DNA of 40,291 nt from Microcoleaceae cyanobacterium MO_207.B10 (GTDB lineage Bacteria > Cyanobacteriota > Cyanobacteriia > Cyanobacteriales > Microcoleaceae): positions 1 through 40,291 of the forward strand of contig JASJEE010000052.1 in the NCBI GenBank assembly GCA_030064835.1. The letters run 5' to 3'. Positions 1 to 40,291 of this stretch are shown here, one piece after another. Within the stretch, counting starts at the first letter, position 1. Each line of letters begins with the position of its first letter. Made by a program: the position numbers and the translations under genes. Below the pieces are notes generated by a model, which was not told the origin of the DNA, did not search any database, and saw only the letters and a list, made by a program, of their open reading frames with translations.

Positions 1-189
1 GTAATACCAATTTGATAAATGTTTGCTACAAATATCTAGGGGAATTTTTAGGAGTCAGGAGTCGCATAGGAATGGCTTTAATACCATTTTTTATGCCTTA
101 AATCATCTTTTTTGTCAAAAAGACATCTCTAATCAAATCTTTTTATCGCCCTTACTATTCGTAACATTCTTTTTTCAAAATGGTATAAC
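1..189. repeat. MITE-like element at the left edge
   Basis: The stretch starts with GTAATACCAATTTG and ends with CAAAATGGTATAAC. These ends form imperfect terminal inverted repeats. The first 40 bases (TACCAATTTGATAAATGTTT and onward to CTAGG) recur at 27248-27287 and, inverted, at 36269-36309, so this is a dispersed family. No coding sequence is recognisable inside. The left boundary may lie outside the window. Confidence 0.5.
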
Positions 190-219
190 ATCAAATAGAG
201 TAATTTTTAGAAAAAATTG

Positions 220-254
220 GCCCTGTCGTTAACCTGGGATGGTTTTGACAGGGC
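220..254 (-). terminator. Rho-independent terminator of the hps pseudopilin operon
   Basis: A perfect 8-bp stem (GCCCTGTC at 220-227 with GACAGGGC at 247-254) closes a 19-nt loop. Read on the minus strand it is followed by CAATTTTTTCT, a U-rich tail. It lies about 70 bases past the last pseudopilin stop codon, where the operon should end. Confidence 0.7.
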
Positions 255-321
255 AGTTATTTTATGGTAAGCATAGACTTATCCTCAACTACAGTTTAAC
301 TGATGAAGTTGCATAATTTTT

Positions 322-915
322 CTACCAACTAGCAGGCTCTGGGCAGTTATCTCCTTCAGTCGTTATCATACTGCCAAGAATGGTTTGAACTATGACACAC
401 CTTTTTGCGCCTTTGCCATCTGCTATGGCTGTTGTTATTGCAAAAGGAAGGTCATTCTCGTTCTCGATAACACCCAAGTTATTAAAGGTTATTTCTTGTG
501 TAGGTGTGGTTTCAAAATCTGTACAACTATCGTCCGTACATTTGCCTGTAGCCATAGCCACCATTCCAGTTTTGATTTCTCCATTCGCATTTAATTTCTC
601 GTCTGCTTTGTCAGTAATACTGACTACTGGCGGATCTTCAGCTAAGTTAAAAGTAACTGTCACATCTTTCTTATTCAATTTTGCATTACTTTGAGCTGAC
701 CTCAACGCTCGAAATACCCCATCGTTAATTGTGCGGGTGCGTTGTCTGCTAGTAAATGCTAGCCAACCGGGAACGGCGATCGCTGATAATATTCCTATTA
801 TTAAAACTACTACCGTTAGTTCTATCAAACTAAAGCCAACATTAGCTTTTTGACTATGGTTATATGCCCTTGGGCGAATATACTGTGATAATACTAGTAA
901 TATTTTTGGTTTCAT
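322..915 (-). CDS. GspH/FimT-like pseudopilin of the hps locus (HpsD candidate)
   Basis: This 197-residue protein has a type III prepilin signal: a 27-residue basic leader ending in Gly27, cleavage before Phe28, and the conserved Glu at position +5 (GFSLIE). A hydrophobic helix follows to about residue 48. The rest is a small soluble domain with four Cys in the C-terminal half, which could form disulfides. It is the last gene of a run of four envelope genes after hpsA, hpsB and hpsC. By order it corresponds to hpsD, a pseudopilin needed for hormogonium polysaccharide secretion in Nostoc. The processing peptidase would be PilD, encoded elsewhere. A hairpin terminator follows. The pseudopilin class is clear; the exact name rests on gene order. 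Confidence 0.85.
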   Translation of the reverse strand: MKPKILLVLSQYIRPRAYNHSQKANVGFSLIELTVVVLIIGILSAIAVPGWLAFTSRQRTRTINDGVFRALRSAQSNAKLNKKDVTVTFNLAEDPPVVSITDKADEKLNANGEIKTGMVAMATGKCTDDSCTDFETTPTQEITFNNLGVIENENDLPFAITTAIADGKGAKRCVIVQTILGSMITTEGDNCPEPASW

Positions 916-959
916 ATTATTATATTTGGGTATAGTGGGTAGCCTGTATCTAGTTATGG

Positions 960-1844
960 TTATTCTTTTCCGAAACTACTACGGGCTCCCACTTGGGCTG
1001 TTGCTGTTGGACAATAGGTAGGAGAATTAGTACAATCAGTATTTGTTTGAATACGACGTAAGGCATTGCCTTGAATCGTAATTTGAGCTAGTTCATTATT
1101 GTCTACCGAATTTAGCTCAAAAGCTTGTATATAATTAACCAACACTGCTACTGGATCAAAATTTCCAGCACCTTTGACAAGCTCTCCAGGTGTTTCTCTG
1201 TTTGAAAAATTATCTTTATTGTAACCATTTCCAGGTGCTTCTCCAATGTAGTTACCCAAACTATCAGTAGGGTTGTCATTAATTTCAACTCTAGCTATCC
1301 TAGACGGGCAAGGTGTCTCGTCACACCAAACAGAACTAGCGCTTGTTTCGTCTATTTGGTAATAAGCAACTAACGAATATACAAATGTATCATCTAGACA
1401 ATCATTGTTATCAGTAGGAGTACAATTATCAACAGGTAAAACGTTGTTTTCATATTTACGTTTCCAAAATACAAGTTTCGGTGTACCTACATCAGTTGGT
1501 ATAGCCACATCCCCTGTTGCTTCTGGAGCTGCACCACAGGAGTCTGCATTTCGATTTTGAATGCAGCTAACTTCATCTGGAGTGTAGATATAAAACGCCT
1601 GACTCATATCCTGAGCAATATAGTCAATTGCTGCCTGTAGTTCCTGTTCGCTGTTAGTCTTTGCTTGTTCCCTGACATCTCGATTGAGAATATCCACGAC
1701 AAAAGTCAAAATTGGTACAATGATTATTGTTGCCACAATTGTTGCTACTAGCAGTTCAATCATGGTAAAACCGCTAGTAGATTTAGATGGATGTTCCCTT
1801 TGCCGATGTTGTGCTTTTAGGAGTGAGTAGAGTAAAGTTTTCAT
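960..1844 (-). CDS. hpsC: Hormogonium polysaccharide secretion pseudopilin HpsC
   Basis: The 294-residue product has a PulG/GspJ-like prepilin N-terminus: a basic leader to Gly25, then FTMIELLVATIV with Glu30 at +5, and a hydrophobic helix to about residue 52. The C-terminal domain is acidic and rich in Asn and Asp, with several Cys (CTPTDNNDC, CDETPC). That fits an exported domain stabilised by disulfides. It lies 42 bases after hpsB and 44 bases before the last pseudopilin, so the genes are probably co-transcribed. In Nostoc punctiforme the HpsB-D pseudopilins are required for exopolysaccharide secretion and gliding. The family is clear from the signal and the context; the letter C is assigned from the order after hpsA and hpsB. 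Confidence 0.85.
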   Translation of the reverse strand: MKTLLYSLLKAQHRQREHPSKSTSGFTMIELLVATIVATIIIVPILTFVVDILNRDVREQAKTNSEQELQAAIDYIAQDMSQAFYIYTPDEVSCIQNRNADSCGAAPEATGDVAIPTDVGTPKLVFWKRKYENNVLPVDNCTPTDNNDCLDDTFVYSLVAYYQIDETSASSVWCDETPCPSRIARVEINDNPTDSLGNYIGEAPGNGYNKDNFSNRETPGELVKGAGNFDPVAVLVNYIQAFELNSVDNNELAQITIQGNALRRIQTNTDCTNSPTYCPTATAQVGARSSFGKE

Positions 1845-1886
1845 ATTATCCTATTTATTGATTTATGCTGTTTAACCCGTAACTAA

Positions 1887-2627
1887 CTATCTATCCAGGA
1901 AATCTTTATAGTTGTTAAACGACCTTGTATTTGGTGCTATTTCTGTAACAGTTACAAATAGGGGTTTTTCAGTAGTTCCATCTCTAGTTGCTAATCCAGT
2001 ATTGTTAACAGTAGTTGTGGGAAGCTCAGTTGATATCTTACTTGCATCTTTGAAAGCACTAGCTCTGTATACTCTTACAGATAAAAGATAGCCTATTTCC
2101 GCCATTGCTTCTGCATTATCGCTTGCTGCTGCTAACTCTTTCCTATAGCCTTCTGGTTGTGTATCTGGATCGAGAACTGCTGCCGCATGAACCATCATAT
2201 CTGTAAGACTATCTGATGTACAACCTCCGCCATCACCATCAACACAGTAAAAAGTACCTCGGTCTACTGTAGGATTATTACAATATGGTGCAGAGTCTGT
2301 TGGAGTGCAAGAAGAAGAAGAAGACAAAGTACCTACACCTATTAAGGTTTCATCACCTATAAGTTTCCCTGGAGCAGGTATAGTTCCCGATCTTACACCG
2401 TCAATATAACTCCTCCCTGCTTGCACTGCCAGTTCAACCCGTCGCGCCTGCACTCGCGTACCTACAGATAAAGCAATGATAGGAGCAATAGCAGCCATGA
2501 GAGTTGATACCATAATCATTGCTACTAACCCCTCAATAATGGTGTAGCCTGCTTCTGGGGATTTAGAGTTCTTTCGTTTTTTTGTGAGTCTCATTATAAG
2601 TTGCCTCTTAATTAGGTTTTTAGTCAT
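1887..2627 (-). CDS. hpsB: Hormogonium polysaccharide secretion pseudopilin HpsB
   Basis: A 246-residue pseudopilin with leader cleavage expected after Gly27 (AGYTIIEGLVAMIM, Glu32 at +5) and a hydrophobic helix to about residue 50. A short Cys-containing soluble domain follows (CTPTDSAPYC and CVDGDGGGC). The chosen start overlaps the hpsA stop by eight bases (ATGACTAA), which suggests translational coupling. An internal Met at residue 12 is an alternative start that would give a leader of more usual length. It probably assembles with HpsC and the fourth pseudopilin into a short pseudopilus used for polysaccharide export. That role is known for the Nostoc family and inferred here. Confidence 0.87.
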   Translation of the reverse strand: MTKNLIKRQLIMRLTKKRKNSKSPEAGYTIIEGLVAMIMVSTLMAAIAPIIALSVGTRVQARRVELAVQAGRSYIDGVRSGTIPAPGKLIGDETLIGVGTLSSSSSCTPTDSAPYCNNPTVDRGTFYCVDGDGGGCTSDSLTDMMVHAAAVLDPDTQPEGYRKELAAASDNAEAMAEIGYLLSVRVYRASAFKDASKISTELPTTTVNNTGLATRDGTTEKPLFVTVTEIAPNTRSFNNYKDFLDR

Positions 2628-5600
2628 CGTAGTCAGTACAGTCTACTCCAACGCGACTGGTTATATCATTACCAGTCTCATCTTCAGCACATAATAACGC
2701 TTCAATCCAAGGGTCGTCGCGACCTACTTCTCGGTAAAATTCGTCAGGTTTAGCATCTGAAGATGGAGAAGAGAATTTTTGGGCAAACAGGTCTGGTGAT
2801 TGAGACAGCAACCCAACATCAAAACCCCAGTTACGATTAGGCGGTGCTTGGAAACCTAAGATACCTCCAGCTGCACCACTGTTATATTTCTGTGGGTATC
2901 CAAATAGAGTTGATATTGCCTCATTAGTAACATCTTCCCGCTTCAACTGCTGTTGTGGGGCTGTTGCATACTTACTACGTCGTAACTGAATGAACGATCC
3001 CGATATATTTGTGGCAGTTTGAGTTGGTTTTTGCCAGTTTTCTTGGAAGCGGACAAAGTTTTGCAGACCGCCGTTACTCTGACCAGGACGGGAGGGAGTA
3101 TCACCTGCTGCTGTCACTAGGTTAAATGTTGTTTCTGTTGCTCGTACCATCCATCCTGTATTGTTTGCTGCATCACCATCTCCGTCGTCTATGTCTTCTG
3201 CTCCGGCGTTTGCAGCATCGGGTTCGTGTATTTGCAATACAGGGACTAGGCTGGGGTTGCCTTGGTTGGTTATTGCTCTGATGTCAACGCCTGTTTGTAC
3301 ATTACCGATACTACCTAGACCACCAGATCCAACTCCTCCGTTAAATCCTAAGAAGCGACCTCCTAAAATTTTGGTGTGTGCGCCAACCGTAAGAGAGTTA
3401 CCTGTTGTGTTGTTTCCTATAAAGTTACCTGCAAGGAGATTTGGCGTAGTCACGGCAGCAGCCTGAAAAGTCATACCAGCATCAGAAACCCAGAAAATGT
3501 TATTGGGATTAACCCCACCTATCAACTGTAAGTTAACGCCGCTACCAAAGGTTATTGCTTGTCCTGCAGGAGATGCAGGAACTCTTAGTACAAAAATATC
3601 GTTTGAATCACCTTCAAGTGTAATTGTTGTTCCTGCTGCAATAGTACCACCTGAAATTTCGTAGACTACCATACCATCTTCATTGGTATCCCCTGCTAAG
3701 GTAGTTCCACCACTACTTATGGTAGGATTGCCACCTGCAGTAGTATCATCTGAAGCATCTAACCCCATTAGAGCTTGCCTAAATTCTTGAATTTTTGTAC
3801 TCGGAATATTTGGACATCCACTACTAGGCGTTACAGTTATCCCTTTTTCTTTGTTGATCGCAAAATAGTCCTTGGAACCTACTCCATTTGCATCTGCAAT
3901 ACAGAAAGTATACCTGTAAGCATCATTGTTATTGTCGGTGGTTGTATCATCGGTCAAACTAAAACCATTGATTTCTGGTGTAGGAGGCAAAGGTAGCTTG
4001 TTACCACTGTTATCGCGATCGCTTTCATCGTATGACAAATAAAACAAATGTTCATCCGCAGCATAAGTTGCATTTGTAGTTGGCGAATCACTTTCGGTAG
4101 TAGTTCTAAACCAAAGAACGTTGTTTTGGTCGTCACGAGGTAGAGGATTTGAGGCGCTACTGCCATAAGGATATGCTCGAACATTACCACTATCATCGAC
4201 TCCTATTGGAATTGGTCTTTTGTCTTCGTCCATTTCCAACTCACCGTACTTGTTTCTCAGATATGCCACCCGCCGGGGAAAGCGCTGCACTGGATCAGGA
4301 ATAGTTGCAGTTGTACCTGATTCTAAGGAACTTGCTGCAATAGTAGTATCAAGAACTTCTGTCTCCAAAGCTATGTTATCTCTGAGATAAACATTTTCAA
4401 AGTAATTATCAGTACCGTCATCAAAACCGTTTCCACTATCTATTAATAAGTCATAAAGCTTGAGATTATTAGTGACATCTACCACCCAATCATCAGGTTC
4501 GCAAGCAGAAACAGGCAACTTCGGACAAACCTCCATCACATATTCTGGGAACTTGTCGATGCGTCGCTGCACCGGAGTCACAAAGTTGTTGAAGTAGGAA
4601 CTATTAAGTTGGTTATTGGGACCAGTGTAACTAGCATCCGTATAGGTTGAACCATCAAAAGTCGCCCCACTGCTCAAACCATTGGTAGCATAGTTGTTGG
4701 CAAAGAACCCATTAAACTGACGCTTTTGCTTGATTGTGACTGGGTTAACCTCAGACCCAATATTCCCGCCCGAATTATTCCTCAAATCAAAGTCTCCCTC
4801 ATTCCGGAAACCAGGACGCCAACTATTAGAAAGGAGACTCAAAGAATCTGCCAGAATATTAACAGGACGCCAGTTATCTCCTGCAGTACATTGACTCAAC
4901 CTGGGGTCGCCACCACGACAAGCAAAGTTACCATCCAAACCATCACGACTGTAAAAGTCTCCCCAGTCATCATCTAGTTGGTCAGTAAACTCCTCAATTT
5001 CATCCTGAGAACTGTTGGTATGGAGGTTAAAATCTCCTTGGATATAAACTGGCAAGTTAGAAACCAAAGTCAACCCCTTTTCCTTAGTCACTTCTTCAGG
5101 AGTCATAGTGCCAGGTGCTGGTCTTGCTACTGTTTCGCCATTAATCAGCATGATGCCATTAGGACGACGAGTTGGGTCTAGCTTATAATCGTAAGGACTA
5201 TTAGCCAGGTCTTCATTGCTGGTACTATTAGGGTCGCTGCGATCAGGCAGAGCATCATCGCGACTGGCGTAGATAATACCGCTCAAAGGAAGTAAGTATT
5301 CGTTATTGTCTCTTCTCGGACCTACTGAAGTAGTAGGTGTAAAGGCTGCAGTTCGCAGTAAGTTCAAATCTAACTGAGTAGCCCGAATTTCTAAAGGTTG
5401 ACGCTCTTCGAGAGATAAATTAGAATCTGTTGTCAGATCGACTTCTTGAACGTCTGTATCCCCATCTAAATCGAAAATAGTAAAAGTTTCATCAATATCG
5501 GTGGTAGTTGTGTTATCTGGGTCACTAGCCTTAATTTGTCTGGCATCCAAGAGTGAAACTTCCTTAATCGCTCCAGGAGGAATATAAGTTGGCGCTGTTC

Positions 5601-8322
5601 CCAAGGGAACTTCACTGTCACCCAGGATACCCAAAGCACACATAGTAGAATCAAATGCTGCTTGCTCTGATAAGCTGCGAGCGGCATCCGCTTTTTGCAA
5701 GGCATCTCTAAGCTTCTCATTAACAAAGCGACCGTTAGGAAATACCATATTTGCTTGATCTGCCAACTTACCTAGTAACCCGCTACCCGAAAATAGCTCT
5801 GTTGTACTGTCATAGGTAGCAGCATCCTTTCTTTCTCCTGGAGGACCATATACGATACCATTAGTAGTGCTATCTGAAGTCGCAGCCGTCGCACTTGTGG
5901 AAGGATCGTAATAACTACTAACACAAGCTATAGGAGCTTGGCTAGAATCGTCAGTATCGTTAATAAAGTCATTGGCATAGTGATAAACTGCAGTTGCCCG
6001 CATTCTCAGGTCGCCTTTAGCATACTTTTCTGTACTAGGATCAATGGAGTCAGTAGCTGTCACAGTTTTGTCTACATCTGCATATACTTCATTAGACCAT
6101 TTTCCACTTTCATTATCAAAGACTTTGGAATTTGGGGCAGGTGACATTGGCATCGTATCGGGCCAAACTACAGTAAACCCATCTGGATTAGTTGGTGGAG
6201 GTGGCAAGAAAGAATTTTCCCGCTCGTAAACTCCCGCCCCAGTAATGACTCGCAAACCGCCGATACCATCAAGAGCAGCCTCCGGTTCAGTAGCAGCAGC
6301 ATCTTCCCAAAAACCATCTCGGTCTGTAGAACCGACATCAGCAATAGTAGCTACTCTAGACTTACGAGTACGATCTGGATCTAGATTATCTGGATTTGAA
6401 TCTTGTATCTTATTTCCGGCTGCATCTAACCATTTAGTAGTACCATCATCAACGTCCTGTTGAAAATCACTAACAAATGTAGGATTTTCAACATTTGTAT
6501 TATCCCATATTTTTTGTGGTAAGTTATTTCCTACTAACACGCGATCGCCGACAAAATTTTGTACGCCATCGTTGTCTTCGACAATATCTGGATGTGTGGC
6601 TATGAGTTCATCCAGGTCGAGAGTCAAATTTGTTGGACCCCCTGTTTCACCAGTGTTGATATCGCCATTTGTAGGCAATACCCAAGCATCTATGGCAGGT
6701 CGCAGTTCCTCACCACTGCCAGCTATTAGTGTAGTAGGTTGAGTTTCTTCTACTCCTTCCGCCACTTCAGCAAAAGGAACTTTTCTAACTCTTTCTTTAA
6801 AATAAGTTTCTAAAGCATTTATTCTTGCCTGTGGTTTATTACTAGATTCCTTGATATTGCTTATAACCTTGTCGGGATCTGCTTGGTTGGCATCATCATC
6901 TGTTGGATCGTCATTTGCCTGGTCATCATCCTGCTCGGCAAACCCATATCCATCATCTTCAGGGCTGTCTGTATCAGGGAAAGCAGCTATTTGAGCATCT
7001 ACCAACCATTGAATTCGCTGTTGAGAAGCCTGACTATTATACGCTGCTTCCTGTGCAGAATTAGTTGTTACAGATTGATGCGTTTGGGTTATTCTAGCAT
7101 CTCCATCGTTTACTTCTACATTCTTACCTTGCTGTAGGTGAACGTCTATGTCCGTAGCACCATCTCGTTCTACCAGTCCGTTAATTACGTTACCACCAAC
7201 AAGAATTTTACTATTTTCTTCGTCCTCATAAAAGCAAGAATTTCTACTACTTACCAGATATAAATCTATATCGTTATCGTTTGTGGATGAAATTATTAAA
7301 TTACCATTAGCTTGAATCCGACCGTTGAGGCGAAAATCTGGACCAGGAGCAATTTCTAAGTCGTCTTCATAAACAACCGCATTATTAGTTAGGGGAATTC
7401 TACTCCAGTCTTGCTGATATTCGAGAGCTGAGTAACCAGTTGTTCCGGTGAAAGTTTCAAAATTAGTAGGGTCGTAGTCTCCTGTAACTTCTGACAAATT
7501 ATTGATAGGAACAGTCACAGTGTAAGTAAAGAAACTTTTTTTAAGTTTGCTACCAGACTTGTACCAACCAGAATCACCCACTAAGCTAGTGCTAGTACCT
7601 GCTATAACTTGACACTGTTGATTTGTCGAACCCGCCACTGATGCCATCGGTGGCGTTCTAGCATCTAGGGGAGTTCTCGCCCATGCAAAACCTTCGCCTT
7701 GTCGTTGGGGAGTGCGGAAAAAGATACCATATATAGTAAAACTATCGTATTGACCGTTATTATCAGTGTCTACTGGAAACCGCCAAGCTGTTTCCGTTAT
7801 TTCATTGTCTTCTATCGTCGTTAGGTCTCCATCATCTCCCGCTTCTTCAAGAGTATTCCCTCTAATTTTGTAACCAACTCGCAACCTTTGCTCATCACCA
7901 AAAGTATATTTGTCTCCCCCTATTGTTGTAGTAAGTTCCAAATACAAAGCGTCGTCTGTAGGAGTATCTGTAGTTGGTGGGTTAGTAACCAATAATTCTT
8001 CTAATTTTGCCTTAGCTCGATCCAGCGCTGGTGCTGCAGCATTTAGTACCGCCTGATTTACCCTAACATTTCTGGCATCTTCAACCCGATTAAAAGACCG
8101 TAAACTAATAGCTATAGTTAATAAAATTACTACCAACATCACCATTGTCACAGTTGGTAGCACAAAACCTGCTCCCGACGGACCGGGGAGACGTTTATAA
8201 CTCATTAACCTTCGCAATACCTTCCGGATTACCCTTTTGGTAATGAGTTTAATATTTATATACATTTGCTTGAGAATATCTAGAATATATAGAATTATTT
8301 TAGTAAGATTAGGTTTTCTCAT
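2620..8322 (-). CDS. hpsA: Hormogonium polysaccharide biosynthesis protein HpsA
   Basis: A very large (1900-residue) envelope protein. A 52-residue basic leader ends in SGAG and is followed by FVLPT and a hydrophobic helix (about 56-74). This resembles a GspK/PilX-type pseudopilin, which lacks the usual Glu at +5. The exported part is Asp-, Thr- and Asn-rich with few Cys. Around residues 1535-1660 there is a segment resembling DUF3494 (ice-binding-like beta-solenoid): TTLAGD, then TITLEGDSNDIFVLRV, then NNIFWVSDAG, then LLAGNFIGNN and ILGGRFLG. It heads the hpsABC-pseudopilin operon; a strong ribosome-binding site (GGGAGG, 8328-8333) precedes the ATG. HpsA is essential for gliding polysaccharide in filamentous cyanobacteria, but its biochemistry is unknown. 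The insertion island upstream separates it from the glycosyltransferase genes. Confidence 0.88.
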   Translation of the reverse strand: MRKPNLTKIILYILDILKQMYINIKLITKRVIRKVLRRLMSYKRLPGPSGAGFVLPTVTMVMLVVILLTIAISLRSFNRVEDARNVRVNQAVLNAAAPALDRAKAKLEELLVTNPPTTDTPTDDALYLELTTTIGGDKYTFGDEQRLRVGYKIRGNTLEEAGDDGDLTTIEDNEITETAWRFPVDTDNNGQYDSFTIYGIFFRTPQRQGEGFAWARTPLDARTPPMASVAGSTNQQCQVIAGTSTSLVGDSGWYKSGSKLKKSFFTYTVTVPINNLSEVTGDYDPTNFETFTGTTGYSALEYQQDWSRIPLTNNAVVYEDDLEIAPGPDFRLNGRIQANGNLIISSTNDNDIDLYLVSSRNSCFYEDEENSKILVGGNVINGLVERDGATDIDVHLQQGKNVEVNDGDARITQTHQSVTTNSAQEAAYNSQASQQRIQWLVDAQIAAFPDTDSPEDDGYGFAEQDDDQANDDPTDDDANQADPDKVISNIKESSNKPQARINALETYFKERVRKVPFAEVAEGVEETQPTTLIAGSGEELRPAIDAWVLPTNGDINTGETGGPTNLTLDLDELIATHPDIVEDNDGVQNFVGDRVLVGNNLPQKIWDNTNVENPTFVSDFQQDVDDGTTKWLDAAGNKIQDSNPDNLDPDRTRKSRVATIADVGSTDRDGFWEDAAATEPEAALDGIGGLRVITGAGVYERENSFLPPPPTNPDGFTVVWPDTMPMSPAPNSKVFDNESGKWSNEVYADVDKTVTATDSIDPSTEKYAKGDLRMRATAVYHYANDFINDTDDSSQAPIACVSSYYDPSTSATAATSDSTTNGIVYGPPGERKDAATYDSTTELFSGSGLLGKLADQANMVFPNGRFVNEKLRDALQKADAARSLSEQAAFDSTMCALGILGDSEVPLGTAPTYIPPGAIKEVSLLDARQIKASDPDNTTTTDIDETFTIFDLDGDTDVQEVDLTTDSNLSLEERQPLEIRATQLDLNLLRTAAFTPTTSVGPRRDNNEYLLPLSGIIYASRDDALPDRSDPNSTSNEDLANSPYDYKLDPTRRPNGIMLINGETVARPAPGTMTPEEVTKEKGLTLVSNLPVYIQGDFNLHTNSSQDEIEEFTDQLDDDWGDFYSRDGLDGNFACRGGDPRLSQCTAGDNWRPVNILADSLSLLSNSWRPGFRNEGDFDLRNNSGGNIGSEVNPVTIKQKRQFNGFFANNYATNGLSSGATFDGSTYTDASYTGPNNQLNSSYFNNFVTPVQRRIDKFPEYVMEVCPKLPVSACEPDDWVVDVTNNLKLYDLLIDSGNGFDDGTDNYFENVYLRDNIALETEVLDTTIAASSLESGTTATIPDPVQRFPRRVAYLRNKYGELEMDEDKRPIPIGVDDSGNVRAYPYGSSASNPLPRDDQNNVLWFRTTTESDSPTTNATYAADEHLFYLSYDESDRDNSGNKLPLPPTPEINGFSLTDDTTTDNNNDAYRYTFCIADANGVGSKDYFAINKEKGITVTPSSGCPNIPSTKIQEFRQALMGLDASDDTTAGGNPTISSGGTTLAGDTNEDGMVVYEISGGTIAAGTTITLEGDSNDIFVLRVPASPAGQAITFGSGVNLQLIGGVNPNNIFWVSDAGMTFQAAAVTTPNLLAGNFIGNNTTGNSLTVGAHTKILGGRFLGFNGGVGSGGLGSIGNVQTGVDIRAITNQGNPSLVPVLQIHEPDAANAGAEDIDDGDGDAANNTGWMVRATETTFNLVTAAGDTPSRPGQSNGGLQNFVRFQENWQKPTQTATNISGSFIQLRRSKYATAPQQQLKREDVTNEAISTLFGYPQKYNSGAAGGILGFQAPPNRNWGFDVGLLSQSPDLFAQKFSSPSSDAKPDEFYREVGRDDPWIEALLCAEDETGNDITSRVGVDCTDYDD

Positions 8323-8540
8323 TGATGCCTCCCCTATGTGGGACTGACAGCGACCGCCTTATGGCCACGCTTAGTTATTTTAATTTTGTTATGATTATTT
8401 TCTACTCCTATTATAATTCCCCACTTTTCCAGTGAGGATAACAGGGGCAGTCAATTCGTTTTTGACAGTCCGGATCGGGGTTTGACTTAGTTAGCCAGAC
8501 CCTAGCTTTTTATTTTGTAATTTTATCTAGTATTTATCTC
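8323..8540. promoter_or_regulatory. hpsA: hpsA leader and probable promoter region
   Basis: This 218-base stretch lies between hpsA and the tnpB island. Only one regulatory signal is clear: the hpsA ribosome-binding site GGGAGG (minus strand, 8328-8333), six to seven bases before the ATG. I could not pick out a convincing -10/-35 pair or a sigma-J-type hormogonium box by eye. If the promoter is here, the tnpB insertion lies upstream and leaves it intact. Confidence 0.4.
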
Positions 8541-8603
8541 AACGTTGGTTGGAGACCCGCGCTCTCCCGTAGGGGAGCGTCGGGAGGAAAACCAATCAAT
8601 GTT
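8541..8603. repeat. Palindrome upstream of tnpB, matching the right-end hairpin
   Basis: An imperfect outer stem (AACGTTGGTTGG with CCAATCAATGTT) encloses a strong inner hairpin, GCTCTCCC-GTA-GGGGAGC. The inner part, CCCGCGCT...CGTAG...AGCGTCGGGAGG, is a close copy of the hairpin after tnpB at 9898-9930. It may be the left end of the element, or the right-end remnant of an earlier related insertion. Confidence 0.55.
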
Positions 8604-8656
8604 GCGCTTTCACACATAATCTGTTAAACTATCAAAGCAAATTAAGTAAACAGTAG

Positions 8657-9886
8657 ATGGTTGAAAAAGCGTACAAATTTAGATTTTATCCAACTCCAGA
8701 ACAGGAAAATCTGTTGCGGAGGACTTTGGGTTGTGTACGCTTGGTCTACAACAAAGCTTTGGCACGGAGAACTCAAGCTTGGTATGAACAGAAAGAAAGA
8801 GTAAGCTACAAGCAAACTTCAGCTATGCTTACCAACTGGAAACAGCAGCAAGATTTAGATTTTCTGACACAAGTAAGCTGTGTGCCATTGCAGCAAGGTT
8901 TAAGGCATCTACAGACGGCTTTCACCAACTTTTTTAGTGGACGTGCTAAATACCCAAACTTTAAGAAAAAGCGCAATGGTGGTAGTGCCGAATTTACAAA
9001 ATCTGCATTTAAGTGGATAAATGGCCAAATATATTTGGCTAAATGTGCTGAACCATTACCTATTAGATGGAGTAGGCAACTGCCACAAGATTGTGCCCCT
9101 AGCACAATTACAGTGAAGCTAGACCCCTGTGGTAGATGGTCTGTGTCTTTGAGAGTCAATGACACCAGAGATTTAAAACTCAAGCCGACCAAAAAACTCT
9201 TAGGCATTGACTTAGGAATTACCAGTTTAGTGGCTACAAGTGATGGAGAAAAAGTAGCCAACCCTAAGAATCTAAGTAAATTACACAAGAAACTGAGGTT
9301 AGCTCAGAAGTCTCTATCTAGAAAAACTAAGGGGTCTAATAACTATCAAAAAGCTAGACTTAAAGTAGCTAGGATACACGCAAAAATTAAAGATTCGAGG
9401 TTTGACTATACTCACAAGCTGACTACCCAACTAATTAGAGAAAACCAAACGATAGTAGTTGAGGAAATGGCCGTAAAAAATCTGGTCAAGAATCACAAGT
9501 TAGCAAAAGCAATAAGTGATGCCAACTGGGGAGAATTAGTCAGGCAATTAGAGTATAAGGCTGAATGGTATGGACGCGAATTAATCAAAGTTGATAGATA
9601 TTTCCCTAGCTCTAAACGTTGGTCTAATTGTGGGCACATAGTAGAAAAATTACCTCTAAATATTAGAGAGTGGGATTGCCCTGAGTGTGGTAGCCACCAT
9701 GACCGGGATATCAACGCTGCGATAAATATTTTGCGGATGGGAACCCGCGTCGCCGATAGGCGCAAGGGAACGCCCACCAAGAAGGCTGCGGGACTCGCAG
9801 TGTCAGTCTGTGGAGCGACTGTAAGACCTTCTGAGAGTAAATCTCGTCAGGCTGGTGCCTTGAAACAGAAAGCCCCTATAGCGTGA
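8657..9886 (+). CDS. tnpB: IS200/IS605-family TnpB, RNA-guided nuclease (zinc ribbon altered)
   Basis: The 409-residue protein has the OrfB N-terminal domain (YKFRFYPTPEQENLL) and a split RuvC nuclease with all three acidic residues: Asp185 in GIDLGI, Glu269/270 in VVEEM, and Asp351 in HDRDINAA. The zinc ribbon between RuvC-II and III should have two CxxC pairs. Here the first Cys is Trp322 (SSKRWSNCGH), leaving Cys325, Cys341 and Cys344. TnpB proteins use a right-end RNA to cut DNA next to a transposon-specific motif and so maintain the element. No TnpA (Y1 transposase) lies nearby, so this is an IS1341-type, non-autonomous copy. It sits on the opposite strand inside the hps region. Full length suggests recent arrival; the Trp change may reduce or abolish activity. 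Confidence 0.93.
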   Translation: MVEKAYKFRFYPTPEQENLLRRTLGCVRLVYNKALARRTQAWYEQKERVSYKQTSAMLTNWKQQQDLDFLTQVSCVPLQQGLRHLQTAFTNFFSGRAKYPNFKKKRNGGSAEFTKSAFKWINGQIYLAKCAEPLPIRWSRQLPQDCAPSTITVKLDPCGRWSVSLRVNDTRDLKLKPTKKLLGIDLGITSLVATSDGEKVANPKNLSKLHKKLRLAQKSLSRKTKGSNNYQKARLKVARIHAKIKDSRFDYTHKLTTQLIRENQTIVVEEMAVKNLVKNHKLAKAISDANWGELVRQLEYKAEWYGRELIKVDRYFPSSKRWSNCGHIVEKLPLNIREWDCPECGSHHDRDINAAINILRMGTRVADRRKGTPTKKAAGLAVSVCGATVRPSESKSRQAGALKQKAPIA

Positions 9887-9937
9887 TGGAGCGGGAATCC
9901 CGCGCTGTCTCGTAGAGCAGCGTCGGGAGGATGTCAA
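9790..9937 (+). ncRNA. Putative omega-RNA (reRNA) and right end of the tnpB element
   Basis: In TnpB elements the guide RNA scaffold overlaps the 3' end of tnpB and runs to the right end. Here the tnpB stop (9884-9886) is followed by a GC-rich hairpin, GCTGTCTC-GTA-GAGCAGC, in the context AATCCCGCG...GTCGGGAGGATGTCAA. It ends near 9937. The guide would be read from about 9938 onward (TTTAGCAAATG...). The 5' boundary is a guess; the hairpin and its position are directly visible. Confidence 0.5.
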
Positions 9938-10087
9938 TTTAGCAAATGTAGTAGGAAATGCCCGGATTTTTGATAGTTGAAAATACTTAGAAAGACCCGC
10001 TTTAGCATTTATTCCTAAAATTGAGTCTATTTAACTTTAATATCATGTCTCATTAAACAACTTTAATAAAATGTTTCTCCAACCACT

Positions 10088-10130
10088 TAGGGACGTTCCA
10101 TGCAACGTCCATATATTGCAACGTCCCTAC
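10088..10130. repeat. GGGACGTT palindromic repeat
   Basis: TAGGGACGTTCCATGCAACGTCC is followed by TTGCAACGTCCCTA, which forms a long hairpin. Repeats of the type GGGACGTTGCATGCAACGTCCC are common between cyanobacterial genes. No gene is seen here. Confidence 0.55.
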
Positions 10131-10166
10131 ATTGTGATTAATTAATGTTACTTGCTATAAGTTGTA

Positions 10167-10311
10167 TATAGCATTTCCCTGGTTAGTGAGCTACACCGCT
10201 TTCGATCCCCCCTAACCCCCCTTGAGAAGGGGGGGGAACTGGAAGTCCCCCTTGAGAAGGGGGATGCGCGGGGGATCGTTGATGTACCTCATCAGACTGA
10301 AAAACGCTATA
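10167..10311. repeat. MITE-like element with CCCCCTTGAGAAGGGGG hairpins
   Basis: Outer ends TATAGCATTTCCC (10167 onward) and GAAAAACGCTATA (to 10311) are imperfect terminal inverted repeats. Inside, CGATCCCCC (10203) pairs with GGGGGATCG (to 10278). That stem encloses two perfect hairpins built on CCCCCTTGAGAAGGGGG. The structure would be an extended cruciform of about 145 bases. Ends flanked by TA suggest a Tc1/IS630-type mobilising transposase in trans (inference). Confidence 0.6.
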
Positions 10312-10406
10312 GAATACTTAGGCAATAGTAATTATAGATAGTAGATAGCATCCCGTTCAATCGTCTAAATAAATTTAACTATAGTTAATTCCTAACCTAT
10401 ATTCGA

Positions 10407-11276
10407 TTATTTTGTAGGTTCGTAGCCTAACTTTAATAAAGTCTCTTCAGCTATGCTTTTAGATATCCTTTTTTGCCACCAGTTGAGGTCTTTTTTCCAT
10501 TTATAGAGAGATGCTGTATCAATTGAATGGCGATTATAGAAAGTCTTCATCCCCTCCCCTTTCATCGTGATAATGTCGTGTTCTGATTCGTGGGGAGAGA
10601 GAACTTTGTCACTCCATTCTACTTCTATAAAATCCAGTAATTTAGCCATTTCTTCCTGCGGTGAAGTTGCTAAATCTTCATACCGGATGCTGATATAGTT
10701 AAGACCTATCTTCTTAGCATCTTTCTTAAACTTTTTGTTCCACTCCACCCACCGTTTTAAAGCATTTCTATAATTATTTTTTACCTTTTTCTCAGCAATA
10801 GTAATGGTTTTCCATTTACCAATAGTTGACAAAGCTACATCCCTACCATCACGGTAAATATAGATAAACTTAGCATGAGGAAAAAGTTTATACAAAAAAG
10901 GCGCAGCAATAATATTTCTGGGAGTCTTTTCTGCCCACCTAATTTTGCCATGACTACGAGCAGAGGTACTCATAATTTCATTAATCAAATTTGCCATAAG
11001 TTGATAAATTAAATCTTCATCAACTCCCTTAAAAGCTTTAGCAACACCCCACTGATTTTGAGTTAAAAATAGGGTCAGCGATCGTAAGCTCGGTGCCCAA
11101 CCTAATTCTTCATTAGTTATCCAATGAGCTTCTGGCCCACACATTATTTCGGGATGAGAATCTATCATCATTCTTAGTAGTGTAGTTCCCGATCTTGGCA
11201 CTCCCAAAATAAAAATAGGAGGATGGTCTAAGCTAGGTTGATTAGAGGTAAGGGTGACTTGATTTAAAGTTTCCAT
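10407..11276 (-). CDS. Sulfotransferase family protein (polysaccharide cluster)
   Basis: This 289-residue protein has both PAPS-binding signatures of sulfotransferases. The 5'-phosphosulfate loop is GVPRSGTTLL at residues 25-34, and the 3'-phosphate region is YIYRDGRDVALS at about 139-150. The WAEKTPR segment (114-120) matches the Sulfotransfer_3 group. It should move a sulfuryl group from PAPS to a hydroxyl on a sugar or small molecule in the cytoplasm. It lies 27 bases after a glycosyltransferase gene on the same strand and is the last intact gene of the assembly cluster before the tnpB island. I infer that it sulfates the gliding polysaccharide or a lipid-linked precursor. The acceptor cannot be read from sequence. 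Confidence 0.87.
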   Translation of the reverse strand: METLNQVTLTSNQPSLDHPPIFILGVPRSGTTLLRMMIDSHPEIMCGPEAHWITNEELGWAPSLRSLTLFLTQNQWGVAKAFKGVDEDLIYQLMANLINEIMSTSARSHGKIRWAEKTPRNIIAAPFLYKLFPHAKFIYIYRDGRDVALSTIGKWKTITIAEKKVKNNYRNALKRWVEWNKKFKKDAKKIGLNYISIRYEDLATSPQEEMAKLLDFIEVEWSDKVLSPHESEHDIITMKGEGMKTFYNRHSIDTASLYKWKKDLNWWQKRISKSIAEETLLKLGYEPTK

Positions 11277-11303
11277 AAGTTAAGTATTTATTTAGTCTAT
11301 TAT

Positions 11304-12494
11304 TTATACTGTGGAATTTTGACTAATTTTTTGATAATAGTTTAAGTGTTGCTCAAATATTTTTGATAGAGAAAGTTTTGTCCGTAAACTAACTAAGGCA
11401 GGTTGCTCTCCTTCTTTGTAATTATTATAAATAATTTCCTCGATCGCCTCAGCTAAAGCCTCTGCAGTATATGGTTGAAAAGTTTTGATAGTTCCCGGTT
11501 CTATTCTATTATATTCTGCTATTTGAGGTAGGTCAGAAGCTAAAATCGGACGAGCTAAAGATATCCAAGTTGATAAGGAACCAGAAGCTGAAAGAATTTC
11601 AAACGGACATACTGCTAGATGACTTGCCATTAGATAAGTTTCTAAATCTTTTTCTGACAAATAACCAGTTACTAATAAACGGTCTACTACTCCTTTTTTT
11701 TCTGCTAATTTTAACAGTTCTTGCAAAAAATATTCTTGGTTCGGTGCTGCCCCGCCAGCAAATACTACTTTAATATCTTCTGATAATTTTGGCATCGCCT
11801 CAACGAGCAATTTATGACCTTTTCTCCTAGAGATAAATCCTTGTAATGTAATAATTTTGAATTTTTCTAAACCTAAATTAGAGCGGGCTTGTAAAGGACT
11901 AAGCCTACTATTTCGTTCCTCAACAAAATGGGGGATATTGATTAATTTTGTACAATCAATATAAGGAATTAATCTTTGGGATTCTGCTTCAGTACAGGTA
12001 ATAACTAACTTTACTTTTTTTAATAGCCAACGAATACCATAAGTATCAGGAATGTAGTTATTCCAAAGATTATTAATCGTACTTCTAAGAGATAATTTCT
12101 GAAAATTTGAATATTTTCTTTGTTGATAATACTCGCGTCGAAAAGCTTCTAATAAACCGTAGTCAGGATAATTAGTAGGTAAAACATCATGGATAGTTGC
12201 TAAGAGTGGAACCTGACAGTTATTAATAAAAGCTTTAATATTCTGAAATTGCTGCCATTTTTCTCCCCAAGTATGTTTATTAAACTGAATATGAATTACA
12301 TCAGCTTCAGAAAGTTTTTTTCCTGCTTGACTAAGCAGTTTTAAATTGTTCGTCGTATTAGTTGTTAATTCTACATCAGTTTCTAATATCTTGAGATAGG
12401 ATTGTTTACGAGCAGCACTAGCCAGAAAACGACCATACCTAGTCACGCCACTTTTATTTCCAGCTACACTGATATGTAAATAGCCAAGTTTCAT
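11304..12494 (-). CDS. Glycosyltransferase family 4/1-like protein
   Basis: A 396-residue GT-B fold glycosyltransferase. The N-terminal half has the acceptor-side pattern (VIHIQFNKHTWG; LLATIHDVLPTNYPDY). The C-terminal half has the nucleotide-sugar domain, including ITLQGFISRRKGHKLLVEAM and VCPFEILSASGSLSTWISLARPILASD. It lacks the textbook E-x7-E motif in clear form, as in several divergent cyanobacterial enzymes. The gene sits between two sulfotransferase genes with gaps of about 27 bases, so it is almost certainly in the same transcript. It probably adds one sugar to the repeat unit of the hps polysaccharide; donor and acceptor are unknown. Confidence 0.83.
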   Translation of the reverse strand: MKLGYLHISVAGNKSGVTRYGRFLASAARKQSYLKILETDVELTTNTTNNLKLLSQAGKKLSEADVIHIQFNKHTWGEKWQQFQNIKAFINNCQVPLLATIHDVLPTNYPDYGLLEAFRREYYQQRKYSNFQKLSLRSTINNLWNNYIPDTYGIRWLLKKVKLVITCTEAESQRLIPYIDCTKLINIPHFVEERNSRLSPLQARSNLGLEKFKIITLQGFISRRKGHKLLVEAMPKLSEDIKVVFAGGAAPNQEYFLQELLKLAEKKGVVDRLLVTGYLSEKDLETYLMASHLAVCPFEILSASGSLSTWISLARPILASDLPQIAEYNRIEPGTIKTFQPYTAEALAEAIEEIIYNNYKEGEQPALVSLRTKLSLSKIFEQHLNYYQKISQNSTV

Positions 12495-12521
12495 ATAAAC
12501 AATATTTCCACTTTTTAAGTA

Positions 12522-13451
12522 TTATTGATTAATTAAGGTTTTAATCTGCTGCTTAATTTGACTTCTTTTTTGCGACAGATAAAGTTTTGATGACCTGAAT
12601 AGTAATTTCAATAAAGGACTCTTTAACTGATAGCCTAGAGGAATCATATTAGTCCAGACTATAGCTTCAATATCAAGTACCATAGATACTGATAGTTTTG
12701 ATTGCCAATTACTAATTAATTCTGGATTTAAAGGTCGCTTCGCATTAGCTTTCCAAGGTTCTCTCTCTACATTAACCGATAATGTATTTCTGCCGTGAAA
12801 ATTTAGCATTTCTGTTTCAAATTCAATACCAATAAAGTTACATATTTTGGTAAGTGTTTTTTCTGGTTCAAGTACAAGTTTTTCATAATAGACATTTAAG
12901 AGTGAAGGTTGAATTTGATTCGGTAAACTATTGATTATACTCATATCTCTATGCCAGATTCTCGCATCACCTATAATATTTCCAGTAGACCAACTAACTT
13001 TTCGCCAAGAATTAACAACTGCTCTAGGATCGCGGATAATATGTATAAATAATGCTGAGGGGAAAAATTTAGAAATAGGTTCTATATATTTGAGATGATG
13101 AGGAGTTTTTTCTCCTACTACTTCAGCTTTTTTTAATTCTGCAAATTGTTCTAATAAGAGGTTAAATAAACTACCATAGTTTCTGTCTGTTTGAAATGCT
13201 AGTTGGCGAAAGTTATCTGGGTGAAGTTCCATTTCAGTAAATTCAGGGAAAGCAACTAGATCAGAAATTAACTTATGATAATTATCGTCTTCAGCTAAGT
13301 CTCCATAATAACTACTTTTCTCCCAAAAAAGCCTCATAAAGTGGGTCTCAGGAGTAATAGCAACCTGAGAATGAGTATCTAACATTTGTTGTAGTAATGT
13401 AGTGCCAGAACGAGGACATCCTACTAAAAATATTTTTTGATTAACTTTCAT
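12522..13451 (-). CDS. Second sulfotransferase family protein
   Basis: A 309-residue protein with the PAPS-binding loop GCPRSGTTLLQQML starting at residue 11 and the 3'-phosphate motif FIHIIRDPRAVVNSWR at about 135-150. GEKTPHHLKYI (113-123) is also typical of Sulfotransfer_3. It is clearly distinct from the sulfotransferase at 10407-11276, sharing motifs but little else, so the two probably act at different positions or on different sugars. It is downstream of the GT4 pair, with a 180-base MITE-like element in the gap before it, and 27 bases upstream of another glycosyltransferase. The cluster context suggests a sulfated polysaccharide. Confidence 0.87.
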   Translation of the reverse strand: MKVNQKIFLVGCPRSGTTLLQQMLDTHSQVAITPETHFMRLFWEKSSYYGDLAEDDNYHKLISDLVAFPEFTEMELHPDNFRQLAFQTDRNYGSLFNLLLEQFAELKKAEVVGEKTPHHLKYIEPISKFFPSALFIHIIRDPRAVVNSWRKVSWSTGNIIGDARIWHRDMSIINSLPNQIQPSLLNVYYEKLVLEPEKTLTKICNFIGIEFETEMLNFHGRNTLSVNVEREPWKANAKRPLNPELISNWQSKLSVSMVLDIEAIVWTNMIPLGYQLKSPLLKLLFRSSKLYLSQKRSQIKQQIKTLINQ

Positions 13452-13493
13452 TACTTTAGGAATATGAAATGATTTGTGAAAAAAAATGTTAGT

Positions 13494-13673
13494 GGGACTT
13501 ACACATTTTATCCCTAGAAAAATGCTTGAAAGTAAGTCTAGGCAAGGGAATTAGGTCAGATAAATAAAAATGGCTCGAACCCGTGCTTATAAAGGAATTA
13601 TACCTTTTTGACGTAAAAGCTTCTGGCTGTCTACATTTGAGCCTATTTTTTCCTGCTTTTTTGTGTAAGTCCC
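13494..13673. repeat. MITE-like element with GGGACTTACACA ends
   Basis: Perfect 12-bp terminal inverted repeats, GGGACTTACACA at 13494-13505 and TGTGTAAGTCCC at 13662-13673, bound a 180-bp non-coding element. GTTAG occurs on both sides and may be the target duplication. A shorter element at 34047-34136 shares the GGACTTAC end. It lies between a GT4 gene and a sulfotransferase gene and may affect read-through. Confidence 0.6.
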
Positions 13674-13736
13674 GTTAGAACCTATTTAAGATTGCTATTG
13701 TTTAATATTCTACTTTGAGTAAAAATAAAAATGTAT

Positions 13737-14828
13737 TTATAAAGAGCGATAAACTGCTAAAGTTTCCTGGCCAATTAAATTCCAATCTAGGCGATCACAA
13801 GCTTTTTCTACCAACTGACTCAACTCATCCAAATCAATTTTGGTACTTTTTTGCATTGCCTTCAGCAGACCTTCTTTATCCTCTGGGTCATACAACAATT
13901 CATTTGCATCTCCTGCCACTTCTAATAACCCACCTAAACGAGGTGCAAGAACTGGTTTACCAAAAGACATTGCCAAAATCAAACTACCAGAATTTAAAAT
14001 CTTTTTGAATGGTAAAACTACGACATTTGCCGCACTAAAATATAGATGCAATTTACTATTATCGACAAACTGAGGATTGATAATTACTCCCTTTATTCCT
14101 GTTGCTAACTCTTGTAATTTTTTAGCATAACTTTCATTCCAAGGTTTACCAACAATTAACAAAGTATCATCAGCAAAAATATCCTGATTATCTTGCCAAA
14201 CCTGCAATAAATTTTCGATACCCTTATAAGGTCTCAACAAGCCTAAATTTAGATAGACTTTCCCACTTTCTGGCAAATTTAACTCTTTTCTTGCCTCTAC
14301 TAAATCAACTAGTTTTTGATAAACATCTCGATAATGACCGTGGGGAATAACTATAGCTTTAGCAGGATTAAACTTGTATTCTTTAGCAATAGTTTCTACA
14401 GTGGTTTTATTCAAACAAATTATCCTATCAACCAACTTAACAAATTGTCTACGAACCCATAATTCTAAACCCGGAAATTTACTATTATGGGAAATAGAAT
14501 TATGTACCGTCCACACAACTTTCAAGCCAGTCAAACGAGTTATCCAAACATCAAAAATGAACCGCAGACAGGATAAAAAATATAAATACTTATTGTCACC
14601 TACAAGATAAAAATAAATCCAGTGAATATGAACTATATCAAAACTTTTTTTCCTCATTACAGCAGCTTTGTAAATAGGAAGTTTACCTAGACAATAAGGC
14701 CAATTATCCACATGAACTCCCTGTGCTACTAATGCCTGAGTTAGCAATATTTGATAAGGATTTAAAGCCTTTTCGAGATTACCATCACTAGGCACCATTA
14801 AAACTCGAAGTTGACTAGATTTATTCAC
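13737..14828 (-). CDS. Glycosyltransferase family 4-like protein
   Basis: A 363-residue GT-B glycosyltransferase. The N-terminal domain carries FDIVHIHWIYFYLVG and KVVWTVHNSISHNSK. The C-terminal domain carries YLNLGLLRPYKGIENLLQVW, VVLPFKKILNSGSLILAMSF and GKPVLAPRLGGLLEVAGD, typical of GT4 enzymes that handle a nucleotide sugar. IVIPHGHYRDVY is shared with the pseudogene at 17203-17754 (TVIPHGHYREVY), so the two genes are relatives. It starts 13 bases after the neighbouring glycosyltransferase and is surely in the same operon. A cytoplasmic role in building the hps polysaccharide is inferred. Confidence 0.85.
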   Translation of the reverse strand: MNKSSQLRVLMVPSDGNLEKALNPYQILLTQALVAQGVHVDNWPYCLGKLPIYKAAVMRKKSFDIVHIHWIYFYLVGDNKYLYFLSCLRFIFDVWITRLTGLKVVWTVHNSISHNSKFPGLELWVRRQFVKLVDRIICLNKTTVETIAKEYKFNPAKAIVIPHGHYRDVYQKLVDLVEARKELNLPESGKVYLNLGLLRPYKGIENLLQVWQDNQDIFADDTLLIVGKPWNESYAKKLQELATGIKGVIINPQFVDNSKLHLYFSAANVVVLPFKKILNSGSLILAMSFGKPVLAPRLGGLLEVAGDANELLYDPEDKEGLLKAMQKSTKIDLDELSQLVEKACDRLDWNLIGQETLAVYRSL

Positions 14829-14841
14829 AGCACTTCTTCCT

Positions 14842-16002
14842 CTATTTAACGACTTGTAATAAAACTTTTTCTACACCCTCTACAGTTTTTTCTAAACTAA
14901 AATTAGCTACTACATGATGCCGACATCTTTCTCCTAACTGAGGATTTTTATCTCGCCAGTCTAGAAATTCTTCCAATTTACTAGATAATTCTTGCGCATT
15001 TCCTGGTTGAAATAATCCCTGGGCAAATTCTCCAGTTAAAATTTCAGGAATGCCTCCTATTTTACTCCCTAAAACTGGCACACCGCAAGACATTGATTCT
15101 ATTATAGTTCTACCAAAAGGTTCTGAATTTAAACTAGGTATAACTGTTAAATCGCTAACTTGATAAACAGACTGAGGTTCGGAAACATGACCTAGAAATT
15201 CTAGATGATTTTCTATACCTAAATTAACTGCTAAATCTTGGAGCGATCGCTGATATTCTTCTCCTGCTTTACGACTAGAATGATGTACTGGTATACCTGC
15301 TATTAATAATTTTATATTTTGCCTATTTTCTTGGCATAATAAACCACAGGCGTTAATTAAAGTTTCTATACCTTTTGGTCTATCTATTCTGCCAATATAG
15401 GAAACTACTTTTTGTTCAGGATATATCTTAAATCTATTTTTCACTTCAGATAAATTGGCAGTAGGCTGGAAAAAATCGGGATTAATCCCATTATAAACAA
15501 CCTGAATTTTTTCATCTTTAATCCCGCTAGTTATCCAATCTAATTTAGTTTGATGAGAAACTGCTATAAATAGTTTAATTAGCTTCATTGCCAACAAATA
15601 TTTCCCAGGAAATGGTCTAAAAAATGGTAGTCGTAGGTGAAAAACAGAGGGTAAGTTTTGTTGTCTAGCTAAGATAGAAGCAAATAAACAATGACTATGT
15701 TCATCTAAATAAATAACTGTATTTTTTTTATCAGTAATTTCTAACTGTTTACTGGTTGCTAAAATACTACCTAAAAATTTAAAAGTCGAAACAATCAGTC
15801 TTTTTTTATCAATATCTAAATCTTCTACTTCGATTATTTTTTGAGAAAATTTTTGATATTTTTGTAGTAAGTCTCCACCTCGAAAATAAATTAAAGTAAT
15901 TTTATGCCCTCGATTTGCTAAACTGCGACAGATATCTAGGGTTGATTTTTCTATCCCACCACGGGAAGAACTGAGTTCAGTTGTGACTGTAACTATGTGC
16001 AT
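14842..16002 (-). CDS. Glycosyltransferase family 4 protein
   Basis: This 386-residue protein is the most canonical GT4 enzyme of the cluster. It has the N-terminal glycine-rich region SSSRGGIEKSTLDICRSLA and the hinge region with VSYIGRIDRPKGIETLINA. The E-x7-E nucleotide-sugar motif is present in EPFGRTIIESMSCGVPVLGS, followed by GGIPEIL. It is likely a retaining glycosyltransferase that extends a lipid-linked glycan on the cytoplasmic face. It lies 175 bases after an HpsE-like gene and 13 bases before another GT4 gene on the same strand. It may correspond to HpsF or HpsG of other cyanobacteria, but I cannot assign the letter from sequence alone. Confidence 0.87.
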   Translation of the reverse strand: MHIVTVTTELSSSRGGIEKSTLDICRSLANRGHKITLIYFRGGDLLQKYQKFSQKIIEVEDLDIDKKRLIVSTFKFLGSILATSKQLEITDKKNTVIYLDEHSHCLFASILARQQNLPSVFHLRLPFFRPFPGKYLLAMKLIKLFIAVSHQTKLDWITSGIKDEKIQVVYNGINPDFFQPTANLSEVKNRFKIYPEQKVVSYIGRIDRPKGIETLINACGLLCQENRQNIKLLIAGIPVHHSSRKAGEEYQRSLQDLAVNLGIENHLEFLGHVSEPQSVYQVSDLTVIPSLNSEPFGRTIIESMSCGVPVLGSKIGGIPEILTGEFAQGLFQPGNAQELSSKLEEFLDWRDKNPQLGERCRHHVVANFSLEKTVEGVEKVLLQVVK

Positions 16003-16177
16003 AAGTAAAGCTGTAGTTTGCTAATAACTGCTACAATTATTAACTATTCTAATAATATTATTATAAGTCAAGTATTACTTTCAAACTTTTGTCAACTACT
16101 TTGTGAACGTAATAACTTATTAAGGTTAGATAACGACCTGTTTTATTCCTACTGCTTACCTTTCAATAATCAGCAAT

Positions 16178-17125
16178 TTATTTTTTTTGCAACTGGTAAA
16201 AACTATAAAAAGGACTCAGCAGACTACTCCAAAAAAATTCTAACTCAAAGGCTGGAATTAAATCTGTTCTGACTCGACCACCGTACTTAATCAAATGCAG
16301 AATTATTCGGCGTGAATTTCCTAATAATGTTCTCATAAATAGTATTGGTTTTTCCCAACTCTTAGCATTAATTGCCAGTAGGAAATAAGTTGGTAAACCA
16401 CAAGCACGACTTAAGGATAATAAATAATCTCTCTCTAATCTATGAGCAGGTATTTTATGATAACTTTCCATCTCAGGGTTGTACCAAATTTCCCAACCCT
16501 TCTTGTGGATGTATAATAATAATTCATAATCTTCTGCCCCTAACATTGACTTACCTACTCTACCAACTAAAGTAGGGCGAGAAGGAACAGATTCATCCCA
16601 AGCTTTCTTACTAACTACTAATGAAGCTGTGGTGGGTAAATTTAACCTATTTGGTTCAAAAAGAAGAGGTTTAGAACCATGTTCTCTAATAGACAAAAAA
16701 GGGTATACTCTTCTATATTCTGGGGGTGGTTCGACTTCAAAATCACCATGAATTTGACCACCTACAGCTCCAGCTTGAGGATGAGCTTGAAAAAAAGAAT
16801 ATGCAGCAGATACCCAATTTTGGTCTGGTAAAACATCATCATCTAGAAAACCAATATAAGCACCTTTTGCTTCTTGAACAGCTTTCAATCTAGCAAATGC
16901 AGCTCCTTGTTCAGGTTCAAACAAATATTTTATGGGAACAATTTCAGAACACAAAGATTGATAATTTTGAACTATTTCAGAAGTATTATCGTTGCTATTA
17001 TTATCAACTACAATTATTTCCCAAGAAATATTTTCTGTGTTAATTTGTAATCCTAGCTTTTCTAAAACTAAGGGCAATTTATTAGCGCCATTATAGGTTG
17101 GTATCGCCACAGTAAAATCTAACAT
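16178..17125 (-). CDS. hpsE: HpsE-like family 2 glycosyltransferase
   Basis: A 315-residue GT-A (family 2) enzyme. It starts DFTVAIPTYNGANKLPLVLEKL, with VVDNNSNDNT at 39-48 and the metal-binding FLDDD motif at 94-97. Downstream are GGQIHGDFE and the acidic region MLGAEDYELLLYIHKKGWEIWYNP, which carries the likely catalytic ED pair. It closely matches the second HpsE-like protein at 17755-18906 but lacks that protein's internal duplication, so this copy shows the ordinary family length. HpsE is one of the glycosyltransferases needed for hormogonium polysaccharide. A dead glycosyltransferase gene lies between the two copies, which suggests local duplication and decay. Confidence 0.85.
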   Translation of the reverse strand: MLDFTVAIPTYNGANKLPLVLEKLGLQINTENISWEIIVVDNNSNDNTSEIVQNYQSLCSEIVPIKYLFEPEQGAAFARLKAVQEAKGAYIGFLDDDVLPDQNWVSAAYSFFQAHPQAGAVGGQIHGDFEVEPPPEYRRVYPFLSIREHGSKPLLFEPNRLNLPTTASLVVSKKAWDESVPSRPTLVGRVGKSMLGAEDYELLLYIHKKGWEIWYNPEMESYHKIPAHRLERDYLLSLSRACGLPTYFLLAINAKSWEKPILFMRTLLGNSRRIILHLIKYGGRVRTDLIPAFELEFFWSSLLSPFYSFYQLQKK

Positions 17126-17202
17126 TTTTCACCACCCTAAGATTTTATTAAAAACTTATTGATTGATGTTATTTCTAATTTGAATAAAGCGACTAGCAAG
17201 AT

Positions 17203-17754
17203 CTAAAGAAATAAAACCAGATGACACCCAGAGGGAGTATCTAAGTTTGTCCTAGCTGCTTCCCGATTGATTTGATTCGGATAAACTTCTCGATAATGGC
17301 CGTGAGGAATGACAGTTTAGGGGCGATCGCTTAATCTCGGAAAAGTTGATTCTGCTAACTCCTTACTTATTTGACAATGAGTGATAATACACTTGTCAAC
17401 TCCCTTAATAAATTCTGCGTGAAACCAATTTGCCAACTTGGGATGCAGTATTGAGTGGGGCTGCTAGTCGTGAATTGTCCAAATAATTTTTGTGCCTCTG
17501 GTCCTAGCAAAATCTATGGCCAGTAAAATAGTTATTGCTCATGAACCAGCAATAACCGGATTTGGATGACAGACTATGGTTTCTGTTGGCGAGTGGAGAT
17601 GACAAATATCATAATGTTCTCGCAGCAGTTTGGTCAAAGAAAATTCTGTAACTTTTACCCCTTGCTGTAATATCTGAGAATATAACAGCCAGTTATAGGG
17701 ATTTTTATACTTTGTTTTGAATGCTGGCCACGCAATTATTCTCATCAAAATCAC
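17203..17754 (-). pseudogene. Decayed, C-terminally truncated glycosyltransferase
   Basis: One reading frame runs the whole way but has three in-frame stops (TGA after VIAGS, TAG after IIWTIHD, TAA after RLSDRP). It reads MILMRIIAWPAFKTKYKNPY, then HYDICHLHSP, IDFARTRGTKIIWTIHD, KLANWFHAEFIKGVDKC, ESTFPRL and TVIPHGHYREVYPNQINRE. This is the N-terminal half of a GT4-type glycosyltransferase, related to the intact gene at 13737-14828. The nucleotide-sugar domain is missing. It starts one base from the hpsE stop, so it was once part of the operon. Only point nonsense changes and loss of the 3' half are seen, so decay seems recent. Confidence 0.8.
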
Positions 17755-18906
17755 CTAGATTATATCATTACTACAAAAATCTGCTTCAGGTTCTACTTTG
17801 GTATTATGATTTGGCTTAACTTTTGTTAAATAGCCATTTTTCCATAGGTAGAACGGACTTTTGAAACTATTAATATAAAGTTCTAACTCACAAGCTGCTA
17901 CTACATCTGTTTCTAACTGGGAACCATATTTAATTAAATGGCGAATAATTTTTCGAGTATCATTTGCCATATAAGCTAACAAAGCTAATGGTTTTAACCA
18001 TGGTTTGACACCTAACATTCTTGTGACATAACGACTCAAACCAATACCTCGGAAAAAACGGATTAAATAATCTTTTTCTAGTCGATGCTTGGGAATTTTA
18101 TGAATTACTTCCATTGCCGGATTATACCAAATTTCCCAGCCTGCTTTTTGAATATAACTAATAGCTTCTGTATCTTCTCCAGTTAACATTGAACCTGGTA
18201 CTCTTCCACTTAATATGCTTCGTTCTGGAACACTTTTTAACCAGGCTTCTCGACGGATTACTAATCCCGCAGAAGGTGGAATAACCCTCTTAGCTGGTTT
18301 ATATAATAATGGTTTATCGCCTCTCTCCGTAATTGCAAAAAATGGTTTGATTCGGTTAAAGTTTGGTGGTAATTCTCCGGCAAAATCTCCATGAATTTGA
18401 CTGGCATAAGCACCGGCTTTTGGATATTTATGAGCAAATTCATAAGCTGCTGCTATCCAATTTGGCTCTGGTAAGTTATCATCATCTAGAAAACCAATCA
18501 AGGGAGACTTTGCTTCTTGTACTGCTTTTCTTCTGGCAAAATCTGCACCTTGTTTTCCTTCAAAAGCATATGTTAATGGTAATTCCTTTCCCCACTTTTG
18601 TTGATAATCTTTGAGAGTTGCTTTAATCTCATCAATTAACAAATAATTTGCTTCTTGTATTGATTTTGTACTGGTAGCTATAGCACCTTTTTCGGCTTCA
18701 CAATAATATTTTAAGCGTAATTTCTGTGACCATTTTTTTTGATATTCTTCAATAATTTGTTTGGTATTATCTTTACTATTATTATCTACAATAATCACTT
18801 CCAGGGATAATTCTTCTATACCAACTTGCGCGCGTAATTTGTCGAGAACTAATGGTAATCGTTCAGCACCATTATAGGTAGGAATTGCCACAGTAAAATC
18901 AGTCAT
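17755..18906 (-). CDS. hpsE: HpsE family 2 glycosyltransferase with internal duplication
   Basis: A 383-residue GT-A enzyme beginning TDFTVAIPTYNGAERLPLVL, with VDNNSKDNTKQ at 40-50, FLDDD at 139-143 and MLTGEDTEAISYIQKAGWEIWYNP later. Compared with the HpsE-like protein at 16178-17125 it carries an extra segment. Residues 50-93 (YQKKW...EAEKGA...KSIQEA) are repeated as residues 96-139 (YQQKW...EGKQGA...KAVQEA), offset 46 residues. The second copy keeps the residues leading into the DDD motif, so the enzyme may still work. It is the first gene of the minus-strand polysaccharide cluster, separated from rpmB by a terminator, and it presumably has its own promoter. Confidence 0.87.
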   Translation of the reverse strand: MTDFTVAIPTYNGAERLPLVLDKLRAQVGIEELSLEVIIVDNNSKDNTKQIIEEYQKKWSQKLRLKYYCEAEKGAIATSTKSIQEANYLLIDEIKATLKDYQQKWGKELPLTYAFEGKQGADFARRKAVQEAKSPLIGFLDDDNLPEPNWIAAAYEFAHKYPKAGAYASQIHGDFAGELPPNFNRIKPFFAITERGDKPLLYKPAKRVIPPSAGLVIRREAWLKSVPERSILSGRVPGSMLTGEDTEAISYIQKAGWEIWYNPAMEVIHKIPKHRLEKDYLIRFFRGIGLSRYVTRMLGVKPWLKPLALLAYMANDTRKIIRHLIKYGSQLETDVVAACELELYINSFKSPFYLWKNGYLTKVKPNHNTKVEPEADFCSNDII

Positions 18907-19034
18907 AATTCTATACTTGATTTTGGGGTTATTCTTCTATTTGAATATATCTAATACTCTTCCAAGAAACAACAGTATATTTTCGCAATTTATTTTATCT
19001 AATCAAGATGCTTTGAGTGATGTCAGGAAATAAA

Positions 19035-19064
19035 TAGCCCCATCCGATAATGAGAATGGGGCTA
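19035..19064 (-). terminator. Terminator after rpmB
   Basis: TAGCCCCAT (19035-19043) pairs with ATGGGGCTA (19056-19064) over a 12-base loop. On the minus strand it is followed by TTTATTTCC. It separates the rpmB transcript from the hps glycosyltransferase cluster on the same strand. Confidence 0.75.
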
Positions 19065-19086
19065 GTGGAGGAATATACAAAAAGTA

Positions 19087-19323
19087 TCAACACTTATTCA
19101 AGTCAATACCGACTTGTTTGGCCATGGCTTGTATGCCCTTATTTTCTAAGGTTTTAATTGCTTTAGTTGATAGTCGCAGTTTCACCCAACGGTTGCCTTG
19201 GGGCCACCAAATTCTTTTCCATTGGAGATTTGCCTGCTGTAACTTGTGGGTACGGATGTGGGAGTGTGATACTGCATAGCCGTTATTAGCTTTCTTTCCC
19301 GTCAATTGACATTTACGCCCCAT
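19087..19323 (-). CDS. rpmB: 50S ribosomal protein L28
   Basis: A 78-residue basic protein, [20 protein letters not shown] at the start, with RKCQLTGKK and the later [13 protein letters not shown] typical of bacterial L28. The length is normal for cyanobacteria. A strong ribosome-binding site (AGGAGG, minus strand, about 19332-19337) precedes the ATG. It follows htpG by 62 bases on the same strand, so the two may share a transcript. A clear hairpin terminator ends it. This is a core ribosomal gene and gives a chromosomal anchor for the window. Confidence 0.96.
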
Positions 19324-19385
19324 TAATTTGTCCTCCTAAATTTTGTCTACAACCTTTTTATTATATAAGGCTGAGGAGAGAGCGG

Positions 19386-21392
19386 TTAAATGGCTTTTTC
19401 TGTTAGTTTGGTCAATACCTGATTAGACCTTTCTACAAATTCTTTCATCCCCTCTGCATCAAAGCCTTTCTGGGCCATCAAAGCTAGGTCATAAACATGA
19501 TGACAAATTTGTTTGGCTAATTCTGCTGAAGGAGATTCGCTACTACCTTGAATAATACTACCTTGACTAATATTGGCAAGATTTTGAATTAGGGGGTGAG
19601 CAGTGTTAACCACTAAAACATGGTCTTCTGGAAAATCGGCTTTTTCTTGTTGTAATAAAGCTGTCATGTCCCGCAGGCGTCGCATTGCTTCTGGTAATAA
19701 GACCATTGCTGGTGGGGTAGTTTTAGTATCGTCAGATTTTAATGCTTGAGCTTTGACGTTTACTTTGGGTTTATTCAGCGCTTTTTCAAATAATTCTTTT
19801 ATTTGTTCGCTGCGGGTTTTATTGGTGGTTGGATCGACAATTTCTGATTTATCTTCTTTGTCAATTAATGTCTCGTCTAAGTCTGAGTCAACCCTGGAGA
19901 ATTTGACATCTTGATATTCTCTTTCTAGGAAACTAATAAAGTGAGTATCTATAAAAGAATCGAGAAATAAAACTTCTAAACCTTGATTTTTATGTAGTTC
20001 GACATAAGTTGCTTGGGATGCAGGATCGGTAGAATAATAAACTCGATTTTCATGGCGTTCTTTATTACGTTCTAAATACTCTTTAAGAGTTGTGTAATAG
20101 TAACCTTGTGGGTCAGTATTATTAACTGCTGAAGTTTGAGGAGTTACTTCTTGCCAAACATCTTCTCCTTCCGTTTGTACTTCTACTGCTGGTTTTTCTG
20201 CTTCGGTTTCTTCCCCTTGATTAAGTTTAGCTGTAGTGCGGAAAATTATGATTTCTTCTACTTGTTTTTTAAACTTATCGTCGTTTAAAGCACCAAACTT
20301 CACAAATGTGCCGACATCTTGCCAACAACTAATATATTTTTCCCGTTCGTCGCGGTAAAGTTCTTTGAGGCGATCGCCTACTTTTTTTGCTATATAATCA
20401 GCAATTCTTCTGACAGTTCGATTACTTAATAATGAACTCCGAGAAACATTCAGAGGAATATCTGTACTATCTATTACTCCTCGTAATGGCATCAAGAATT
20501 TCGGAATTATTTCCTCACAATGGTCGGTAACAAATACTTGATTACAGAACAGTTTAATATTGCCTTGAGTAACATCTACATCTGGCTTTAGTTTAGGGAA
20601 ATAAAGAATACCATTAACTATAAAAGGATAGTCAGTATTTAGATGTACCCATAATAGTGGTTCTTCTTGGAAAGGATAGAGATGACGATATAATTCTAAG
20701 TAGTCTTCTTCCTTAACATTCTGAGTAGATTCGCGCCAGATTGCCTGATGTTTATTAACAACTTCATCCTCGAATTTTATGGGCACTGGCATAAAGTCGC
20801 AGTAAGTTTTTATTAACTGCTTAATCCGAGTCGGTTCGAGATATTCTTGTTCTTCATCTTGGAGGGTTAAAGTAATAGTTGTACCCCGTTCTTTCCTTTC
20901 TGAATCTGATAGTTCAAATTCTGGAGAGCCGTCACAACTCCAGTGAATAGCTTGGGCTCCTTCCTGATAAGAAAGGGTATCAATTTCTACCTTTTTCGCA
21001 ACCATAAAAGAAGAGTAAAATCCTAAACCAAAGTGACCGATAATTGTCTCACTATCGCCACCTTGATATTTTTGGATAAAGTCTTCAGCACTGGAAAAAG
21101 CAACTTGATTAATATATTTTTTGATTTCATCGGTAGTCATACCGATGCCATTATCTGTAATTGAGAGAGTTTGATTATCTTTGTCTATTTTTATTTCTAT
21201 TTCGGGATTAGTAACATCTCCACTATATTCCCCAGTGCGAGCTACCATCTTGAGTTTTGCAATAGCATCTACACCATTAGAAACTAATTCCCTTAAGAAA
21301 ATTTCATGGTCAGTATAGAGAGATTTTTTGATAATGGGAAAGATATTTTCAGTATGGATACTGATTTTACCTTTTTCTAGGGTTGTACTCAT
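19386..21392 (-). CDS. htpG: Molecular chaperone HtpG (Hsp90)
   Basis: A 668-residue Hsp90. The N-terminal GHKL ATPase domain has FLRELVSNGVDAI (the helix with the metal-binding Asn), DNGIGMTTDEI and GHFGLGFYSSFMVA, the ATP lid. The middle domain includes GVIDSTDIPLNVSRS, where the catalytic-loop Arg of bacterial HtpG is expected. The C-terminal dimerisation domain is present and ends without MEEVD, as in bacteria. In cyanobacteria HtpG supports heat and oxidative-stress tolerance and phycobilisome assembly. The 373-base region upstream, shared with the divergent csaB-like gene, should hold its promoter, but no CIRCE-type inverted repeat was evident by eye. The GVDAI segment differs from the usual ASDAI by small residues only. 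Confidence 0.97.
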   Translation of the reverse strand: MSTTLEKGKISIHTENIFPIIKKSLYTDHEIFLRELVSNGVDAIAKLKMVARTGEYSGDVTNPEIEIKIDKDNQTLSITDNGIGMTTDEIKKYINQVAFSSAEDFIQKYQGGDSETIIGHFGLGFYSSFMVAKKVEIDTLSYQEGAQAIHWSCDGSPEFELSDSERKERGTTITLTLQDEEQEYLEPTRIKQLIKTYCDFMPVPIKFEDEVVNKHQAIWRESTQNVKEEDYLELYRHLYPFQEEPLLWVHLNTDYPFIVNGILYFPKLKPDVDVTQGNIKLFCNQVFVTDHCEEIIPKFLMPLRGVIDSTDIPLNVSRSSLLSNRTVRRIADYIAKKVGDRLKELYRDEREKYISCWQDVGTFVKFGALNDDKFKKQVEEIIIFRTTAKLNQGEETEAEKPAVEVQTEGEDVWQEVTPQTSAVNNTDPQGYYYTTLKEYLERNKERHENRVYYSTDPASQATYVELHKNQGLEVLFLDSFIDTHFISFLEREYQDVKFSRVDSDLDETLIDKEDKSEIVDPTTNKTRSEQIKELFEKALNKPKVNVKAQALKSDDTKTTPPAMVLLPEAMRRLRDMTALLQQEKADFPEDHVLVVNTAHPLIQNLANISQGSIIQGSSESPSAELAKQICHHVYDLALMAQKGFDAEGMKEFVERSNQVLTKLTEKAI

Positions 21393-21765
21393 AGTTTTTA
21401 TCTATTCTATTTACTTACTATTGATGTGAATTAATTACAAGTAGATGATTTCGGCATCGGTCATAGTATTGGTTTTTCATATCTAGATTCGGTTTTGAAC
21501 ATTATGGCCAATTACCTATAACTGACGCCCTTTACTATTTTATGATTGTGAGTTATTAAGTTGTTTTTTAATACGGGGATTGCACCAAAAATTAGATTCG
21601 GATTTCACTACCTAAGCAGTTAATATAATATATATCTTAAGTATTAGTCTCCAACAGGTATGAATAAGTTATGCTTCAAAGTCTAATCGACTTGGGTATG
21701 ATTATGATAATTTGATATTTTTGCCTCTAGCAAAACTAAAATTTTATTAAGGAAAGCCAACCAGC
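21393..21765. promoter_or_regulatory. Divergent intergenic region, htpG and csaB-like gene
   Basis: A 373-base AT-rich spacer between divergent genes, so it should carry both promoters. GGAAAG, about ten bases before the plus-strand ATG, can serve as a ribosome-binding site. TAGATTCGG occurs twice (about 21484 and 21594). I saw no reading frame, hairpin terminator or clear sigma-factor boxes. Confidence 0.4.
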
Positions 21766-22908
21766 ATGAAACGAGTTTTAATTTGTGGATTTTATGGTAG
21801 TTATAATCTGAGTGATGAGGCAATGCTGGCAGGAATGATTAATTTGCTGCGTAGCCAAAGTAATGACCTATCAATGACAGTTTTTTCTAACGATCCACCA
21901 GATACAAAAAAACGTTTTGGGGTAGATTCTATATCTCTACAAAATTCTCATCCTAATCATAAAATTAAACTATTATTAGAGTTGATTGATAATCGTTATT
22001 TTATTTTAGGGGGAGGTGATTTATTACGAGATACGGTTAAAACTTCTATAGCCAAAACTTGGTTAAATACCTTACAGCAAGCTATTAGATTTCGCCATCA
22101 AACTATGATACTTGGAATTAGCGTTGGGGAAATTTTTCGCTCCGAAACCAAGGCATTAATTCCAAAGGTACTTAATCAGGTAAATTTAATTGGTGTTAGG
22201 GATACAAAGTCTAAGTTAAAATTGCAAGAACTAGGAGTTACTAATACTATCCATGTGATGAGTGATTTGGCATTAGAAGCTCTGCCTGAAAGAGGTTTTT
22301 ATTCTCAATCTATTACAGATAAAAAAATTCATGTAGGAATTTCAGTTTCTCATCTGAAAGAAAGAAGTTCTAATGTAGATGTTAATTTATATCCAACATT
22401 TCAAAAAGAGATAGCAGCTATAGCAGACTTTCTAGTAGAAAAATATGCAGCGACTGTTCATTTTTTGCCCTTCAGAACTTATAAAGAAAAATATCATCCT
22501 ACTGATGATGATTATGTTAGTGCTTTGGATGTATTACGTTACAGTCGTTATGCAAATAAGTTGATTGTTCACCGCTATTTTTCATCGCTACAAGATTTTA
22601 ATATCTTCACAAATCAGTTAGATTTAATGATTGGTACACGGCTGCATTCTCTGATTTTAACTGGGGGTTTAGGGATACCAGTTATTGCCGCTGAATATGA
22701 TGTCAAAGTCGCTGGTTTCATGGAAGAAATTGGTCAGAAAGAATATTCTATTTCACTACAAAACTTTAAAAAAGAACGAATAATTCCCATAATTGAAAAG
22801 ATTTTAGATAATCCCTATAATGCCCGTAAAGATATTTTAGCTGGTATCAATACTTATCGCGAAAAAACAACTAAAATACAAGAATCTTTGAAACAGATAT
22901 TTAGATAA
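21766..22908 (+). CDS. csaB: CsaB-type polysaccharide pyruvyl transferase
   Basis: The 380-residue product begins KRVLICGFYGSYNLSDEAML, the N-terminal signature of the polysaccharide pyruvyl transferase family (usually GYYGFGNxGDEA). It continues with FILGGGDLLRDT, GISVGEIF, VRDTKSKLKLQELGV and the C-terminal MIGTRLHSLILTGGLGIPVIAAEYD, also conserved. Members transfer pyruvate from phosphoenolpyruvate to a sugar hydroxyl, giving an acidic ketal on cell-wall glycans or exopolysaccharide, where in Gram-positive bacteria it anchors S-layer SLH domains. The family is widespread in cyanobacteria, often as single genes. It lies divergent to htpG, about 3 kb from the polysaccharide cluster, so a shared pathway is possible but not shown. 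Confidence 0.85.
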   Translation: MKRVLICGFYGSYNLSDEAMLAGMINLLRSQSNDLSMTVFSNDPPDTKKRFGVDSISLQNSHPNHKIKLLLELIDNRYFILGGGDLLRDTVKTSIAKTWLNTLQQAIRFRHQTMILGISVGEIFRSETKALIPKVLNQVNLIGVRDTKSKLKLQELGVTNTIHVMSDLALEALPERGFYSQSITDKKIHVGISVSHLKERSSNVDVNLYPTFQKEIAAIADFLVEKYAATVHFLPFRTYKEKYHPTDDDYVSALDVLRYSRYANKLIVHRYFSSLQDFNIFTNQLDLMIGTRLHSLILTGGLGIPVIAAEYDVKVAGFMEEIGQKEYSISLQNFKKERIIPIIEKILDNPYNARKDILAGINTYREKTTKIQESLKQIFR

Positions 22909-22954
22909 ATAATTTTTATACAATCCTACAAGCTGGCATACAGCAACTACTGAA

Positions 22955-23602
22955 ATGACTATGAATAAAACCTTATTAAAACCAAAAAAATCCACTCTAT
23001 TAATTGGAATTAGATGGGAAACTTATCAAGCATTATTGTTAGATTTAGCAGAAAATCCTAGTAAAAAATTGACATACGACCAAGGTACATTAGAAATTAT
23101 GACTCCCTTGCCAGAACATGAAATTAATAAAGGTTTTTTAGGACGGCTGGTACAAACAACAACAGAAGTATTAGAATTAGAAATATCAAGTCTTGGTTCG
23201 ACAACATTAAGTCGAAAAGATTTGCAAAAAGGCGTTGAACCAGATGAATGTTATTACATCACTAATGAAGCATTAGTACGAGGTAAAATTAAATTTGATT
23301 TTAATTACGATCCGCCTCCGGATTTAGCAATCGAGATTGATATTACCAGCAGTTCTTTAGAGCGTTTAACAATTTATGCTGCTTTAGGTGTTAGAGAAAT
23401 ATGGAGATTTGATGGGGAAAACTTATTTATTTATTGTTTGCAAGATGGGAATTATCAGGAGCTAGAAAATTCAAATGTTTTGCCAATTTTATCCAAATCA
23501 GTTATTCTAAATTTTCTTATTAGGAGAGCAGAAAAAGGTGAGAATTATTTACTGCGTGAGTTTCGTCAATGGTTAGAAAAGCAGAATATTATTGATGAAT
23601 AG
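22955..23602 (+). CDS. Uma2-family (DUF820) putative endonuclease
   Basis: A 215-residue protein of the Uma2/DUF820 family, which is greatly expanded in cyanobacteria and has a PD-(D/E)XK nuclease fold. Visible landmarks are TYDQGTLEIMTPLPEHE near residue 40, then PDECYYI, PPPDLAIEIDITSSS (the D...EID catalytic core), and ALGVREIWRFDGENLFIY. No biochemical role is settled for the family. It starts 46 bases after the csaB-like gene. Two ATGs lie close together (residues 1 and 3) and neither has a clear ribosome-binding site. A remnant of a toxin gene follows directly. Confidence 0.88.
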   Translation: MTMNKTLLKPKKSTLLIGIRWETYQALLLDLAENPSKKLTYDQGTLEIMTPLPEHEINKGFLGRLVQTTTEVLELEISSLGSTTLSRKDLQKGVEPDECYYITNEALVRGKIKFDFNYDPPPDLAIEIDITSSSLERLTIYAALGVREIWRFDGENLFIYCLQDGNYQELENSNVLPILSKSVILNFLIRRAEKGENYLLREFRQWLEKQNIIDE

Positions 23603-23829
23603 AATCTATATTCTGTACTTCAAAATATGGTATTTTTTATGTAAAATATCGTTTGTGGTCAAATAATCCTTTTCATCCCTCTTTACACTTTAAATGTATT
23701 AATCGTGATGAAGATATTTGGTCAGTTAGAATTACCCGAAATTATCGCGCCATTGGAATTTTGCAAGAGGATATAGTGACATGGTTTTGGATTGGAAGTC
23801 ACGATAAATATGAGCAGTTTTTTGGGTAA
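23599..23829 (+). pseudogene. 5'-truncated RelE/ParE-like toxin remnant
   Basis: A frame without any ATG, bounded upstream by a TGA, encodes KYRLWSNNPFHPSLHFKCIN, then DIWSVRITRNYRAIGIL and DIVTWFWIGSHDKYEQFF before TAA (23827-23829). This is the C-terminal two-thirds of a small ParE/RelE-like toxin family common in cyanobacteria (HPSLHFK, WSVRI, YRAIG, WFWIGSHDEY). The N-terminal part, about 20-25 residues, is missing, and no antitoxin gene is adjacent. It begins within the end of the Uma2 gene, so a deletion probably joined the two. TTG at 23653 is the only possible start and would remove part of the core. Confidence 0.7.
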
Positions 23830-23862
23830 ATTTAGAGATTAGGAAGTAGGGAGCGTTTCAAT

Positions 23863-25420
23863 TTAATTGAAAAAATTCCTTTCGCTCTTTTTATACTTCC
23901 GACAATCTTGACATTCTTTCATCTCCAATCTATCAAAATAACTAGAATTGTTTTGTAATATAATTTCATTGGAAACTTTTTTATTGAAATGAAAATCAAA
24001 CATTAATGCTTTCCAATGTTCACATTTATCGCTGTAATGATAGGTTTGCTTTTTATTTATATCTCCAATATATTTTCCTTTTTGTTTCTTTGAAAGTTTA
24101 GCATAATTATTTTGACGTAACATTTGTATTTGTTGATATCGCATTTCTAGCTCAGACTCTAACTTTTTCTCGTTCTCGAAAGCTAGATTATAAAATTGAT
24201 TGTTGTCATCTTTAATATTTGCTTGATCTCCTAAAATTTTCTGATTGCTATTTTGCAAATAAGCAATAATCAACTTTTGTATTTTGTAAATTATTCTTAG
24301 TTTAGAACGACTTATATTTTTTACATTATTTTTTATTTCCTCATCTATCATACCTAAAATTATTTTTTTCTCTGTTTTGTAAGCAGCAGAAGTTAGGACG
24401 TTATTAACTATCGTATTCAGACTCTTCTCTAATCTGATATAGTCTTTTTTCTCTTCAGTTTGACTTATAAATTGGAAAAATTCTTGAAAATTATCCCAAG
24501 AATCACATATTTTTGGTCTTAAAGGTTTTAATTCATTTAATACAGAACTTTTTTGTTGTTCTAAAGCTTCTAAAGTATCACTGACTCTTTTTATACTATT
24601 TATGTTGTTTTTAGCAAGTCTATCTATTAGTTCTATATATAACCAGTATAGAGAAGCTTTTCTGCTTAGTTCTGCTTTTCCTCTTGTTCCTTTTATAGCA
24701 ATTTTTTCTGATTCCTGAAGTTGGTATTGTAAGCTATTAACCTTTGCTGATAATTCTCCCTTGAAACAAAAAAATATTAACTGTCTAACTTCTTTACATG
24801 GAAATGAGTACCCAAAAGACCAAGCGAAAAAATTAGCAATACTCCAGAATGGTAGCAGTATTACTAGAAATGTTAAAGTCTGAAAAGGTGTTTTCTCTAA
24901 ATCCCGATCTTTAAGAGCAGAGTAATAGTAACAATAATTGTAATAATAACTATAATTATTGTTACTATTATCGAAAAAATTGATTTTCTACATTTTGCTG
25001 ACCTGCATTGAGGTTACCTTGATTATTAGATATATTTATGTTCCCCACACTTGAATTAGAATTATTATTGGAAACTTTATTAGTATTTTGTCGTTGCTGA
25101 TATTCTTCAATCACTCTTTGAAACTCTTCTTGCAAATTTTGGTTTCTTTTGCATTCTTCAAGTAATTTGTGGTATTTTTCTTGAAAGTTTTGATCTTCTC
25201 TATATGCGTCAATAATAATTTCAGGCTCGTCGTTCAGTTGTTGTAGCTTAAATATTGACCCAAGTTTCCTTTGTATATATTGTTTTAAATCTTTTCCAAA
25301 TTCATTTAATGCTCCTTCATAGGTAGGATTCAATATTGCTAATACTTTTGGCACGACATAAGAGGCAAGAGGTCCTTCTATCATATAGTTAATTCTGTAT
25401 TTACAACAATTTATGTACAA
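23863..25420 (-). CDS. Two-frame membrane/coiled-coil protein, joined by +1 shift
   Basis: Frame A (25420 to 24968, 150 codons) reads MYINCCKYRINYMIEGPLAS and ends in a Gln/Asn-rich tail, VENQFFR, then TAA. Frame B is open from just before 24972 down to 23863 (about 370 codons) but has no ATG until 24351 and no plausible start near its beginning. The two join at CAA TTT TTT CGA TAA: skipping one T (six A on the plus strand, 24974-24979) gives ...VENQFFDNSNNNYSYYYN, one protein of about 518 residues. Frame B then has a hydrophobic helix (LTFLVILLPFWSIANFFAW), a long coiled-coil helix region, and a C-terminal Cys/His set (YHYSDKCEHW and CQDC) suggesting a zinc site. No known family was recognised. 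Its base composition is clearly more AT-rich than its neighbours, suggesting transfer. Confidence 0.65.
24923..24970 (-). promoter_or_regulatory. Perfect 17-bp stem after a T6 run (possible recoding signal)
   Basis: TAATAGTAACAATAATT (24923-24939) is exactly complementary to AATTATTGTTACTATTA (24954-24970), with a 14-base loop. On the coding (minus) strand it starts at the TAA stop of the upstream frame, three bases after TTTTTT. Slippery run, stop codon and stem are arranged as in recoding sites, but the stem is almost entirely A-T and the shift needed is +1. Confidence 0.5.
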
Positions 25421-25545
25421 TAAGTAGATTATATACGAAATACTCTATTGTTTGCAACTCCTCTATTATTAGACAATCTAAATACTCTCTAAGTAAATTG
25501 CATATAATCTCACAGCAGTTTCCGATAATTAACAATGTTATCTAT

Positions 25546-26673
25546 CTAACTAAAATAATGAGGCACAAATCTACTCAAGTCTTGAGTCACAATTTCCTGG
25601 TCTTCCCTAACACAAATACCAGCAGCTTCTCCACCAATAACCCAAGCACCAATAATAGGATAATAACCATCAAAATTCGGCAATTGATAATAGGATTGAT
25701 AAATTAAAGGTTCATCTCCATAGATTCCTTCGGTTTGATATTCTCTATCTCTAAAATAAACAGTAATATTTCCACCTTCCCTAGAAAAAACAGGTTTACT
25801 CACATAGGGATGAGATAATTTGCCAGAGTCAAAATAGGCAGGCAATAAATTCGGATGGTCGGGAAAAAATTCCCAAAGAATTGCCAGAATAGCTTTATTA
25901 CTCCAAATTAATTTCCAAGCAGGTTCGATGATTTTCATCGGTTCTAATAATAGATATTTCCCGAATTTTTCTCGCATCATCCATTCCCAAGGATACAACT
26001 TGAATAAGTGACGAATAATTTGATTATCCAAATCGCAAAAAACTTCTAATTCCTCACTCCAACCAATATCATCTATATAAATATGTTGAGTATTTAATCC
26101 TGCTTGAATTGCTAAATCTCGCAAATATTCAACTGTTCCCAAATCTTCCAAAGTTTCTTTTTCACAACTGAAATATAAAGTCTCTCCTCCTAAACCATTC
26201 ATTTCCTCAAAAGCTGCCAACAACTTTTCATGTACAGAATTAAATTGATCTGCTTCCGGAAACATTTCCTCTAACCAAGTCCACTGCACTACACTGGTTT
26301 CCAATAGTGCAGTCGGTGTATCAGCGTTATATTCTAATAATTTCGGTGGGTTGACACCATCATAAGCAAAGTCAAAACGACCGTAAAGACTGGGGTCATC
26401 TCGTTCCCAGGATGTGCGACATAATTCCGCAAATTCCGGTGGAATGCACAATTGGGAAAAACGGTCTTCTTCAATGATGCGCTCCGCTGCTTCAATATAC
26501 AATTCTTGTAAAGTTTGGGTTGCTGCTTCCAATTCATTTATTTCGGAAGTGCTGAAATGATAGCAAGCGGTCTCATCCCAATATGTTTCCCCATACATAT
26601 CATAAAAATGAAAGCCAACTGCTTCACATTTCTGCTGCCAGTTGGCGCGAGGTTCAATATTTATCCGTTTCAT
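25546..26673 (-). CDS. Glutathionylspermidine synthase family protein (YgiC-like)
   Basis: A 375-residue protein of the GSP_synth family (pre-ATP-grasp plus ATP-grasp). Landmarks are YGRFDFAYDGVNPPKLLEYN and ADTPTALLETSVVQW near residues 100-130, and KPVFSREGGNITVYF, the ATP-binding part, near residue 300. The end, YPIIGAWVIGGEAAGICVRED, matches E. coli YgiC and YjfC. It contains the synthetase half only; the amidase half of E. coli Gss is absent. The family would join an amine or peptide to a carboxyl group using ATP, but the YgiC substrate is not known. A YgiB-like lipoprotein gene lies 49 bases upstream on the same strand, as in the E. coli ygiBC operon. Confidence 0.9.
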   Translation of the reverse strand: MKRINIEPRANWQQKCEAVGFHFYDMYGETYWDETACYHFSTSEINELEAATQTLQELYIEAAERIIEEDRFSQLCIPPEFAELCRTSWERDDPSLYGRFDFAYDGVNPPKLLEYNADTPTALLETSVVQWTWLEEMFPEADQFNSVHEKLLAAFEEMNGLGGETLYFSCEKETLEDLGTVEYLRDLAIQAGLNTQHIYIDDIGWSEELEVFCDLDNQIIRHLFKLYPWEWMMREKFGKYLLLEPMKIIEPAWKLIWSNKAILAILWEFFPDHPNLLPAYFDSGKLSHPYVSKPVFSREGGNITVYFRDREYQTEGIYGDEPLIYQSYYQLPNFDGYYPIIGAWVIGGEAAGICVREDQEIVTQDLSRFVPHYFS

Positions 26674-26722
26674 TTGCTGCTTTGATTTTTTAAATTTTAA
26701 TTGAGGTTAATTTAGGATGTGA

Positions 26723-27142
26723 TTAACCTTTGCCACCGCCTCTACTGCCAAAACTACTACCGCCTCTACCACCTCTACTACCAAAACCACCTCTATTAAC
26801 TGTACCAACAGAAGTTGTAGACCTTCCCGAACGACTTTTAACAATACCTGCATTACTAGGAACTGGTTGATAGCGACCACTGCTGTTTCGATAATAGTAT
26901 GTTCTGCCACTAGAACTACTAGAACCACCAGAACTATAGTAGTAGGGACCATAATAATATCCAGGTGGATAACTGCTATCGGTTATCAGTTCACATTTTT
27001 CAACCCCTCCCCATTCTTTACGGCAGTCTTCAAGACTTTTATAGACTTCCCGACGCTTACGAGATGCACAAGCTGTAATGGAAATTGAAGAGATTAATAC
27101 TAGGGTAATAATAATACTTCTTTTAATGTTTTGCTCAGTCAT
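26723..27142 (-). CDS. YgiB-like (DUF1190) lipoprotein
   Basis: A 139-residue protein with a lipoprotein signal: short basic start, hydrophobic segment (IIITLVLISSISI) and lipobox ITAC with Cys25. The mature part has EVYKSLEDCRKEWGGVEKCE, the two-Cys start of DUF1190/YgiB proteins. Then come a Tyr/Ser-rich stretch (PPGYYYGPYYYSSGG) and a Gly/Arg-rich tail (GGFGSRGGRGGSSFGSRGG). It precedes the YgiC-like gene by 49 bases on the same strand, reproducing the ygiB-ygiC pair. The function is unknown; a periplasmic or outer-membrane site is expected from the lipobox. The repetitive tail could be length-variable. Confidence 0.78.
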   Translation of the reverse strand: MTEQNIKRSIIITLVLISSISITACASRKRREVYKSLEDCRKEWGGVEKCELITDSSYPPGYYYGPYYYSSGGSSSSSGRTYYYRNSSGRYQPVPSNAGIVKSRSGRSTTSVGTVNRGGFGSRGGRGGSSFGSRGGGKG

Positions 27143-27247
27143 GGACTTAGGCTCATTACTGCTATTTCTAGGATAACTATTGCATCAGAAAATTACTAAG
27201 TTTGTAACAATATATGATATTTATAGGAAGCAGGCCACTATCTATTG

Positions 27248-27287
27248 TACCAATTTGATAAATGTTTGCTATCAATAAATTTCTAGG
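27248..27287 (+). repeat. Copy of the TACCAATTTGATAAATGTTTGC repeat family
   Basis: Shares TACCAATTTGATAAATGTTT, then GCTA...AAAT and CTAGG with position 5-40, and with an inverted copy at 36269-36309. Here only one end of the element is visible; the second inverted terminus was not found, so it may be truncated by the REP-like DNA that follows. Confidence 0.55.
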
Positions 27288-27314
27288 TTGCGTGGTGGTA
27301 GGTGGTAGTTTTGT

Positions 27315-27390
27315 AGGTTGGGTTAAGGAACGAAACCCAACATTATCTTGGTTTGTTGGGTTGCGATCCGACGCCTAACCCAAGCTACGT
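27315..27390. repeat. REP-like palindromes downstream of the RAYT gene
   Basis: GTAGGTTGGGTTAAGGAACG is followed by AAACCCAAC, then TTGTTGGGTTGCGATCCGAC and TAACCCAAGCTAC. The GTTGGGTT/AACCCAAC pairs form hairpins of the same type as those at 27942-28170 on the other side of the transposase gene. Flanking by REP pairs is the usual setting of RAYT genes. Confidence 0.7.
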
Positions 27391-27391
27391 T

Positions 27392-27934
27392 TTATTCTCT
27401 ACCAATATTACTATCAAAAATAAGTCTTTCTGAAGACCCCCAGGTTTGGTCATAAATTCCTGCTTTTACATAACGATGAAAACTAGAATATTCCCAAGAT
27501 TTCGGAGCAGTTACTAATCCATGATGTACTGGATTATAATGAATATATTCAACATGATTAGTAAAGTCGCTCTCGCCTCGAATTTGATGTTCCCAAAATC
27601 TACGTTGCCAAAAAGTTTTTTCCTGTTTATATTGTCGAGATGTTGAATTTTTTGCTTCATATTGAGAATAGCATTGACGACTGAAATAACTTTTAATTAA
27701 CCGCCAACGAGTGGAAAAGTCTGCATCATTTTCAGGTAATGTCCAAAGAGAATGGAGATGCTCTGGCAAGATGACAATAGCATCTATTTTAAACGGATGT
27801 TTTTCCATAACATATCGAAAAGCTTTTCTTAGTAAATCTACATTTTCAGGTTCGCACAAAATTTTCTGGCGGTTGTATGTTACTACTGTGAAAAAATAGG
27901 TTGCTCCTGGTGTTTTTGCCCGACGATATTCCAT
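27392..27934 (-). CDS. REP-associated tyrosine transposase (RAYT, Y1 family)
   Basis: A 180-residue Y1/HUH transposase of the TnpA_REP group. It reads MEYRRAKTPGATYFFTVVTY at the start, the HUH metal motif in ILPEHLHSLW (His59, His61), and RWRLIKSYFSRQ, which is where the nucleophilic Tyr is expected (Tyr83). The C-terminal HYNPVHHGLV is also conserved. RAYTs nick single-stranded REP hairpins and are thought to spread them in the genome; they do not normally move as an IS. GTTGGGTT palindromes lie directly on both sides, which supports a functional RAYT-REP set. The length is normal and no frameshift is seen. Confidence 0.92.
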   Translation of the reverse strand: MEYRRAKTPGATYFFTVVTYNRQKILCEPENVDLLRKAFRYVMEKHPFKIDAIVILPEHLHSLWTLPENDADFSTRWRLIKSYFSRQCYSQYEAKNSTSRQYKQEKTFWQRRFWEHQIRGESDFTNHVEYIHYNPVHHGLVTAPKSWEYSSFHRYVKAGIYDQTWGSSERLIFDSNIGRE

Positions 27935-27941
27935 AATATTT

Positions 27942-28060
27942 TGTAGGTTGGGTTGTTTGCGTTAGCATTGCGCAGCATGGAACGTTTGCGGAGCATTTCC
28001 AACGGAAAAACCCAACATAATATGTTTTTGTTGGGTTTCACTTCATTATACTCAATCTAT
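27942..28060. repeat. REP-like palindromes upstream of the RAYT gene
   Basis: TTTTGTAGGTTGGGTTGTTTGCG is followed by an imperfect palindrome (AACGTTTGCGGAGCATTTCCAACGG region), AAAACCCAACATAATATG and TTTTTGTTGGGTTTCAC. The GGTTGGGTT and AACCCAAC halves pair as in the other copies. It starts 8 bases upstream of the RAYT start codon. Confidence 0.65.
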
Positions 28061-28070
28061 TTCTTGCCTG

Positions 28071-28170
28071 ATTATCTGGGTTTGTGTTGGGTTCGCTGTC
28101 GCTTAACCCAACCTACTTGTTACATTATCTGGGTTTGTGTTGGGTTCGCTGTCGCTTAACCCAACCTACT
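28071..28170. repeat. Tandem pair of 47-bp REP units overlapping the chelatase 3' end
   Basis: Two identical 47-base units (28071-28117 and 28124-28170) are separated by six bases. Each carries GTTGGGTTCGCTGTCGCTTA and AACCCAACCTACT, a hairpin with a short loop. The second unit covers the last codons and stop of the chelatase gene (stop at 28156-28158, minus strand). Confidence 0.85.
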
Positions 28171-31100
28171 CACACCCTCAATATCCTCATCCGCTACCTC
28201 ATACAACTCCCTCAACTTCTGCAACTTCTCCTCATCTGCTTGCCAAAAACCGCGTCCGTTCGCTTCCAACATCCGCCCAATAATATTCCTAAATGCTTCC
28301 GGGTTTGCTTCCCGTAATTTCTGCGCCATCTCTGCATCCAAAGCATAAGTTTCGGCAGCACCATCATAAACCCAATTATCAGCAAAATTAGCGGTACCGC
28401 CCCAACCTATCAACGCCGTCATCCGTTGGGAAATTTCGTAAGCTCCCCCACTACCTTGATTTGCCATTGCTTCTGCCCACTTGGGATTTAATAATTTTGT
28501 GCGATATTCCATCCGCAACAACTCTTCCAATTTTCGGGGGGTGGTATCCTTGGAGAAACTTTCCACAAAACTCGCACTCACTTTTTTACCCCGTTTTTTC
28601 TCTGCTGCCAACTTCAACCCACCAGTATTCGCATAATATTCCTGAATATCTGTCAAACCATATTCCACCGAGTCAATTTCTTGCACGATGCGATCGCAAC
28701 CTTTCAACAATTCCTGCAAAATTTCTGGGCGTGCCTCTCCTTTATCTTTGCGTCCGTAACTAAAGACATTTCGCCCTTGCCAAGTATCGCCTAACTCATC
28801 CCCAGACTCCCAGTTTCCATCCACAACTCGGTCATTGACTAATGAACCAAAATCACCAGCAGGATTAGAAAATAACCGCGCCGAAATATTTTCTACTCCC
28901 TGCGCTTGCAATGCTAAGGCGTGTTTGCGGATAAAATTTTGTTCTGGGGGTTCGTCTGCTGTTGTTGCTCGTTGGAATAGATCGTCTAATAATTCAATAA
29001 TATTGACGAAACTATCCCGGAAAATTCCTGATAAATTTCCTAAAATGTCTATGCGGGGATGACCGACTTCAGCTAAAGTCTTTAATTCATAACGAACGAT
29101 GCGACCTGTACCTTCTTTTACTGGTTCGGCACCTACTAATTCTAATAAAATTCCAATTGATTCACCGCGAGTTTTAATAGCATCCAAACCCCATAACATT
29201 ACTGCCACAGTTTCCGGATAATTATCATTTTCTTCCAGATGTTGAGCAATAATTTTCCGAGCAATTTCTCGCCCTCTTTCATAAGCAGCAGGAGAAGGCA
29301 TTCGATAGGGATCTAAAGCATGAATATTTCGTCCGGTTGGCAAAACTCCTGCACCATCTCGTAATAAATCTCCTCCTGGAGCAGCAGGAATATATTCTCC
29401 ATTTAACCCCCGCAAAAGATTAGTCAGTTCATCAGTATTTTGCATTAACAAATCCCGAATATTATCAACACTTTGCTTAACATCATTATCCGAGTTTAGC
29501 TCTCCGATTTCTTCCCCAAAATAAGCCTCTAAGTAAGATTTTAATTCCTCCTCGTTCGGTACTTCTCCCAAAGTATGCAAACCAGAAGAAAATAATCTTT
29601 GTTCCACAACCTGCAAATATTCGTAAATTTCGACAAAATAGGGATTAACCACATCTGCACTAAACATCCGCGCATTTTCCGCAGTAAATTCAATCCCTAA
29701 TTTTTTGCCATACTCAAACGGACAATCAGAATTTAAACCAGTATCAAAAATTTTCTTAAAAATTGGTTCCCGCAACCCCGAATTTTTCTGGGGGTCTTCG
29801 CGATATTCAGAAATTAACTCTCGCAAACTCACCAATTCTTTATACAAACCTGCCCGACTATAAGGCGGAATATTATGAGAAATTAATACTCCATAACCCC
29901 GACGTTTTGCCAACATAGATTCTGAAGGATTATTAGCAGCATATATATATAGATGTGGCATATTTCCTAACAGAATATCCGACCAAGAATAGCCAGTATT
30001 TCCCAAGGGCGAACCGGGTAACCATTCCACAGTTCCGTGCATTCCAAAATGAACAACTGCATCTGCTTGAAATTCATTTTGGAGCCATTTATAAAAAGCT
30101 GCATATTGGGGATGGGGTGTTAAATCTCTTTCAAACATTAAGCGCATGGGGTCGCCGGAAATTCCGAGGGGTGGTTGTACACCGAGCCAAACATTTCCTA
30201 ATTGAATTCCGCCAATATGGAAATTTTCACCATCGGTTTTTATGCCAGTGCGGGTGAGATTTTCCCATTGTTTTTCCATGCGAGTTGTTGATAGATACCC
30301 TAACCATTTTTCGAGACTTTTAATATTGACTTGAGAAGGATGGGATGATGAAATATGAGAGGATGAAGAAGGCGAGCAAGATGCTCGCACTGGGTCGGAA
30401 CTATGATAAATTTCGTCTGCTTTTTTGATCTGACTAATTAATTCTTCCCCATCTTCGGGAATTTCCCCAACGTTGTAACCTTCCTCTTTCAGAGCGTGGA
30501 GAAATTTGAGGAGCGATCGCGGCACATTTAATAAAGCTGCTGTACCTGTGGCACCATAACCGGGAGGAAAACCATAGAGAATAAGGGCAATTTTTCTTTC
30601 TGCGGGGGGTGTCTGACGGAGTTTTATCCAATTTTTGACTCTACCTGTCAGACGTTTGACTCGTTCGGGAATCAAATAAATGTCTTCTCCCACTAAACCA
30701 CCCAGGGGAACAGGATCGATCGCTCCATCTAATTCTGGCAGTGCATATAAGACTACACTTTGCAAACCGCCCACACCTTGGCGCGTCCAAGAATAGATAT
30801 CCTGAATAAGTAAAGGTGCTGCTACAAAATAGGGAACATTTTTGGCAGTGAGAATACGTTGAGAAACTTCCACCTGTCGTCCTGCTTCCATGGAACCCGC
30901 AGGACCCCCAACTAAGGGAAACCCAATAGTAGAAACGACTGCATCGACTTCCACTGCTTCCGGTGACAGGGAAAGTATTGGTTTAACAGAATCATTCTTA
31001 TTATTTTTGGCTTTTAACTTTTGACTTTCATCTAACTTTTGAATTTTGACTTTTGAATTTTGACTTTCAAAACTGCTTGTCATCCAATCCCTCACAGCGA

Positions 31101-31926
31101 CATGACCTTCGACTCCATTGATAAATATAGGTAGAGGTGTTAAACCTGCATCTTCAAATTTGCGGATAAGTTGGGGGATGTATTGTTGTTTAGTAATGAC
31201 GTGCTTGCGGTAGAGCAAAATTCCCACAACTGGAGTCGGAGAAGTTTGTTTTTGTTGGCGATACCATTCCAGATATTTTTTGGGAGACTCAAAATAACCT
31301 TGGTAGTCTGGATGCAGTAAACCCATATTGGGAGTTTCGACTGGTGGGGGTATTTCTCCGACTTTTAAACCTAAATATTTTTCTGCCAACACCCAACACA
31401 TAGCAGCAACGTTTTCTGTCCCCCCCGCATTCCAATAACCGTAAATTATCAACCAGTTGCGGAGGTCTTGCACTTTTTTGACTGGTACAAACTTGAGTAA
31501 TTTCGGACCTGTTTTCAGGAAACTGATATAACCAGCAAGTTTGTCTTCCTCTCTCCCACTGGAAAATTTGCTGAGAATAAACTTGACTGGTTTTGGCATT
31601 CCTTTCGGTTGGTCGCCAATAATAAATTTTCCCAATTTTGTTAATGCCATCAATTCCAGTGCTGATTCAAAAACGAGACGGATGGGAATATCTTGTACTC
31701 TTTCGCGCAACCATAAAACTTGGTCGTAGTCAAAAAGGAGACTGCCGAAAAACACATCAGCATTTTCCAGAGCAGTGGCGACAGTTTCCGGTTGTTGGGA
31801 AAGGGCGCGATCGCTAAATACTTGGATATCTAAGTCTGGACATCGGGAAGTTGCCAATTGAGCAGCTTGGCGATATAGTCCGGTGTTAAAAGACTCAAAA
31901 CCTGCGATTAAGACAATACGTTTCAT
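28156..31926 (-). CDS. bchH: Magnesium chelatase subunit H paralogue (ChlH2/BchH-CobN type)
   Basis: A 1256-residue protein. The N-terminal DUF3479 domain starts KRIVLIAGFESFNTGLYRQA. The CobN/magnesium-chelatase body follows, with YGYWNAGGTENVAAM, VSTIGFPLVGGPAGSMEAGR, LYGFPPGYGATGTAALLNVP, VVHFGMHGTVEWLPG and RIDILGNLSGIFRDSFVNI. It is the shorter of the two ChlH-type proteins usual in cyanobacteria; the main ChlH (about 1330 residues, different N-terminus) is not in this window. It would bind a tetrapyrrole for metal insertion with ATPase subunits encoded elsewhere; Mg or Co use is undecided. Two low-complexity segments (about 288-311, QNSKVKIQKLDES...; and about 509-531, VRASCSPSSSS...) come from dispersed repeats, and the stop is supplied by a REP unit. 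The body is otherwise intact. Confidence 0.9.
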   Translation of the reverse strand: MKRIVLIAGFESFNTGLYRQAAQLATSRCPDLDIQVFSDRALSQQPETVATALENADVFFGSLLFDYDQVLWLRERVQDIPIRLVFESALELMALTKLGKFIIGDQPKGMPKPVKFILSKFSSGREEDKLAGYISFLKTGPKLLKFVPVKKVQDLRNWLIIYGYWNAGGTENVAAMCWVLAEKYLGLKVGEIPPPVETPNMGLLHPDYQGYFESPKKYLEWYRQQKQTSPTPVVGILLYRKHVITKQQYIPQLIRKFEDAGLTPLPIFINGVEGHVAVRDWMTSSFESQNSKVKIQKLDESQKLKAKNNKNDSVKPILSLSPEAVEVDAVVSTIGFPLVGGPAGSMEAGRQVEVSQRILTAKNVPYFVAAPLLIQDIYSWTRQGVGGLQSVVLYALPELDGAIDPVPLGGLVGEDIYLIPERVKRLTGRVKNWIKLRQTPPAERKIALILYGFPPGYGATGTAALLNVPRSLLKFLHALKEEGYNVGEIPEDGEELISQIKKADEIYHSSDPVRASCSPSSSSHISSSHPSQVNIKSLEKWLGYLSTTRMEKQWENLTRTGIKTDGENFHIGGIQLGNVWLGVQPPLGISGDPMRLMFERDLTPHPQYAAFYKWLQNEFQADAVVHFGMHGTVEWLPGSPLGNTGYSWSDILLGNMPHLYIYAANNPSESMLAKRRGYGVLISHNIPPYSRAGLYKELVSLRELISEYREDPQKNSGLREPIFKKIFDTGLNSDCPFEYGKKLGIEFTAENARMFSADVVNPYFVEIYEYLQVVEQRLFSSGLHTLGEVPNEEELKSYLEAYFGEEIGELNSDNDVKQSVDNIRDLLMQNTDELTNLLRGLNGEYIPAAPGGDLLRDGAGVLPTGRNIHALDPYRMPSPAAYERGREIARKIIAQHLEENDNYPETVAVMLWGLDAIKTRGESIGILLELVGAEPVKEGTGRIVRYELKTLAEVGHPRIDILGNLSGIFRDSFVNIIELLDDLFQRATTADEPPEQNFIRKHALALQAQGVENISARLFSNPAGDFGSLVNDRVVDGNWESGDELGDTWQGRNVFSYGRKDKGEARPEILQELLKGCDRIVQEIDSVEYGLTDIQEYYANTGGLKLAAEKKRGKKVSASFVESFSKDTTPRKLEELLRMEYRTKLLNPKWAEAMANQGSGGAYEISQRMTALIGWGGTANFADNWVYDGAAETYALDAEMAQKLREANPEAFRNIIGRMLEANGRGFWQADEEKLQKLRELYEVADEDIEGVSRLG

Positions 31927-31975
31927 GGCCTAATTTTTATAAAAGTTACTATACTATTAGGGTAGCGAAAAAAGA

Positions 31976-32332
31976 CTAATTATTATCCATATCATCAGTC
32001 GAATTTAGTAAAACGGACTCAAGGAGTGCCAAAACTTCTGGAACATCACTTTGAATGACATCCCAAAGGGTATTAAAGTTAAGGCGATCGTATTGATGAG
32101 CAAGAATATCTCGCATTCCAGCAATATCTTTCCAAGGAATTTCTGGGTATTGTTCTCTAAATTATGGTGATAGTCGCTTGGTAGCTTCTCCCATTACAAT
32201 AATTTGATAGAGAATAGCAGATTGTTTTTCCTCATTGGTTTCTAACTCCGATTTATCAATCCCTTCAGCAAAATGCAAAACTCGCCTTGCTGCGTTAACG
32301 ATATCCAAAAGTGATGCTTTATCCCTGCTCAT
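31976..32332 (-). pseudogene. hepT: HepT toxin with a nonsense codon
   Basis: The frame starts MSRDKASLLDIVNAARRVLH and runs through EKQSAILYQIIVMGEATKRL to SP, then hits TAA at 32164-32162 (codon 57). The same frame continues FREQYPEIPWKDIAGMRDIL, AHQYDRLNFNTLWDVIQ and so on to the natural stop. Other family members read SPEFREQ here, so a single GAA to TAA change is likely. The catalytic Rx4-6H motif of the HEPN RNase (RDILAHQY) lies in the lost half, so the toxin would be inactive. It overlaps the MntA gene by 14 bases, the usual arrangement. Confidence 0.85.
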
Positions 32333-32657
32333 AAATTACCTCCGCTGTTTTGAGAATTTCCTGGCGACGAATCCAATTTTCACTATTTTCAATAGATTCT
32401 TTTACGGCAATATCAACTTCACGCCCGATACTTGCTTCTAATTCATGTTTGATTTTGGCAAGAGTTAATAATCCCTGGCGAGCATTGGGTGCAAAGCGAA
32501 TAAGAATATCAATATCACTATCGGCATGAAAGCGAGTGCTTAAAACTGACCCAAATAAAGCCATTTCTGTAATATTCCAACGTTGGCAAAATTGCGCAAT
32601 TTCTTCTGTCGATATGCCCAAACGTTTTTGTAATTGAGGATTTAATTTTAGTAGCAT
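32319..32657 (-). CDS. mntA: MntA-like nucleotidyltransferase antitoxin
   Basis: A 112-residue minimal nucleotidyltransferase with the GSVLSTRFHADSDIDILIRF signature (Gly-Ser, then Asp-x-Asp), followed by REVDIAVKESI. MntA proteins AMPylate a Tyr in the HEPN toxin HepT and so block its RNase activity. The gene lies directly upstream of hepT with a 14-base overlap (stop at 32319, hepT start at 32332). It appears intact, whereas hepT carries a nonsense codon. With no active toxin the antitoxin may be free to decay. Confidence 0.9.
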   Translation of the reverse strand: MLLKLNPQLQKRLGISTEEIAQFCQRWNITEMALFGSVLSTRFHADSDIDILIRFAPNARQGLLTLAKIKHELEASIGREVDIAVKESIENSENWIRRQEILKTAEVIYEQG

Positions 32658-33103
32658 ATATATTTCAAAATAACTAATATATTAACATAATTTCTAAGCT
32701 TCTAATATTTCTCGTCTCAACCATTTAATAATAGAATCTATTAAATTCGGATTTTGGGATGAAATACATTCTATATTGTCACATTTTTGGTCTGAGATAA
32801 GACAGATGGAACTGCCAAGGGTGCTTAAGGTAGTGAGAAATGTTTCGCTGAATGAGCGATCGCTGACTTATTATCTCCCCACCCTAAATATATAAAAATA
32901 TTGTCTCCTTGGAATAAAAATACCGGAAAAGGTAGGGAAATTTATTCTAGAACAATATATTGTTTGAAAATCTCAAAATAGAACATTGCTATATTTGATT
33001 ATTCCACGGGAGGTAAGGCAAGATAAAACTTTTTTTAATACTATGATAAGTTAGCTTTTCGACGATTGTTTAAAAAAAAGTATAGACAAAAAACAAAAAA
33101 AGA
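32658..33103. other. AT-rich intergenic region before the cyclodipeptide synthase
   Basis: This 446-base spacer contains a short coding remnant (32694-32870, given separately) and one HIP1 site (GCGATCGC, about 32857). The last 100 bases are very AT-rich and presumably hold the promoter of the plus-strand gene. The bases just before its ATG (AAAAACAAAAAAAGA) lack a strong ribosome-binding site. Confidence 0.4.
32694..32870 (-). pseudogene. Short orphan coding remnant
   Basis: An open stretch of about 58 codons without a start codon reads SDRSFSETFLTTLSTLGSSI, then CLISDQKCDNIECISSQNP and LIDSIIKWLRREILEA before TAG (32696-32694). It looks like the C-terminal end of a protein cut off by an upstream TAA. 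I do not recognise the family. It may also be a chance frame. Confidence 0.35.
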
Positions 33104-33997
33104 ATGAGCAGCCATATAGACGAAGAAAAGATAGTTGAAAATTTTGATTGGAGTAACCTTTCTCTAGAACAGTTGAAGTTGCTTCAATCTCAAATAAGCA
33201 AAGCGATCAATCTCAAGATAAGGGAATTAAACTTACCAAATACTACTACCAATACAGTGCAAGTTCATTTGTATAAAGCAACTTTAGCAAAAGTATTTCC
33301 CCGTCGTCTGCATAATTCGCTTTTTAAGTATCCAAAGTGTGTTTTAGGAGTAAGTTTAGGAAGCAAAAACTTTATCGATACTAACCGACTCGAAGCCTGC
33401 ATTAAATGGATTAGCGAAAACTTCAAGGCTTGTCTAGTGTTAGTTGGCGACAGCGTATATCGACTGACAATTATAATTAGAGACGGAAGAAAGAACAATG
33501 AAACTCGGCTGAAGGCACTTGATACTGGACAGCAATTTATCAACAAAAATTCTCTGCTTTTCAAGCAATACTCGGAAAGCTGTCGTTTCGAGTTCAAATT
33601 GGCTTCAGAAATTGAGAAGCGATCAGAGTTTAATATTTATTATGAAGAACTTCAGAGTCTTTATCAAAAGAATGAATCTTTTCAAAGCTTGGTAAACTCT
33701 TTTGCCCAGACATATCTCAACCGAGGAAAGCAGGTAGAAAAGGAAGGAATTGATGAACTCGGACAGCACTTGGCAATAACTTATCTCCTGGAGGAGTCGG
33801 CACTATTTGCTTACCTTGCTCAAGCAGGATGGTCTGTTTTTGTTTATCCAGGCTCCATCAAAACTTTTGAAGAAATATCGGAAGGACTGCATCCAGAAGT
33901 TCCATCACCTCTCCAGCAGATGATTTGGGTGAGCTTGCGCCTGAAACAAAAGAGTACAAGTGATAATGAAAATATAGAAGAGAAAATTACAAGATAA
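33104..33997 (+). CDS. tRNA-dependent cyclodipeptide synthase, XYP subfamily
   Basis: This 297-residue protein matches cyclodipeptide synthases, which take two aminoacyl-tRNAs and make a cyclic dipeptide (diketopiperazine). The signatures line up with AlbC: the nucleophilic Ser in VLGVSLGSKNF (Ser84), the pocket region CLVLVGDSVYRLT, and the Tyr-x3-Glu in ITYLLEESALF (Tyr227, Glu231). Instead of the NYH triad it has Ser87 with Tyr248-Pro249 (VFVYPG), the XYP pattern. An extra N-terminal stretch of about 60 residues, with a helix (LSLEQLKLLQSQISKAI), precedes the Rossmann-like core. No P450, oxidase or methyltransferase gene lies beside it, so the product may be used unmodified. The next gene, 202 bases on, is a membrane glycosyltransferase with a MITE between. 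Substrates cannot be read from sequence. Confidence 0.88.
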   Translation: MSSHIDEEKIVENFDWSNLSLEQLKLLQSQISKAINLKIRELNLPNTTTNTVQVHLYKATLAKVFPRRLHNSLFKYPKCVLGVSLGSKNFIDTNRLEACIKWISENFKACLVLVGDSVYRLTIIIRDGRKNNETRLKALDTGQQFINKNSLLFKQYSESCRFEFKLASEIEKRSEFNIYYEELQSLYQKNESFQSLVNSFAQTYLNRGKQVEKEGIDELGQHLAITYLLEESALFAYLAQAGWSVFVYPGSIKTFEEISEGLHPEVPSPLQQMIWVSLRLKQKSTSDNENIEEKITR

Positions 33998-34046
33998 AAT
34001 CAACGGTATTACTGCATATTAATAGTCAAGTACAAATTTCTATATC

Positions 34047-34136
34047 AGGACTTACGAAAAATATCCAATGATACAAAATCTGTAGGAGCAATTGGCCAAT
34101 CGCCCCTACTAGATATGGCGGTTATGCGTAAGTCCT
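34047..34136. repeat. Short MITE-like element with AGGACTTACG ends
   Basis: AGGACTTACG (34047-34056) and CGTAAGTCCT (34127-34136) are perfect 10-bp terminal inverted repeats flanked by TATAT on both sides. The interior holds a hairpin, GTAGGAGCAATTGG with CCAATCGCCCCTAC. The ends are related to the element at 13494-13673. Confidence 0.65.
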
Positions 34137-34199
34137 GTATATTAGATTGATGTATCAAGTTTCATAATATATCAATTAAATTTAGGGGTAAATACTAAA

Positions 34200-35945
34200 T
34201 TGGCAATCCCAATCAACACTATAAAAATCATCAAAATAAATAAATTCAACTATCTCCTACTGAGCATCTCCATTTTAATAGGTGCTATCCTCCGTTATAA
34301 TTTCTCAGCTAACAAACCCGCCGACTCCATAGAAATATCAACTTTAGGCTACAGTCTCGGTAATAACTTTCTCGACATCCCCCTAGATACAGTCATCACT
34401 TGGCAACAACTCCTCTCACCCCTCCGCTTCGACTCCACCGCCCAATATAGCGATGTCATTCACAACCTAATGACCGAAAGCACTCATCCCCCCCTATATT
34501 TTCTGCTGACTCACTTTTGGCTGAAACTATTTACCACAGACGGAGAAATAGTATCTCTCGCAGTGGGGCGATCGCTTAGTTGTTTATTCGGTGTATTAGC
34601 TATTCCAGCTATATTTGCCCTTGGTTGTTTTGCTTTTCGCTCTCAGATAGTGGGGCAAATAGCTGCAGCACTGATGGCAGTCTCTCCCTTCGGTATCTAC
34701 ATTGCCCAAGAAGCACGTCATTATACCCTAACAGTCCTCTGGATAATACCTTCTGTTGCTTGTCTCATCGCCACAATACGTTGTCTTCAGCAGCAAAAAA
34801 TATTGCCTTTATGGTTAGGATGTGTCTGGATAATAATTAATAGTTTAGGTATCGCCACCCACTACTTTTTTGGATTAGCACTCGCAGCAGAAGGCTTAGT
34901 TATGGGTTGGTTTTGGCTGCGCGATATCAAATATTTTTCTCAACGTTATTGGTGGCGAATATATGGGGTTGCATTGGGAAGTTTAGTAGGTTGTTTGGTG
35001 TGGTTGCCAGCAGTAACGGGTATTTCCAATAATGAGTTAACTACTTGGATTGAAACCAGTTATGACTTTGAGGATATTTGGCAACCCATTCCTCGCTTAT
35101 TTGTTTGGGGTGTAACAATGATTTTTATGTTGCCAGTTGAAGGAACACCTACTTTTATTAGCATCCTTTCTGGCGTAACAATGTTGTTAGTATTAGTTTG
35201 GGTTTTTCCGAGTTTATGGCGGGGGTGGAAAGTAGCATTCGCTTCTCCAGAAACCAGTCTTTCTCTGCAAATCTTAGCAGGATTTTTCGGGTTTACTATT
35301 CTACTATTTTTGTTTGTAATTTACGGTTCAGGAAAAGATATTTCTTTAGTTGCTCGTTATGGCTTTGTTTATTTTCCTGTGGTTTTGCTATTATTGGGGG
35401 TTGCTTTAGCGAATAGCTTCCAAAATATTGACAATAAAAAACTCAGGGAAAAAGTCTTTAAAATTATTCCTAGTTTTTTCACCGCAACAGGTAAAAAAAT
35501 CATTGTCATTATATTAGTAATGGGATTGTGTGGAGCATTAAGTGTAGTCACAAATTATGCCTATCAAAAATCACGACGAGCAGATTTATTAGCTCAAGTC
35601 ATTCAAAGAAAATCTCAAGCTCCACTATTAATTGCCATGACTTATGAAACTCACTCAGAAATTCGTGCTTTGATGGCTATTGGTTTATATTTTCAACATC
35701 TGGAAAAAAAGGCTAATTTTACAACAGAAAAATTAGAATTTATTCTAGTTAAAAAAGATAAAGATGAAGAAATATTAGCAGATTCACCTCTTGCCAAAAT
35801 CTTGACAGAAAAACCTATATCTTTAGATTTATGGGCAGTGAATTTAGAAGTAAATGAAAAAGATTTAGATAAATTTGGCTGTTTGGAAAATGCTGCTTCT
35901 TTACCAAAAACTAATTATAGTTATGAATTATATAATTGTCGATAA
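34200..35945 (+). CDS. GT39-like membrane glycosyltransferase (ArnT/PMT fold)
   Basis: A 581-residue polytopic membrane protein with roughly a dozen hydrophobic segments. The N-terminal cytoplasmic stretch is followed by the first helix (YLLLSISILIGAI), then a long loop ending TESTHPPLYFLLTHFWLKLF. Next comes AVGRSLSCLFG and GIYIAQEARHYTLTVLW, both typical of GT39/DUF2723-like enzymes. These use polyprenyl-phosphate sugars and transfer them on the outer face of the membrane. The C-terminal part, from about residue 460, is a small soluble domain ending with a Cys-containing tail. The start is TTG (34200-34202) with AGGGG about 12 bases upstream. Acceptor unknown: glycan, lipid or protein. It is the only plus-strand gene near the cyclodipeptide synthase; a functional link is not evident. 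Confidence 0.82.
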   Translation: MAIPINTIKIIKINKFNYLLLSISILIGAILRYNFSANKPADSIEISTLGYSLGNNFLDIPLDTVITWQQLLSPLRFDSTAQYSDVIHNLMTESTHPPLYFLLTHFWLKLFTTDGEIVSLAVGRSLSCLFGVLAIPAIFALGCFAFRSQIVGQIAAALMAVSPFGIYIAQEARHYTLTVLWIIPSVACLIATIRCLQQQKILPLWLGCVWIIINSLGIATHYFFGLALAAEGLVMGWFWLRDIKYFSQRYWWRIYGVALGSLVGCLVWLPAVTGISNNELTTWIETSYDFEDIWQPIPRLFVWGVTMIFMLPVEGTPTFISILSGVTMLLVLVWVFPSLWRGWKVAFASPETSLSLQILAGFFGFTILLFLFVIYGSGKDISLVARYGFVYFPVVLLLLGVALANSFQNIDNKKLREKVFKIIPSFFTATGKKIIVIILVMGLCGALSVVTNYAYQKSRRADLLAQVIQRKSQAPLLIAMTYETHSEIRALMAIGLYFQHLEKKANFTTEKLEFILVKKDKDEEILADSPLAKILTEKPISLDLWAVNLEVNEKDLDKFGCLENAASLPKTNYSYELYNCR

Positions 35946-35955
35946 AAATAGGTAA

Positions 35956-36128
35956 GCATTCAGCAGTCAGCCATCAGCTATCAGCTATGTGTTATTAACT
36001 CATTATACTAGAAGGAAATTATCCACCAAGGAGAATTAAAGTTCATTAATGAAATTGGCTGTAACCTAACCTCAGTTATTGTTTGCATAAGTTCAAAAGC
36101 TGATTGCTGACAGCTAATAGCTGAATGC
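35956..36128. repeat. CAGCTATCAGCT-type inverted repeat pair
   Basis: GCATTCAGCAGTCAGCCATCAGCT at 35956 onward is matched in reverse by AGCTGATTGCTGACAGCTAA and TAGCTGAATGC (36098-36128). About 110 bases of non-coding DNA lie between. These CAGC-rich repeats are widespread in cyanobacteria; the pairing suggests a small non-autonomous element. It follows the GT39 stop by ten bases. Confidence 0.6.
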
Positions 36129-36172
36129 CTACAAAAATAGAGTTGTCATAGCGATGGTCGGGAAGCAATCTC

Positions 36173-36313
36173 TAATACCAAGTTTAATAAAGCTAAATAC
36201 AGCTATAAATATCTGATTAAGATTTATTCCCTACCTGCGACCTAAAAACTAAAACCTAGAACCTAAAACCTAGAAATTTATTTTTAGCAAACATTATATC
36301 AAATTGGTATAAC
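36173..36313. repeat. MITE-like element with TAATACCAA ends
   Basis: TAATACCAAGTTT at 36173 and AAATTGGTATAAC at the right end (to 36313) are imperfect terminal inverted repeats. The right end, read in reverse (36309 to 36269), matches the repeats at 5-40 and 27248-27287. The interior has a run of related short units (CCTAAAAACTAAAACCTAGA, AACCTAAAACC). No coding content seen. Confidence 0.55.
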
Positions 36314-36697
36314 ATCTCGATATGTTTTTCTCCATCAATCCAAAATTTTTGAAATTTACACCAATATGCAGAGTAGTCTAAAATCTCATTGATTTCTGGT
36401 AATCTCAGTATTTAATCTAAAATTTATCTTAAGTTTTTAATATACTAAAAATTAAAAATTAGTCTTAATTAAACTTGAAAGTAAATATTTGAAAAAATAG
36501 ATGAAAAAATATTTACTTTTATATCGCAAAATTAACAAAAGTTAAAAAACAAAGAGGTAAAGACAAAAATGAATACAAATATTTGGGAATAAACAGTGTT
36601 GTAAGCTACAATTATTTCAGCATAAATAGTAAATGATAGTTTACAGGAGAAAGTTAAAGACGACTTCTTAACATTACTTTAAGAACTTTCCTGATCC
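36314..36697. promoter_or_regulatory. AT-rich upstream region of the RCK protein gene
   Basis: A 384-base, very AT-rich non-coding stretch. It should hold the promoter of the gene at 36698. A GGAGA about 50 bases before the ATG is too far to be its ribosome-binding site; nothing better is seen closer. No hairpins or reading frames stand out. Confidence 0.35.
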
Positions 36698-38395
36698 ATG
36701 AAACCTAGAATAATTGTCTGTGGCTTGGGTCGAACCGGCTACAAAATATTTCGTTTATTAAGACAGCAGGGTGCAACAGTTATCGGCATTAGCGATCGTC
36801 CTCTCCGTGGGGAAGGATCGGAAATTATTGTTGGTAACTTCCGTTCAGCATCTACTTTATTAGCAGCAGGGATTCAAAGTGCTCATACTCTGGTTTTAGC
36901 AGGGAAAGATGAGTCTGTTAATTTAGCCGTCTTAATGTTAGCCCGGATTCTGAATCCTAAAATTCGGATTATCAATCGCTTATTTAACACGAGTTTGGGC
37001 GATCGCCTAGACCATACCCTCACCGACCACACAAGTATGAGTGTGTCAGCATTAGCAGCCCCAGTATTTGCTTTTGCAGCTCAGGGAAATCATGCTATTG
37101 GACAGTTAAGTCTGTATAATCAGACCTGGCCAATGCACGAAGAATTCATCAATGAAAATCATCCTTGGAAAGGCAAAAAGCTTAGTAAACTGTGGGACGA
37201 TCGCTCTGTGATGTTAATTTACTATATGCCAGTAGAAGATCCCATTGATTTGGTATCTGCAGTAGTTCAGGGGCGACAGTTAAAAATCGGAGATCGTCTG
37301 ATTATCGCTAGCAAGCCTACTGTGCGAACTCGTAGACAAAGTTTAATTCATAACTTTTTCAAAATCTTTGCTCGACTGAGACAATTTCAAAGACACAGTA
37401 AATCAGCAGTAATTCTCAACTTAGCTCTTCTAGTAACTGTTTTAGTTTGTACTATTACCTATATTAGTATTAACCTGAATAACAGTTTTGTCGATTCTCT
37501 CTACTTTACAGTTGGGATGATTACGGGAGCAGGAGGAAATGAAAAAATAGCAGAACAAGCACCAGGCAGTATCAAAATATTTACCTCGATTATGATGCTG
37601 GTAGGAACGGCAATAGTGGGTATCTGCTACGCACTCCTCAACGACTTTGTATTAGGAACTCGCTTTCAAGAATATTGGGATGCAGCCCGTATACCCCTTC
37701 GCCATCATTACATCATTTGTGGATTTGGTGGCATAGGTATACATATTGCCCAGCAACTTATTGCTAACGGCCATGAAGTAGTAGTGGTAGAGCGTAACCC
37801 TAACTGTAGATTTCTCAATACTGCTCGATCCATGAAAATTCCTGTGATCGAGGGAGACGCAAGTTTATCTACGACTCTTGAAGTGGCCAATATTGAAAAA
37901 GCAGAAGCTCTCTTAGCTGTAACGGGCAATGATATTGTTAACTTAGAAATTGCTCTGAGTGCCAAAGGACTTATGCCTAAAATTCCTGTTGTAGTTAGAA
38001 ATCAAGACCCACACCTGGCTTTGATGGTGCAACAGGTGTTTGAATTTGAGTCTGTATTAAGCCCCACTGAATTAGCGGCTCCTGCTTTTGCTGCTGCAGC
38101 GATCGGCGGTAGAATTCTTGGCAATGGAATTACAGCAGATAGTTTGTGGGTAGCATTAGCTACTCTAATTACACCGGGACATCCTTTTTGCGGGAAAGTT
38201 ACTAAAGAGTCAGCTCGTAATGCTGACTTTGTGCCTTTGTATATAGAAAGTAACGGTAAAGAAATTCATGGGTGGGATTTGCTCAATACTACTCTGAATT
38301 CTGGTGATGTTTTGTATTTAACAATGCCAGCTAATAGAATTGACCAACTTTGGAGAAATACACCAATACAACTATTGACTAATATAGTTGAGTAG
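36698..38395 (+). CDS. Two-RCK-domain potassium-channel-like protein (TrkA-N)
   Basis: A 565-residue protein with two NAD-binding RCK (TrkA-N) domains around a two-helix pore module. The first GxGxxG is CGLGRTGYKIF (residues 8-18) and the second is CGFGGIGIHIAQQL (341-354), each followed by RCK-C-like sequence. The membrane part has helix 1 (about 237-260), a pore loop (NSFVDSLYFTVGMITGAGGN, 262-281) and helix 2 (290-318). The usual selectivity filter T-V-G-Y-G-D is here TVGMITGAGG, so ion selectivity cannot be assumed. It is otherwise built like a ligand-gated K+ channel with a cytosolic gating ring formed in cis. The protein sits in the inner (or thylakoid) membrane. The gene stands alone, between repeats and an IS630 remnant; a weak TTTTGACT/AGTCAAAA hairpin lies just past the stop (38404-38427). 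Confidence 0.85.
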   Translation: MKPRIIVCGLGRTGYKIFRLLRQQGATVIGISDRPLRGEGSEIIVGNFRSASTLLAAGIQSAHTLVLAGKDESVNLAVLMLARILNPKIRIINRLFNTSLGDRLDHTLTDHTSMSVSALAAPVFAFAAQGNHAIGQLSLYNQTWPMHEEFINENHPWKGKKLSKLWDDRSVMLIYYMPVEDPIDLVSAVVQGRQLKIGDRLIIASKPTVRTRRQSLIHNFFKIFARLRQFQRHSKSAVILNLALLVTVLVCTITYISINLNNSFVDSLYFTVGMITGAGGNEKIAEQAPGSIKIFTSIMMLVGTAIVGICYALLNDFVLGTRFQEYWDAARIPLRHHYIICGFGGIGIHIAQQLIANGHEVVVVERNPNCRFLNTARSMKIPVIEGDASLSTTLEVANIEKAEALLAVTGNDIVNLEIALSAKGLMPKIPVVVRNQDPHLALMVQQVFEFESVLSPTELAAPAFAAAAIGGRILGNGITADSLWVALATLITPGHPFCGKVTKESARNADFVPLYIESNGKEIHGWDLLNTTLNSGDVLYLTMPANRIDQLWRNTPIQLLTNIVE

Positions 38396-38535
38396 TGACA
38401 ATATTTTGACTTTTATCTCAGTCAAAACTAAAAACCTAAATTCATCCGATTTGGTTTTGGTAATATTGTTGACTTTGATTTTGTCACTACTTAATTTTTT
38501 TTCATTTTGCAGCTATTTACAGCGGTTTTCATATG

Positions 38536-39505
38536 AATAAACCACAATGTTCAAACCAACCTACGGCATCATCTTCGGTAATTTGAGCGATACGGCTAAC
38601 GCCACGCTCCGCGAACGCTAAACTAATAACTCGATCCAATTGTTCTGAAGTTCGGGCCTCATCAGAACGGAGGAAATTTTTAAATTTTGACCAGCATAAT
38701 TTGAGCTTGTGACAAATCTGGAGAATAAGCTGGTAAGAATATTAATTTTGCTCCTGCTGAGTTAATTAATTCTTCAATTCTTTGCCCTCCCGTGAATACT
38801 TAAATTATCCATCAATACAATGGCTCCAGGCCATAATTGAGGTACTAAAATTTGTTCAATATATACTTCAAATATTGTTTTATTTGTACTGCCAATGACT
38901 GTCATTGATGCAATTAAACCATCTATACTTAATGCCCCTAATACACTTGTATTGCGACCTCTATTTCTAGGAGCATTTGTGACTACTCTTTCTCCTACTT
39001 TTCCTCGACCATAAACACGAGTCATACCTAAATTAACCCCTGACTCATCAACAAATACGCTTATTATGTATATCTATTAAATTTAACCATTTTCGATACT
39101 CATAGCGTTTTTGCTTAATATCTTCTCTTTCCTCATCCGTTGCACAAATACTTTTTTTTTCTACTTATATTGAGTTTTTTCAAAGTTCGATACATTGTTG
39201 ATACACTAATTTTTACTCCTGTCTTACTCTTTAAATACTGGCATAATTCACAAAGTAAAATATCTGGTTTTTTGTTGAATTTTCTGCTGAATTTAAAAAT
39301 CAAAATTATTCTCAATTTTAGTCTTTGGCCCTCCTCCATGTTGTTTTGGATTCACAGTTCCTGTGTTTCGATAATGCCGTAATAAATTACGGACAAAAGT
39401 CAAACTAACTTCAAATCTTTGTGCTATTTGACGTTGAGAACCTTCTTTGTTTTGATAGGCTCTAATCACACGAAGACGTAAATCTGGTGAATATGGTCTG
39501 GCCAT
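38536..39505 (-). pseudogene. IS630-family DDE transposase, frameshifted
   Basis: The frame starts at 39505 with RPYSPDLRLRVIRAYQNKEG and a helix-turn-helix (SQRQIAQRFEVSLTFVRNLLRHYR). It shifts near 39300 to PDILLCELCQYLKSKTGVKI and STMYRTLKKL, then shifts again to the DDE part: VFVDESGVNLG (first Asp), GAIVLMDNLSIHG (second Asp). A further shift precedes LIFLPAYSPDLSQAQIML, where family members have SPIE, so the final Glu is gone. The end is AQITEDDAVGWFEHCGLFI. At least three frame breaks plus loss of a catalytic residue make it inactive. Confidence 0.88.
38585..38623 (+). repeat. 39-bp subterminal repeat, copy A
   Basis: GAGCGATACGGCTAACGCC, then ACGCTCCGCGAACGCTAAAC. It matches copy B (39513-39551) in reverse with two mismatches. 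Here it lies inside the transposase 3' coding part and reads in frame as LAFAERGVSRIA. CCACGCTCCGCGAACG is a widespread cyanobacterial repeat core. Confidence 0.75.
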
Positions 39506-39512
39506 TTTATTC

Positions 39513-39551
39513 GTTTGGCGTTCGCGGAGCGTGGCGTCAGCCGTATCGCTC
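39513..39551 (-). repeat. 39-bp subterminal repeat, copy B
   Basis: Inverted partner of 38585-38623 (GTTTGGCGTTCGCGGAGCG, then TGGCGTCAGCCGTATCGCTC). It lies eight bases upstream of the transposase start codon, between it and the right terminal repeat. Confidence 0.75.
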
Positions 39552-39620
39552 TAGATAACTATTTTGTCTTTAGTTACATTTTACACTTTTGTGGTTCACT
39601 CATATGAAAAGCGCTGTAAA

Positions 39621-40006
39621 GAGTAGGAAAAGCTTAACCAATGGCTATTAGGAATGAGGATTCCTCAAGAAGCCAGCCTGGAGTAATGCTCAGGATATGC
39701 AGACGTGGGGAGGCATTGCAGGTAGGCGTAAAACCGAAATTGTATGAAGCCAAAACGCACTAGACGAGGTAAGTAGGCTCAAATCAAGAGTAGGAGACTC
39801 TTGTGAAGAAAAATCTCCAGGTAACCAAGCCGAAGAGCAGCGAACACCAAAGCCAACAAGCGTGGACAAACCCTGAAATATAGGTGCGAAACTAGGTGTA
39901 ACCAACCTTGAAGAATCCTGTGATGTCAGGAGCCGTATGAGTTGGAAACTCTCATGTACGGTTTTGAAGTAGAGGTGAGGGATAGTGATATCCCCATCGA
40001 CTACAT
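39621..40006 (+). ncRNA. ORF-less, 5'-truncated group II intron
   Basis: GGAAAAGCTTAACCAATGGC and ATTAGGAATGAGG, CTCAAGAAGCC resemble domain I of bacterial group II introns. Domain V is clear at 39931-39964: GAGCCGTATGAG, GGAAAC loop, CTCATGTACGGTT. Domain VI follows as a stem, GTAGAGGTGAGGGATA-GTGA-TATCCCCATCGACTAC, with a likely branch A at 40000 and a 3' end near 40006 (CTACAT). No maturase/reverse transcriptase is encoded between domains I and V. The 5' consensus GUGCG is not found; the sequence begins right at the IS630 end, so the element has probably lost its 5' end. Confidence 0.8.
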
Positions 40007-40291
40007 CTCAAACATGGCAAATGCTGCTCCTATAAAACGGCGACTAGGTAGCGATATCTAACAGTAAATACTCAATTCATTTATTTGTCTGAAAACTTTT
40101 ATTCTATCAAGCGATCGCCAGTATCATTGTCTTTTACAGTATATTCACAGAAAATATTTAGTCCAATTTTGAGAATGTATAGAAGCCATTTGGTATCTTT
40201 TCTTAAGATACAAAGCCTTCAGGAAAGCCGTTTTCAGGAGCCTAACAACTATAAGAGTTCAGGAGACCGAAAAATTCGGAAAAATGACTGC
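40007..40291. other. Right-edge region without recognisable gene
   Basis: This stretch is the presumed 3' exon side of the intron. No reading frame of interest is seen. It has a HIP1 site (GCGATCGC, about 40113), a small hairpin GTATCTT-TTCTT-AAGATAC (40193-40211), and TTCAGGA repeated three times near the end (40218, 40234, 40259). A gene may begin beyond the window. Confidence 0.3.

Follow-up and report, generated by a model that had tools for sequence, protein, structure and literature searches.

We propose that a gene on contig JASJEE010000052.1 of Microcoleaceae cyanobacterium MO_207.B10, of which positions 1 to 40,291 (40,291 nucleotides, hereafter the window) were analysed, encodes an XYP-type cyclodipeptide synthase (CDPS) from a cyanobacterial clade that is normally partnered with a TerB-family protein, the window copy being an orphan that yields a cyclodipeptide; we put the probability of this reading at roughly 0.7. 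Judged by its sequence, the gene adds a new member to an enzyme family already known. By homology and in view of the conserved residues, an aminoacyl group would move from one aminoacyl-tRNA onto Ser84, a second aminoacyl group would join it from another aminoacyl-tRNA, and the cyclodipeptide would be released. Enzymes of the clade would work with the small TerB-family protein, which most likely binds or regulates them, and the window enzyme would yield a cyclodipeptide that stays unmodified unless enzymes encoded elsewhere alter it.

The CDPS gene of the window

The following features of the gene are referred to below:
33104..33997 (including the stop codon), + strand: predicted XYP CDPS, 297 aa (PF16715, TIGR04539, model against 9j61_C)
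33104..33265, + strand: N-terminal extension of about 54 residues, DEEKIVENFDWSNLSLEQLKLLQSQISKAIN... (clade alignment A8; two AlphaFold helices)
33353..33364, + strand: codons from Ser84 (putative nucleophile; AlbC Ser37) to Ser87 (X of XYP; AlbC position 40), by alignment
33449..33451, + strand: codon of Asp116, which aligns with ParcuCDPS D58 and is invariant in 33 sequences
33782..33796, + strand: codons from Tyr227 to Glu231 (AlbC Tyr178 and Glu182), by alignment
33845..33850, + strand: codons of Tyr248-Pro249 (AlbC Tyr202 and position 203), the YP of XYP, by alignment

The open reading frame is intact, with an ATG start and 297 codons followed by a stop. The encoded protein scores 30.7 bits against PF16715 of Pfam (curated cut-off 27) and 78.9 bits against TIGR04539 of NCBIfam (curated cut-off 45), and a phmmer search of the PDB returned only CDPSs, with 9j61 at the top (130 bits, residues 55-282), followed by 5ocd, the 7qa/7qb series and 5mlq. 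The AlphaFold model (23 sequences; pLDDT 85.5) matches 9j61_C with a Z score of 31.4 and an rmsd of 1.2 over 212 residues at 34% identity, other CDPSs follow with Z scores of 24 to 16, and tyrosyl-tRNA synthetase variants come next (Z about 16). Thus, the modelled protein has a Rossmann fold related to class I TyrRS/TrpRS, as expected of a CDPS, and its top structural matches are XYP enzymes. Indeed, the positions corresponding to AlbC 40, 202 and 203 hold Ser87 and Tyr248-Pro249, not Asn-Tyr-His. The sequence-only reading, which had assigned the gene to the XYP CDPSs and proposed a PF16715 search and an alignment to AlbC and XYP enzymes, was right: both profiles are passed, the YP signature is present, the catalytic Ser, Tyr and Glu positions are occupied as expected, and Ser84, Ser87, Tyr227, Glu231, Tyr248 and Pro249 stand where it had placed them. 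Among the first relatives aligned, Ser84, Tyr227, Glu231, Tyr248 and Pro249 are all invariant; in the alignment of 33 sequences, Ser84, Asp116, Glu230, Glu231, Tyr248 and Pro249 are invariant and Tyr227 is nearly so. In ParcuCDPS, D58 is described as the Asp that activates the serine (PMC7613923).

The CDPS core is preceded by about 55 residues, the best PDB match starting at residue 55, so that the extension noted earlier is present at a size nearer 55 than 60 residues. It is kept across the clade, with helices predicted by AlphaFold at 7-13 and 21-41 with modest confidence. A short FDW...LE[EQ]L stretch is common to this extension (window 33140-33175) and TerB alignment A3, covering 14 aligned columns at 43% identity with an hhalign probability of 12%, and represents either a common docking motif or chance. 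The idea that the extension is a TerB fragment was dropped, given that these columns are its only match, despite MAFFT co-alignment.

TerB genes paired with type-1 CDPS genes

The CDPS tree contains type 1, the clade of the window gene; type 2, which includes 9j61; type 3, made up of longer enzymes; and a distant outgroup. Type 1 comprises 18 rows, the window gene among them, on a long branch with support 100/100. A TerB-family gene (PF05099) adjoins or is fused to 16 of these 18 CDPS genes, preceding 14 of them on the same strand, at distances from a short overlap up to about 600 bases, and lying downstream of the CDPS in L050; in a Prochloraceae MAG, the two are fused in frame (L008 7503-8867, 454 aa), and another TerB and another CDPS follow. 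This fusion is part of a 4-kb array (L008 6515-10427, equivalent to L078) in which three CDPS genes, belonging to two types, occur together with two TerB domains. The partner TerBs score 31-40 bits against PF05099 (cut-off 24.4), and chance adjacency at such a frequency should be negligible because the genomes hold at most about nine TerB matches among several thousand genes. The window gene had been described as standing alone with no tailoring enzyme nearby, which is accurate within the window; its relatives, however, carry a conserved partner gene, such that the lone copy is an exception in its clade, shared with L047. The search for conserved neighbours in related cyanobacterial genomes, as suggested earlier, accordingly singled out the TerB-family gene and not the glycosyltransferase.

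The pair occurs in about ten flanking contexts, and flanks differ between most loci, being common only among congeners (L044, L046 and L049 in g5; L052 and L053 in g149; L056 and L059 in g42). Other close TerB copies adjoin genes for NRPS (L084, L092 and L089; by sequence also L094 and L082), methyltransferase and haem-oxygenase-like proteins (L087 and L097; similarly L085, L086 and L096) or a P450 (L091), and some lie beside none of NRPS, methyltransferase or P450 genes; in L055, TerB is followed by the CDPS and then by an NRPS gene (2373 aa). These neighbourhoods suggest that TerB has an accessory role in making peptides and natural products. The CDPS-linked copies are not monophyletic in the TerB tree (8 changes), the L050 partner groups with NRPS-linked TerBs, and separate lineages sit with CDPSs of all three types; therefore, the pairings probably arose more than once.

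We thus propose a TerB-CDPS module in which physical partnership is suggested by the gene pairing and the one fusion, although gene pairs could also stay together by co-transfer rather than binding. In the model of the fusion protein, the separate domains are confident and the pTM is low (0.59), and therefore no interface is claimed; that TerB is a metal-binding or docking subunit is our guess. A wider role, in which TerB proteins serve cyanobacteria as general accessory subunits wherever peptides are made from charged tRNAs or by non-ribosomal synthesis, and in which type-1 CDPSs need TerB for activity, is a tentative extension that we think less likely than not. Considerably less probable than the partner model is a reading in which the CDPS makes a plain cyclodipeptide by itself, the TerB gene being a passenger that accompanies many accessory genes of these cyanobacteria and plays no part in catalysis. 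The window and L047 copies without an adjacent TerB would fit such a passenger, as would the occurrence of the same subfamily beside NRPS, methyltransferase and P450 genes or, sometimes, none of these; the gene fusion, the persistence of the pair across its contexts, the repeated pairing of TerB lineages with CDPSs and the prevalence of peptide or natural-product genes among the neighbours argue for a functional partner. As far as seen, the module and the clade's TerB partner are undescribed variants: no paper returned by searches of an open-access library describes, by its title or abstract, a link of CDPS with TerB or with a YbaK/editing domain.

The window locus and the distribution of CDPS genes

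The genome of the window (G000; 6.24 Mb, 465 contigs, 83% complete) carries one such CDPS gene, with close relatives in a Moorena MAG (67% identity), Hydrocoleum sp. CS-953 (65%) and the Prochloraceae MAG (60%). The Hydrocoleum contig appears identical, with the same length and gene positions, to contig C444 of G430, a genome of the window's family, and an apparent Hydrocoleum duplication (L007) was rejected as overlapping contigs joined at N. By profile search, 9 of the 62 family genomes and 28 of the 391 in the order have a CDPS gene; in a phylum-wide sample, no credible CDPS was found outside the order, where G314 scored 23 bits. Two weak matches in other cyanobacteria (L004, L005) were discarded as chance, falling in unrelated ORFs or running across stops. 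Broken or truncated CDPS or TerB copies occur in relatives, e.g., L057, L064, L071 and L072. Thus, the CDPS gene is accessory and patchy in distribution. Carriage by a phage or plasmid was rejected, as a tblastn search of phage and plasmid collections gave no match to the CDPS; the gene may nonetheless have spread by mobile elements.

These searches used the window protein and custom profiles; PF16715 had missed the gene when run against its own genome. The curated PF16715 cut-off misses 3 of 4 clade genes tested, the type-1 genes below it being L006 555-1475 (22.3 bits), L008 7503-8867 (not listed) and L008 9684-10427 (14.6), so that mining tools relying on it probably overlook loci of this kind.

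Two further features belong to the locus:
32680..34186: CDPS-bearing segment with no nucleotide counterpart in G420 (L103); blastn matches of the flanks stop at 32679 and resume at 34187
34200..35945, + strand: multi-pass membrane protein, labelled GT39-like in the sequence-only reading; outside the CDPS module, with homologues in 61 of 62 family genomes

Nine PF05099 matches are present in G000, and the best of eight checked scored about 17 bits against the partner-subfamily profile, which clear members match with 120-310 bits. The partner subfamily was therefore not found in this 83%-complete draft, nor was a TerB remnant found within the window. The window CDPS is probably an orphan member of its clade, with the partner possibly encoded in the missing part of the genome. 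Alternatively, but with a rather low probability, the window copy is a relic orphaned by partner loss, its product no longer made, as might befit a draft genome in which the partner was not found and a group of relatives in which decayed copies are common. Against such decay stand the complete reading frame, the retention of every catalytic residue and of almost the whole set of conserved core residues, and dN/dS values of about 0.2-0.3 relative to most relatives (two methods, dS near 1), which, as averages over long branches, are compatible with recent decay of the window copy. On balance, the copy is intact and appears to be under purifying selection.

In the window, the CDPS lies between a MntA/HepT pair and the conserved membrane glycosyltransferase-like gene. 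The flanks are syntenic in G420 (genus g149), with 92% nucleotide identity up to 32679 and 84% from 34187, and in place of the CDPS the slot there holds a stretch of about 4.8 kb that encodes two STAND/AAA-like NTPases. Thus, the CDPS sits in a variable slot that was shaped by insertion or by differential loss. The HepT-like toxin gene of the window (31979-32332, - strand), which adjoins the MntA-like nucleotidyltransferase gene, has an in-frame stop after residue 56; an intact, 96% identical copy is present in L103.

NACHT-type NTPases with an NNH2 helical domain were seen near CDPS or TerB genes in three genomes of one family, which may be chance:
L006/L079, 1789-4619: NACHT NTPase (Pfam in L006)
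L054, 3147-6605: NACHT NTPase (Pfam)
L064, 10721-13822: NACHT NTPase (sequence likeness)

NACHT-type NTPases are common in such genomes. Their proximity to CDPS and TerB genes in L006/L079 and L054, together with the STAND/AAA-like genes that fill the window's slot in G420, could hint that the CDPS is a conflict or stress effector that drains charged tRNA under the control of such neighbours. We consider this quite improbable, given that the CDPS has no PADLOC match, that the NACHT link is confined to a few genomes of one family, and that the placement of TerB-CDPS beside NRPS (L055) and of type-2 CDPSs beside P450 points to biosynthesis.

Finally, it is most improbable that the adjacent membrane protein glycosylates the cyclodipeptide, as had been speculated and as its position on the same strand about 200 bases away might suggest: the gene is conserved across the family mostly without a CDPS, is 80-82% identical in g149 genomes that have no CDPS beside it, and adjoins no other CDPS, the lone match near a TerB locus reaching 32% identity over 156 residues. 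The GT39-like label is without Pfam support (no match at E 0.001).

Substrate pockets, domain variants and known systems

Among known systems, the window enzyme is closest to the Streptomyces sapporonensis CDPS (PDB 9j61), its best PDB match in both sequence and structure, with the same catalytic set and the XYP signature. The two differ in that the match begins after the window extension, that a long branch with full support sets the clade of the window gene apart, and that the pockets are FGLGCIFM/FDYKGFS in 9j61 and VGLGALFF (P1)/FTYRGIK (P2) in the window enzyme, the pocket positions being transferred from AlbC numbering by alignment and hence inferred. Streptomyces sapporonensis is the bicyclomycin producer; its enzyme BcmA makes cyclo(Ile-Leu).

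Most type-2 enzymes have the pockets FGLGCIFM/FNYRGFS, the same or nearly the same as those of enzymes making cyclo(Leu-Ile) (cLI) or cyclo(Leu-Leu) (cLL), for which Table 2 of PMC5816076 gives P1 FGLGC[VI]F[MF] and P2 F[RS]YRGF[SG], based on two enzymes. In L060, L061 and L063, genes for a cytochrome P450 and a TerB protein come after the type-2 CDPS gene on one stretch, and the pocket motifs predict cyclo(Leu-Ile) or cyclo(Leu-Leu) as products. The window pockets deviate from the cLI/cLL motifs and match none of the motifs tabulated in PMC5816076, and, because of this, the amino acids used are not predictable. The type-1 clade has a common P2, F-x-Y-[RQ]-G-I-K, and at P1 position 35, which in some XYP groups is regarded as the main determinant of the first amino acid (PMC5816076), it varies between G, I, L, A and P. 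Thus, the clade appears to be an unassigned specificity group, the members of which may use different first amino acids.

Type-3 enzymes carry an N-terminal aminoacyl-tRNA editing domain of the YbaK/ProX type (PF04073, cut-off 25.5):
L066, 7789-8949: CDPS-editing domain fusion (65.6 bits)
L068, 8207-9382: CDPS-editing domain fusion (46.8 bits)
L070, 7044-8084: CDPS-editing domain fusion (44.9 bits)
L069: weaker match (22.8 bits, below the cut-off)

L064 and L067 have a type-3-like length, group with type 2 and show no Pfam match in the N-terminal part. The editing domain could bind, select or proofread charged tRNA, and its fusion to CDPSs is apparently an undescribed variant. The fusions covered in a 2018 overview, in the portion available, are C-terminal, with methyltransferase, P450 and ABC transporter in NYH enzymes and a C-terminal domain of unknown kind in Legionella enzymes; TerB and N-terminal editing domains are both absent from that portion.

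The presence of a CDPS in a cyanobacterium, which the sequence-only reading implied to be new, is not: XYP CDPSs had been reported there by 2018 (PMC5816076), and 9 of 9 Roseofilum MAGs carry a CDPS cluster (PMC9967302). The Roseofilum enzymes likewise come from filamentous marine cyanobacteria and are known as predicted gene clusters only, with neither TerB nor a subfamily mentioned in the relevant part of that report (PMC9967302). CDPS 99 of Lyngbya confervoides, also a cyanobacterial XYP enzyme and compared here by its description, gave no product when expressed in E. coli (PMC5816076). Many XYP enzymes that show no activity come from fungi, cyanobacteria or metagenomes, and tRNA mismatch or a start-codon error has been suggested as the cause (PMC5816076). 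If the TerB-CDPS pairing is functional, a missing partner protein would be a third, simple explanation, the failure of a cyanobacterial CDPS to give a product when made in E. coli on its own would be accounted for should TerB be needed, and the stalled problem of inactive XYP enzymes would become testable.

The solved XYP structures (Nbra-CDPS, Fdum-CDPS, Rgry-CDPS and ParcuCDPS) share the fold, the catalytic residues and the YP signature with the window protein at about 17-24% identity, and we know of no TerB link for any of them. On the TerB side, the nearest solved structure is 2ou3 (tellurite resistance protein, COG3793), which the partner profile matches with 50 bits. Classic TerB is located in ter stress operons, whereas the TerB genes described here pair with CDPS, NRPS, P450 and methyltransferase genes; if the pairing with CDPSs is functional, TerB would be tied to natural-product synthesis, and the wider role as an accessory subunit would give TerB domains a defined function in making peptides.
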